Source of the DNA: an uncultured Roseburia sp.
Lineage (GTDB): Bacteria > Bacillota > Clostridia > Lachnospirales > Lachnospiraceae
Direction: 5' to 3'
Assembly: GCA_947088675.1 (NCBI GenBank)
Contig: CAMUHN010000017.1
Location: forward strand, 1 to 50,154
DNA length: 50,154 nt
Position numbers and translations under genes: made by a program. Within the stretch, counting starts at the first letter, position 1; the number at the start of each line of letters is the position of its first letter. The notes under the pieces were generated by a model. That model saw only the letters and a list, made by a program, of their open reading frames with translations. It did no database searches and had not been told where the DNA came from. This document shows positions 1 to 50,154 of the stretch, piece by piece.

Positions 1-196
1 AATAGATGATTTGATAGTCAATAAGAAATTTCAAAATAAAGGATATGGAAAACAACTTTTATTATGGGGAATGAACCATATTCGCCAAATTAGTAATGAG
101 CCTATTTTGCTACATGTTGCTAAATGGAATGAAAAAGCTTTCAGGTTATACGAAAAAGTTGGATTTGATATTACAAATATGGAGAGAGTGCGTTAA
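1..196 (+). CDS. GNAT-family N-acetyltransferase, 5'-truncated by the window edge
   Basis: The frame is open from base 2 and stops at 194-196, leaving about 64 C-terminal residues. It shows the acetyl-CoA binding signature of GNAT enzymes (QNKGYGKQLL, the Q/RxxGxG/A motif) followed by the usual end of the fold, with a conserved Asn (AKWNEKAFRLYEKVGF) and the LYEKVGF strand. The family moves acetyl from acetyl-CoA to an amine; the substrate cannot be told from this part. The gene is clearly AT-richer than the genes from 751 onward and is followed at once by transposase debris, so it may be accessory or acquired. The true start is outside the window; the TTG at 11 is not a plausible start because the fold is already under way. 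Confidence 0.8.
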   Translation, partial: IDDLIVNKKFQNKGYGKQLLLWGMNHIRQISNEPILLHVAKWNEKAFRLYEKVGFDITNMERVR

Positions 197-198
197 AC

Positions 199-518
199 TG
201 GAATTTGCAGGGTAAAAAAAAGCCGCATATAACAAAAGCGAATGCAAACGAACGCTGGGAAGAACTGCGGGAAGCATCCAACGCAAATATCCGGAGTAAG
301 GAAAGGATTTGAAACGAAAGATACGTTCCATCCAGACAGAAAGACATTTCGGTGATATCAAAGAGAACGAGGACTTCCGGCGGTTCAACTGTCGTTGTGC
401 AGATAAAGTATAGAAAGCGTTCATGCTGTATGCGATCGGACGGAACCTTATGAAATATCATCGGTTTTTCCATCATGAAATCGAAAAATATGAAAAAAAA
501 GAGCAGAAAACGGCTTAG
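199..518 (+). pseudogene. IS1182-like transposase, C-terminal remnant
   Basis: Two overlapping frames give pieces of one transposase. From 199 the frame reads up to WEELREASNANIRSKE and stops near 310. A second frame from about 309 reads RSIQTERHFGDIKENEDFRR, then RFNCRCADKV, an in-frame TAG at 411-413, then KAFMLYAIGRNLMKYHRF, and ends at 516-518. The RSIQ...FGDIK...FRRF...YAIGRN pattern is typical of the C-terminal DDE region of IS1182-family transposases (an Rnase-H-like DDE fold). At least one frameshift and one nonsense mutation, and absence of the N-terminal two thirds, show it is dead. Recognition is from motif memory, not from a search. Confidence 0.72.
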
Positions 519-570
519 CCGGCAGAGTGCCCCGAAAAATCCAAACAAGGGGTTCTTGTGCCCTGAAATA

Positions 571-645
571 GAGATTATAAAAAGAAAGAGACGATCCTGC
601 AATGAAATCCAGCCTTAAAAAAGCTTGATTCTGCGGGAGCGTCTC
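571..645 (-). terminator. Imperfect long hairpin, possible terminator of pgm
   Basis: Arms 588-600 and 633-645 pair imperfectly (GAGACG with CGTCTC, then GCAGG with CCTGC-like bases across mismatches). Read on the minus strand the second arm is followed by a T-rich run (571-587). It lies about 105 bases past the stop of the phosphoglucomutase gene. The pairing is not perfect, so it could instead be the degenerate end of the neighbouring IS remnant. Confidence 0.35.
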
Positions 646-750
646 CTCTTCAACTGTCAGTGACTAAAAATTGGTATGAACCGACAGCTCTTTTGTGGCG
701 TTTCTGGTATTTATTTTCTGCGGTGTTGGAAGCAGAGCTTTCGACTGTTT

Positions 751-2481
751 TTATATTTTTTCAATCATGGCAAGCACAGCTTTCGACAATGCAGCTGATT
801 TCTCTTCTGCATCCGAAAGTGAACTTCCCTTTACGCCGAGATAAAATTTTACTTTCGGTTCCGTGCCGGACGGCCTTACGCACACCCATGCATCGTCTGT
901 CATCTCGTAATAAAGCACATTGGAAGACGGAAGCCCCGTCGGTTTTACCGCGCCTGACGCAGTATCGGTAATCGTTTCGTTTTTATAATCGCGCACTGCT
1001 GTCACTTTATATGCGCCGATCTCTGACGGTGCGTTGTCACGCAGCGTATTCATAATTTCCTGTATCTTCGCAAGGCCTTCGATGCCTTTTAATGTGATGG
1101 ATGTCACATCGTCCCTGTAGTAACCATACTTTTCATACATGGCCAGCATAGCGTCCCAGAGCGTCATGCCTTTTGTCTTATAATAAGCTGCCGCTTCACA
1201 CAGCGTCATCGACGCCACTATGGCATCTTTATCCCTCGCATATGTGCCGGTTAAGCATCCGTAGCTCTCCTCCATGCCGAACAGATATGTGCCTTTGCCT
1301 GTTTTTTCGAACTCAAGGATCTTCTGGCCGATAAATTTAAATCCTGTCAGCACTTCTATCAACTGGATCCCGTAATGTTTTGCAATCGCATCCGCCATAT
1401 TCGTAGAAACGATAGATCGGATAAATGCACCGTCTTCCGGCAGTCCGTTTAACTCTTTCCGCTGGCCGATCACATAATCCCCAATCAGGCATCCTGACAT
1501 ATTTCCGGTCAGACTGTGATATTCGCCTGTTTTGGAATCTTTTACATAAACGCCAAGGCGGTCGGCATCCGGATCTGTCGCCAAAATCAGATCGGCATCC
1601 ACCTTTTTCCCAAGTGCAAGTCCAAGTTCAAAAGCTTCGGCAGCTTCCGGATTCGGATAACTTACCGTCGGGAACTCTCCGTCCGGAAGCTCCTGCTCCG
1701 GTACCACGTATACATTGGGAAAACCGAGTTCTTTTAGCACGCGGCGAACCGGAATATTTCCCGTTCCGTGCAGCGGCGTATAAACGATTTTCATTTCTGC
1801 GCCAACCTGATCGATGCAGTCCTGATGCAGCACCAGTTTCTTTAATTCTTCGATATACGGATCGTCAATATCTGCGCCGATCACCTGATAAAGCCCTGCC
1901 GCTTTCGCCGCGTCAGGCTCCATGGTCTTCACTGCAGCATAATCGGTTACTTTCTTAACCTCCGCCATAATGCCGGCATCATGCGGCGGCGTAATCTGTG
2001 CGCCGTCCTCCCAGTACACCTTATATCCGTTGTACTCCGGCGGATTATGACTTGCCGTAATATTGATTCCTGCGATGCAGCCCAGTTTTCTGACTGCATA
2101 GGAAAGCTCCGGCGTAGGCCTTAACGATTCAAAAACATAAGCTTTGATTCCGTTTCCGGCCAGACAAAGCGCTGCAACATCCGCAAATTCCGGCGACATC
2201 CTTCTGGAATCATATGCAATGGCAACGCCGCGCTCCTGTCCGTTTACGGAACAGATATAGTTTGCCAGCCCCTGCGTCGCCTTGCGCACCGTGTAAACAT
2301 TCATCCTGTTTGTCCCTGCGCCGATGATCCCTCTCAATCCCGCAGTACCAAACTCCAGATCCATGTAAAACCTTTCCTCGATCTCTTTCTCGTCTCCTGC
2401 AATACTCTGAAGTTCCTTTTTTGTCTCCTCATCAAAATAAGGATTGTCCAACCATTCCTGATACATCTCTTTGTATCCCAT
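751..2481 (-). CDS. Alpha-phosphoglucomutase / phosphomannomutase
   Basis: A 576-residue cytoplasmic enzyme that interconverts glucose 1-phosphate and glucose 6-phosphate (or the mannose equivalents), linking glycolysis with glycogen and envelope sugar synthesis. The four-domain alpha-D-phosphohexomutase plan is visible: the phosphoserine loop TASHNPPEYNGYK near residue 140, the metal loop DPDADR near 305, the sugar-binding loop GMEESYG near 400, and the phosphate-binding loop VRPSGTEPKVKFY near the C-terminus. Length matches the long PgcA-type family. The ATG at 2479-2481 has a clear AGGAGG site 8 bases upstream. It is last in the co-directional run behind the PEGA lipoprotein (91-base gap). 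Glucose 1-phosphate made here would feed GlgC, which lies 43 kb away. Confidence 0.93.
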   Translation of the reverse strand: MGYKEMYQEWLDNPYFDEETKKELQSIAGDEKEIEERFYMDLEFGTAGLRGIIGAGTNRMNVYTVRKATQGLANYICSVNGQERGVAIAYDSRRMSPEFADVAALCLAGNGIKAYVFESLRPTPELSYAVRKLGCIAGINITASHNPPEYNGYKVYWEDGAQITPPHDAGIMAEVKKVTDYAAVKTMEPDAAKAAGLYQVIGADIDDPYIEELKKLVLHQDCIDQVGAEMKIVYTPLHGTGNIPVRRVLKELGFPNVYVVPEQELPDGEFPTVSYPNPEAAEAFELGLALGKKVDADLILATDPDADRLGVYVKDSKTGEYHSLTGNMSGCLIGDYVIGQRKELNGLPEDGAFIRSIVSTNMADAIAKHYGIQLIEVLTGFKFIGQKILEFEKTGKGTYLFGMEESYGCLTGTYARDKDAIVASMTLCEAAAYYKTKGMTLWDAMLAMYEKYGYYRDDVTSITLKGIEGLAKIQEIMNTLRDNAPSEIGAYKVTAVRDYKNETITDTASGAVKPTGLPSSNVLYYEMTDDAWVCVRPSGTEPKVKFYLGVKGSSLSDAEEKSAALSKAVLAMIEKI

Positions 2482-2572
2482 CGCTATCTCCTCCTGACTT
2501 TTGGGTTATATATTTATCTTATCTTTGTATCCGCGTTTTTTCAAGTCATTTCTCGCTTATTTCCGTCTTTTC

Positions 2573-3964
2573 TTATTCATTTTTCTTTTTCTCTTTGTCA
2601 GTCAGGATTTCCAGAACGTCTGTCAAAGTCGACAGATAATCGGACGAGGACGAACCGCCGTAGGAGGAGCCGCTGTCGGAATCATCTCCCAGAAGCGCTT
2701 TTAACGCAGCCTCCGTCACAGTCTCTTTTACTTTATCCGCATTTACGCCCGAAGACGAACCGGAGCCATCCGACGATACCGATGCTCCTGCCTTGCTTCC
2801 CGCAAGGCTTCCCGCCCTGCTCCCTGACATACCGCCTTTTGCCACGGAAGAAGCGCTGCCCGATTTTGAGGACGTCCCCTCGGACGGCGTGATACTGCCG
2901 TCATCCAGTCCTATAATAATGGTTGCCTCCGGAGAATTGACAAACAGCTTTTTATTGTACGTCTCATATCCCTCAGAGAGTACGATCAGTTTATGGACGC
3001 CGTATTGAAGCGAGATCGGTTCGCTGTAGTCCACAACTTCCCCGTCAATAATCAAAACCGCATCTGCTACATTCACTGCAAACAAAATCCTGCCGAACTT
3101 CGGCCCCTCCCCTTTTAGCTGATCCAGGTCAAGTTCTCTTGTCTTGTTGCGCTCAATCGTCACATCCGTACTGCCGCCGTATCCGTTGTTTGCAACCGTA
3201 ACGGTATAGTCGCCTTCCGGTATCTCCAATGTCATATCTTTTGTGATCTCGGAAAATATCCTGCTTCCGATCTGGATGAAACTCCCCTCAAACAGCCCTG
3301 TATTTTTCAGTTTCAGTTTTCCATGGCCTGTCGTCACAGACACGGAGAGCAGTTTTTTGCCGATTCCCACAATACGTATCGTATCCAGATCCGTAAGATC
3401 GGAAAGTTCCATCTCCTCACCGTCCGAATTTACAAATAACGACTCGTCAAATGCATATTTCATGTCAGCGATCTTAAGAATCCCCCGCTCCTCATCCACC
3501 GTATAGCGCGTCACATCCGGATATTCCCATACGGTATCAGACAGTTTTGTCTCCAGCAGCTTTCCCTGCACATCTTTCTTCTGCACAGTCATACATCGGC
3601 CTGATGCAAACTCCGACGACGTTGTCCTGTCGCCGTATTTATTCAAAAAGCAGGTCGCTGTAGAATAATTGTACCTGTATTGCTTTCCGGATACAATCTG
3701 CTTTAATACCAGTTTCTGCGCCTGCATATCGTTGCTGATAATCAAAAACAGATCTGTTCCCGGTACATCTTTTGACGTCTCTTCTGCCTGCGTGTCCTCC
3801 ATCGCTTCAAGCGTCTCTTTGTCCTCGCCGGCATTCGGGTTATAATACCTGCCGGTAACAATTCCCCCTGAGCCGGAGCGCCCTCCCTGTGCCGAACAGC
3901 CCGCCAGCGTACAAAACAACAGTAATATCAAAAGGCAGCTTACTTTTTGTCTGTTATGTTTCAT
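2573..3964 (-). CDS. PEGA-domain lipoprotein with Ser/Gly-rich tail
   Basis: A 463-residue predicted surface lipoprotein. I chose the ATG at 3962-3964 because it has an AGAGGT site and puts the signal peptide at the N-terminus (MKHNRQK, a hydrophobic stretch, then lipobox LAGC). The middle carries beta-rich repeats of the PEGA type: one around GDYTVTVANNGYGGSTDVTI and one around IIDGEVVDYSEPISLQYGVH. The last 130 residues are low-complexity Ser/Gly/Ala, suggesting a flexible linker, and end in a short charged helix. PEGA domains are usually extracellular and of unknown ligand. The function is not known; I infer envelope attachment. It follows the CotS-like gene by 34 bases. Confidence 0.75.
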   Translation of the reverse strand: MKHNRQKVSCLLILLLFCTLAGCSAQGGRSGSGGIVTGRYYNPNAGEDKETLEAMEDTQAEETSKDVPGTDLFLIISNDMQAQKLVLKQIVSGKQYRYNYSTATCFLNKYGDRTTSSEFASGRCMTVQKKDVQGKLLETKLSDTVWEYPDVTRYTVDEERGILKIADMKYAFDESLFVNSDGEEMELSDLTDLDTIRIVGIGKKLLSVSVTTGHGKLKLKNTGLFEGSFIQIGSRIFSEITKDMTLEIPEGDYTVTVANNGYGGSTDVTIERNKTRELDLDQLKGEGPKFGRILFAVNVADAVLIIDGEVVDYSEPISLQYGVHKLIVLSEGYETYNKKLFVNSPEATIIIGLDDGSITPSEGTSSKSGSASSVAKGGMSGSRAGSLAGSKAGASVSSDGSGSSSGVNADKVKETVTEAALKALLGDDSDSGSSYGGSSSSDYLSTLTDVLEILTDKEKKKNE

Positions 3965-3998
3965 ATTGACCTCTATCTGTGTAAGTTTCAATGGAATC

Positions 3999-4994
3999 CT
4001 ATCTCAGTATACACGATTCAACGCGAAATGAAAATAGGCTTTCTAAAAATTGTGTACGGTATTCCTCCTGCGCGATTACTTTTTGAAGCTTCTCAATATT
4101 GCGCTCGGATATCCATGCCTTATGGGAATTGTAGTAATGATTGGCGACTTTCCAGAATTTTTCCGGATATGCAAGATATATGTATAAATAACGCATCTCC
4201 TGATCAGAAAGTTTCCGCTCCTGATGATAAGCCGAAATCAGGGCCATCCCAAGCTCTCTGTTCCAGTTATTTTTTTCCATCATCTTGCGGATAAAATTTG
4301 CAAGATCGCTGACTCTGATGTGATAGGAAAAATGGTCAAAATACACGATTGCCGTACCTTTTCTGGAAAAAATGACATTGTGCTGATTAAATTCCCCGTG
4401 ACAAAATCCAAAACTTTCCTCTTCGGGCTGCGTCTGCTGCAAAAGCTCTGTCACTTGAAACGCTTTATCCATAAACGCCCCGTAACATCCGGAAAACAAC
4501 GATTCAAAATCATTTTTTTTCTTTCTGTTTCTGACATAGTTTTTTACTTTATTCAGTTCGCGATTGTGTTTTTCATACAGAAGAAGCAGGGAATCCCTGC
4601 TTGTTTTTACAAATTCGGGTACTTCGCTTTTAAATTGCTCCGCGACATTGTGAAGCTTCGCCAGCGAATGTACTGCCGCAACCATATCATTGCGGTTTCT
4701 GGTATCACACTCTGCGCCTGGAATGGCATCTGTCAGCAGATATCTGGTTTCTTCCTCGTGGAGTGCAATCGGCTCGTTTTCTCTTGTCGGAACAATACGC
4801 TCCACATTGACTCCGTGTTCCCAGAGAAACTCAAGCATTTCCATTAAAAATGCAGCCCGCTCCCTCGACCCCATATATTCTTTTAATATTTTGGGCCCCT
4901 GATTTGTCTCACACAGATAGCCTTCCCTGCATTTTGAAGTTGACTTTATTTCCAGTTCGTATTTTTCCAATACCTGCTCCGGTCGATTATACAC
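3999..4994 (-). CDS. CotS-family spore coat kinase-like protein
   Basis: A 331-residue protein of the CotS/YutH group, which has the aminoglycoside-phosphotransferase (protein-kinase-like) fold and in Bacilli and Clostridia is tied to spore coat or cortex. Visible landmarks are a small-lobe lysine (KILKEYMGSRERAAFL), the catalytic loop HGEFNQHNVIF near residue 200, with Glu where many APH enzymes have Asp, and the metal-binding segment YFDHFSYHIRVSDLANFIRK. The start is a GTG (4992-4994) with a strong GGAGGGG site; there is no nearer ATG. It lies 65 bases after cca. Its presence supports a spore-forming host. The phosphoacceptor is unknown. Confidence 0.8.
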   Translation of the reverse strand: MYNRPEQVLEKYELEIKSTSKCREGYLCETNQGPKILKEYMGSRERAAFLMEMLEFLWEHGVNVERIVPTRENEPIALHEEETRYLLTDAIPGAECDTRNRNDMVAAVHSLAKLHNVAEQFKSEVPEFVKTSRDSLLLLYEKHNRELNKVKNYVRNRKKKNDFESLFSGCYGAFMDKAFQVTELLQQTQPEEESFGFCHGEFNQHNVIFSRKGTAIVYFDHFSYHIRVSDLANFIRKMMEKNNWNRELGMALISAYHQERKLSDQEMRYLYIYLAYPEKFWKVANHYYNSHKAWISERNIEKLQKVIAQEEYRTQFLESLFSFRVESCILR

Positions 4995-5059
4995 AAAAAC
5001 CCCTCCATATGTTTATGCTGCGGCTGTCCGCCGTTTCTTTTTATCATATGTCCGGGGTT

Positions 5060-6382
5060 TTATTTTATGACATGTTCCAGTAAATTTTCTCTTGTATTCT
5101 GCGCCGGATCTTCCATTACCAGCTCTAACAGCCTCCTTAATGTCTCGCCGATCTCCTTTCCCGGCCGCATCCCGGCCGCAATCAGATCGCTTCCGTTTAC
5201 CGCAAGGCCTGAAACCGTAATGCACTCTTTTTTCTCTATGATATCATTGTATATTTTTTCATATTCATCCACACAGGCAAGTTTGCTCTCCCGTTCCAGC
5301 GTGCTCTGCGCCATAATATCGGCGCGTTTTAACGCAAACAGATCCGGATATGCCTCCTGCCCTGCCCGGTTTAATGCACGGCGAATGCAGGCGGCGGACA
5401 GCGGCGGATTATCGTCATGATAACGCACCAGTTTTGTTACCTGCCGAATCGTGTCGTTGTCAAATTTCAGTCTGCGTAAAATCTGCCGTGCCATCTCCTC
5501 CCCTTTCAGCGGATGCCCTCTGAAATGGTGGATACCGGCCGCGTCCATCGTCCGGCATTCTGGTTTTGCAATATCATGAAGCAATGCGGCAAGACGCAGC
5601 GTTTTTTTGGGCGGCACATGCCGGATCGTCTCCAATGTATGCATCCCAACGGTAAGACAGTGATGCGGATGATTCTGTTCTGTCTGCATCATGACGTCAA
5701 ATTCCGGCAGAAAGACACTGGTCAGCCCTGTCTCATAAGCCTTTAACAGCTGCCCTGGATGGTCGGAAACGAGCAGTTTGACAAGTTCCGCACTGATCCG
5801 TTCCGCACTGACCATCCCGATACTTTTGCTGCGCCTTTTGATCGCTTCTTCGGTACTCCTGTCAATCCGAAAGTTAAGCTGCGCCGCAAAACGCACTGCC
5901 CGCAGCATCCTTAACGCATCCTCCGCAAAACGCTCGTCTGCATCGCCCACACAGCGAATCACGCCGTCCCGCAAATCGCCGGTTCCGTCAAATGCATCCA
6001 CCAGTCCGCCGCTGTCGTTATACGCCATCGCATTGATGGTAAAATCGCGCCGTTTTAAGTCCTCATACAGGTTTGAGGTAAAAAACACATCTTTCGGATG
6101 CCTTGCATCCTCATACTCGCCGTCTATCCGGTACGTAGTCACCTCAAACCCTTCCCGCCCAAGCAACACCGTCACTGTACCGTGCGCAATGCCTGTATCC
6201 ACCGTGTGCGGAAAAACTTTTTTTACCTGCGCAGGCAGAGCAGAAGTCGTGATATCCCAGTCTTTCGGCTTTTGCATGAGCAGGGAATCCCGGATGCATC
6301 CCCCGACTGCATATGCCTCATAGCCGCATTGGTTCAGTCTGTCGATCAAAAATTTTACTTTATCCGGCAGGACAATGCGCAT
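5060..6382 (-). CDS. cca: CCA-adding tRNA nucleotidyltransferase
   Basis: A 440-residue class II enzyme that builds or repairs the 3' CCA of tRNAs. The poly(A)-polymerase-like head shows AVGGCIRDSLL, the metal pair in KDWDIT, and RRDFTINAMAYN. An RNA-binding and HD region follows (LAALLHDIAKPECR), as in the HD-containing Firmicute-type CCA enzymes. I place the start at ATG 6380-6382, two bases after the proS stop, rather than the TTG at 6388 that overlaps it; this tight join implies translational coupling with proS. The two tRNA genes proS and cca thus form a small translation cluster with the upstream RNA pseudouridine synthase. Confidence 0.93.
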   Translation of the reverse strand: MRIVLPDKVKFLIDRLNQCGYEAYAVGGCIRDSLLMQKPKDWDITTSALPAQVKKVFPHTVDTGIAHGTVTVLLGREGFEVTTYRIDGEYEDARHPKDVFFTSNLYEDLKRRDFTINAMAYNDSGGLVDAFDGTGDLRDGVIRCVGDADERFAEDALRMLRAVRFAAQLNFRIDRSTEEAIKRRSKSIGMVSAERISAELVKLLVSDHPGQLLKAYETGLTSVFLPEFDVMMQTEQNHPHHCLTVGMHTLETIRHVPPKKTLRLAALLHDIAKPECRTMDAAGIHHFRGHPLKGEEMARQILRRLKFDNDTIRQVTKLVRYHDDNPPLSAACIRRALNRAGQEAYPDLFALKRADIMAQSTLERESKLACVDEYEKIYNDIIEKKECITVSGLAVNGSDLIAAGMRPGKEIGETLRRLLELVMEDPAQNTRENLLEHVIK

Positions 6383-6384
6383 GG

Positions 6385-7827
6385 TCAATATGCTTTCCCC
6401 CAGTAAACCAGTTTATGAGCCGGCTTCCCGCAGCAGACGCATACATCTGAAATCTGCTCCTTATCATGGAACGGCATACAGCGCGAGGTAACGGCCAGGT
6501 CTTCTTTTATTTTTTCTTCGCACTCTGTACTGCCGCACCACATCCCGCGGATAAATCCCGGCTGATTGACTGCAATATCCTGTAACTCTTCATAATTATG
6601 CGCATCGTAGATATGCGCGTCACGGTGCGCCTTTGCGCGTTCAAACATCTCTTTTTGCATGGTATCCAGAATACGTAAAACCTCGTCTGCCAGATTTGCA
6701 ATGGCAACTTCTGTCTTTTCTCTTGTATCGCGTCTGACGACTACGCATTTGCCTGCTTCGATATCTTTGGGTCCAAGTTCAATACGCACCGGTATACCAC
6801 GCATCTCCTGTTCTGCAAATTTCCAACCCGGACTCTTTTCCGATTCGTCCAGTTTTGTGCGGCATACGCGCCCCAGCATTTCGCCAATCTCCCTCGCCTT
6901 ATCCAAAACGCCGTCCGCCTGCTGCCTGATCGGGATCACGATTGCCTGAACAGGCGCAATGCGCGGCGGCAGCACAAGCCCGTCGTTATCGCCGTGCGCC
7001 ATGATAATCGCGCCGATCAGACGCGTGCTAAGCCCCCAGGACGTCTGATGCACATATTGCAGCTTATTGTCCCTGTCTGTATACTGGATCCCGAACGCCT
7101 GTGCAAAACCGTCGCCAAAATTATGGCTTGTACCTGACTGAAGCGCTTTCCCGTCGTGCATCAGCGCCTCGATTGTGTAGGTTGCCTTTGCCCCGGCAAA
7201 TTTTTCCTTTTCCGTCTTCTGCCCCCGGATCACCGGCATTGCCAGCACCTCCTCGCAGAAATCCGCATAGACGTTTAACATCTGAATGGTGCGTTCCTGC
7301 GCTTCTTCTTCCGTTGCATGCGCCGTATGGCCTTCCTGCCATAAAAACTCTCTGGAACGCAGAAACGGCCGCGTCTCTTTCTCCCAGCGCACCACGGAAC
7401 ACCACTGATTGTAGACTTTGGGCAGATCGCGATACGACTGAATCAGGTTTTTATAGAAATCGCAGAACAGCGTCTCTGAAGTCGGCCTGACGCAGAGCCT
7501 CTCCTGCAGCGGATTCATGCCTCCGTGTGTCACCCATGCTACTTCAGGCGCAAAACCGGCCACATGATCTTTTTCCTTTTCCAGCAGGCTCTCCGGAATA
7601 AACAGCGGCATATAGACATTCTCGACCCCCGTCGCTTTAAACCTGCGGTCCAGTTCCGCCTGTATATTTTCCCAGATCGCATAACCGGCCGGCTTTAGGA
7701 TCATGCAGCCTTTGACCGAAGAATAGTCGATTAATTCCGCTTTTTTAACAACATCCGTATACCACTGGGCGAAATCCTCCTCCATGGAGGTAATCGCCTC
7801 TACCATTTTCCTGTTATCCTTTGCCAT
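6385..7827 (-). CDS. proS: Prolyl-tRNA synthetase, short (eukaryote/archaea-like) form
   Basis: A 480-residue class II synthetase that charges tRNA-Pro. Length, the N-terminal [17 protein letters not shown], the class II motif 2 region ([20 protein letters not shown]) and a C-terminal zinc-binding-like tail ([10 protein letters not shown]) mark the ProS type 3 form without the editing INS domain that is common in clostridia. The start is set at ATG 7825-7827: the GGGAGAG that precedes it by 6 bases makes a good ribosome binding site, whereas the ATG at 7842 would lie inside that site. No T-box fits in the 44-base gap to the upstream gene, so it is probably transcribed with its neighbours. Confidence 0.94.
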
Positions 7828-7871
7828 ATTTGTCTCTCCCATCTAATCAAAGTTTCAAAACTGATATCATT

Positions 7872-8543
7872 TTATGATAATGCAAATGGCTTGTCAATTT
7901 CAAACTCAAGTTTCTTATGCGTTTTCGGATGCCGGAAGCTGATTTTATAGGAACAAAGCGCAAGATTTTCTCCGGACGGAGCAATGTTTTCCCGAAAATT
8001 ATATTTTCTGTCCCCGACTATGGGATATCCGGCATGGGCAAGCTGCACACGGATCTGATGATGCCTGCCTGTCTCCAGCAAAATCCTGAGTGTGGAACGC
8101 CCGTTTCCCTGCTCTGTTACCTGATAGGAGAGTCTGGCAGGCCTGGCTCCCGCCGTACCCTTTGGGACGACGGACGAAGTATTTGTCTTTCCGTCGCGCA
8201 GCAGATAGTCTTCCAGCGTGCCTTTCTTCTTTGCAACAGTACCGTCTGTCATAGCATAATAATATTTTCCGGTAAGACGTACCGCCATCTGCCTGCTGAT
8301 TTCAGCTGCAGCTTCCTTTGTTTTTGCAAATACGATAACGCCGCAGACAGGCTGGTCCAGACGATGCAGCACCCAGATATACGGCGGTTCGCCCTTTTGG
8401 CTGCGATAATTTTTCAGATAACTTTCCATATCCTGCACCGTAAAATTTCTGGTCTGTACCGGAACGCCCGCCGGCTTACGGCAGACAATCAGTTCCTCGT
8501 CTTCGTATAAAATTAAAATCTGTGAATCCATAATACTTTTCAC
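7872..8543 (-). CDS. RluA-family RNA pseudouridine synthase
   Basis: A 223-residue enzyme that turns uridine into pseudouridine in rRNA or tRNA. The catalytic HRLDQPVCGVIVFAK loop (Asp in RLD) is at about residue 60, and the conserved ETGRHHQIRVQLAHAGYPIVG segment lies near 165-185 (shown here as two adjoining pieces, ETGRHHQIRVQ and LAHAGYPIVG). There is no S4 domain, which fits the short RluA/YqcB-like branch; the target base is not predictable. Two starts are possible: GTG at 8541-8543, two bases after a GGGAG site (too close), or ATG at 8529-8531, 13 bases after it (rather far). I report the longer form. Confidence 0.88.
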   Translation of the reverse strand: MKSIMDSQILILYEDEELIVCRKPAGVPVQTRNFTVQDMESYLKNYRSQKGEPPYIWVLHRLDQPVCGVIVFAKTKEAAAEISRQMAVRLTGKYYYAMTDGTVAKKKGTLEDYLLRDGKTNTSSVVPKGTAGARPARLSYQVTEQGNGRSTLRILLETGRHHQIRVQLAHAGYPIVGDRKYNFRENIAPSGENLALCSYKISFRHPKTHKKLEFEIDKPFALS

Positions 8544-8572
8544 ACTCCCTCATGTCACACCGCTCTCTTTCC

Positions 8573-9544
8573 CTATGGACGGCAGCGCTGACACGGACTG
8601 TACCCCTGTTCTGTCAGCTCGCTGCGATTTCCGGTATAGGATGCCCGATTTTCTGATTTTATGTCCTGTGCACTGTCGCAGGACGGAAGATGAAATTTTT
8701 TCGTATTCGTATTTAAGATATATTCCCCCTGGTTAAATTTCCCGCCGTCTGCGCTTTCATACGGCCCCTCTGCCGCAGGGCGGCTCTCGCCGGTGGCGTA
8801 GTTAATTTCAACCCCGGGCTGGACATTATAAACATAGACATGAAAACAGATTTCCTCTCCCTCGTCTTCGACCGAAAACGCCTCCATCTCGACGCCGGAT
8901 GCCAGCAGGTTCTCTCCAAAAAAAACGGGAGTTACGCGGTAGAGCACATGGCCGTCTGTTTCTTTCACATAATCGGCCACCTGATTTTCAAAGGGCAGCA
9001 TTCCGTCTACATTCATATAACGTGTGCCCGTAATCAGATTTTTCTCATTTGCATTTTCCGCGGCCAGCTGGAAACCGATCAGGTGGCATCTGTTATAAAG
9101 ATACTTTCCGTCCACAAACTCATATTTTTTCGTCTGCCATCCGGACGGTTTCACCATCCCGATTGCTTCCCGCTCCTCTGTCGGCATCAATTCCCGGCAG
9201 ATATTGGCGTAAGCCGTACCGCAGCGGCCAAGACTGTCAAGTTCGCTGTAATATTCAAACGCCTCCAATGTCCTGTCTTCTTCTGCGAAATCAGGCATAT
9301 TGTCATCCAGAATAAGATACGGCTCGCCGGAGTAATCCGGTAACGCAGCAGCGGATGATGCGTCCGTGCGGTCAAAAGAGCTGTATTCTGCAGCGGATGA
9401 CTCCTCCTTAGACGAGGTTTCCTGTATATGAACTTCCGCTATGTCGGGCGAATTGCTCCCCGCTTCCCTCTGTGTCCCGCTGCAAGCGCTAAACAACAGA
9501 CAAAGCAGCAGCGGAAGTATCATTCCTCTGTTATATTTTCTCAT
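8573..9544 (-). CDS. Secreted DNA/RNA non-specific endonuclease lipoprotein
   Basis: A 323-residue lipoprotein (MRKYNRGM, hydrophobic core, lipobox LFSAC) with an EndA/NucA-like non-specific nuclease domain at about 130-240. The active-site region reads YNRCHLIGFQLAAENANEKN with the His after NRC in the place of the catalytic DRGH His, followed by LITGTRYMNVDGM. Such enzymes cut extracellular DNA for nutrition or for DNA uptake. The last 50 residues form a separate small module with a possible metal site (HLPSC ... SPCQRC), seen also in other secreted clostridial proteins. It lies 29 bases upstream of the pseudouridine synthase and downstream of a two-component system. Confidence 0.85.
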   Translation of the reverse strand: MRKYNRGMILPLLLCLLFSACSGTQREAGSNSPDIAEVHIQETSSKEESSAAEYSSFDRTDASSAAALPDYSGEPYLILDDNMPDFAEEDRTLEAFEYYSELDSLGRCGTAYANICRELMPTEEREAIGMVKPSGWQTKKYEFVDGKYLYNRCHLIGFQLAAENANEKNLITGTRYMNVDGMLPFENQVADYVKETDGHVLYRVTPVFFGENLLASGVEMEAFSVEDEGEEICFHVYVYNVQPGVEINYATGESRPAAEGPYESADGGKFNQGEYILNTNTKKFHLPSCDSAQDIKSENRASYTGNRSELTEQGYSPCQRCRP

Positions 9545-9728
9545 CTGTTCCTCCCGTTTCTCTTATCCGTGCGCACATTCCAGCCTGGATTGAATATAAT
9601 TGAATCGCTTCCGTCACTTTTCCCCGAAACAGCGTATACGCTTTTTCATATACCGGGCCATGCTGCCATGCAACACAGTTTTGCTCAAACAGCGGTCTCT
9701 GACAGACTGCATCTCCTCCCCGCCGCAT
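9531..9728 (-). pseudogene. Fragment of a Panacea (DUF4065)-type protein
   Basis: A 65-codon frame whose first half reads RPLFEQNCVAWQHGPVYEK followed by AYTLFRG. This matches from memory the core of the Panacea/DUF4065 domain (formerly GepA/SocA-like), where a buried LF...AW.HGPVY..VY motif is diagnostic. The usual domain is 100-150 residues, so this is only the middle; the N-terminal helix region is absent and the frame abuts the response-regulator stop (9734). It overlaps the nuclease start by 14 bases. Panacea domains act as antitoxins in many toxin-antitoxin pairs; no toxin is visible here. Likely a decayed relic. Confidence 0.5.
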
Positions 9729-9733
9729 TTCCT

Positions 9734-10423
9734 TTAAAGTTTAAACCGGTATCCCACACCCCATATTGTCTCGATATACTGCGGTTTATTTGTATTCATT
9801 TCTATTTTTTCCCGGATTTTCTTGATATGCACCGTGACGGTCGCGATATCGCCGATTGATTCCATATCCCAGATTTCCCGAAACAGCTCTTCTTTCGTAA
9901 ATACGCGGTTCGGATTCTCCGCAAGAAACGTCAGAAGATCAAATTCCTTTGTCGTAAACTGTTTTTCCTCTCCGTTAATCCAGACGCGGCGCGCCGTTTT
10001 GTCTATGCGGATGCCGCGGATCTCCACAATATCGTTCTCCTGCTCCCGGCTGCCAATCAGCCTCTCGTAACGCGCAAGATGCGCTTTTACCCTGGCTACC
10101 AGCTCGCTCGGAGAAAACGGTTTTGTGATGTAATCGTCCGCGCCCAGTCCAAGCCCGCGAATCTTGTCGATATCATCCTTTTTCGCAGATACCATCAGAA
10201 TCGGCGTATTTTTCTCGTCGCGTATCCGGCGGCAGATCTCAAATCCGTCGACTCCCGGGAGCATCAGATCGAGAATATACATATCAAACTCTTCGGATAG
10301 CGCGCGCTCCATGCCAACCATACCGTCATGCTCAATTTCCACATCAAAACCGCTCAGTTCCAGATAATCCTTTTCCAGATCCGCAATTTCCACCTCATCC
10401 TCAACAATCAATACTTTGCTCAT
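9734..10423 (-). CDS. OmpR/PhoB-family response regulator
   Basis: A 229-residue DNA-binding regulator. The receiver domain (1-115) has the acidic pair in VEDEVE, the phospho-acceptor Asp in YILDLMLPGVDG, the conserved Ser in LMVSAK and the Lys in YITKPFSP. The winged-helix effector (about 130-229) has TTKEFDLLTFLAENPNRVFT and ends GVGYRFKL. The ATG has a perfect AGGAGG six bases upstream, located inside the end of the kinase gene, which it overlaps by 23 bases. The pair therefore forms one unit, kinase first. Targets are unknown; the closest downstream candidate is the nuclease lipoprotein. Confidence 0.93.
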   Translation of the reverse strand: MSKVLIVEDEVEIADLEKDYLELSGFDVEIEHDGMVGMERALSEEFDMYILDLMLPGVDGFEICRRIRDEKNTPILMVSAKKDDIDKIRGLGLGADDYITKPFSPSELVARVKAHLARYERLIGSREQENDIVEIRGIRIDKTARRVWINGEEKQFTTKEFDLLTFLAENPNRVFTKEELFREIWDMESIGDIATVTVHIKKIREKIEMNTNKPQYIETIWGVGYRFKL

Positions 10424-11903
10424 TTATAACCTCCTGATATTTTCTAAGCACAAAATACATCACCGTACCTGTGGATTCCTTGCTTGTGGCCCAGATTTTA
10501 CCGCCATGATCCTCTATAATCTTTTTTACAATAGAAAGTCCGATTCCGCTGCCTCCGGTCGCCGAATTGCGGGAAGCGTCCGCACGGTAAAAACGCTCAA
10601 AAATATAAGGAATATCGCGCGCGGCAATGCCCCTTCCGTTATCCTCAATCTCGACCTGGATAAAATCCCCGACATCTTTAATCCGAATATTGATCTGCCC
10701 TTTCTGCTTGTCCAGATACTTGACGGAATTGCCGATAATATTATGAACGACCCTGCGCAGCTGTTCCGGATCAGCGATAATGCGGATATCCTCATCCGCA
10801 TAATTAAAATAACCCAGTCCGATATTTTTGGATTCGAGATCCAGACCGATTTCCTCAATACAGTCGTTAAAATAGTCCGCCACATTGATGCGTGCAAAAT
10901 TGTACGGAATACGGTTCATATCAATTTTGGCATAGAGCGTCAGCTCATTGATCAGCGTATCCATTTCATTTGCCTTATTATAGATTGTTCTGATATATTT
11001 CTCCTGGCGTTCCGGCGTGTCCGCAACCCCATCGATCAGCCCCTCCGCATAGCCTTTGAGCGCTGTGATCGGGGTCTTCAAATCGTGGGCAATATTGCTG
11101 ACCAGCATCCTGTTTTCCCGTTCCGCAGAGAGTTTGTCCTCCGCGTTGTCCTTTAAGCGCTGGCGCATCTCCTCAAAACTGCGGCACAGCTCGCCAATTT
11201 CGTCCCTGCTCTCCACTTCAATGGTAAAATCAAGGTTTCCTTCTTTGATATTCTGCGCTGCTGTCTGAAGCTTTTTAATCGGGTTGACAAGGCTGGTATA
11301 GGTCCAGATCGTCAGCATACATGCCGTAAATAACAGTATCACAATAATCGAAATCAGCGCGTCAAACAACAGCTTCTTGATCTCCGGAACCGTATCCTCG
11401 AGTATCGTAATAACAAATGCGCTCCCGGCAGCCCCGTCCTGAAATGAAAAATCAATCTGTTTGATCAGCGCCTGCTGTTCCCCGTCAATATAAATCCCGG
11501 CATTTGCATCCGTACCTGCTTCCCCGTATCCCGGAAGCCTCACCAGCTCCGGCTCCGCCGTTTCTCCTCCGGCGAACACAATGTCTCCGTCTTTTCTTAC
11601 AACAAGATATGAATTTTTCTCGGCAAGCACACCGTTCATTTCTCTCAGATAAGACAAATCCTCCATCCGCCACGGCTGATTCTTTGCTACATCACGCAGT
11701 TTAATTACAAGCTCCTCCGTAAAACGGCTGAACAGCTGCATGGAATTGGAAAAATAACTGTAATCCGCCTCCTCAATTCCATATGTCTGCTGAATCGCCC
11801 GCAGCTGGATCGCCTGAAAACCAAACAGAACAAGAACAGCCAGCGCAATCGGTACAAATATAATGATACAAAACGAGATGATAATCTTCGTTTTAAATTT
11901 CAT
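10401..11903 (-). CDS. Membrane sensor histidine kinase
   Basis: A 500-residue kinase partner of the overlapping response regulator. I chose the ATG at 11901-11903, which has a GGGGGA site and gives a normal N-terminus (MKFKTKIIIS). Membrane helices lie at about 7-29 and 182-203 and enclose a 150-residue extracellular sensor. A HAMP linker follows (205-255), then the HisKA H-box SNIAHDLKTPITALKGY with the phosphorylated His at 273, and the HATPase region with N (HNIIGNSVKYL), G1 (DNGRGI) and G2 (GSGIGLSIVKKII) boxes. All catalytic boxes are intact. The signal sensed cannot be read from sequence. Confidence 0.93.
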   Translation of the reverse strand: MKFKTKIIISFCIIIFVPIALAVLVLFGFQAIQLRAIQQTYGIEEADYSYFSNSMQLFSRFTEELVIKLRDVAKNQPWRMEDLSYLREMNGVLAEKNSYLVVRKDGDIVFAGGETAEPELVRLPGYGEAGTDANAGIYIDGEQQALIKQIDFSFQDGAAGSAFVITILEDTVPEIKKLLFDALISIIVILLFTACMLTIWTYTSLVNPIKKLQTAAQNIKEGNLDFTIEVESRDEIGELCRSFEEMRQRLKDNAEDKLSAERENRMLVSNIAHDLKTPITALKGYAEGLIDGVADTPERQEKYIRTIYNKANEMDTLINELTLYAKIDMNRIPYNFARINVADYFNDCIEEIGLDLESKNIGLGYFNYADEDIRIIADPEQLRRVVHNIIGNSVKYLDKQKGQINIRIKDVGDFIQVEIEDNGRGIAARDIPYIFERFYRADASRNSATGGSGIGLSIVKKIIEDHGGKIWATSKESTGTVMYFVLRKYQEVINEQSIDC

Positions 11904-11931
11904 CCAAATCCCCCATTCCTGCCTGTACATG

Positions 11932-11968
11932 AAAAGGAGCTGTCGCATCCTTCTTCATGCGCAGCTCC
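11932..11968 (-). terminator. Intrinsic terminator of metK
   Basis: On the minus strand GGAGCTG-CGCAT pairs with ATGCG-ACAGCTCC around an 8-base loop, followed by TTTT. It starts 60 bases past the metK stop and so separates metK from the kinase operon. A perfect extended -10 (TGTTATAAT, 11970-11978) sits directly upstream of this hairpin and could be a kinase-operon promoter, but its start point would fall in the hairpin arm and no good -35 is present. Confidence 0.8.
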
Positions 11969-12027
11969 CATTATAACATATCCTGCTTCCGGTTTCCTAT
12001 GGAATTTATCTAAAATATCTAAACTTT

Positions 12028-13215
12028 CTATAAATACTTCTTCAATGCCTCGACTTTATCCTCGGCCTCCCACGGAAGATTTAAGTCGGTACGCCCGAAA
12101 TGACCGTATGCTGCCGTCTGCTGATAAATCGGTCTGCGCAGATCAAGCATTTTGATAATACCAGCCGGACGCAGATCAAAATTCTCACGAATAATCGCAA
12201 CAAGCTTTTCATCGGAAACTTTACCTGTACCGAACGTATCCGCCATTACGGATGTCGGCTGCGCAACGCCAATCGCATAGGAAAGCTGAATCTCACATTT
12301 ATCCGCAAGCCCTGCCGCAACAATATTTTTCGCAACATAACGGGCTGCATATGCTGCGGAACGGTCTACTTTCGTGCAGTCCTTTCCGGAGAAAGCGCCG
12401 CCGCCGTGGCGTGCGTAACCGCCATAAGTATCCACGATAATCTTACGTCCTGTAAGGCCCGCATCTCCATGTGGTCCGCCGATCACAAAACGTCCGGTCG
12501 GGTTGATAAAAAACTTTGTATCGTCGCGCACCAGCTCTTTTGGCAGAATCGGGTCAAACACGTATTTTTTGATATCGGCATGAATCTGCTCCTGACCGAC
12601 TTCCGGATCATGCTGTGTCGAGAGCACAACTGCCTCTAAACGGATCGGTCTATTATTCTCGTCATATTCAACCGAAACCTGCGTTTTCCCGTCCGGTCTT
12701 AAATATTTTAATGTACCGTCTTTGCGCACCTTTGTCAGCTGCAGCGCGAGCTTATGTGCCAGAGAAATCGGATACGGCATAAGCTCCGGCGTTTCGTTTG
12801 TCGCATAACCGAACATCATGCCCTGATCGCCTGCCCCGATCGCCTCGATCTGCTCATCGGTCATTTTTGATTCTCTTGCCTCAAGCGCCTTGTCAACTCC
12901 CATCGCAATATCGGGAGACTGCTTATCGAGAGCCACCATAACGGCGCATGTATTGCCGTCAAACCCGGTCTTTGCGTCGTCATACCCGATTCCGTTTACC
13001 GTGCTGCGCACAATTGCAGGAATATCAAGCTGCGCTTTTGTCGTAATCTCACCCGTCACAAGCACAAAACCGGTACAGCATGCTGTCTCGCACGCAACCC
13101 TGCTCATCGGATCTTCTTTCATACAGGCATCCAGAATTGCATCCGAAACCGCGTCGCACAATTTATCCGGATGTCCCTCCGTTACTGATTCAGATGTAAA
13201 TAATCTTTTTTCCAT
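12028..13215 (-). CDS. metK: S-adenosylmethionine synthetase
   Basis: A 395-residue cytosolic enzyme making SAM from methionine and ATP. Conserved signatures include [16 protein letters not shown] at the N-terminus, [13 protein letters not shown] (the first MetK signature) and [19 protein letters not shown] (the second). The start is ATG 13213-13215 with a GGAGG site; the frame is open for another 48 codons upstream but that stretch is the untranslated leader of the riboswitch. Expression should fall when SAM is plentiful, through the S-box leader and terminator just upstream. It has its own terminator at 11932-11968, so it is a single-gene unit. Confidence 0.96.
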
Positions 13216-13335
13216 GTTTCTTTTCCTCCGTTCAATCCTCTGCCCGCTGCGCCGTCTATAGCGGCTTATCTCCTCTGCATGGGCCTGTGCAATCAGACAG
13301 GGAAGATTTTTCTCCTCTGCCCGCCGCGCGGCCTG

Positions 13336-13367
13336 TGCATAAAAAAACCGCCTGCACAAACAAGCGG
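13336..13367 (-). terminator. Riboswitch-controlled terminator of metK leader
   Basis: On the minus strand CCGCTTG-TTTGTG-CAGGCGG forms a strong hairpin followed by seven T residues. It lies between the SAM aptamer (13411-13540) and the metK start, where the expression platform of an S-box leader belongs. Transcription would stop here when SAM is bound. Confidence 0.88.
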
Positions 13368-13410
13368 AAATGATACACAGCGTCTTATGATACGTTATCT
13401 TACCAAATCC

Positions 13411-13540
13411 TCTTATTGTTCGAACTTATCCGGTCCGCAAAAACGCCAGACCACAAATTTGCCCGCTCAGGTTGGCACCTACCACACTGGGGTTGCCGTG
13501 ACTTCACAGATCCTATGTATCTCCATCACTCTGAATAAGA
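13411..13540 (-). ncRNA. SAM-I (S-box) riboswitch aptamer
   Basis: Read on the minus strand the leader has the S-box landmarks in order: P1 5' strand TCTTATT (13534-13540), an AGAG..TGGAG segment, TGAAGTCACGGCAACC, AGGTGCCAACCTGAGCGG, and the closing P1 strand AATAAGAGG (from 13417 down). The two P1 strands TCTTATT and AATAAGA are exact complements. It precedes metK, a classical target, and is followed by a terminator. Binding of SAM is known for the family; here it is inferred. Confidence 0.93.
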
Positions 13541-13604
13541 AAATTCTGTACAATATGAAATTTTGTTCAATTGCCATGGCATGACATCCATATGAACTGA
13601 TTTC

Positions 13605-13633
13605 ACATTACACCTTAATTCGGAAAATGTCAA
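13605..13633 (-). promoter_or_regulatory. Sigma-A-type promoter for metK leader
   Basis: TTGACA (13628-13633 on the minus strand) is followed after 17 bases by TAATGT (13605-13610). The -35 is perfect, the -10 only fair. The start point would lie about 55-60 bases before the riboswitch. Confidence 0.55.
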
Positions 13634-13641
13634 CCTTTTTA

Positions 13642-13670
13642 TTGACTTTTTTAAGAAATGCTTCTATACT
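13642..13670 (+). promoter_or_regulatory. Sigma-A-type promoter for HD-GYP gene
   Basis: TTGACT (13642-13647), 17-base spacer, TATACT (13665-13670). It is 44 bases upstream of the HD-GYP start and back to back with the metK promoter; the two -35 boxes are only 8 bases apart. Confidence 0.75.
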
Positions 13671-13714
13671 GTTCGTATATTGAGATCTTTGCATCAAGGA
13701 AAAGAGGTTATGAT

Positions 13715-14707
13715 ATGAGTGAAACCAATACAAACGAATCTACAGCAAAAACTGCTGCAAAACCGGACAACATGCAAACCGGAGCGCAAAAACAGACGAT
13801 AAGCCAGCCTGGCGCTTCTCCCGTAACTGTCTCATATTCTCAGAAGCTCAAAACTTCAAAAGAATTTCATGAATTTCAGATCAATCATACGATTGTCATC
13901 AGCTCCATCAAAACAAATATGGAGAACTATGTAAACGGCGGCATACCGATGAATCTGAACCTGATGCTGCAGCAGACAATCGATCTCTCCCACTCCTGCA
14001 AGACATCTCTCGAATTATTTGATATGGTACATAATCTGCGCGCTTCCGATGATTCCATCTATGCACATTCCTTAAATGTCGCCTTAATCAGCCGCCGTCT
14101 GGGCCGCTGGCTTAAAATGGAGCAGGACGAGCTGGCGCTTGTCACTTTATGCGGACTGTTGCATGATATCGGCAAACTTCGGATTCCGGCAGAAATTTTA
14201 AATAAACCCGACAAGTATACGGACGAGGAATTTGCCCTGGTGCAGTCGCACCCGAAGCTAAGTTATGAACTGTTAAAACCGCTGCCTGTTGACGAACGCA
14301 TCAAACGGGGCGCGCTTTCTCACCATGAACGCTGTGACGGTTCCGGTTATCCGCAGCACCTGACACAAAACGACACGGATGATTTTGCGCTGCTGATCGC
14401 GATTGCGGATGTATACGATGCAATGACAGCTGCGCGCTCCTATCGGGCGCCGCTCTGCCCGTTTCAGGCAATCGCCAATTTTGAGCGGGATGGCCTTTCC
14501 AAATACAAGCCGCAGTATATTTTGACATTTTTACAGCATATGGCTAATATGTATCAAAACAACCGTATTATGTTAAGCGACGGACGCAGTGCAAATATCG
14601 TCATGTTAAACCAGAATTCGCTCTCAAAACCGATTGTGCAGTTTGACGACGGAAGCTGTCTGGATTTGTCGACACAGTCAGACTTACAGATTCAGTCCAT
14701 CCTGTAA
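13715..14707 (+). CDS. HD-GYP domain protein, probable c-di-GMP phosphodiesterase
   Basis: A 330-residue cytoplasmic protein. Residues 1-55 are polar and low in structure; the HD-GYP domain follows at about 120-290, with HSLNVA, the HD pair in GLLHDIGKLRIP, and the GYP stretch HHERCDGSGYP, all metal-binding and family-defining residues being present. Such domains hydrolyse cyclic di-GMP, or in some cases other cyclic dinucleotides. There is no receiver, PAS or membrane segment, so the input is not evident. The start is ATG 13715-13717 with an AGAGG site; the upstream ATG at 13658 overlaps the promoter. A terminator follows at 14797. Confidence 0.87.
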   Translation: MSETNTNESTAKTAAKPDNMQTGAQKQTISQPGASPVTVSYSQKLKTSKEFHEFQINHTIVISSIKTNMENYVNGGIPMNLNLMLQQTIDLSHSCKTSLELFDMVHNLRASDDSIYAHSLNVALISRRLGRWLKMEQDELALVTLCGLLHDIGKLRIPAEILNKPDKYTDEEFALVQSHPKLSYELLKPLPVDERIKRGALSHHERCDGSGYPQHLTQNDTDDFALLIAIADVYDAMTAARSYRAPLCPFQAIANFERDGLSKYKPQYILTFLQHMANMYQNNRIMLSDGRSANIVMLNQNSLSKPIVQFDDGSCLDLSTQSDLQIQSIL

Positions 14708-14796
14708 ATCCTGCCGGAACATCTGCATCATTTGCCATACGTCGGGATTGACTTTCCCGGTCATTCCACTCTGCAAAAAAGAACAGTTATAAACCT

Positions 14797-14826
14797 GAAA
14801 AGTCCCGGCTTTTGCCGGGACTTTAT
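14797..14826. terminator. Bidirectional terminator between HD-GYP gene and murA
   Basis: AGTCCCGGC and GCCGGGACT pair perfectly around a TTTT loop, with an A-run on the left and TTTATT on the right. It serves the convergent HD-GYP gene (plus) and murA (minus, stop 11 bases away). Confidence 0.9.
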
Positions 14827-14836
14827 TACAGCCTTT

Positions 14837-16129
14837 TTATGATACTTTCAGACGGAACTTTCGAATTTCCTTTTCCGTACCGACTTTTTCAATGATCGCG
14901 CCCAGAGACGCCAGTTTTTTCTCCAGATCTTCATAACCGCGCTCTATATAGTAAATATCATCCACAATGGTGATTCCGTCGGCAGCAAGACCGGCAATTA
15001 CAAGAGCAGCTCCTGCCCGCAGATCCGGCGCATTTACTCTCGCCCCGGTAAAACCGTCCACACCGCAGATAATTGCAATGTTGCTCTCAACTTTAATATC
15101 CGCTCCCATACGCGTCAGTTCATCCACATATTTAAAACGGTTTTCAAAAACATTCTCTGTGACCGTACTGGTTCCCATGGCCGCCGCAAGTACGACTGTC
15201 ATCTGCGGCTGCATATCAGTCGGAAAGCCCGGATACGGCAATGTCGTCACCTGTGTATGGTGCAGTCTCCTTGCTGACACAACTCGCACGGCATCGTCAA
15301 ATTCTTCCACTTCACAGCCTATTTCGAGCAATTTCGCACTGATCGCCTCCAAATGCTTCGGTATTACATTTTTTATCATGATGTCGCCTTTTGTCGCAGC
15401 AGCGGCAAGCATAAACGTACCTGCCTCTATCTGATCCGGTATCACGGAGTATTCTGTCCTGTGAAGCTTCTCTACTCCCACAATTCGAATCACATCCGTA
15501 CCCGCTCCGCGAATATTTGCGCCCATACTGTTTAAAAAGTTTGCAACGTCAACGACATGCGGTTCTTTTGCCGCATTTTCAATGATCGTCTTGCCCTCGG
15601 CCATTGTCGCAGCCATCATAATATTAATTGTCGCACCGACAGAAATCTTGTCTAAATAAATATGCGTGCCCTTTAATTTCTCTGCCGTGGCAATCACAAG
15701 CCCATGACGTATATCCACGGTAGCGCCAAGCGCCTGAAATCCCTTTATATGCAGATTAATAGGCCTGCTGCCGATATTACAGCCGCCCGGAAGCGCAACT
15801 TCCGCCTTTTTATATTTCCCAAGCAGCGCTCCGATCAGATAATAGGAAGCACGTATCTTGCGGATAAACTCACTGTCCACGTTAAATTCACGTATAAAAG
15901 AACCGTTGATACGTACCGTATGTGCATCAACGCGCTCCACTAACGCTCCGATTTCCTGTATTGCATTCAGCAGTACATTGATATCCCTGACATTCGGGAG
16001 ATTTTCTATTGTAACAGTCTCGTCTGTCATAACTGCGGCGGAAAGTATCGCCAGTGCAGCATTCTTTGCGCCTCCGATTTCTACTTCCCCAACTAACGGG
16101 TTTCCACCCTTAATCACATACTGTTCCAT
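14837..16129 (-). CDS. murA: UDP-N-acetylglucosamine 1-carboxyvinyltransferase
   Basis: A 430-residue cytoplasmic enzyme that adds enolpyruvate from PEP to UDP-GlcNAc, the first committed step of peptidoglycan synthesis. The N-terminus MEQYVIKGGNPLVGEVEIGG (conserved Lys and Asn after GGAK) and the catalytic loop LPGGCNIGSRP, with the Cys that fosfomycin alkylates, are intact. A start at ATG 16127-16129 matches the family; the ribosome binding site (GAAAGG, 13 bases upstream) is distant, and an in-frame ATG at 16141 is too near it. The longer reading to 16252 is leader sequence. murC for a later step lies at 46.7 kb. Confidence 0.94.
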   Translation of the reverse strand: MEQYVIKGGNPLVGEVEIGGAKNAALAILSAAVMTDETVTIENLPNVRDINVLLNAIQEIGALVERVDAHTVRINGSFIREFNVDSEFIRKIRASYYLIGALLGKYKKAEVALPGGCNIGSRPINLHIKGFQALGATVDIRHGLVIATAEKLKGTHIYLDKISVGATINIMMAATMAEGKTIIENAAKEPHVVDVANFLNSMGANIRGAGTDVIRIVGVEKLHRTEYSVIPDQIEAGTFMLAAAATKGDIMIKNVIPKHLEAISAKLLEIGCEVEEFDDAVRVVSARRLHHTQVTTLPYPGFPTDMQPQMTVVLAAAMGTSTVTENVFENRFKYVDELTRMGADIKVESNIAIICGVDGFTGARVNAPDLRAGAALVIAGLAADGITIVDDIYYIERGYEDLEKKLASLGAIIEKVGTEKEIRKFRLKVS

Positions 16130-16275
16130 ATTAACAACCATGCCTTTCAACGTAATACTGCTACTTCCCCATACAAATACGTAATTATAGAAGATAAACT
16201 GCCGCCTTGTCAAGCAGTCACACATTACAAAAATATTGCTTTTTTCCTGCAATATGTATCCATTTTCACCAGAAC

Positions 16276-17811
16276 TTAATAGCTGATATACTTCATCGGA
16301 TCAGCCGGAGAACCGTTCACATACAATTCAAAATGTACATGAGGTCCTGTAGAACGCCCGGTATTGCCGCTTAACGCAATTTTTTCCCCCTGCTCTACAT
16401 GCTGGCCGACACGCACAAGAATTTTACTGTTATGCGCATAGCGTGTCATTCTGCCGTCCGGATGGCTGATCACAACCTGATTGCCGTATCCGCCGCTGTT
16501 ATATCCTGCAGCGACAACCGTCCCGGCGCTTGACGCAAACACAGTCGTTCCGGTCGGACAGGCGAAATCAACGCCTTTGTGCATCCTTCCCCAGCGCCTT
16601 CCATATCCCGAGCTGAATCTTCCGCCGTAGAGCGGTTTGATATAAGTCGGGGGTTTGATCGTGCCGCGCTCGACGACCCTTGCTACGGACGCCGTCATAA
16701 TATTCTGATCTACCATATTACGGCTGATTTCAAGTCCGTTCTCATAAACGACTATATCGCTGCGCTCCCGATGCCCCGTCATTCCTTCTTCTAAAACTAC
16801 TTCCTTTGTGGTATACCAGGAATCATTTTCTATAATAACCGGCTCTTCGTTATAATCCTCTTCATAGACCTCTCCCACCTGAAGCCTCAGTTTCAGATCT
16901 GGCTCCGGAACCGCTATCACCAGCTCCTGTCCGTCCCTTATTACATCAGCATCGTCAAGGCCGTTTAACGCCATAATCGAAGATACGCTGGTATCATGAT
17001 CCATTGCTATTACGGAAAGGCAATCGCCACTCTCCACTACATATATTTTATTCGACTCTTTCTGTTTTGTTACTTCCGATACAGCCTCCTGCAGATCGGA
17101 AATTTCCTCTCTGGCCACGTAGTTCTCAAAAACCTCAACTTTTTCCACAAAATCTATATCCAGAATACCTGCATGATATCCGGCCCCTGCCCAGACAGCA
17201 GCTTTTGCCAGTTCGGCCGAAACGCCGGAGAGCGCGCCGGTCTCCTCCGCCTGCTCGGTTTCCTTTGTCCCGCTTTCCTCTTTTCTGACAAGAGCAGCAT
17301 CTAACACGCCGTTGATATGGATATCATCTTTCTCATAGACAATCTCGTACTCTCCGTTTGTATCGGCAGGCGCTTTTACCTGCGACAAAAACGCCCCGAC
17401 TTCCTCCATAGAAGAAAAATTTGCACGGAAATCTTCAATTGCAACCGTATAGACACGCTCCTTTGTATTGACGCAGGTACCGCCAATCGCCGCCTTGACT
17501 GCTTCTTTCAACTCTTCCTCCTGCATCAGCGGCTCAAACCACTTCTTTTCTGTCACACTCTCCCAGTCGAAATCAAGGCACAGGCGATCTTCGCTATCCA
17601 TGGCAAGCTCCCGCCTTGCCTGTAAAATCAGAGATTCCATCGACACACGAAGCGATACGCATCCGATCTGTGTACCGTTGATGATCACTTTCTGGTATTT
17701 CTGACCGATACTGACTTTTCCCGCAAGCGCACCGACAGTCAATAGCAGGAGGAGAACCGGCAGGACGGATACCTGAACGGCTTTCTTTAAATTTATGCTT
17801 TTCTTTGGCAT
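16276..17811 (-). CDS. LysM-G5-M23 peptidoglycan endopeptidase
   Basis: A 511-residue membrane-anchored envelope protein. An N-terminal membrane segment lies at about 12-31. A variable 200-residue region follows; then come a LysM repeat (YVVESGDCLSVIAMDHDTS, near 235-285), a G5 domain (WYTTKEVVLEEGMTGHRE to about 375), and a C-terminal M23 metallopeptidase domain. Both zinc-ligand motifs are present: HKGVDFACP and HVHFELYVNG. The protein is expected to bind and cleave cell-wall peptides outside the cell. The start is ATG 17809-17811 behind GAAGGA. It lies 80 bases after the foldase gene, with a hairpin between. Confidence 0.9.
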   Translation of the reverse strand: MPKKSINLKKAVQVSVLPVLLLLLTVGALAGKVSIGQKYQKVIINGTQIGCVSLRVSMESLILQARRELAMDSEDRLCLDFDWESVTEKKWFEPLMQEEELKEAVKAAIGGTCVNTKERVYTVAIEDFRANFSSMEEVGAFLSQVKAPADTNGEYEIVYEKDDIHINGVLDAALVRKEESGTKETEQAEETGALSGVSAELAKAAVWAGAGYHAGILDIDFVEKVEVFENYVAREEISDLQEAVSEVTKQKESNKIYVVESGDCLSVIAMDHDTSVSSIMALNGLDDADVIRDGQELVIAVPEPDLKLRLQVGEVYEEDYNEEPVIIENDSWYTTKEVVLEEGMTGHRERSDIVVYENGLEISRNMVDQNIMTASVARVVERGTIKPPTYIKPLYGGRFSSGYGRRWGRMHKGVDFACPTGTTVFASSAGTVVAAGYNSGGYGNQVVISHPDGRMTRYAHNSKILVRVGQHVEQGEKIALSGNTGRSTGPHVHFELYVNGSPADPMKYISY

Positions 17812-17837
17812 TTTATTTGTCCTTCCGCAGGAAAACA

Positions 17838-17875
17838 ACAGGGGGTGCACAAACCGCATTGTGCCACACCCCTGT
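17838..17875 (-). terminator. Hairpin between foldase and M23 genes
   Basis: On the minus strand ACAGGGGTGTGGCAC pairs with GTGCACCCCCTGT with small bulges, followed by TGTTTTCC. The stem is strong but the T-run is short, so it may only reduce read-through into the M23 gene. Confidence 0.6.
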
Positions 17876-17891
17876 CTTACTTTCCCAATTC

Positions 17892-18956
17892 CTACTCTTC
17901 CGTCGTGTCAACGACAGGCTCTGTCCCCTCGGGCACAGACTCCGTCGATTCACTGCTCTCGGGTGTCGTTGTAAAGAGATTGTCAAACGAAATCTTTGCC
18001 AATACATCTTCGTCAATCGTCCATTCCGAATCTTCTTTCCATTTCTCAACTGTCTCGCTGTACAAAGTATCCTCGCGCTCTTCGATAATTGTCTCTTTGT
18101 TTGCGTCGGTCGCCTCCCTGTCAAGCTCCGCGTCCAGGCGCACAACAAAATAGGCGTCCGTCGTCTCGATCAGGCCGGAAACCTCACCCTCCTTTAATCC
18201 GCCAAGCGCCGTTACCACTTCCGCATCTACGGAATCGTCGTCCGCCGTAAACGTTCCGGTTGAAACCGTATGGCCGTACTCCTCCGCCGCGGCCTCAAGC
18301 GTACCCCCGCCTGCCGCGGCCGCAAATGCCGACGCCTGCGTTTTCAGCTGTTCCAGATCAGCCGCAACCGTATCGGCATCCTGTGACTCGGAACTTTTTG
18401 AAATTTCCACATAACTATAGGCGCCTGTCTTTGCCTCCTCGTCCGTAACGTTCGTATCCACATCCGCAATGATGGCCTTTTTCATTTTCTGCTGTATCGT
18501 AGAAAGCCTTAAATACTCCTCGACATAAGCCTGCTCTGCCCCAAGCGCTTTCAGCGCCTTTTTGCTGTTTGCAGCAAGAAAGTCGGATGCTGCCTGACTG
18601 ATTGCATTCTGCTCTTCCTCTGTCAGAGAAACATTGTATTCTTCCATATGCTTTTCTAATGTATAGATCTCCTGCATTGTGTTTAACACATCCTCTGCAA
18701 GAGCCTGATCCATCGGGATGCCTTCGCCGTTATCGTTTTTCCAGAACGACATCCCCTGCTGTCCGTAATACATCGTATAAAAATCATCTGAGTTTGCCTG
18801 TTCCAGTCTTGCAACAAAATGCATCAGGCCATATTCAATCTTCTGTCCGTCTATGGTGGCAACAGCCGCCCCATTATTTACCCCGCCACATCCTGCAAGC
18901 AGGGACGCTGCCAATACGGTACTGCATAAAAATGCGGTAATCTTTTTTAATTTCAA
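17892..18956 (-). CDS. PrsA/SurA-like foldase lipoprotein
   Basis: A 354-residue lipoprotein (signal MKLKKITAFLCSTVLAASLL, lipobox LAGC). The N-terminal half is helical and resembles SurA_N-type chaperone regions. The middle, around ISKSSESQDADTVAADLEQL to DAYFVVRLDAEL, is arranged like a PpiC parvulin domain, although the catalytic core is weakly conserved, so it may be a chaperone more than an isomerase. The tail is acidic and Ser/Thr/Glu-rich. The family helps exported proteins fold outside the membrane. It follows mfd by 60 bases and precedes the wall peptidase, a plausible client. Confidence 0.8.
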   Translation of the reverse strand: MKLKKITAFLCSTVLAASLLAGCGGVNNGAAVATIDGQKIEYGLMHFVARLEQANSDDFYTMYYGQQGMSFWKNDNGEGIPMDQALAEDVLNTMQEIYTLEKHMEEYNVSLTEEEQNAISQAASDFLAANSKKALKALGAEQAYVEEYLRLSTIQQKMKKAIIADVDTNVTDEEAKTGAYSYVEISKSSESQDADTVAADLEQLKTQASAFAAAAGGGTLEAAAEEYGHTVSTGTFTADDDSVDAEVVTALGGLKEGEVSGLIETTDAYFVVRLDAELDREATDANKETIIEEREDTLYSETVEKWKEDSEWTIDEDVLAKISFDNLFTTTPESSESTESVPEGTEPVVDTTEE

Positions 18957-19016
18957 TGCTATTTCCTCCCATCCGGTTCCTTAACGATCGTCGCGCCGGC
19001 ACAAGCCTTGGGACAA

Positions 19017-22000
19017 TCATTTTGTATTATAAGTCTTTTTGTCAAAATCCGCAATATCTTTTTTTGTTCTTTCGTCGCCCCCTGGCAAAAGTATTTTTCC
19101 GGCGTCAGCCAGAATCTGCGTCAAAAGCTGCGCCACATCCGCATTTTTCTCTCTGGAATTTGCCCGCAGGCGATAGATAAACTTCGGCGCTTTTGCATCC
19201 GCAACAAATTTCAGGCTTCCGCCATACAACGCGATCAGATCCGGAATCCCTGCCGCATCAAGCTTTGCCTTTTCATAAAGGAGAAACACAAGTTCTTCCC
19301 CTTTCTGTGAAATTTCGGTAAAATAAAGCCGGTGCGCCATCGCTTTGATACGCGCAACCGTAATCAGGTTTTCAACGTTGCGCGGAGGATCGCCGAAACG
19401 GTCGATCAATTCCTCCAGAATCTCCTCGATCTCCTCCTCGTCCATACATCCCGCAATCCGTTTATAGATATCGAGTTTTTGCATCTCGTTCGGGATATAT
19501 CCCATCGGAATAAACGCATTGATATGAATATCGACCGACGTGTCAAAACTCTCCTCTTTTGCCTCGCCTTTTGCCGCCCTGACTGCCTCGTTTAACATTT
19601 TACAGTACAGATCATAACCGACAGCTTCCATATGTCCGTGCTGTTTTGCTCCAAGTAAATTTCCGGCGCCGCGCAGCTCAAGATCGCGCATTGCTATTTT
19701 AAAGCCGCTGCCAAGCTCGGTATACTCCCTTATGGCAGAAAGGCGCTTTTCTGCAATCTCCTTTAGCATTTTATCGCGCTTATACATTAAAAACGCATAG
19801 GACGTCCGGTTAGATCTGCCAACGCGCCCCCGCAGCTGATACAGCTGAGAGAGTCCCATATTGTCGGCATCCTGTATGATCATGGTATTTACGTTGGAAA
19901 TGTCAAGCCCCGTCTCTATAATCGTTGTCGCAACAAGAATATCAATCTCCCCGTTGATAAAGCGATACATGATATTTTCAAGCTCTGTCTCTTTCATCTG
20001 CCCATGCGCATAAGCCACGACCGCGTCGGGAACAAGCCCGGCAATCTTTACCGCAATGTCGCCCAGCGCACGCGCACGATTATGAACATAATAGACCTGG
20101 CCGCCGCGTGAGAGCTCGCGTGTTACCGCTTCCCGGATCAGTTCCTCATTGTATTCCATTACATAAGTCTGGATTGGCAGCCGATCCATTGGCGGCTCTT
20201 CCAAAACGCTCATATCGCGTATGCCGATCAGGCTCATATGAAGCGTGCGGGGAATCGGCGTGGCGGTAAGCGTGAGCACATCCACATCCGTTTTCAGCTG
20301 CTTGATCTTCTCTTTGTGCGTTACGCCAAACCGCTGCTCTTCATCCACAACAAGAAGTCCGAGATCCTTGTAGGCAACGTCTTTTGACAGCAGACGGTGC
20401 GTTCCGATTATAATATCGACCATGCCCTTTTTTAATCGTTCCACCGTCTTCTTCTGCTGGCTGCTGCTTTTAAAACGGCAGAGCAGATCCACATTTACCG
20501 GAAAATCTTTCATGCGCTGCGAAAACGTATTATAGTGCTGCTGCGCAAGAATGGTCGTAGGCACCAGTACCGCGACCTGTTTTCCATCCTGCACCGCTTT
20601 GAAAGCCGCGCGAATGGCAATCTCCGTCTTTCCATAGCCCACATCGCCGCAGATCAGACGGTCCATAATCTTCCTGCTTTCCATATCCGCTTTTGTCGCA
20701 GCAATGGCGGCCTCCTGATCCTCCGTCTCCTCAAAGGGAAACATTTCTTCAAATTCCCTCTGCCAGACCGTATCCGGTCCATAAGAAAATCCGTCCCTGC
20801 TCTGGCGTTTTGCATACAGCTGTACCAGATCTTCCGCAATCTCCTTTACAGCGCCGCGCACTCTTGATTTCGTCTTGTGCCATTCCTGCCCGCCCAGTCG
20901 ATTCAGCTTCGGCTTTCGTTCCCCGGCGTTTGCATATTTTTGGATTAATTCCAGCTGCGTTGCCAGAATATAAAGATTTCCTCCGTCCGCATACTCGATT
21001 TTAATGTAATCCTTTTCGACGCCGTCCACCGTCATTTTTTCAAGACCGCGGTATACGCCAAGTCCGTGATTTTCATGCACGACAAAATCACCGACATTTA
21101 AATCCGCAAAACCTGCGATTGTCTCTCCGCTGTATGCTTTGTGCCGTTTTTTCTTTTTCTTTTCCGCGCCGAAAATATCGCTCTCTGAAATAACGACAAA
21201 CTTGACAAGCGGGTACTCGTACCCCTTTTTACACTTGCCATACGATGTCATTACCTCGCCCGGCTTTACCGCATGATTGTAATCTTCGGTATAAAAACTG
21301 CTTAAGCCCTCATCCCGCAAATCATCGGCAAGCCTCTTCGCACGGCTTTTGGAACCGGACAGCAGCACTGTGCGGTATCCGTTCTTTTTATACCGCAAAA
21401 GGTCTTTGACCAGAAGCTCAAAACTATTGTTGTACGGGTTTACTGTTTTTGTCTCTATATTAATCTTTTCCGCGATATTCAGATACTTATTTTTCAGATC
21501 AAGCGATACGAGTGAAATGCATCTTCGATTTTCCAGCTTTCCGAAAATTTCCTTTGCCGGAAACAACTCCCGCATCTGTCCCGGCAGTATATAACCCTTT
21601 TCCATGCGCTGTCGCATACTCTCAGAAAACTCCGTCTCTGTTGCAAGCCCCTGCTCCGCCGCACGCAATCCCTCGTCTAAAAAAACAATGGCTTCTTTAC
21701 TGTCAAAATAATCAAGAAGCGATACTCTGCTGTCGCAAAAATAGGACAGATATGCGTCGAGTCCAGCGCACGCATGCAGTTCTCTCACTTCCTCAACCAC
21801 CTGTTTCGCCGCCGAACAGACACGGTAAGCCTCCTGCGTTTTTCCCTGTTTACGCAAAAGAGCGCCGACTTCGTCTGCCTCTTTTTCAATCCGTTCTGCG
21901 CCCGCAAGACGTTCTTCCTCTGTCAAAACCAGCTCGCATGCCGGATAAATGAAAACCTCGTCTAAATTTGCAATCGAACGCTGGCTTGACGCGTCAAACG

Positions 22001-22643
22001 AGCGGATGGAATCCACCTCATCCCCCCAGAGTTCTATGCGGATCGGATTTTCCTCCGTCAGCGGAAAAATATCAATAATGCCGCCCCGCACGGCAAATTC
22101 CCCCATCGCCTCCGCCTGATAATTTTTCTCGTAGCCAAGTTCCACAAGACGACGGACCAGATCTTCCATCCTGACCGGCTCTGCAGCTGCTATTTTCAGA
22201 ACGGACAAAAATATTCTTTTTGCATCCGGCATCGGGTTCATCAGCGCGTCAAACGTAGTCACTATGGCGCAGGATTCCTCCTCGGCCATCATCTTAAGCG
22301 CATTGATTCGCTCCGCCGTCAGTGCATTCCCCCGCAGGTCCGACTGGTAAAACAGAATGTCTTTCGCCGGATAGTATGCGGTATTTTGACAGAAAAAACG
22401 GTATTCCTCACAGAATTCTCTTGCCTTCTGCTCCTGAAACGTGACAATCAGACGTTTTCCGGCTCCGTTTCGAATCCCGTAGATCATATGCGGCTTTGCC
22501 GCGTCAATGCATCCCGAAATCTGAAGAATGCCCTTTATTTTGGAAAGAGACGCCTCCAGATCCTCAAATTCTTTATATGCCCGCAGCGGGGCCGTAAATG
22601 TTTCCACCGTAACCTCCATGCCTGCGTCAGGCATTATACTCAT
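19017..22643 (-). CDS. mfd: Transcription-repair coupling factor
   Basis: A protein of about 1200 residues that removes RNA polymerase stalled at DNA lesions and recruits UvrA. The order is the UvrB-like N-terminal module, the RNA-polymerase-interacting domain beginning near [18 protein letters not shown], then the superfamily 2 translocase with Walker [29 protein letters not shown] and [16 protein letters not shown], and a C-terminal TRCF domain. The start is uncertain: ATG 22641-22643 overlaps the end of pth by 17 bases, while ATG 22617-22619 lies just after it. Either implies coupling to pth. It is the longest gene in the window and appears intact. Confidence 0.95.
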
Positions 22644-23190
22644 TCATTGCCCGGTCGATCTCCCCGGCCAAAATCAGCTCCGCGGCCAAAACGGCGCGCG
22701 AGATCGCCTCGTCAACTTCAGAGCGCTCTTCTTTGGGCAGGCGACCAAGCACATGACCCACCAGATCAGAGCCTTTCGGTTTTTCACCGACGCCCACTTT
22801 CAGGCGCATAAACTCCTGCGTACCAAGCATCGCAATGATATTTTTTATCCCGTTATGGCCGCCTGCGCTTCCCTTTTTCCGGATGCGAAGCCTCCCTGGC
22901 GCAAGACTGATATCGTCATAGATCACCAGCAGCTGCGTCTGTGCGTCCGCTTTATAATAATGCAGCAGCTGCGCAATGCTCTCCCCGCTTAAATTCATAT
23001 AAGTCTGCGGTTTGGCGAGTACAACTTTTGTACCTGCGATCACGCCTTTGCCGCAGAGCGCTCCCAGTTTTTTTCCACTGACACTGATATTATATTTTCC
23101 GGCAATCGCGTCTATGACATCAAACCCGGCATTATGCCGCGTATGTTCATACTGTTTTCCCGGATTTCCCAAACCTGCCATTACAAACAT
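22627..23190 (-). CDS. pth: Peptidyl-tRNA hydrolase
   Basis: A 187-residue enzyme that frees tRNA from peptidyl-tRNA dropped by ribosomes. The family motifs are present: AGLGNPGKQYEHTRHNAGFD with the catalytic His in RHNAGF, KPQTYMNLSGE, and GSAGGHNGIK. The start ATG 23188-23190 has a CGGAG site. It lies 17 bases after the uridylyltransferase gene, and mfd starts within its last codons. The glmU-pth-mfd order is a familiar arrangement in Firmicutes. Confidence 0.95.
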   Translation of the reverse strand: MFVMAGLGNPGKQYEHTRHNAGFDVIDAIAGKYNISVSGKKLGALCGKGVIAGTKVVLAKPQTYMNLSGESIAQLLHYYKADAQTQLLVIYDDISLAPGRLRIRKKGSAGGHNGIKNIIAMLGTQEFMRLKVGVGEKPKGSDLVGHVLGRLPKEERSEVDEAISRAVLAAELILAGEIDRAMNEYNA

Positions 23191-23207
23191 AACAATACTC
23201 CGTATTT

Positions 23208-23948
23208 CTACCTGCCGGATCTTCTTAAAATCACAGCGGCAGCTTCCTTTAGCTGTTCCTGGTCATTGACACCGGTGATGTCCTCTGCGTCCTCCAGTGC
23301 AAACGCATCTACCTTTAAGCCTTTCTCTTTGATAATCGTCAATGTGTCCGGCAGGTAGTATTCCCCCTGCGCATTATTCGGCAAAATCTGCGCCAATGCC
23401 TGCTTTAACTCTTTCGTATCAAAAATATACATGCCGGAATTGATCTCATGCGAGAGCAGTTCCTCTTTGCTCGCATCTTTGTGTTCCACGCTTTTTACAA
23501 ACGCCCCGGACGCGTCGCGTATAATTCTGCCGTAGCCTGTCGGATCGTCGACCATGGCGGAAAGTACGGTTACGGTATTTTGATGTCTTGTGTGATACGC
23601 AAATAATCGCTTCAGCGTTTCTGCGGTAATCAGCGGCGTATCCCCAAACAGGATCATTGTATAGCCTGAATCCCCCAGAAAATCTCTGGCGCATAAAACC
23701 GCATGGCCTGTTCCGAGCTGTTCTTCCTGAAGCACAAATGTGACGTCTTTGTGTGCAATGCGCTCATGGACGATTTCATATTGATATCCGACCACAAGGC
23801 AGATTTCCTCTGCCCCGGCGCCAACCGCCGCATCAATCACATAATCCGCCAGACATTTCTCTTCTATCGTGTGTACCACTTTCGGCAGATCCGATTTCAT
23901 TCTTGTTCCTTTTCCCGCCGCCAGTATCACTGCTTTTAAACGTTCCAT
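23208..23948 (-). CDS. GlmU-like uridylyltransferase, single domain
   Basis: A 246-residue nucleotidyltransferase equal to only the N-terminal half of GlmU, which makes UDP-GlcNAc. It shows LAAGKGTRMKSDLPKV, QLGTGHAV, FGDTPLI, GYGRII and NSGMYIFD, all characteristic of the pyrophosphorylase domain, ending with ITGVNDQEQL, the substrate Asn and linker. The left-handed beta-helix acetyltransferase domain of the usual 450-residue protein is absent, and the stop is followed closely by pth, so there is no decayed second half in place. The gene's position, upstream of pth and mfd, is that of glmU. The missing acetylation of glucosamine 1-phosphate must be done by another protein. Confidence 0.85.
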   Translation of the reverse strand: MERLKAVILAAGKGTRMKSDLPKVVHTIEEKCLADYVIDAAVGAGAEEICLVVGYQYEIVHERIAHKDVTFVLQEEQLGTGHAVLCARDFLGDSGYTMILFGDTPLITAETLKRLFAYHTRHQNTVTVLSAMVDDPTGYGRIIRDASGAFVKSVEHKDASKEELLSHEINSGMYIFDTKELKQALAQILPNNAQGEYYLPDTLTIIKEKGLKVDAFALEDAEDITGVNDQEQLKEAAAVILRRSGR

Positions 23949-24035
23949 TGTATCCTCATTTCCGCGCTCCCGTTTTTTGTTTCTTCTGGTAATGCGCTCT
24001 AAAATCTATTCTCATTTTACAGATCTTTTTCAAAT

Positions 24036-24064
24036 TTACAATAGTTTTCTGACAGAATTGTCAA
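24036..24064 (-). promoter_or_regulatory. Possible promoter of the glmU-like/pth/mfd operon
   Basis: On the minus strand TTGACA (24059-24064), 17 bases, TTGTAA (24036-24041), about 90 bases before the start codon. The -35 is perfect and the -10 poor. Confidence 0.4.
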
Positions 24065-24072
24065 AATAAGCC

Positions 24073-24789
24073 TTATACCTTAATCCAATGCAGTTCCTCT
24101 GCAAAATCCGCTGTCCCTGCACACACTGCAATACGATATAATTCTTCTCCGTCGCAAAATTCAAATTCCCGCAGAAAACATGCCGCTTCCTTTTGCATGG
24201 CGTCTGTTTCCACCCGGTTGTCTTCCCGCAGCCGTATCTCGCGAAACGGCAGACGTATGCCCTGTCCGCTCCATTTTGCGGCGCTCTCCTTAATTGTCCA
24301 GTAACGTAAAAATAATTTCTCTCTGTCACGGCCGCTGCACTGAAAAAGCGCTTTCTGTTCCTCCTCATTACAGCAGCGCCGTATCAATGCTTCCCCGCAT
24401 TCCCTGATATGCTCCAGATCAATCCCGACCGGACCCGGCCCGAATGCTGCCGCCGCATAATTGCCGGAATGCGTCAGACAAAAATGAATATTCCGATACG
24501 GCCTTTCCTGAGCGGTCGCGGCAGTGCCGCTCATACCGGTAATCCCCGCAAGATAAGGCTTTCCGTTTTGATCCGTTGTAATCTTTGCCTCCCTGTAATC
24601 AATTCCACAAGAAAGAAGCCCCTGCGCCAGCAATATACCGGCGCCAAGGCTTCTGTTCTGATCCATACGCTGTGAAAAACGCATGATTTTCTCCTGTCTT
24701 ACACAATGCATCTTTGCGAAATACGATTCAAATACCGCATCCTCATCTAACGGGACAATATTCATTACATAAATCACTGTGCTTTTCAT
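24073..24789 (-). CDS. 4'-phosphopantetheinyl transferase (Sfp-type)
   Basis: A 238-residue enzyme that moves the phosphopantetheine arm of CoA to a carrier-protein serine. Signature motifs are GPVGIDLEHIRECGE (metal-binding Asp and Glu) and the WTIKESAAKWSGQG motif (W.IKES..K). The length and two-part fold fit the Sfp type, which can serve NRPS/PKS carriers, rather than the 120-residue AcpS. No carrier-protein or synthase gene is in the window, so its client is unknown. It lies 24 bases after the PqqD-like gene and has an AGAGG site before ATG 24787-24789. Confidence 0.9.
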   Translation of the reverse strand: MKSTVIYVMNIVPLDEDAVFESYFAKMHCVRQEKIMRFSQRMDQNRSLGAGILLAQGLLSCGIDYREAKITTDQNGKPYLAGITGMSGTAATAQERPYRNIHFCLTHSGNYAAAAFGPGPVGIDLEHIRECGEALIRRCCNEEEQKALFQCSGRDREKLFLRYWTIKESAAKWSGQGIRLPFREIRLREDNRVETDAMQKEAACFLREFEFCDGEELYRIAVCAGTADFAEELHWIKV

Positions 24790-24813
24790 AGAATATCGCC
24801 TCTTCTGCCAATT

Positions 24814-25164
24814 TCATTCTTCGTTCTTTACATAGCCTATAAATTTATTCTGGTACAGCGTCTCAATATACTGTACAAGCCGCGGCACTACCGGTTCGGC
24901 CGCCTCCCCGTAACGGGCCGAAATCAGTTTTGAAATTTCATAAACGCTGCGCTTTCCGTCCATCTGATGCCATACAAAGCTTCCGTATTCATCCAGCGCA
25001 ATATGGCTTACCGGAGGCCGTTTAAATAATTTCTGCGCAATACGGTTATAAAACCCTCTGTTTACCACATGCACCGTAACGCGCCCCGCCTGATCTGCAT
25101 CCCAGGTATACTCCGGGTTGCAGACAGGAATATAATCCATAAAATTTTTATTCTTTTTTCGCAC
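24814..25164 (-). CDS. PqqD-like protein
   Basis: A 116-residue protein. I set the start at GTG 25162-25164 because a strong AAAGGAG lies five bases upstream; the longer reading to 25218 overlaps the OPT gene and lacks such a site. Residues 50-110 fit the PqqD fold: ALDEYGSFVWHQMDGKRSVY, then EISKLISARYG. Known PqqD-like proteins bind precursor peptides for radical-SAM and other RiPP enzymes, but none is nearby, and many free-standing clostridial PqqD-like proteins have no known role. It lies 17 bases after the OPT stop and 24 before the PPTase gene. Confidence 0.7.
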   Translation of the reverse strand: MRKKNKNFMDYIPVCNPEYTWDADQAGRVTVHVVNRGFYNRIAQKLFKRPPVSHIALDEYGSFVWHQMDGKRSVYEISKLISARYGEAAEPVVPRLVQYIETLYQNKFIGYVKNEE

Positions 25165-25181
25165 TGCGGCTCCTTTGTCTG

Positions 25182-27122
25182 TTACAGTTTTTTCTTTTTG
25201 CGGAAACAGAACTTCCACAGGGAAAGCGCCAGCAGAGCAAATGCGGCAAGGCCGATTATATTGCCGATATTCGCATTGGAAAGCGCCGGAATCAGCCCTG
25301 GCAGAAATCCGCCGATCATCTCGCCAATATTGGAATCTTCCCCAATCGGAATGATCGCAAGAATCGCAAGCAGAATACCGACCAGACCTTCCCCCGCAAT
25401 CAAACCGGAGCTGTATAAAATTCCGTTTGCATCCGCATCTTTTTTCTCTTTCTCACTGACGTTCTTTTTCTTCTCTACAAATACTTTGACCAGACCGCCG
25501 ACCATCATGGGCGTGCTCAGATGAATCGGCAGATAAAGGCCGATTGCAAACGGAAGCACCGGGATTCCTAAAATCTCAACGATAATCGCAACAAAAGCGC
25601 CGATCCCGACCAGCGTCCACGGCAGGTTTCCACCCATTACGCCCTCCACGATCATTTTCATCAGCGTCGCCTGCGGAGCCGAAAGTTCCGTCGAACCATA
25701 GCCCCACGCGCGGTCGAGCAGATACAGCACGCCGCCGATCGCGATCGCGGATGCCAATACGCCTACCAGTTCTCCAATCTGCTGTTTCTTCGGTGTTGCG
25801 CCTAAAATATAACCTGTCTTTAAATCCTGCGACGTATCGCCTGCGATCGCCGCAACGATACAGATTACGCCGCCGATTGCAATCGCTGCCGTCATACCGG
25901 CCTGTCCGGCCATCCCGGTAGCCTTTAATGCAATAGACGCAACCAGAAGCGTTGCGATTGTCATACCGGAAACCGGATTATTACTGCTTCCGACAAGGCC
26001 TACCATACGTGACGATACCGTTGCAAAAAAGAAACCGAAAATTACGATTAAAAATGCGCCGAACAGATTGATCGGAATCACCGGCACCAGCCAGATTGCA
26101 AGCGCAAGAACCACAATACCCCCAAGAATGATTTTGATATTCAGATCCTGATTGGTACGCTCATCGCTGACCTGGCCTTTCCCGAACCCCTTTAACGCCT
26201 CGCCGAATGTCTTTATAATCAGCGGAAACGACTTGATCAGACTTAACACGCCGCCGCAGGCAACAGCGCCGGCGCCGATATACTTGATATAGTTTGTCCA
26301 GATTCCGAACGATCCCTTTTCGGCATACAGCTCTGCGATAGTCACATCAACCGGAAACAGCACAATATCCGCGCCAAACAGCACAATCAACGGCATCAGC
26401 ACAAACCAGCCCAATATACCGCCGCAAAACAGATAGGATGAGATCTTCGGACCGCAGATATAACCGACGCCAAGAAGAGCCGGCAGTACGTCCATACCGA
26501 TACCGGACCCCTTATATACCGGAATCTCATAGTGCACTTCACTTGGAAATACTTTTAGCCCGTCCGTAATAAACTTATAGACAGCCGCAATCCCAAGACC
26601 GGCAAATACGGTGGTCGCTTTATCTCCGCCTTCTTCGCCTGCCATCAATACCTCGGCGCAGGCTTTGCCCTCCGGATACGGAAGCGTCCCGTGCTCCTGT
26701 ACGATCAGCGCTTTGCGCAGCGGCACCATAAACAATATTCCGAGCGCGCCGCCGATAAATGCGATCACTGCAATTTCGATTAAAGACGGCGCTTTCGTTC
26801 CCCACTCTTTCGCCCAGAGAAACAGCGCCGGCAGCGTAAAGATCGTACCTGCCGCTACAGATTCTCCGGCGGATCCGATTGTCTGCACCATATTATTTTC
26901 CAGAATCGAGTCTTTCTTTAAAATCTTTCGGATAATCCCCATGGAAATTACCGCCGCCGGAATCGACGCCGATACAGTCATTCCGACGCGAAGCCCCAGG
27001 TACGCGTTTGCCCCGCCAAACACAACTGCCAGAATCACACCAAGCAGAATTGATGTCGCCGTAAATTCAGGCAGCGTCCTGTTGGCCGGCACAAAAGGTT
27101 TAAAATCGTTGTTCTCACTCAT
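25182..27122 (-). CDS. OPT-family oligopeptide transporter
   Basis: A 646-residue polytopic membrane protein of the oligopeptide transporter family (bacterial OPT branch), which takes up small peptides or metal-ligand complexes with protons. About 14-16 hydrophobic segments can be seen. The typical repeats GANAYLGLRVGMTVSASIPA near the start, PYPEGKACAEVL, and FSNNPVSGMTI-like GSSNNPVSGMTIATLLVAS are present. The C-terminus is Lys-rich and cytoplasmic. A ribosome binding site (AAAGGAG) precedes ATG 27120-27122. It heads a three-gene operon with the PqqD-like and PPTase genes. Confidence 0.9.
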   Translation of the reverse strand: MSENNDFKPFVPANRTLPEFTATSILLGVILAVVFGGANAYLGLRVGMTVSASIPAAVISMGIIRKILKKDSILENNMVQTIGSAGESVAAGTIFTLPALFLWAKEWGTKAPSLIEIAVIAFIGGALGILFMVPLRKALIVQEHGTLPYPEGKACAEVLMAGEEGGDKATTVFAGLGIAAVYKFITDGLKVFPSEVHYEIPVYKGSGIGMDVLPALLGVGYICGPKISSYLFCGGILGWFVLMPLIVLFGADIVLFPVDVTIAELYAEKGSFGIWTNYIKYIGAGAVACGGVLSLIKSFPLIIKTFGEALKGFGKGQVSDERTNQDLNIKIILGGIVVLALAIWLVPVIPINLFGAFLIVIFGFFFATVSSRMVGLVGSSNNPVSGMTIATLLVASIALKATGMAGQAGMTAAIAIGGVICIVAAIAGDTSQDLKTGYILGATPKKQQIGELVGVLASAIAIGGVLYLLDRAWGYGSTELSAPQATLMKMIVEGVMGGNLPWTLVGIGAFVAIIVEILGIPVLPFAIGLYLPIHLSTPMMVGGLVKVFVEKKKNVSEKEKKDADANGILYSSGLIAGEGLVGILLAILAIIPIGEDSNIGEMIGGFLPGLIPALSNANIGNIIGLAAFALLALSLWKFCFRKKKKL

Positions 27123-27153
27123 TTGTAGCTTTCTCCTTTTATTTTTTAAGACA

Positions 27154-27182
27154 ATTTTAACAAATATTTAAGAATTTGTCTA
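27154..27182 (-). promoter_or_regulatory. Promoter of the OPT operon
   Basis: On the minus strand TAGACA (27177-27182), 17-base spacer, TAAAAT (27154-27159), one mismatch in each box, 31 bases before the OPT start. Confidence 0.55.
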
Positions 27183-27183
27183 C

Positions 27184-27873
27184 TTAATTTTGTTCATTTA
27201 AGAGATACATCACACGTTTCCAATCCGGACAGAATAATGTGAGCAGCTCATAGAAGCGCCTGGTGTGTCCCCGTTCATACAAATGAGTCAATTCGTGCAG
27301 GATAACAAAGGAAAGACACTCCGGCGGCTTTTCGGCAAGTTTCAGACTGATCCAGATACGGCGCTCCCTTACATTACAGGTTCCCCATCTCGTACGCATA
27401 TTTTTGATGCGCCACTCGTCTGCAGATACGCCTGCAATCGCCTCGCACTGTTCCAGAATTTCCGGTACCGCCGCTTTTAATATGGTACGGTACCATTCCT
27501 GCAGAATCCGCTCCCGCTGCTGCGCCGTACTCCCATCCTTTGCATAGAGAAAAAGACGATCCCCGTTCTGCTCCACATAACCTTTTTTGTCCGTGGCAGA
27601 TACCTCCAGACAGCATCTTCGTCCAAAGACAAATACCTCGTCCCCCGTCTGATATTCCTTTTCAGATGACAGACTTTTCTCTGCCATCCTTTTTCTCTGT
27701 TTCCTGATCCAGGAAAGTTTTCTATTTGCAAAATCCAGGATCTCTCTCTCTCTTATGTTTCGCGGCGCCGTGATCTCCACTCTGCCATTCGGCGGCTTAA
27801 TCCGCAGATACATATTTTTGATCGGTTTCCGGATGATAAAAACAGAAATATCTTCTATAACGATCTCTTTCAT
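27184..27873 (-). CDS. YgjP-like (DUF45/WLM) zinc metallopeptidase
   Basis: A 229-residue cytosolic protein. The C-terminal half holds the YgjP/SprT-like zincin motif: WGTCN, then VILHELTHLYERGH with a third ligand downstream (HTRRFYELL), ending PDWKR. The N-terminal 90 residues are a small beta domain with a KKGY-like central strand. The family is widespread; the substrate is unknown. The start ATG 27871-27873 has an AGGAG, but at about 16 bases it is farther than usual. The gene is 37 bases past the GDPD gene. Confidence 0.85.
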   Translation of the reverse strand: MKEIVIEDISVFIIRKPIKNMYLRIKPPNGRVEITAPRNIREREILDFANRKLSWIRKQRKRMAEKSLSSEKEYQTGDEVFVFGRRCCLEVSATDKKGYVEQNGDRLFLYAKDGSTAQQRERILQEWYRTILKAAVPEILEQCEAIAGVSADEWRIKNMRTRWGTCNVRERRIWISLKLAEKPPECLSFVILHELTHLYERGHTRRFYELLTLFCPDWKRVMYLLNEQN

Positions 27874-27910
27874 TTCTATGTATTTTTTGCTCCTGACTTT
27901 GTTTTATACA

Positions 27911-29146
27911 TTAAAATTCCTGTTTCTCTTCAATATGGTTATAAGTCTCCATATCCCGCGGCAGCAGCAGGCCGGTATAAAATCCGTCCACTCCTTTCGC
28001 TCTGCCTTTTGTCAGCTTATCGTATGTCTGTATCGTGTGCGTGTAGAGCAGCAGGCCGGCCCCATGCAGCGATGCGATCGCCGCCTCGTCGAATCTTGTA
28101 TCTTTCGCCGGCGCGGTAATCACTTTAATCTGATCTTTTCCGGCTGCAAACGAAATCACCTGGTCTGCAGGCGCGTCCGTTGCATAAACCGTATAGATCA
28201 TGCTCGGAAACTCATAGACAGACAAAAGAATCTCATACATTTGTTCATTATAAATCTGCGGGATAATCCGGTCTAACAACTCAGCGTCCCGTTTTTTCGC
28301 CTCCTCGACAATAATCTCAAACTGCTTTCTTGTCTCTTCCTCGGTAAGCTCAAACGATTTTGTGTCTGTCACAAGAAACAGATCGCGGTTTACCAGCATT
28401 TCATCCAGAATATCTTCCACAAACACAGCTGTATACCGTCCCTCCGTCTCCGGAGAAGAAAACGCGCCCAGATTTTTCCACTGTTCGGATAAAAGCGGCG
28501 TCCCGTCCTGATTCCCAAACTTTTCCCAGTCGTGCACAGCGGCAAGTTTCCCATCGCCTGTCAGCGTAAAATCCACCTCAAAAACTCTGTGGCCAAGATT
28601 ATAGTTCGTTAAAATCGCTTCAAGCGAATTTGTATAATGCGCATTAAATTTCTTCTCCCGCACACTTCCACCGGCATGCGCAATCAGCGACGGATAACGC
28701 GTCCACGCATGCGTTTCAAATTCGATCGGCCGTGACACCACTTTCCCGTCGACAAACTTCAGCGTACAGTTCAGCACAGACTCGAGGATATCCCTTCTGA
28801 CATAATAGTTTTCCTGCTCAATCCAATACCCGTTATGCAGTGAAAATTCATATAAATTTTTACGACACACCTTTTCAGCAAAGTCAAATATAACTTCTAT
28901 TCTTTTGCCGGAGATTTCTTTTTGGAATACGTACGGTGCGCTTTCCTGATATCCGTTCTTTTTCATTACCTCATTAACAGGGTAAAAGTCCTGTCCAATC
29001 ACTTCCTGTATCCGCATTTTCTTCTGTTCTTCCACATAATTTTCGAATTTTTGCCGCCCGATATGCACAGCTGTGCAAATTAAGGCTGCCATAAAAAATA
29101 AAAATAACAGTACTTTGATCCATAACCGCAATCGTTTTTCTTTCAT
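27911..29146 (-). CDS. Glycerophosphodiester phosphodiesterase-family membrane protein
   Basis: A 411-residue protein with an N-terminal membrane anchor (residues 7-27) and a large outside part. The second half has GDPD hallmarks: the opening His in IAHAGG, TNSLEAILTNYNLGHRVFEV with the metal Glu, Asp in FEVDFTLTGDG, and the second His in AAVHDWEKFG. The first 130 residues are not recognised. GDPD enzymes release alcohols from glycerophosphodiesters or from lipoteichoic acid; the exact role here is not clear. The start ATG 29144-29146 follows AAAGGTG. The upstream plus-strand M15 gene diverges. Confidence 0.82.
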   Translation of the reverse strand: MKEKRLRLWIKVLLFLFFMAALICTAVHIGRQKFENYVEEQKKMRIQEVIGQDFYPVNEVMKKNGYQESAPYVFQKEISGKRIEVIFDFAEKVCRKNLYEFSLHNGYWIEQENYYVRRDILESVLNCTLKFVDGKVVSRPIEFETHAWTRYPSLIAHAGGSVREKKFNAHYTNSLEAILTNYNLGHRVFEVDFTLTGDGKLAAVHDWEKFGNQDGTPLLSEQWKNLGAFSSPETEGRYTAVFVEDILDEMLVNRDLFLVTDTKSFELTEEETRKQFEIIVEEAKKRDAELLDRIIPQIYNEQMYEILLSVYEFPSMIYTVYATDAPADQVISFAAGKDQIKVITAPAKDTRFDEAAIASLHGAGLLLYTHTIQTYDKLTKGRAKGVDGFYTGLLLPRDMETYNHIEEKQEF

Positions 29147-29321
29147 CTCTGTCCGTGCACCTTTCTAAGTAATCCTGCGTTCCCGTTTTGGTCCATGTTT
29201 CATTCTACCACTCCTGTGCGAAAAAATCTAATAAAAAACAGACGGGAGGAAAAACACAAACAACTTGCCGATTTACAAAACACTTCATCTGTGTTATCCT
29301 TAGACAGAAAAGAGGAAAAAT

Positions 29322-30233
29322 ATGAACAGGAGCAGATTATTGACCATACTTATCATTCTGGCTGCCATCGCAGTAATTGCCGGCATCATCCTCCATTTTG
29401 CCCGGGCAAACCCCACACGCCAGACAGAGCGAAAAAATGCTGACTCACAGACGAAAGACACAGAAACCCCATCCATTGCGGCTTTCTGTGCCGACGTGTC
29501 CTCCCTTGCGCAATTTGCGAAGAAAGGGCAGGCATATCAGGCGCTGCAGACAACGCCGCGGGAAGCCGTCCCCAGACTGACAGGAGCCGCGCTGAACGGA
29601 ACTTCTCTGTTGGAAGAACGAACGACTTTAAGCCAGGGCTTCTATTACGAACCGCTGTCCGACCGGCTCCGCCGCTATATGACAGGCATTTCTTTTCCGT
29701 CAGGCGACGCTGGAAATCTGGCGGTCACGTTGGATGACCTGCGCTATCTTCATATTATGCATTACGATTTTAACGGAAATCAAACAGAAGGCGAACTGAT
29801 TTGCAACAAACTGATTGCAAAAGATCTGGCGGAAATTTTTTACGGCTTATTTGCACAGGCTTATCCGATTGAAAAAGTTCTGCTGATTGACAAATACAAT
29901 GGAAACGACACGGCTTCAATGGAAGATAACAACACGTCCTGCTTTAATTACCGTCCTGTTGAGGGTACGTCAAATCTGTCCAAACACGCACTCGGGCTTG
30001 CGATTGATATCAATCCGCTTTATAACCCCTATATTACTTATAACAGCGACGGGACGCGCAATGTTTCCCCCTCCGCTTCGCTTCCCTATGCAGAACGTTC
30101 CCATGCATTTTCCTACAAAATTGATGCGGAAGATCTCTGTTACCGCCTGTTCACCGAACACGGCTTTACCTGGGGCGGAAACTGGAACAGTGTCAAAGAT
30201 TACCAGCACTTTCAAAAAACAGACGTCTCCTGA
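29322..30233 (+). CDS. M15-family D-Ala-D-Ala carboxypeptidase-like protein
   Basis: A 303-residue protein with an N-terminal membrane segment or signal (MNRSRLL, then a hydrophobic run to about 28). The C-terminal half is an M15 (VanY/endolysin-like) zinc peptidase: SKHALGLAIDINP with the first His and Asp, and the last ligand in KDYQHFQK, with the conserved TWGGNW before it. Such enzymes trim or cleave stem peptides of peptidoglycan. The region from 30 to 130 is not recognised. The start has an AGAGGA site. It is followed after 32 bases by the lipoprotein gene on the same strand. Confidence 0.85.
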   Translation: MNRSRLLTILIILAAIAVIAGIILHFARANPTRQTERKNADSQTKDTETPSIAAFCADVSSLAQFAKKGQAYQALQTTPREAVPRLTGAALNGTSLLEERTTLSQGFYYEPLSDRLRRYMTGISFPSGDAGNLAVTLDDLRYLHIMHYDFNGNQTEGELICNKLIAKDLAEIFYGLFAQAYPIEKVLLIDKYNGNDTASMEDNNTSCFNYRPVEGTSNLSKHALGLAIDINPLYNPYITYNSDGTRNVSPSASLPYAERSHAFSYKIDAEDLCYRLFTEHGFTWGGNWNSVKDYQHFQKTDVS

Positions 30234-30265
30234 TATAAAAAAATGCTTTATTGAAAAGAGGATCT

Positions 30266-31576
30266 ATGAACCTTTTAATAAAAAACTCATTGAAATCATT
30301 ACGGCTTCGCTGGCGGCTGCGATTTTTGCCGGCTGCTCTCTTTCTATTTCTGCTGTCCGGATGCGGCGCAAAACCGCAGACACTGCCGAAAACCGAAAGC
30401 GCCGATGCACATACGCCCCCTGACACAACGGAGGCGTCGACCAATGTATCCGACGATACGGATAACTTTCTTCTGGATGAGACACAATCCTTTTTCATCG
30501 ACTTAAAACAGCTCGGTGAAATTCGATTCTGCAGCCTGATCCCAAAAGATCCGACCGGTTCAGGCAGAGACGCTTTCTTTCGCATTGAAAAGGACGGAAA
30601 CACCATTCAGACGCTGGACGACTCCCATACGGCTGCAACCATGTTTTTCTCCAGAATTGAAGCCGTCTCGTTTCCCGATTACAATAGCGACGGCTACGAC
30701 GATATTATCATTATAAACAGCTATGATATCCTGGGTGGTCCGGACAGCGGAACCGGCGCTTCTTTTGTAAAATATTATAAAGCGGCGGAAAACGGCGTCT
30801 TTTCCTATGATCAGACGCTGAGCGAAAGCGCATCCCAGGCTCTGACAGAGTTTACAATTTCGGCCGCAAGAGAATATGCAAAAAAATTTGCCTCATCTGC
30901 GCTGTCTGCTCCATTTGCTTCCGACGATTCTATTCTCCGCCGTCAAAAATACAGGGAGGCGCTGAATGAGCTGATGGAAAACCTGATCTTCCCAAACGGC
31001 ATGCCGGCGGACGATTCTTTTCTCGATGAAACCGATTTCTCCTATGGGGATTTTGCCGTCTGCGACATTGATTCTGACGGGGCCGAGGAGCTTTTGATCT
31101 CCTGGTCGGATGCCACGATGGCCGGAATGATTTTTTACATTTTTCAATATGACAAAGAAACCGACTCTTTCCGGGAAGAATTTGGCGCTTTTCCTGGTGT
31201 TACATTCTACGAAAACGGCTACATTACGGCTGACATCTCCCACAATCAGGGCATGGCAGGGGATTTTTGGCCTTACAGCATTTTTCAGTATGACAAAGAC
31301 TCCGATTCCTACCTCGCAGTCGCATTTATCGACGCATGGGACAAAAACCTGTTTCCGACAGACTACGACGGTGCCGTATTTCCGGACGAAGCAGATACCA
31401 GCAATTCCGGTTTTGTCTACTATATTTACCGAAACAGCGCTGCATGGGACGGGGCACAGCCTGCCCCGTCTGACGTAACGGAATACAACCGTCTTTTAGA
31501 GGAAACCTACGGGGATTGTGACACAATTCGGATTGATTATCTGGAGATCACAAAAGAAAATATAAATCAAATTTAA
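30266..31576 (+). CDS. Lipoprotein with acidic calcium-loop-like repeats, function unknown
   Basis: A 436-residue lipoprotein. I use ATG 30266, behind AGAGGA; the TTG 15 bases earlier is within that site. A basic N-terminus, a hydrophobic stretch and lipobox LSGC are seen. Two places resemble the metal-binding loops of VCBS/FG-GAP-type repeats, PDYNSDGYDDIIII and CDIDSDGAEELLIS, each DxN/DxDG followed by a hydrophobic strand. There are further strands such as FYIFQYDKETDSF. No enzyme motif is seen, and the function is unknown. It lies in a row with the M15 peptidase and an NSS symporter (24 bases away), which may just be co-transcribed. Confidence 0.72.
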   Translation: MNLLIKNSLKSLRLRWRLRFLPAALFLFLLSGCGAKPQTLPKTESADAHTPPDTTEASTNVSDDTDNFLLDETQSFFIDLKQLGEIRFCSLIPKDPTGSGRDAFFRIEKDGNTIQTLDDSHTAATMFFSRIEAVSFPDYNSDGYDDIIIINSYDILGGPDSGTGASFVKYYKAAENGVFSYDQTLSESASQALTEFTISAAREYAKKFASSALSAPFASDDSILRRQKYREALNELMENLIFPNGMPADDSFLDETDFSYGDFAVCDIDSDGAEELLISWSDATMAGMIFYIFQYDKETDSFREEFGAFPGVTFYENGYITADISHNQGMAGDFWPYSIFQYDKDSDSYLAVAFIDAWDKNLFPTDYDGAVFPDEADTSNSGFVYYIYRNSAAWDGAQPAPSDVTEYNRLLEETYGDCDTIRIDYLEITKENINQI

Positions 31577-31600
31577 CAACAAACGCAAAGGGAGGAAAAA

Positions 31601-32962
31601 ATGGAACGAGAACGTTTGGGATCACGTATGGGATTTATCCTGCTGTCGGCGGGATGTGCGATCGGCATCGGAAATGTATGGCGCTTTCCCTATGTCGCAG
31701 GTTTATACGGAGGGGGCGTATTTGTACTGTTCTATCTGTTTTTTCTTGTAGCTATGGGGGTGCCTGTTATGACAATGGAATTTGCCGTCGGGCGCGCCAG
31801 CAGAAAAAGCATTGTCAAAAGCTTTCAGGAACTTGAAAAACCGGGTCAGAAATGGCATTTCAACGGCTATCTTGGCATGGCCGGCAATTATCTTTTGATG
31901 ATGTTCTACACGACAGTAACAGGCTGGATGCTGTACTATTTCTACCTGATGCTAACCGGCAAATTCAAAGGAAAAGATACGGAAGCAGTCGGAAATATGT
32001 TTGGGGAAATGCTGGGCAATCCGACTGTATTGACAGTTACCATGCTGATTATTGTGGCTGCCGGCATTCTGATCTGCTCCATTGGTCTGCAAAAGGGCGT
32101 GGAAAAAATTACAAAAATTATGATGAGCCTGCTACTTGTCATTATTCTGGTACTTGCCATACACAGCTGTACGCTAAAAGGCGGCCTTGAGGGTCTGAAA
32201 TTTTATCTGCTTCCCGATTTTTCCCGCACGAAAGAAGTCGGTATCTGGGAGACGGTGACTGCCGCAATGAATCAGGCGTTTTTCACATTAAGCCTTGGCA
32301 TCGGCGCCATGGGTATTTTCGGAAGTTATATTGACAAAAAGCGAAGCCTTCTGGGGGAATCGGTGAACATTGCAATATTAGATACAATTGTAGCGCTTGT
32401 CTCCGGACTGATTATTTTTCCGACCTGTTTTGCATTTGGCATCAGTCCTGATCAGGGCCCGAAATTAATTTTTGTCACACTGCCCAATATTTTTAACGGA
32501 ATGACCGGCGGACGCATCTGGGGTACTCTGTTTTTTATCTTTATGACGTTTGCGGCATTTTCGACAATTATTGCCGTGTTTGAGAATATTATCTCCTGCG
32601 GTATGGATCTGTTCCACTGGAGCAGAAAAAAGTCATGTCTGATCAACCTGTTTGTCATTGCCGTGTTATCGCTGCCATGCGTATTCGGGTATAATCTGTG
32701 GTCTGCATTTGAACCGTTTGGATCTGGCAGCGCAGTTCTGGATCTGGAGGATTTCCTCGTAAGCAATCTCATCCTGCCGATTGGTTCTCTGTGCTATCTT
32801 TTATTCTGCGTGACACGGTTTGGCTGGGGATTTCAGAATTACCAAAAAGAGGCTAATACCGGAGATGGATTAAAAATACCAGGCTGGATACGGATCTATG
32901 TCACATATATTCTGCCAGTACTGATTTTATTTTTGATTATACAGGGGCTGGTTTCGAGATAA
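31601..32962 (+). CDS. Neurotransmitter:sodium symporter family transporter
   Basis: A 453-residue integral membrane protein of the NSS (LeuT-fold) family, which brings in amino acids or other small amines with sodium. The first helix carries the conserved NVWRFPYVAGLYGGGVF and the unwound G motif; EFAVGRASRKS follows. About 11 hydrophobic segments can be counted, one short of the 12 typical in many members. There is a good GGGAGG site before ATG 31601. A strong terminator follows directly. The substrate is not predictable from this reading. Confidence 0.9.
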   Translation: MERERLGSRMGFILLSAGCAIGIGNVWRFPYVAGLYGGGVFVLFYLFFLVAMGVPVMTMEFAVGRASRKSIVKSFQELEKPGQKWHFNGYLGMAGNYLLMMFYTTVTGWMLYYFYLMLTGKFKGKDTEAVGNMFGEMLGNPTVLTVTMLIIVAAGILICSIGLQKGVEKITKIMMSLLLVIILVLAIHSCTLKGGLEGLKFYLLPDFSRTKEVGIWETVTAAMNQAFFTLSLGIGAMGIFGSYIDKKRSLLGESVNIAILDTIVALVSGLIIFPTCFAFGISPDQGPKLIFVTLPNIFNGMTGGRIWGTLFFIFMTFAAFSTIIAVFENIISCGMDLFHWSRKKSCLINLFVIAVLSLPCVFGYNLWSAFEPFGSGSAVLDLEDFLVSNLILPIGSLCYLLFCVTRFGWGFQNYQKEANTGDGLKIPGWIRIYVTYILPVLILFLIIQGLVSR

Positions 32963-32966
32963 TATG

Positions 32967-33010
32967 AACAGGCCGGGAAGTCCGCTGTCTATGCGGCTTC
33001 CCGGCCTGTT
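32967..33010. terminator. Bidirectional terminator between NSS symporter and hsp20
   Basis: AACAGGCCGGGAAG pairs perfectly with CTTCCCGGCCTGTT around a loop. It lies 4 bases after the symporter stop and 30 after the convergent hsp20 stop. The T-run is weak on both sides. Confidence 0.8.
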
Positions 33011-33040
33011 CGTTAAATTTTAACCGACAGGGCGGTCCTC

Positions 33041-33484
33041 CTATCCTTCAATTCGGATAAACCTGCTCTCCTCCACTTTCGGCTGCGCCTCTTTCTTTGG
33101 AACAGACAGCTTTAAGATTCCGTCTTCAAAACGTGCTTTGATATCCTCTTCCGTCACCTGTTCTCCTACATAAAAACTTCTGCTGCAGGTTCCGTAATAA
33201 CGCTCACGCCGGATATATCTGCCTTCCTCATCTTTCTTATCGTTCTCCTGCTTTGTCTCGGCGCTGATCGTAAGATAACCTTCTTTTAACTCGGCTTTGA
33301 CGTTTTCCTTTTTATATCCGGGAAGGTCGATGTCAATCTCATATCCGCTCCCGCTCTCCCTGATATCTGTCCGCATCACATTATTCACCGGCGTGCTGTA
33401 TCTTGCAGTGTTCGTCATTGGGCGCGCGATATCACCAAAAAAATCATCAAGTAAATTTTCTCCAAAAATACTGGGCAGTAACAT
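33041..33484 (-). CDS. Hsp20/alpha-crystallin small heat-shock protein
   Basis: A 147-residue ATP-independent holdase chaperone that keeps unfolding proteins soluble. The alpha-crystallin domain fills residues 40-140, with DIDLPGYKKENVKAELKEG, TISAETKQ and the C-terminal GILKLSVPKKE strand. A short N-terminal MLLPSIFGENLLDDFF arm precedes it. The C-terminal I-x-I/V tail is not obvious (ESRFIRIEG). An excellent AAAGGAGG site precedes ATG 33482-33484. It is controlled by a CIRCE operator that overlaps its promoter (next entries), implying HrcA regulation. Confidence 0.95.
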   Translation of the reverse strand: MLLPSIFGENLLDDFFGDIARPMTNTARYSTPVNNVMRTDIRESGSGYEIDIDLPGYKKENVKAELKEGYLTISAETKQENDKKDEEGRYIRRERYYGTCSRSFYVGEQVTEEDIKARFEDGILKLSVPKKEAQPKVEESRFIRIEG

Positions 33485-33586
33485 AAGTCATTCCTCCTTT
33501 AAACGATACATTCTGTGGGATATGCCACATAGTCATTGTTTCCGAAAACAAACGATTGATACGTTTTGTTTTCCTGTTCTGATTCT

Positions 33587-33615
33587 GTTATACCACTATT
33601 ATTAGCACTCGTCAA
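33587..33615 (-). promoter_or_regulatory. Sigma-A promoter of hsp20
   Basis: On the minus strand TTGACG (33610-33615), 17 bases, TATAAC (33587-33592), about 100 bases before the hsp20 start. The -35 box lies inside the CIRCE operator. Confidence 0.85.
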
Positions 33616-33628
33616 TAGCGAGTGCTAA
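33602..33628. promoter_or_regulatory. CIRCE operator (HrcA binding site)
   Basis: TTAGCACTC (33602-33610), a nine-base spacer and GAGTGCTAA (33620-33628) form the perfect canonical CIRCE inverted repeat. HrcA bound here would cover the hsp20 -35 box. No hrcA, dnaK or groE gene is in the window. Confidence 0.97.
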
Positions 33629-33685
33629 TAATTTATACTTTCTTTAGAAATACGCTCCGCCCAGTCTCTTTGCCTTACTCTCCCG

Positions 33686-35506
33686 TTACGCATAGTACTG
33701 CGCCTGCGCATTCCAAAGATCCCGGTAAAGCCCTTCTTCTTTCTCCAGCTTCTCATGATTTCCGTTTTGTACCACATTGCCATGGTCAAAGACAAGAATA
33801 TTTTCACAAAACCGACAGGAAGCAAGCCGGTGGGAAATATAAATCGCTGTCTTTTTTCCCACCATTCGGTCAAATCCCTCGTACACCTCACACTCTGAAA
33901 GCGGGTCCAGCGCCGCCGTCGGCTCGTCCATCAGGATAAACGGCGCGTCCTTATAGATTGCCCGCGCAATGGCCATTTTCTGCTTTTCACCGCCGGAAAA
34001 GCTGACGCCGCCCTCCTCAAACTCTTTTCCCACGCATGTGGCAAGACCGTCGGGAAGACGCTTTATGCGTTCCTTAAGTCCGGCGCGTACCAGCGCATCG
34101 TTTGCTCTGCCGGAATCGACTCCGGCGCTGGCTGCGATATTTTCGCCGAGCGGAAACGAAAATATTCGAAAATCCTGAAATACGACGGAAAACAGTCTGC
34201 TGTATTCCTCCTCATCGTACTCGCGAATATCCGTTCCGTTCACTCTGATGCACCCCTCTGTTACATCATAAAGCCGACACAAAAGCTTGATAAACGTCGT
34301 CTTTCCGGAACCGTTTTTTCCGACGATCGCCATCTTCTCCCCAACCTCGAATTTTAAATTTAAATCACGAATCACATACCGCTCTGTTCCCGGATACCGG
34401 AAAGAAACATGGTCAAACTCCACTGTGAAGTGTCCGTCTTCCCTTTTTTCCACTGCTTTTTTACCCTCTTTGTGTTTCTTTTCCAGTTGCATATACTCTG
34501 CATAATCCGCCGCATATTTCGCATACGATTTCAGATCGCTGGAGAGTTCGGTAAACTGATTTACCGCAGTCGTAAATTTCAATATACTCGCCGCATAAGC
34601 GACAACGCTGCCGATACTGATTAATCCGACATACGCCTGCAGACCTGCAAAAAGATAAACCAGCAGGCCTGTGACCGCAGAGAGCGCCTGTCCCACAACG
34701 CCATGCCGGATCTGGTCACGCGTCACCTCGTCCTGCACCTGTTTCTCCCCGTTTGCAATTACTTCCGCTTCTTTCTCATAGATCGGCTGTTCCCTGTAAA
34801 TACGCAGGTCTTTCTGCTTCTCATAGCCGGTAAAGATATCCATATAGAATTTTCTTCTGTTTTCAAACGGGGAAAACTTATCCCATGTCGCACGGATTCT
34901 TTCATTATAAAATACGCCCGTCTTATAATTGATCCAGATAATCACCCCAAGTATGACAAAAAACAGGACTGACAGATACCAGGACCCGATCACACCCCCC
35001 GACTGATTGGAGTGCAAAAACATCGGCAGCACGATAATCACTGCAAAAAGCATGGAAAATCCGGCTACCAGCCAGTCACGCATCGTACTGTAGATCGCCC
35101 CGAGAAGGCTGAAATCTCCGCAGCACTTTTCCACACGCTGGCGCATGTCATGTACGCGCATACTCTCCAGATACCCGTAATCCATACTCATCCCTTTCTC
35201 ATTCAGATACTGGTTTTGTATCTCCATCATATATTCAAATTTTGTATTGGTATATTCGGTCAATATGGAATCAATTACTGCAATCACAAACGCTGCGCCA
35301 ACGCCCAAAAGCGCATAGAGCACCAGCGTCTTTGCCGGTTTGCCGGCGTATACGCCATCCAGAAGATAACCTGTCATAATCACCGCAATATATGGTTTTA
35401 TTGCCTCCACAATTCCCCAGAACAGAGTCGATACCAATACTGCTTTGTACCGTTTGGAAAAGTCCCTTAACACATACCATATATATTTCCAGTCCCGCCT
35501 ATTCAC
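33686..35506 (-). CDS. ABC exporter subunit B (fused permease/ATPase)
   Basis: A 606-residue half-transporter. The start is GTG 35504-35506, whose GTGA overlaps the stop of the upstream gene and which has a GGAGG-rich site; the longer reading to 35638 runs inside that gene. Residues 1-330 are a six-helix exporter membrane domain. The ATPase half shows Walker A VGKNGSGKTTF, Q-loop VVFQDFRIF, signature SFSGGEKQKMAIA and Walker B FILMDEPTAALDP, all intact, with the H-loop in YISHRLASCRFC. It should form a heterodimer with the product of the gene it overlaps. The substrate is unknown. Confidence 0.92.
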   Translation of the reverse strand: MNRRDWKYIWYVLRDFSKRYKAVLVSTLFWGIVEAIKPYIAVIMTGYLLDGVYAGKPAKTLVLYALLGVGAAFVIAVIDSILTEYTNTKFEYMMEIQNQYLNEKGMSMDYGYLESMRVHDMRQRVEKCCGDFSLLGAIYSTMRDWLVAGFSMLFAVIIVLPMFLHSNQSGGVIGSWYLSVLFFVILGVIIWINYKTGVFYNERIRATWDKFSPFENRRKFYMDIFTGYEKQKDLRIYREQPIYEKEAEVIANGEKQVQDEVTRDQIRHGVVGQALSAVTGLLVYLFAGLQAYVGLISIGSVVAYAASILKFTTAVNQFTELSSDLKSYAKYAADYAEYMQLEKKHKEGKKAVEKREDGHFTVEFDHVSFRYPGTERYVIRDLNLKFEVGEKMAIVGKNGSGKTTFIKLLCRLYDVTEGCIRVNGTDIREYDEEEYSRLFSVVFQDFRIFSFPLGENIAASAGVDSGRANDALVRAGLKERIKRLPDGLATCVGKEFEEGGVSFSGGEKQKMAIARAIYKDAPFILMDEPTAALDPLSECEVYEGFDRMVGKKTAIYISHRLASCRFCENILVFDHGNVVQNGNHEKLEKEEGLYRDLWNAQAQYYA

Positions 35507-37409
35507 TGAAAACGCCTCCCTCCTCCAAATGTTCAAACACATCGTCCATTGCTTCGCTGCGCGCTTTCTTTTTATCCTGTTCCCTGTAATACTGGCTCTG
35601 AATCTCAAACAGATACGCGTAGCGCGTCTCACCGGCAATCAGGCTCTCATGCGTCCCCTCCTCTATGATTTTCCCATGTTCCAGCAGCAGTATCCTGTCG
35701 CAGAAACGCGTACTGGACAGACGGTGCGAAATATAAAGTGATGTTCTGCCCTCCATCGCTTCTCCATAACGCATATACAGTTCATTTTCGGCAATCGGGT
35801 CAAGCGCTGCCGTTGGTTCGTCCAGGATTACAAACGGCGCCTGCTTATACAATGCTCTGGCAAAAAGCATCTTCTGTTTCTCCCCGCCCGAAAAGTCTGC
35901 GGATTCTTCATTTAATTCGCGGATCAAAAGCGATTCGCCTTTCTTTGGAAGACTGTTATAAACCTCCGAAAAACCGGACAGTTCCAGCGCCCGATTCAGC
36001 CTCGGCCGATCAATCTGCTCTTTCTGCTCTCCGGTGATATTTTCGTCCAGTGTAATCGGCAGCAGTGTATCATCCTGAAATAATATTGTGATCAGGCTAT
36101 AATATTCTTCCCTGTCAAACCGGCTGATCGGAATATCATTTAACAGGATTTCCCCCTCCGTCGGCTGATAAAATCCGCAGATCAGCTTAACCAGCGTTGT
36201 CTTACCCGCCCCGTTTAAACCGACCAGCGCAAGCTTCTCTCCCGGGCGTATGGTAAGATTGATATCGGAGAGTGTAGGCTTCTCACTGTTTGGATAAGTG
36301 AACGAAACACGACGCAGTTCCAGCTTTACCGGCGACTTTCTGATTTCCGCCAGCTTTTGTTCTCCCATCCCTTCTCCGCGGTTCCATCTGTCCTCTGTCT
36401 CTAAAAATTCCCGCATATAGCTGATAGAGGTGCTCATATTGTTAAACCGCATGATCTTGCGCAGCATATCCTCAAAATAGAGTGAAAAGCCGCTGACAAG
36501 TCCGATAAAAAATACAAATTCGGATGCGCTCATTTTTCCGGCGGCCAAAAACCAGACCAGAAGACCAAACGCCAGCCCGTCCCGAAACACTTCCAATACG
36601 GCACTGGAAATGCCCCGAAACAGATACCAGTTATGTATCACTGCAAAGATCCGGTCGATCTCCTGCAGCGATTCGTCATATTTCTTTAAAAACCAGTCCA
36701 TCATACGGTAAATACGGATATCCTTGCCCGCTGCAGCTTCTGTCGCCTGCGCCGTGATATAGGACTCTTTCCTCGAATACTCCTGAATTTTGCCAAAATA
36801 CTGCGCATGTTTTTTTCGCACGACAGAAAGCAAAAACAGGCTTGCGCCAAGCGTTGCCATCACGGTCAGCATCAACAGGATGCTCTCTCTTGCAATCAAA
36901 AAACCGTAAAACAAAACGCCGCACAGCCCGGCGGCAAACCATGGAAATGCCATGACAGCCTCCGATACGCCTCTGCCGTAGCGCGCGACAGACCAGGCAT
37001 TGCTCTCTACCTGCCGGTACCCCTCGTCTTCCAGCAGCTCATAATCGACATCCATAATTTTATGAAAATATTTTTTCATATAATAAAGCGACAGCTGCCT
37101 GCCCTGAAATCTGCAGTATTTGTCCATTCCGCCCGAAACCGTATTGCAGATCCACATTACAAACGCGAGCAGCGCAAGCTCAAGCAGAATCTGACCGACG
37201 GGCGCGTGCGTTTCAAGTCCTAAGACAAGCCTGGCCGGCAGCAGCGTGCCCAAAAAGGACGCCGCCACATTCGGGACGAAAAAAAACACCTGAGAATAGA
37301 ACAGCTTTTTGTCCCATTCCCTGGCTGCTTTCATATTGTAGATAAAGTTGCTGACAAGCCCATACTTTCTTCTGTTCCTGTCGGCATATACTCCTGACAG
37401 ATATAACAT
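35499..37409 (-). CDS. ABC exporter subunit A (fused permease/ATPase)
   Basis: A 636-residue half-transporter that overlaps its partner by 8 bases. The start at ATG 37407-37409 is chosen for its AAAGGAGG site; the longer reading has none. It has a six-helix membrane domain to about 340, then the ATPase domain with Walker A VGLNGAGKTTLVKL, signature DFSGGEKQKMLFA, Walker B FVILDEPTAALDP and H-loop SLYISHRLSS. Both halves look competent, unlike heterodimers with one degenerate site. Drug, peptide or lipid export are all possible, and no peptide precursor or regulator gene lies alongside. A promoter precedes it at 37533. Confidence 0.92.
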   Translation of the reverse strand: MLYLSGVYADRNRRKYGLVSNFIYNMKAAREWDKKLFYSQVFFFVPNVAASFLGTLLPARLVLGLETHAPVGQILLELALLAFVMWICNTVSGGMDKYCRFQGRQLSLYYMKKYFHKIMDVDYELLEDEGYRQVESNAWSVARYGRGVSEAVMAFPWFAAGLCGVLFYGFLIARESILLMLTVMATLGASLFLLSVVRKKHAQYFGKIQEYSRKESYITAQATEAAAGKDIRIYRMMDWFLKKYDESLQEIDRIFAVIHNWYLFRGISSAVLEVFRDGLAFGLLVWFLAAGKMSASEFVFFIGLVSGFSLYFEDMLRKIMRFNNMSTSISYMREFLETEDRWNRGEGMGEQKLAEIRKSPVKLELRRVSFTYPNSEKPTLSDINLTIRPGEKLALVGLNGAGKTTLVKLICGFYQPTEGEILLNDIPISRFDREEYYSLITILFQDDTLLPITLDENITGEQKEQIDRPRLNRALELSGFSEVYNSLPKKGESLLIRELNEESADFSGGEKQKMLFARALYKQAPFVILDEPTAALDPIAENELYMRYGEAMEGRTSLYISHRLSSTRFCDRILLLEHGKIIEEGTHESLIAGETRYAYLFEIQSQYYREQDKKKARSEAMDDVFEHLEEGGVFSE

Positions 37410-37532
37410 TTTCACTCTCCTCCTTTGATTTTTTATGTAAATGCAGCGCTGGCAGCTTTTCCCATCACCTCCATTTGCCCGCTTCACTTTAACATTTCTT
37501 TCGGTTTACGTGTTGCTCCCGCCTGTTTTTTT

Positions 37533-37561
37533 ATTATAAAGAAAATAACAACCTGAATCAA
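37533..37561 (-). promoter_or_regulatory. Promoter of the ABC exporter operon
   Basis: On the minus strand TTGATT (37556-37561), 17 bases, TATAAT (37533-37538), 124 bases before the first start. The motif ATTATAAAGAAA recurs at 37533 and 37573 as a direct repeat of unknown meaning. Confidence 0.7.
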
Positions 37562-37627
37562 GTACAGGACCCATTATAAAGAAATTTTATTCAGAAAGCA
37601 ATGGAACACAAATGAAGAGTATTTTAC

Positions 37628-37656
37628 TTGACAAATTTTATTCCTTATAGTAGAAT
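37628..37656 (+). promoter_or_regulatory. Promoter of tRNA-Thr
   Basis: TTGACA (37628-37633), 17-base spacer, TAGAAT (37651-37656), about 48 bases before the tRNA 5' end. Confidence 0.8.
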
Positions 37657-37703
37657 AGAAAAGTCAGAGGAATTAATCTATATTTTATTTCCTATTTTAT
37701 TAA

Positions 37704-37776
37704 GCTGCTGTGGCTCAGTCGGTAGAGCGTCGCATTGGTAGTGCGGAGGTCACGGGTCCGATTCCCGTCAGCAGCT
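37704..37776 (+). tRNA. tRNA-Thr, anticodon GGU, with atypical T-loop
   Basis: A 73-base cloverleaf: acceptor GCTGCTG/CAGCAGC with discriminator T, D-arm GCTC..GAGC, anticodon stem TCGCA/TGCGG with loop TTGGTAG giving anticodon GGT (reads ACC/ACU), T-stem ACGGG/CCCGT. No CCA is encoded, as expected next to a host with the CCA enzyme above. The T-loop reads TCCGATT, so position 55 is C where nearly all tRNAs have T. It is the left border of the mobile remnant, and its 3' half is the sort of sequence used as an integration site. Confidence 0.92.
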
Positions 37777-37786
37777 CTGAAAATAA

Positions 37787-37959
37787 AGGCTTTTCGAGGT
37801 TGAGACTTCGAAAGGTCTTTGTTTTATTACTGAATAATCGGAACGGATAACCTACTACTTTTTTATTCAGTTTTGGGCTTGTAAAACGGTCTGAAATATG
37901 GAATTTGTCAGAGTTTTGTGAGCACCATGTAAAACGGGTTACACTCCTTCGAAAAGCCT
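37787..37959. repeat. Nested inverted repeats beside the tRNA
   Basis: AGGCTTTTCGA (37787-37797) is matched exactly by its complement TCGAAAAGCCT at 37949-37959. Inside it lies a second pair, ACTGAATAA (37829-37837) and TTATTCAGT (37863-37871). Two copies of TGTAAAACGG (about 37881 and 37929) are also present. Such arrays are typical of element ends bound by integrase or replication proteins. No gene is seen between 37777 and 38208. Confidence 0.6.
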
Positions 37960-38123
37960 ATGAATCAGCCATTTATATTTATATGCGGTTCTCCTTTCCG
38001 GAAAGCGGGTAAATTCCTTTTTACTATCCATTTTGCGAGATTTTCCCCAGAATGAAATTAGAACCGCCTTAAAATCGATTCTACAAGGTCAGCGAGAAGT
38101 AAAATTTTATATAGAGTAGCTTT

Positions 38124-38172
38124 AGGAGAAGCAGATTGTCGTTAGTGGCAATCTTTTTGCTTCTCCTTTTTT
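38124..38172 (+). terminator. Terminator-like leader hairpin before the Rep-like gene
   Basis: AGGAGAAGCA (from 38124) pairs with TGCTTCTCCT (38158-38167), extended by ATTG/CAAT inside, and is followed by a run of six T residues. It lies 37 bases ahead of the Rep-like start. It could terminate transcription from the tRNA or act as an attenuator of the element genes. Confidence 0.75.
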
Positions 38173-38208
38173 ATTGCCGATTATTGGAGAAAGGAGGAAT
38201 ACAGTATC

Positions 38209-38978
38209 ATGGAAAATACAGATACAAAAGTCGATAAGAAAAAGTGCCAGAGTGGACTTGACGGCATGAATCTTGAATATAAAATTTCGCTTGATGGAAT
38301 GGAAAAGCTGTATCTGGAAAAAGAATCATTAGACAATAATGCCGGCAACACGATGGTAGAAATTGATTGTGTCGGCGCCAAAGTAAGGGTATATGTTAAT
38401 ACCGTCAATTGTATCCGCCCGAACAATGTAAAGCCGATTGGAATCGTGGACGCTATCAAGTTAGAGCTGGTTCAGCCACAAGTGATTGGATTTATCAAAG
38501 GTTATATTCAAAAGCATCTACAAAATAAGTATTCAGATAAATATATAGATGATTTGAAAGTGGTGTCCTTAGAAGTGAATTTAACGCTTCCAACTGTCGG
38601 CGGTGCTGTTCCGTCAGACGTAATACATCTTATGGATATGGCACTGGATAAAACAGTAGTGTTTAGAAAACGGAAACCAAATTCTAAATGCGAAAAGGTT
38701 AATACTTCTTGTCTGTATTCGACGCCGAAAGAGTACCGTCTGAAAATTTACGATAAGACGTGTGAACAGCACGAAAGGGGGAATCCTCTTGTAGAGAAAA
38801 TTTACTCCGCATAGAATGTGTTCTGATTGACAGGCGGCTGAATCGTGCCTTTGGTCAGGATAAACGAAAACTGAAAGATATTCTATCGAAGCAGGCAATC
38901 GAGATCATGTATGAGGAATACAAAAAGATTTTTACAGAAGATATAATTCCATGTGTTAGTGATTATTTGACGAAGTGA
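38209..38978 (+). pseudogene. Rep-like element protein, frameshifted
   Basis: A 201-codon frame stops at 38814 just after NPLVEK. The next frame continues without a gap in sense as LLRIECVLIDRRLNRAFGQD and runs for another 50 codons to a TGA at 38976-38978, so one base has been gained or lost near 38800-38807. Reconstructed length is about 256 residues. The segment EYRLKIYDKTCEQ ... LRIE resembles the C-terminal region of phage/plasmid replication-initiation proteins (the YDK.KE ... RIE pattern), but I cannot confirm the family. A good AAAGGAGG site precedes ATG 38209, behind the leader hairpin. Confidence 0.6.
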
Positions 38979-39658
38979 TTACGTTCAAACTAAATCAGAG
39001 TGCCACTCCAAAACAGCAGGAGAAGGAAGCCCAGAAGTATGCTATGGAGTGGGAAGATAAATTGAAACGAGGCGAAAGTTACGAGGGCGAGAAAATGACC
39101 TTTGCAGACTTCGCCGAGAAGTGGTTAGAATCCCGGAAAGAAGATTTAGCGTATTCTACATATATCGGTTATGTGCAGATTGTAAATAATAAGATTGTTC
39201 CTACTCTCGGGCGGTATAAGGTGGCAAGGATAAAGCCGCCAGTGATTGAGGAATTTTATAAATCGTTGGTTGGCACTCTTGCAAATGGTTCAATCCAGAA
39301 AGTGAAGAATGTTTTAAGCGGTATGTTCCGTACTGCTGTGCGGTGGCAGATGATACAAGTTAATCCATGCAGAGATGCGAAGCTGGCAAAAAATAAGGAT
39401 GAAGAAACCACGCTAAAGTATTTCACTCCCGAACAGTCGTTGATGTTCCTGCAATCATTGGATATGGAATTTGAAACGGTTGTCCGAGGGCATGAACGGA
39501 AAGACAATACCGGCAAATACTACCTTGTGCCAGATTATATGAAATCAAAAAAGTTGCCGTTACAGTTGAAAGTGTTTTATACATTATCGCTGTATTGCGG
39601 TTTTCGAAAAGGCGATGCTCACGTTATAATAAGACTAAAGTTAGAACAAACCCAGTAA
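38975..39658 (+). pseudogene. Tyrosine integrase, truncated at both ends
   Basis: The frame begins in mid-domain at a GTG that overlaps the Rep stop. It shows the core-binding domain (MTFADFAEKWLESRKEDLAY to VIEEFYKSL) and the beginning of the catalytic domain up to the first active-site Arg (YCGFRKGD, around 39600-39618). It then leaves the family and stops at 39656-39658. The next part of the catalytic domain is found at 42550-42693. The usual N-terminal arm-binding residues, His-x-x-Arg and Tyr are missing here, so this piece cannot recombine DNA. Family assignment is firm; the split may be due to insertion or deletion. Confidence 0.82.
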
Positions 39659-39716
39659 ATACAGGTTTGAGCTGATATAGTCCTGTTTTTATTGCAAAAA
39701 AGGAGGATGTACGGCT

Positions 39717-40103
39717 GTGACAAAGAAAGAGCTGATTGAGTTCTTAGATGGGCTGGTGGAATTAGCCAGTGAAGAAAATAAAGAAAAAGCAGTATTAGTA
39801 AAAGAAAAGTTCATAAACGGCTTTGAAAAGAATTACGAGTATGAGCAAGAGGTTCAAAAAGAAAGTCCCTTTCTGCCGTCGTACTATATAGCAGCGATGC
39901 CGGATTCTGCGCAGGAAGAAATCAGACAGAAAGTAATAGCAGCACTGACAGAACATGGCGAATGTACCCCCGAAAACATTGACCGTGCTATGAATTCTCA
40001 AATCTGTGACCTAAAAAAGTGGATTGATGTTCACGAGTATGTCAAGAGGATGGAAACAGAGCAGAGGAAGAAAACGGAACAGAAAAGGAGGGGCGGCAGA
40101 TGA
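39717..40103 (+). CDS. Element-associated hypothetical protein, acidic helical
   Basis: A 128-residue highly charged, helical protein (GTG start with AAGGAGG ten bases upstream). It contains no motif I recognise; the centre has a Pro/Tyr-rich LPSYYIAAMPD and the tail is basic (KKTEQKRRGGR). Its ATGA stop overlaps the start of the next small gene, so the pair forms a unit. Position inside the tRNA-linked remnant suggests a mobile-element cargo or maintenance role, nothing more. Confidence 0.55.
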   Translation: MTKKELIEFLDGLVELASEENKEKAVLVKEKFINGFEKNYEYEQEVQKESPFLPSYYIAAMPDSAQEEIRQKVIAALTEHGECTPENIDRAMNSQICDLKKWIDVHEYVKRMETEQRKKTEQKRRGGR

Positions 40104-40249
40104 TAAGGAGCAGAATAGGAATCTTGGCAGCAGCGGTATGGGTAATGTTCCTGTCATTTGCAAAAGCAGCAGTGATGGCAGACAGAAGATTAGAGGAAAT
40201 ACAGATGCTTACCATCGTAAGAGATGCGGGTGGCTCGGATGGGAATTAA
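40100..40249 (+). CDS. Small hydrophobic-start protein
   Basis: A 49-residue frame starting with ATG 40100 in an ATGA overlap and a GGAGGGG ribosome site. The N-terminus (MIRSRIGILAAAVWVMFLSF) looks like a signal or single membrane helix; the rest is a short charged helix. It is too short to classify. Translational coupling with the gene before and overlap with the gene after support it being real. Confidence 0.5.
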   Translation: MIRSRIGILAAAVWVMFLSFAKAAVMADRRLEEIQMLTIVRDAGGSDGN

Positions 40250-40493
40250 CGTAACGGTTAGGAAATATCCAAAACAAAAGGACGTCATCACAGCAGAGGC
40301 GGCATTGGAAAGGGACATACGGAGTTGTATGCGCTGCAGGTTCTTTCATCACAGCAGACGGTGCATTGCCAATGAATGTATAAAAACAGCAGAAAATCGC
40401 AAGCTGGCAGATGGCATTAGTCAGAAGAATCCGAAAGAAAATCTTCCATACAATAGAAAGAGCCGCATTAGATTTAGTCCTGCACTATTGTAA
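40239..40493 (+). CDS. Small Cys-rich element protein
   Basis: A frame of 84 residues from ATG 40239 (or 89 from 40224), overlapping the previous small gene by 11 bases. The central part reads SCMRCRFFHHSRRCIANEC with four cysteines and two His, which may bind a metal. I recall like proteins in clostridial integrative elements but know no function. The last 20 residues look out of register with such proteins and may follow a break point. Confidence 0.5.
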   Translation: MGINVTVRKYPKQKDVITAEAALERDIRSCMRCRFFHHSRRCIANECIKTAENRKLADGISQKNPKENLPYNRKSRIRFSPALL

Positions 40494-40532
40494 CGCTTCT
40501 TGGGTTTGACACACCGCCGATTTTATGTATAT

Positions 40533-40724
40533 TTATTGGTAAAAATAGTTCAAATCTATAAGATTTTCCCCTTCCAGTTTTTCCAATGCCTCCCCGCTGA
40601 TTTCATGGATTGCATATTTCCGTGGTTTTGGCTCATTACAGCCTGTAATTACCAGATAAAACCTGCCGTCCGCAAAAACCAGTGTCTGCCCATGCGCATC
40701 ATAATTCCTGCAGGCAAGCGCCTT
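40533..40724 (-). pseudogene. Minus-strand gene fragment, unknown family
   Basis: On the minus strand 63 codons read as a folded-protein-like sequence (DAHGQTLVFADGRFYLVITG then CNEPKPRKYAIHEISG) up to TAA at 40533-40535. There is no start codon: a stop lies immediately before codon one at 40725-40727. It is the C-terminal part of an unknown protein whose front is lost. Confidence 0.5.
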
Positions 40725-40831
40725 TTATGTATTATGTACTTGCTTTTTTATCCATCCTTTTCGCATCTGCAAATCTTCTCCTGCCCTGAAAACTTTTCCT
40801 CCGTTTCACTCCCAAAGTTTTCGCCAGATAC

Positions 40832-40889
40832 GCATTTTGTGTTACAAAATGCAAGCCTCCGGCTTTCTGGTTAGGGACACAGTCCCTAA
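40832..40889. repeat. Two small perfect hairpins
   Basis: GCATTTTGT/ACAAAATGC (40832-40852, nine-base stem, three-base loop) and TTAGGGAC/GTCCCTAA (40871-40889, eight-base stem, three-base loop) are 18 bases apart. They form part of a non-coding stretch from 40725 to 41142 that also has the repeats at 40930-40979 and a terminator; no gene is seen. Confidence 0.7.
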
Positions 40890-40929
40890 AACCCTGATAA
40901 TTCCCAATAAATAGTATAAAATAGGAAAT

Positions 40930-40979
40930 CTACACCATTCCTACACCAAAATTTCTGTAACCTACACCATTTCTACACC
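40930..40979. repeat. Four phased CTACACC repeats
   Basis: CTACACC occurs at 40930, 40941, 40962 and 40973, so the spacings are 11, 21 and 11 bases. The two halves (40930-40947 and 40962-40979) are 18-base direct repeats with one mismatch. Spacing by whole helical turns suggests binding sites for a protein that sits on one face of the DNA, such as a replication initiator, excisionase or integrase arm. Confidence 0.72.
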
Positions 40980-41035
40980 GCTGAAAATTCCTCTGTCTAT
41001 CACTTCACCATATAATTGTTTTTCCTCAAAAATTC

Positions 41036-41066
41036 ACACAAAAACACAGGGCAGTTACCCGCCCTG
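41036..41066 (-). terminator. Terminator of the PD-(D/E)XK gene
   Basis: On the minus strand CAGGGCGGGTAACTGCCCTG forms a seven-base stem followed by TGTTTTTGTG. It lies 77 bases past the stop of the 41143-41931 gene. Confidence 0.7.
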
Positions 41067-41142
41067 CACATCATCACACATATACCAGTTCTCTCGATAC
41101 ATTCTCCTCTACCGCATTTCTTATGTTATTCATCACCCCAAC

Positions 41143-41931
41143 CTATACTGGCTGCAATTCTTTTTCCAGTTCATACACCTGTTCAAGTGAAAGCCCAGAA
41201 TACAATGCAATTTCCTCTGGAGACAATTTTCCTGCCTCTATCATCCTCAATGCAGATTGTCTTTTTTCCTGCTCTACACCCTGCTCATATTTTTCCTGAT
41301 AATTCATCTGCAAAGTCATATAATCCAACCTCCATTTCTCATTATTTCTGACAGACCGCACCGCCTCATCCAATTCTCTGGTAAAGTCATCCTGCGGTTC
41401 CTTGCCATCAATAAAATCAAGCAACTTTTTCATTTCAGGTGTGACATCATCCATTGTCCCTTTGGTATTTAAAATAATCTTCGTTGTTTCATCTCCAAGT
41501 CCTAACTTTGGATTTTGGATACAGCGGTTTTCAAAAGTATAGATGTGCCTTCCCTCGCCAAACAAATCAAAGGTACATACAAAAATGACGAAACTCCGTT
41601 TTAAATCTTTGTAATTATCCCCTTTTTCCAAGATATTCAAATCTATCATTCCCTGATAATATCTTGTTCTTTTGGGAAGATTTCTATTTTCTGTTGTCTG
41701 CATTTCAATATTATAAACGGTTTCTTTTCCATCCTCCACATAGATATCCAAGCGTACACTTTTTGCATCCGCAGAAATGTCTATCGTTTCCTGCGACTTA
41801 GGATATTCAATGCGGGATATATTTATGCCAAGTATCCGTTCTAAAAAAGGCTTGCAAAACTTCGGATTTCTCATAATAACGCTGAACATGAAATCATCTT
41901 TTATCTGCAGTTCCTCAAAGGCTTTATCCAT
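41143..41931 (-). CDS. PD-(D/E)XK nuclease family transposase (Rpn-like)
   Basis: A 262-residue protein of the PD-(D/E)XK transposase family that is often present in many copies in gut clostridia. The nuclease core reads KSVRLDIYVEDGKETVYNIE followed by MQT, giving the Asp and the ExQ-type motif. The start DDFMFSVIMRNPKFCKPFLE and the tail with a helical hairpin (RMIEAGKLSPEEIALYSGL, then SLEQVYELEKEL) are typical of the family. The tail is like that of RpnA-type proteins, which act in RecA-independent recombination; the role here is inferred only. It is a complete gene among fragments. Confidence 0.85.
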   Translation of the reverse strand: MDKAFEELQIKDDFMFSVIMRNPKFCKPFLERILGINISRIEYPKSQETIDISADAKSVRLDIYVEDGKETVYNIEMQTTENRNLPKRTRYYQGMIDLNILEKGDNYKDLKRSFVIFVCTFDLFGEGRHIYTFENRCIQNPKLGLGDETTKIILNTKGTMDDVTPEMKKLLDFIDGKEPQDDFTRELDEAVRSVRNNEKWRLDYMTLQMNYQEKYEQGVEQEKRQSALRMIEAGKLSPEEIALYSGLSLEQVYELEKELQPV

Positions 41932-42235
41932 AATAGCAATTCCCCTTTTCTTTACTTTTTATTATAATATGTACCTGTGTGGTTGACAAGCAGAGATTTT
42001 TTACCAACAACGTATATTTGTTGCAAGATTCAACAAGTGAGCATTCTACATTGATGTAATATACTAGCCACAACTATACTGTAATAAACTTTCTTTACAA
42101 GTGCATTTCTGCCACTGGAACCATACTTTCTTTTTTGAATCAGTTCACCAGTTCCAACCAATCGTAATCTATAGTACGCCATATGTACTCCCGTGAACTT
42201 ATGGTCAAATCCATTCAAAATAACAAAATCAACGG
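41932..42235. other. Intergenic stretch without recognisable gene
   Basis: This 304-base stretch has a minus-strand frame from 42030 into the next feature whose sequence I do not recognise and which has no ribosome site. A short inverted repeat, TGTTG/CAACA, lies near 42020-42036. I see no promoter or RNA gene. Confidence 0.4.
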
Positions 42236-42442
42236 ATGATCTGTTTGACTCGATTGACTGAACATCAAGACAAGGAAACACTGTCAAAGGTCATTGAAAG
42301 GGTGTACGTCTATGGAGCGGACAAGGTAGAGATTATCTGGAAAACAGACGACATTTTCTTTTCAGAAGAAATGCCGGAGAAACGCAAGGTAATCAATCCG
42401 GCAGAAATGTCACTGATGAATGAAACACTAGCAGAGGCATAG
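42236..42442 (+). pseudogene. C-terminal tail of a serine recombinase (putative)
   Basis: A 68-codon frame without a ribosome site reads LSKVIERVYVYGADKVEIIW and then KTDDIFF. The VI.RV.VY....VEI.W pattern is what large serine recombinases of clostridial transposons show near the C-terminus, after the zinc and coiled-coil regions. The catalytic and DNA-binding parts are absent, and unrelated sequence precedes it. This is a relic of a second mobile element. The family call is from memory and moderately sure. Confidence 0.55.
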
Positions 42443-42549
42443 CAGGACAGGAAAGTAACAGGCAGTTGGAAAGCATCACGAAAGGTCAGGCTTTTGGTGG
42501 TGCCTTTCCTTTACAGAAAAAGAATAATTTTTTTAGTTTTTACTTGACA

Positions 42550-42693
42550 AAAGCAGAGACGCTTGCCATCCACTGAAACGATATTGATTTTGAGAATCAC
42601 ACGATCAGTATCTCAAAGTCGGTCGGCAAGGGAGAGGAAGGAACGGTTATCAAGAAACCGAAAACGGCTACATCAATCCGCACTGTAACATAG
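42550..42693 (+). pseudogene. Tyrosine integrase, inner catalytic fragment
   Basis: 47 codons in frame read AETLAIH, an in-frame TGA (42574-42576, normally Trp), then NDIDFENHTISISKSVG and KKPKTATSIRT before a TAG at 42691. This is the part of the catalytic domain that follows the first Arg (GLR.GE.L.L.W.DID) in integrases of the Tn916/ICE class. It therefore fits as the continuation of the piece ending near 39618, 2.9 kb away. It may be the same gene split, or a second copy. Confidence 0.75.
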
Positions 42694-42945
42694 GGACTAA
42701 ATCTTCAATTGTTATCAAATGCATTTCTATCTGTTGGTTTTCTCTTTTCGTCATCATAATGTATCACCTCAAGGATTAATCTACACATATATTTTCTTAT
42801 ATGCAAATCTTTTTGGCAAGAAGTTTGTCAACAGCTCGATTCTGTCCCAGAGGTGGGGTGGATTGTTGCGCGGGAATGTGATATACTTATATACGCTGGT
42901 AAATAGAAAGTTATAGGAAATACATACTTTTCAGAGGGATTGAAC
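42694..42945. other. AT-rich spacer ahead of the DUF2716-like gene
   Basis: No gene is apparent. The last 60 bases contain weak -10-like hexamers such as TATACT (42892-42897) and the ribosome site GAGGG for the next gene; a good -35 is not seen. Confidence 0.35.
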
Positions 42946-43428
42946 ATGGAAATAATTTTAGACCGTGATAAATACAATAATATTTGGGATAAAATATTCG
43001 ATGATTTCCATTTTTGTCCCTCTTGGAAAACCCATCCCAAACCATGGCTATTACTACCGATGAACCATAAGAAATACCATTTGAATAGTGTTTTCACGTT
43101 TACAGAAGAACAAGAAAAAATCATCAATTCAATTTTTTGTAGAGTACACGCTAACGATATGTACGCACTGGATTGGCGCCATGATTGTTTTATCTATAAT
43201 CCATGTGAAGAAATACCATTAGACTATTGGTTTTATGATGCAAAGAGAAAATGTAATGTATATTTTCCAAGTTATTATCCAGATGGCGATTATCATTTTT
43301 TTACATCATTTGATTGGTCAATCGGTTTATATGGGCATCCATGGGAAAAGGAACTGATAGTAGTGGGTGAGCGACTGATAGAGGAATTTGATAAAGTGCA
43401 GAACATACTTAACATTACAGAAGTATAA
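42946..43428 (+). CDS. DUF2716-like protein
   Basis: A 160-residue cytosolic protein. ATG 42946 is chosen over the TTG six bases earlier because GAGGG lies seven bases before it. The DWRHDCFIYNP segment, the SYYPDGDYHFF motif and the GLYGHPWEKELIVVGERLIE ending resemble DUF2716. This family of unknown function is scattered in Firmicutes and often sits singly near mobile DNA; some members resemble immunity proteins of polymorphic toxins, but that is not established. Its GC content is clearly lower than that of the neighbours, which suggests import. A strong terminator follows. Confidence 0.65.
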   Translation: MEIILDRDKYNNIWDKIFDDFHFCPSWKTHPKPWLLLPMNHKKYHLNSVFTFTEEQEKIINSIFCRVHANDMYALDWRHDCFIYNPCEEIPLDYWFYDAKRKCNVYFPSYYPDGDYHFFTSFDWSIGLYGHPWEKELIVVGERLIEEFDKVQNILNITEV

Positions 43429-43475
43429 ACAAATCCGTATTTGATGAACATGAAAATAATTCAAACTATTACAGT

Positions 43476-43506
43476 GACAGCGGGCACTTTGCCCGCTGTC
43501 TTTTTT
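43476..43506 (+). terminator. Intrinsic terminator after DUF2716-like gene
   Basis: GACAGCGGGCA and TGCCCGCTGTC pair perfectly around CTT, then six T residues. After it, 43507-43620 is a GC-richer stretch with no clear gene, probably the right edge of the mobile remnant. Confidence 0.92.
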
Positions 43507-43624
43507 CATGGCGAGAGGAGGTGCTGCCACGGCCACGACCTACATCCGGCCCTACCGCAATCGGGCTCCAAAAACAGGGGATGCACCAGTCCATGTCACT
43601 GCGATTTTACATAGACAGTATATA

Positions 43625-43651
43625 AGGGGGCCGCCGTCCGGCGTCCCCCTT
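43625..43651 (-). terminator. GC-rich hairpin after spoVG
   Basis: On the minus strand AGGGGGACGCCGG pairs with the following GGCGGCCCCCT with one bulge; it lies 16 bases past the spoVG stop. The T-run is poor (TTATATA). Confidence 0.65.
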
Positions 43652-43666
43652 TCTGTCTTTCTGTCT

Positions 43667-43933
43667 CTATTCTTCTGTCCCAAGGCTTTCTTTATATCGC
43701 TGCAGTATGAGCTGCTGAATCCTCTCTCTGGTGAGAGAATTGATAGGGTGTGCAATATCCCGGTATTCTCCGTCTGCCGTACGGCGGCTTGGCATTGCGA
43801 TAAACAATCCCTTTTCGCCCTCAATGACTTTGATGTCATGTACGACAAACTCCTCGTCAATTGTTATGGATACTACAGCTTTCATTTTACCTTCCTTATC
43901 AATCTTTCTGATTCTTACATCTGTAATCTGCAT
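43667..43933 (-). CDS. spoVG: SpoVG-family regulator
   Basis: An 88-residue small protein of the SpoVG family. The N-terminus [11 protein letters not shown], the core [20 protein letters not shown] and [10 protein letters not shown] are highly conserved. In Bacillus it affects septation and spore cortex, and in others it binds nucleic acids and acts as a broad regulator. A GGGGAGG ribosome site lies ten bases before the ATG. It stands alone after the glgCD pair with 63 bases between. It supports the spore-former reading but is also found in non-sporulating genera. Confidence 0.94.
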
Positions 43934-43996
43934 ATCCTATGTTCCTCCCCTAGTCCATAAAATATTATTTATCATAAGGATGACAATTAACATCAC

Positions 43997-45115
43997 TTAT
44001 AACACGTACCTTTCATTGTTTTCAAATACAATTTTAATCGCTTTATCCCCGCAGTAATAAGTGTTTGCTTTTAAAGTATCACGACTTTCCACAATACAGT
44101 TCTCAATATGGGTATTATCTCCAATATATACATCATTTAAAATCACGGAATTTTTAATCACACAGTTTTTACCGACAAATACTTTTTTAAATAATACGGA
44201 ATTTTCTACCTTACTGTTGATGATACAGCCGCTTGCAATCAGACTGTTTCTTACATCAGATCCCGTATTATATTTCGCAGGCGGCAGATCGTCAACTTTT
44301 GAATAGATCCGCGGCTCATCGCGAAAGAAATATTTCCTCACATCCGGTTTTAAAAAATCCATATTGGTCTGATAATAGGAATCTACCGTTGCAATATTAT
44401 TCCAGTAGTCCGAAAACTTATATCCATAAATACGCTTCATATTTTTATAGCGAATCAGGATATCGGTCACAAAATCCCAACGGTCTTCCGCAGCGCTGCG
44501 CTCCAGCATCTCAATCAACTGGCGGCGCCGCATAATATAGATACCGGTAGAAATCGTATTGGACTGGGATACCATCGGCTTCTCTTCAAATTCGATTACC
44601 CTTGCATCCTCATTCATGCGTATCACACCAAAACGACTGAGATCCGCCTCAGGCGCCATATCTTTACAGACAACTGTAATATCCGCTTTCTTTTCAATAT
44701 GATAATCCAGCACCCTGTTAAAGTCAATTTTATAGACGCAGTCCCCGCTGGAAATAATCACATAAGGCTCGTGACAGCGCTTTAAAAAAGAAATATTCTG
44801 ATACATGGCATCTGCTGTGCCGCGATACCACCAGCTGTTATCTGCGGTTACAGTCGGATTAAATACAAACAGGCCGCCGTGCTTCCTTCCAAAATCCCAC
44901 CATTTTGAAGAACTTAAGTGCTCGTTCAAAGAACGTGCATTGTACTGTGTCAGGACTGCCACAGTCTGAATATGTGAATTGCTCATATTGCTCAGCGCAA
45001 AATCAATACAGCGGTAGCTTCCGCCAACCGGCATAGCTGCAATCGCTCGTTTATTTGACAGCTCCTGCATACGGCTGTTGTTGCCGCCTGCGAGAATTAT
45101 TCCTATCGCTTTCAT
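43997..45115 (-). CDS. glgD: GlgD, regulatory subunit of glucose-1-phosphate adenylyltransferase
   Basis: A 372-residue paralogue of GlgC. The nucleotidyltransferase start is altered ([20 protein letters not shown] in place of the catalytic GGxGxRL motif), which is typical of GlgD; a left-handed beta-helix tail follows ([20 protein letters not shown]). It forms a mixed enzyme with GlgC that makes ADP-glucose for glycogen, mainly raising its activity. The ATG lies in an ATGA overlap with the stop of glgC, so the two proteins are made together. No glgA, glgB or glgP is in the window. Confidence 0.93.
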
Positions 45116-46386
45116 AGTGAGTCACCTGCCTTAATTATTACTTCGCCGCTTTTTAAGCAGCCGTCCGGGTAATCCGCTGTCTCGGTAACACCCGCAATCG
45201 CTGTATTTTTGCCGACGGACACGCCCTCCGGAATGACAGAATCCTCCCCGATTGTCACAAGGCCAAACGAATAAATTTCCGCGTTCAACCGGTTTGGAGC
45301 TTCCTCACCTGTTCCCAGCGTAACGCTGCTGCCAATCTGACAGTTCCTTGCAATAATTGATTTATTGATTGTGACATGATCTTCAATCTTAGTGTTTTTC
45401 ATAATGATAGAATCGCGCACTACCGTACCGTTTCCGATCACAACGCCGGACCCGATGACGGAATTGTAAACCTGTCCATAAATTTCCGAACCTTCTCCGA
45501 TGATGCTTCGCTCCACGACAGAGTCGGACGAAAGATACTGCGGTGCAATAATATCGCTTTTTGTATATATCTTCCAGTATTCCTCATAAAGGTTAAATAC
45601 CGGAATCAGATCTATCAGCTCCATATTCGCCTCCCAGTAAGAACCGAGAGTGCCGACATCTTTCCAGTACCCGTTATATTCGTAGGCATACAGATTCTGT
45701 CCCTTATCATGGCAATATGGTATGATATGTTTTCCAAAGTCACAGCCGCTTTGATCTTTCATTGCACAGAGCGCTTCCTTTAAAACACTCCAGTTAAATA
45801 TATAGATCCCCATAGAGGCAAGATTGCTTCTGGGATGTTCCGGTTTCTCTTCAAACTCCTGTATCTTCCGATCTTTGTCTGCGATCACAATGCCAAACCT
45901 GCTCGCTTCCTCCAACGGAACCGGCATTGCGGCAATCGTTACATCCGCATGTTTTTCCTTGTGGAAATCCAGCATAACCTCATAATCCATCTTATAGATA
46001 TGGTCGCCTGATAAAATCAGAACATATTCGGGATTATAATTTTCAATATAGGTTATATTCTGATAGATCGCGTTCGCCGTGCCTGTATACCACTCACTGT
46101 TATCGCTCTTTTCATATGGCGGCAGTACCGTAACGCCTCCGCTGTTCCTGTCCAAATCCCATGGGATGCCGATCCCTATATGGGAATTGAGCCGAAGCGG
46201 CTGATATTGTGTCAGGACACCTACCGTATCAATCCCTGAATTAATACAATTGCTAAGAGGAAAATCGATAATACTGTATTTCCCGCCGAATGCAACCGCC
46301 GGCTTTGCAACTTTTGCAGTAAGAACTCCAAGACGGCTGCCCTGCCCGCCTGCCAGCAGCATTGCAATCATTTCTTTTTGAACCAT
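45112..46386 (-). CDS. glgC: Glucose-1-phosphate adenylyltransferase, catalytic subunit
   Basis: A 424-residue enzyme that turns glucose 1-phosphate and ATP into ADP-glucose. It has the intact catalytic loop [20 protein letters not shown], the substrate site [18 protein letters not shown], and the C-terminal beta-helix ([16 protein letters not shown]). I set the start at ATG 46384-46386, six bases after AGAGGTG; GTG 46395 and ATG 46392 lie within or too near that site. The promoter is at 46431-46459. It is divergent from murC with about 320 bases between the two starts. Confidence 0.94.
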
Positions 46387-46430
46387 TTCCATCACCTCTT
46401 ATCGTTTTCAATCTGTGTTTTTTCATATTT

Positions 46431-46459
46431 ATTATATCATATTATTCCACCTTGTACAG
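46431..46459 (-). promoter_or_regulatory. Promoter of glgCD
   Basis: On the minus strand CTGTAC (46454-46459), 17 bases, TATAAT (46431-46436). The -10 is perfect and the -35 weak; it lies 45 bases before the glgC start. Confidence 0.55.
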
Positions 46460-46649
46460 CACATTTCATAAAAATCTTGTTTGATTTGTTCTATTTTCAG
46501 CAATATAGACAATATTTTTACCAAAATGTATCCATATTGACAACATGCCCCCTTTTTCCTGTCCACAACTGTGCATCTCCCCCTTTGTTTCGTGCAGGGT
46601 TGTCGAAAATATTTTTTGAAAAACAATATGCAAAAGAACAGAATCATTG

Positions 46650-46676
46650 TATAATAACAAAGGGCCGGCTGGCCCG
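46650..46676 (+). promoter_or_regulatory. -10 box and leader hairpin of murC
   Basis: TATAAT (46650-46655), with no clear -35 at the right distance, is followed by the palindrome GGGCCGGCTGGCCC (46662-46675). This hairpin would sit at the very 5' end of the murC transcript. The murC start is 35 bases on. Between 46460 and 46649 I see nothing else firm. Confidence 0.45.
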
Positions 46677-46710
46677 CACTACAATATCAGAAAGGAATCT
46701 TTCCCACATC

Positions 46711-48090
46711 ATGTATAAAATTAACTTCAACCATCCGATCCATATCCACTTTATCGGCATCGGCGGAATCAGCATGAGTGGCCTTGCCGAAATCTTACTG
46801 GCGGAACATTTTAAAATTTCCGGTTCCGACTCAAACAAAACCAGACTGACAGAACATTTAGAGAAAATCGGCGCCACTGTCTATTTTGGCCATGATGCCT
46901 CGCATATTACAGAAGAGATTGATCTTATCGTCTATACTGCCGCTATCCATGAAGATAACCCGGAATTGATTCAGGCAGCGGCACTTTCCATTCCAATGAT
47001 CAGCCGCGCTGAACTGCTGGGACAGATTATGGATAATTACAATACTTCCGTCGCCGTTTCCGGCACACACGGAAAGACAACGACGACCTCCATGATTACA
47101 CAGATCCTGCTCGCCGCAGACTGTGATCCGACGATCACGGTAGGAGGTATGTTAAAAGCATTAAACGGCAATTTAAGAGTCGGAAAGTCCGATCTGTTTG
47201 TCTCAGAAGCATGCGAATATACCAACAGTTTTCTTCATTTTTATCCAAAATACAGTATCATTTTGAATATTGAAGCAGAACATCTTGATTTCTTTGCCGA
47301 TCTGGATCAGATACGCGAATCGTTTCGACAATTTGCCTGTAACACAAAAGATGACGGAATCGTTTTTGTAAACGGTGCAATCACGGATTATCGCAAACTG
47401 TTACAGGGCATAAAATCCGAAATTATTACATTCGGCCTGTCAGACGACTGCGATTTCCATCCTGCTGATATCACATTTGATACAAAAGCATGCGCATCCT
47501 TTCGCGCAATGGAGCGAAACGAACCGCTTTGTGAAATAAAACTGAATGTCCCCGGAATGCATAACGTCGCAAATGCGCTTGCCGCGATCGCGCTTGCACG
47601 AAGTTTAAAGATTTCAGTCCCGGACATTCAAAAGGGCCTCTTCTCTTTTGGCGGCGCTGACAGACGCTTTCAGTACAAAGGAGAGAAAGACGGCGTTATG
47701 GTGATCGACGACTATGCGCACCATCCGACCGAAATAGAAGCAACACTTACAGCGGCAAAGAAATTTCCGCATAAACGCCTTGTGCTTGTTTTTCAGCCTC
47801 ATACCTATTCCCGCACAAAAGCATTTCTGTCGGATTTTGCCCGCGTGCTCTCACAGGCGGATCTGATTGTACTCGCGGATATTTATGCCGCACGCGAAAA
47901 GAATACATATGGCATCCACTCACGCGATCTTTTGACTAAGTTGGAGGAGTCGGGAAAGGAATGCATGTATTTTCCGTCCTTTGAAGAAATAGAAAAATAT
48001 TTGGAAAAAAATTGTATGCACGGAGATTTGTTGATAACTATGGGCGCCGGGGATATTGTAAATATTGGGGAACACTTTCTCGAACACTGA
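46711..48090 (+). CDS. murC: UDP-N-acetylmuramate--L-alanine ligase
   Basis: A 459-residue cytosolic Mur ligase that adds L-Ala to UDP-MurNAc. It shows the Rossmann start HFIGIGGISMSGLAEILL, the ATP loop AVSGTHGKTTTTSMI, AEHLDFF and the C-terminal DDYAHHPTEIEATL motif. I use ATG 46711, which begins the family's usual N-terminus; AAAGG lies 15 bases before it, an unusually long gap, and the reading upstream to 46378 is not coding. It is divergent from glgC and followed by the DnaA-box region. Confidence 0.95.
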   Translation: MYKINFNHPIHIHFIGIGGISMSGLAEILLAEHFKISGSDSNKTRLTEHLEKIGATVYFGHDASHITEEIDLIVYTAAIHEDNPELIQAAALSIPMISRAELLGQIMDNYNTSVAVSGTHGKTTTTSMITQILLAADCDPTITVGGMLKALNGNLRVGKSDLFVSEACEYTNSFLHFYPKYSIILNIEAEHLDFFADLDQIRESFRQFACNTKDDGIVFVNGAITDYRKLLQGIKSEIITFGLSDDCDFHPADITFDTKACASFRAMERNEPLCEIKLNVPGMHNVANALAAIALARSLKISVPDIQKGLFSFGGADRRFQYKGEKDGVMVIDDYAHHPTEIEATLTAAKKFPHKRLVLVFQPHTYSRTKAFLSDFARVLSQADLIVLADIYAAREKNTYGIHSRDLLTKLEESGKECMYFPSFEEIEKYLEKNCMHGDLLITMGAGDIVNIGEHFLEH

Positions 48091-48091
48091 C

Positions 48092-48196
48092 TTACCCACA
48101 TTATCCACATTCAACCGGATTGTACTTTCAACTCCGGAATGTGGATTTTTTTCCCTGTATTTACAGTCGCAAATGAATTTATCCACATTATCCACA
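48092..48196. promoter_or_regulatory. Cluster of DnaA-box sequences upstream of dnaD-dnaC
   Basis: Perfect TTATCCACA boxes lie at 48101-48109, 48179-48187 and 48188-48196. TTACCCACA (one mismatch) lies at 48092-48100, and a weaker inverted copy TGTGGATTT at 48140-48148. The four strong ones form two head-to-tail pairs with no gap. This matches the known binding consensus of the replication initiator DnaA. Its place 36 bases ahead of the dnaD-dnaC promoter suggests either control of primosome genes by DnaA, a DnaA-titration site, or an origin element. Confidence 0.8.
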
Positions 48197-48232
48197 TTTT
48201 ACGGACACCCGACGTTGTCAAAAAAGTTCCTC

Positions 48233-48261
48233 TTCTCAATTTGAGTATCGTATGCTATAAT
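48233..48261 (+). promoter_or_regulatory. Promoter of dnaD-dnaC
   Basis: TTCTCA (48233-48238), 17 bases, TATAAT (48256-48261), 50 bases before the dnaD start. The -35 is fair, the -10 perfect. Confidence 0.55.
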
Positions 48262-48310
48262 TTCTGCGAAAAGAAACACATTGGTTTTCAGGGGAGGACA
48301 CAGGGGAGTT

Positions 48311-49462
48311 ATGGCTAAAATCACATTACACAGCGACAATATAGATTCGGCCACAAGTGTATCAAATCTGTTTATTGACGAATATATGGCAGACGCAAAC
48401 GGGGAATTTGTAAAGATCTATCTGTATCTGCTCCGCTTATTAAACCGGATCGATACGACATTTTCCATCTCTTCCATTGCGGACAAGTTTAATCACACGG
48501 AAAAAGATGTGCAGCGCGCCTTAAATTATTGGGAAAGAATGCATCTGCTGCGTATGGAATACGATGAATCTGAGAATCTGACAGGCATCTGTATGCTGAA
48601 TTTTACAAAGGATATTCAACCGCAGGGATTTACCATAACAGTTCCCTCCGAAACGCCGCAGGGACTTTCCGGAGGAATCCCGCCCAAAGCATGCCCGCCC
48701 AATGGACCGGCAAAAATGCTGACGGATGCACGGACAGAGTATTCCTCAGATCCTGATGTCTTTTTGGAGAAAGATCCCGTAGTGAAGCGAAAAGAGTACA
48801 GTGCGGACGATATTTCCAACTTCCGCCAGGAAGACTGTGTAGCGGAACTTATCTTTATCACAGAGCGATACCTTGGGCGCACGTTAAATCCGACTGACAT
48901 CAATACGATTCTCTATCTGTACGACGGGATTAAATTCTCTGCAGACCTGATTGAATATCTGATTGAATATTGCGTCTCAAAAGGGCACACCAGCATTCGC
49001 TATATCGAAAAGACAGGACTTGCATGGGCAAAAGACAATATCCACACCGTAGAGGAGGCAAAACGCTCCGCCGGCATACATAACCAGACTGCAGCCATTG
49101 TTCAGAAAGCGTTTGGCATCAAGGGACGCAGCCTTGTTCCAACCGAAACGGATTTTATCCGCAAATGGAAAAATACCTGGGGATTTTCCAACGAACTGAT
49201 TCAAAATGCATGCGGCCGCACCATAGCCGCAACGCATCAGCCGAGTTTCGAATATACGGACCGTATTCTGTCTGACTGGTATCGACACAAAGTAAAGAAC
49301 CAGGACGATATCGCAAAACTTGACCATGCCTACCAGAACAGAAAAAAACCGGCTGTTTCTGCAGCGCCGATCATTGCCAAAAACCGATTTAACAATTTTA
49401 AACAGCGCACTTACGACTACGACCAGCTTGAAAAAATGCTGCTGACTACCGATGCGCGCTAA
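48311..49462 (+). CDS. DnaD-domain primosome protein
   Basis: A 383-residue protein that links DnaA or restart proteins to helicase loading. The start is ATG 48311 (MAKITLHSDNI), just after a GGGGAG. The N-terminal winged-helix (FVKIYLYLLRLL to YWERMHLLRM) resembles DnaD/DnaB domain 1; the C-terminal domain 2 runs from EDCVAELIFITERYLGRTLN through IEYLIEYCVSKGHTSIRYIE and ends in KTGLAWAKDNI, the YxxxIAxxW-like motif of DnaD. A Pro/Gly-rich linker separates them. It overlaps no other gene and precedes dnaC by 18 bases. Confidence 0.9.
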   Translation: MAKITLHSDNIDSATSVSNLFIDEYMADANGEFVKIYLYLLRLLNRIDTTFSISSIADKFNHTEKDVQRALNYWERMHLLRMEYDESENLTGICMLNFTKDIQPQGFTITVPSETPQGLSGGIPPKACPPNGPAKMLTDARTEYSSDPDVFLEKDPVVKRKEYSADDISNFRQEDCVAELIFITERYLGRTLNPTDINTILYLYDGIKFSADLIEYLIEYCVSKGHTSIRYIEKTGLAWAKDNIHTVEEAKRSAGIHNQTAAIVQKAFGIKGRSLVPTETDFIRKWKNTWGFSNELIQNACGRTIAATHQPSFEYTDRILSDWYRHKVKNQDDIAKLDHAYQNRKKPAVSAAPIIAKNRFNNFKQRTYDYDQLEKMLLTTDAR

Positions 49463-49480
49463 CCGGATTGAGGAGAAATC

Positions 49481-50154
49481 ATGCCTTTGACAAACATGCA
49501 ATATGATGCAATCATGCGTGAGTATGATGCCCGCCAGGCAAGAAACAGCCGTGACCGGCAGAATCGTCTGCATGAGGCTTACCGCAAGATACCTGCCTTA
49601 AAAGAAATTGACGATGCCATTGCCTCCTGCTCCGTCTCGCAGGCAAAAAAGCTGTTTGACGGCGATCAGAATGCGCTGCCGCGATTCAGGCAACAACTAA
49701 CCGACTACCGAGGGAAAAAAAAAGCACTGCTCGCAGCCGCCGGTCTGACCGACGATTACTTTACGCCGTCTTACACCTGCGCCGACTGCAAAGACACCGG
49801 ATTTATCAACGGTTCCCGCTGTCATTGCTTTACACAGGCTGCCATTGATCTGGTTTATACGCAGTCAAACATTCGCGATGTACTGGAGAACGAAAATTTC
49901 AGTTCCTTTTCGTTCGAATACTATTCCGACCAAAAAATAAACCCGGCTACCGGACAATCTTCTCTCGCAACTGCGAAAGAAGCTGTTGCAAAATGTCTTG
50001 ATTTCATCAAAAATTTTGATTCGGATTTTGTAAACCTTTACCTTTACGGAGACACCGGAACCGGCAAGACTTATCTGTCGAACTGCATTGCCAAAGAACT
50101 TTTAGACAGCGGACATTCCGTTATCTACTTTACAGCGTTTCAATTATTTGATAT
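49481..50154 (+). CDS. DnaC/DnaI-type helicase loader, 3' end outside window
   Basis: The first 224 codons of an ATPase that loads the replicative helicase. The start is ATG 49481 with an AGGAG site. An N-terminal helical region is followed by a zinc-binding-like CADCKDTGFINGSRCHCF (four Cys, about 106-123) and the AAA+ Walker A YGDTGTGKTYLSN near 190. It continues past 50154, where Walker B, sensor 1 and the Arg finger should lie. With the upstream DnaD-type gene it makes a clostridial primosome operon. Confidence 0.92.
   Translation, partial: MPLTNMQYDAIMREYDARQARNSRDRQNRLHEAYRKIPALKEIDDAIASCSVSQAKKLFDGDQNALPRFRQQLTDYRGKKKALLAAAGLTDDYFTPSYTCADCKDTGFINGSRCHCFTQAAIDLVYTQSNIRDVLENENFSSFSFEYYSDQKINPATGQSSLATAKEAVAKCLDFIKNFDSDFVNLYLYGDTGTGKTYLSNCIAKELLDSGHSVIYFTAFQLFD

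Follow-up and report, generated by a model that had tools for sequence, protein, structure and literature searches.

For most bacteria, to our knowledge, the question of how DnaA, the initiator, keeps its activity in step with helicase-loader supply is still open. The locus studied here raises this question directly: tandem DnaA boxes lie between murC and the genes of a helicase-loader operon, dnaD-dnaC, and they could regulate that operon, titrate DnaA, or mark a second origin. The window, that is, the whole stretch of 50,154 nucleotides analyzed, makes up one entire contig (G000:C17) of a 3.17-Mb draft genome assembled into 122 contigs. Among the named relatives found, the closest was an uncultured Roseburia sp., whose DnaD is 90% identical. 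From comparisons of sequences across relatives, the locus is probably a DnaA-dependent control region of dnaD-dnaC, a reading to which we give a probability of roughly 0.78.

Table 1. Position of the genes and sequence elements at the murC-dnaD-dnaC locus, in window coordinates.
Feature	Coordinates	Strand	Evidence or remark
murC (UDP-N-acetylmuramate--L-alanine ligase)	46711..48090	+	TIGR01082, E 8e-150; gene upstream of the boxes
DnaA-box-like TTATCAACA, murC coding end	48029..48037	-	Box scan and conservation
Pair 1: TTACCCACA + TTATCCACA, gapless	48092..48109	+	1 bp past the murC stop; boxes at 48092-48100 (one mismatch) and 48101-48109
murC terminator hairpin and T-run	48103..48152	+	5' arm, box 2 of pair 1; 3' arm, TGTGGAT at 48140-48146
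Pair 2 (array 2): TTATCCACA + TTATCCACA, gapless	48179..48196	+	Boxes at 48179-48187 and 48188-48196
Extended -10 of the dnaD promoter, TATGCTATAAT	48251..48261	+	59 bp downstream of pair 2
dnaD/dnaB-like replication initiation gene	48311..49462	+	PF07261, E 3e-40; TIGR01446, E 1e-20; two stretches each
dnaC-like helicase-loader gene	49481..50154	+	NF005304, E 9e-73, exceeding the family cutoff; truncated by the contig end

The murC start was taken as the ATG giving a 459-aa reading. The murC stop codon occupies positions 48088-48090, and the dnaD ATG is found at 48311. Two PF07261 stretches are the layout of Bacillus subtilis DnaB, not DnaD, according to the part of the source available (PMC5295017). 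Therefore, dnaD/dnaB-like is the safer name for the gene called dnaD below. The dnaD promoter has TATAAT at 48256-48261 and a weak -35-like sequence, TTCTCA, at 48233. When the region from 46000 to 50154 was scanned against Rfam, no match was obtained at the gathering threshold.

The original prediction had described three perfect boxes and one near-perfect box forming two gapless head-to-tail pairs, and this arrangement was confirmed at the same coordinates, with all four boxes on the plus strand and 69 bp between the pairs. The array had also been placed 36 bases before the likely dnaD promoter; we indeed found 36 bp from the end of pair 2 to TTCTCA and 59 bp to TATAAT. A chance origin of the boxes was ruled out by shuffles and by genome-wide counts of pairs. 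The region from 48091 to 48310 contains three perfect boxes, and more than one was obtained in 0 of 20,000 dinucleotide shuffles. Across the whole draft genome (3.17 Mb), 41 perfect single boxes were counted. When up to one mismatch was allowed, three gapless pairs were obtained, including the two at this locus, and a reversed-pattern control gave none. The boxes thus lie close upstream of the dnaD promoter beyond chance, as expected of a DnaA-regulated promoter, and they also form a cluster outside oriC, as expected of a titration-type cluster. Over the whole window, 30 boxes with at most one mismatch were counted versus 11.5 expected from shuffles; most of them lie outside the cluster, and the excess across the window may reflect coding bias.

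Absence of the boxes upstream of dnaD-dnaC in relatives had been named beforehand as one result that would refute the original prediction. A total of 130 records were collected (30 from the source genome and its congeners, 20 from other families of the order, and 80 named). Upstream murC was recognized in 117 of them; 8 had none by the motif used, including L038, in which murC and the boxes are visible by eye, and 5 had too little DNA. After the removal of 3 loci because of gap size and 17 duplicates, 97 distinct regions were left, and without 9 from other families, 88 Lachnospiraceae loci. Conservation held: pair 1 (up to three mismatches, 0 to 5 bp past the murC stop) was present in all 88 loci and perfect in 56, and pair 2 (up to three mismatches) was present in 82 and perfect in 27, with six loci lacking a good pair 2. 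The TG of the extended -10 was found in 88/88 loci. A strict pattern combining the murC-end box with pair 1 was detected in at least 53 of 150 Lachnospiraceae genera (one genome each), a lower bound because the window itself fails this pattern. Of the 20 other families of the order, 10 had a gapless pair with at most one mismatch per box upstream of dnaD; the other 10 had no gapless pair at dnaD, two of them with less than 710 bp of upstream DNA. Class-wide, a perfect pair occurred in 45 of 291 genomes, and among 30 such pair loci fetched, only 3 were at murC-dnaD, all in Lachnospiraceae and the window included. Beyond the order, the pair at dnaD is not general.

We then compared the distance between array 2 and the dnaD promoter among loci. 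The best match within a broad interval was taken as the -10, ignoring the positions of the boxes. Spacing was counted from the last box; counting from the best pair had mixed two-box with three-box arrays. In the first set, 84 of the 97 regions were within the mismatch limits, and 83 were kept once L050 (from another family, 153 bp) was set aside; one of the 83, L044, belongs to another family. The second set comprised 53 loci from other genera, from which 5 duplicates and 7 loci with a poor pair 2 or -10 were removed to give 41. In 123 of these 124 loci, the end of the last box was 39, 49-50, 58-60, 68-71, 78-80, or 90 bp from the -10, the distance at the window locus being 59 bp. The sole exception, L229 (157 bp), was counted as such and excluded from the periodograms. 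The best period was 10.05 bp, with an R of 0.945, versus an R of 0.78 at 9 bp; for the other genera alone, R was 0.925 at 10.0 bp and 0.65 at 9 bp. Lanes predicted from the first set contained 39 of the 41 other-genus loci, and these lanes cover 28% of the integers. When 82 loci were placed on a DnaD tree, 8 lane changes were counted, and 7 independent pairs differ by 9, 10, 9, 9, 10, 10, and 10 bp (scan P value of 0.0002). As a control, the distance from the -10 to the start codon (38 of the 41 other-genus loci) had no period (P values of 0.47 and 0.93). Five of the 7 dropped other-genus loci had no separate pair 2 and carried pair 1 only, which ends 67, 67, 46, 91, and 101 bp upstream of the -10; the first three of them have further boxes between pair 1 and the -10, outside the lanes. 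Another observation concerns L236, also one of the 7, which has a candidate other gene in the dnaD position. The geometry of the boxes is therefore fixed relative to the promoter (123/124 and 39/41), as expected of a DnaA-regulated promoter. Together with the conservation of the two pairs (88/88 and 82/88), this register supports the proposal, part of the original prediction, that DnaA may act as a regulator of helicase-loader genes.

The best-surviving alternative is that the boxes are a cluster that titrates DnaA, holding it away from oriC as in B. subtilis, with the position at dnaD being secondary. Four to five clustered boxes outside oriC agree with this proposal, which had also been put forward in the original prediction, and the available portions of two sources describe six B. 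subtilis clusters whose joint deletion leads to early initiation (PMC5295017, PMC13220808). However, a titrating cluster would not have to keep register with a promoter, whereas the last box keeps 10-bp lanes to the -10, and the target gene is constant across the loci. The clustering outside oriC thus stands, whereas the register is left unexplained. We consider it unlikely that titration is what the locus is for, and it may be an added effect that does not account for the promoter register.

A less probable alternative is that the 10-bp lanes are a ladder of tandem 9-bp boxes joined to a linker kept for some other reason, so that DnaA would bind without any helical constraint. Among the 124 arrays, 72 have two boxes, 50 have three, and 2 have four. 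Moreover, the length of a single box, 9 bp, is the exact difference in three of the 7 independent pairs, and therefore the first set alone cannot separate a box ladder from helical turns. Counting from the best pair, which gives 9 changes and 8 independent pairs on the tree, also yields a period of 9.8 bp. On the other hand, the period measured from the last box fits 10.05 bp better than 9 bp, and in the 72 two-box arrays it is 10.3 bp. The other genera, with lanes at 39, 49, 59, 69, 79, and 90 bp, separate the two explanations better. We regard the ladder as an improbable source of the lanes.

Pair 1 overlaps a second element, the murC terminator. The hairpin has a folding energy of -19.4 kcal/mol, with z scores of -4.0 and -4.8 for two cuts, and a simple terminator scan of the locus did not list it. 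A fifth, weak inverted box had been predicted between the pairs. Such a copy, TGTGGATTT, is present at 48140-48148 with two mismatches, but it is the 3' arm of the terminator, the 5' arm being box 2, and we rejected it as an independent site. The 3' arm is kept in 86 of the 88 Lachnospiraceae loci. Within the stem, the box part is nearly fixed (ATCCACA in 82 of 86 loci), whereas the pairs beyond the box covary: of the 86 loci, 85, 82, 78, and 74 keep the pairing at stem positions 1, 2, 3, and 4, respectively, and fewer do so deeper in the stem (67, 55, 29, and 50 for positions 5, 6, 7, and 8). With a fixed box part and covarying pairs beyond it, the same DNA seems to have been under selection in two roles, DnaA box and hairpin. 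It is accordingly very improbable that pair 1 is nothing but the murC terminator and resembles DnaA boxes incidentally: box 2 does form a conserved arm of the hairpin, yet box 1, which is not part of the stem, is conserved as well, and the box part of the stem is fixed whereas the pairs beyond it covary. The box-like sequence inside murC is also conserved, with TGTTGATAA exact in 86 of 88 Lachnospiraceae loci. Its codons ATA (82/82) and TTG (81/82) are the most fixed among 69 codons for conserved residues, and a nearby GGA codon outside the box is almost equally fixed (80/82).

The original prediction had further considered a second origin-like site, where DnaA would open the DNA and load the helicase, and perfect tandem boxes adjoining helicase-loader genes would suit such a site. 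The only DnaA match in the draft genome is on another contig (C25), where dnaA adjoins dnaN, recF, gyrB, and gyrA according to gene order and read translations; this DnaA has the usual ATPase and helix-turn-helix domains. In a complete relative, G034, sampled at 20 positions of 20 kb, the GC skew was positive between 0 and 1.62 Mb and negative between 1.80 and 3.42 Mb, flipping at the dnaA end (DnaA match at 331-822) and near 1.7 Mb. The dnaD gene of G034 is located at 2.87 Mb, in the middle of an arm, and the sign of the skew did not change on either side of it. The dnaA gene is far from dnaD in G034 and G016 and 46 kb away in G056. The locus is no main origin, because the skew of G034 flips at dnaA instead, and a second origin, rejected on the GC skew of this one complete relative and the position of dnaA elsewhere, is scarcely credible. 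As a separate observation, dnaD is seemingly transcribed toward the dnaA end, head-on to replication, in the complete genomes G034, G016, and G056, an orientation deduced from coordinates, with the skew checked for G034 alone.

The distance between the two arrays may also run in regular steps, although the evidence is weaker than for the register with the promoter, above all under strict controls. From pair 1 to the start of array 2, the values cluster at 86-88, 97-101, 109-112, 118-120, 133-134, 140-147, 150-158, 163-169, and 176 bp, with one at 224 bp. The period in other genera was 11.2 bp (R of 0.69 and P value of 0.0003). The P value of a period of about 11 bp was 0.023 once similar combinations were merged, 0.032 for 18 independent tree pairs (0.05 in an earlier analysis), and 0.12 when only distinct values were used. 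DNA loops in cells show periods near 11 bp. The steps of about 11 bp between the arrays suggest that they may be joined by such a loop.

From these patterns we infer DnaA occupancy, a loop, and a sign of regulation at dnaD-dnaC. On the boxes of array 2, bound DnaA would always lie on the same side of the helix with respect to RNA polymerase positioned at the extended -10, and the register with the -10 argues for a contact between DnaA and RNA polymerase. Pair 1, which overlaps the murC terminator, would also be bound by DnaA, as perhaps would the box-like sequence inside murC. DnaA molecules on the two arrays would probably meet through a small DNA loop of about 8 to 16 helical turns. The amount or nucleotide state of DnaA could then set the transcription of proteins that DnaA must recruit next. 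Activation is slightly favored over repression, because the extended -10 is nearly invariant and the -35 is poor; contact repression and repression by looping are the possible alternatives. For the more specific proposal that DnaA is a loop-forming regulator of the loader operon in much of the Lachnospiraceae, with an array embedded in the murC terminator and coding end bridged over about 8 to 16 turns to an array facing RNA polymerase in a fixed register, we judge the odds to be a little better than even.

Several known systems resemble this locus in part. In Escherichia coli, the available text reports paired boxes in 15 of 16 DnaA-bound regions (PMC11317965). Its double-box promoters (nrdA, polA, purH, and others) likewise have same-orientation pairs upstream of genes tied to replication, but these pairs are 2 to 3 bp apart, compared with 0 bp at the Lachnospiraceae locus. 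None of the 16 regions listed in that text is a helicase-loader gene, and it describes neither a second array nor an overlap with a terminator (PMC11317965). DnaA is also a transcription factor in B. subtilis, from a related branch of the phylum, where sda is activated; however, dnaB-dnaI and dnaD are absent from the regulon list in the portion available, unlike the candidate target in Lachnospiraceae. At incC of the B. subtilis origin, according to the sections at hand, a distal DnaA box works with helical phasing and as if through a loop, so that there, too, two groups of DnaA boxes act together (PMC6669920). That system, however, concerns the origin and strand opening, whereas the Lachnospiraceae boxes are at a promoter distant from the origin. 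Within the DnaA regulon of Caulobacter, boxes are predicted upstream of dnaB, also a gene of the helicase step, but this concerns the helicase rather than its loaders in a distant lineage, and the accessible part of the source describes no phasing (PMC8203912). The B. subtilis DnaA-box clusters lie outside oriC as well; the role reported for them is titration, and the corresponding extracts do not describe a promoter register (PMC5295017, PMC13220808).

It is thus already known, as far as the texts available go, that DnaA acts as a transcription factor and forms loops and that its Caulobacter regulon includes a helicase gene (PMC8203912 for the last). We found no account of DnaA boxes located at Lachnospiraceae dnaD-dnaC in the open-licence literature, and the available excerpts of PMC2500167, PMC11019786, and PMC13326638 contained nothing on DnaA control of loader genes. 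As far as the open-licence literature shows, the novelty lies in the operon targeted, in the merging of a gapless double array with the murC terminator, and in the helical phasing across species. If our main reading is true, how many loaders are made for DnaA to recruit depends on initiator activity. Evolution seemingly ran the phasing experiment itself, with boxes shifting relative to the promoter by whole helical turns only in more than 100 genomes. A direct link from DnaA to a loader operon thereby becomes testable in common gut bacteria, and the locus offers a natural system for studying DnaA-RNA polymerase contact and the formation of DnaA loops.

Other recurring elements were seen at this locus and elsewhere. 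A palindrome-like sequence, AAACCCTTGATTTTACTGGGTTT, lies between pair 2 and the -10 in relatives and is inverted in L019 compared with L020. It may be the site of a second regulator, but its 15-base core had 36 exact matches across 23 of 60 genomes, of which 8 were at dnaD, and none in the genome of the window. Between the terminator and array 2, TTT[AC]CATA is present in 38 of the 88 Lachnospiraceae loci (for example, L007-L010), at 61-63 bp from the start of pair 1 in 33 of the 38; in 15, another copy follows at 128-133 bp. The motif was not found in the window. TTT[AC]CATA may be the site of another factor. A second recurring gapless box pair, TTAT[ACGT]CACATTATCCACA in most cases, was located at L004:5170-5187 (G000:C35:14169-14186, minus strand), ahead of a gene pair (WecG/TagA-like and YitT family) in the source genome. 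It also occurs near similar open reading frames in congeners (L138-L144 and L146), and in L145 and L147, which belong to other families, a pair is upstream of an open reading frame for a candidate ribosome hibernation factor. Downstream of the pair at this second, WecG/TagA-YitT locus, a sequence similar to TTT[AC]CATA, TTTACATAG, was observed.
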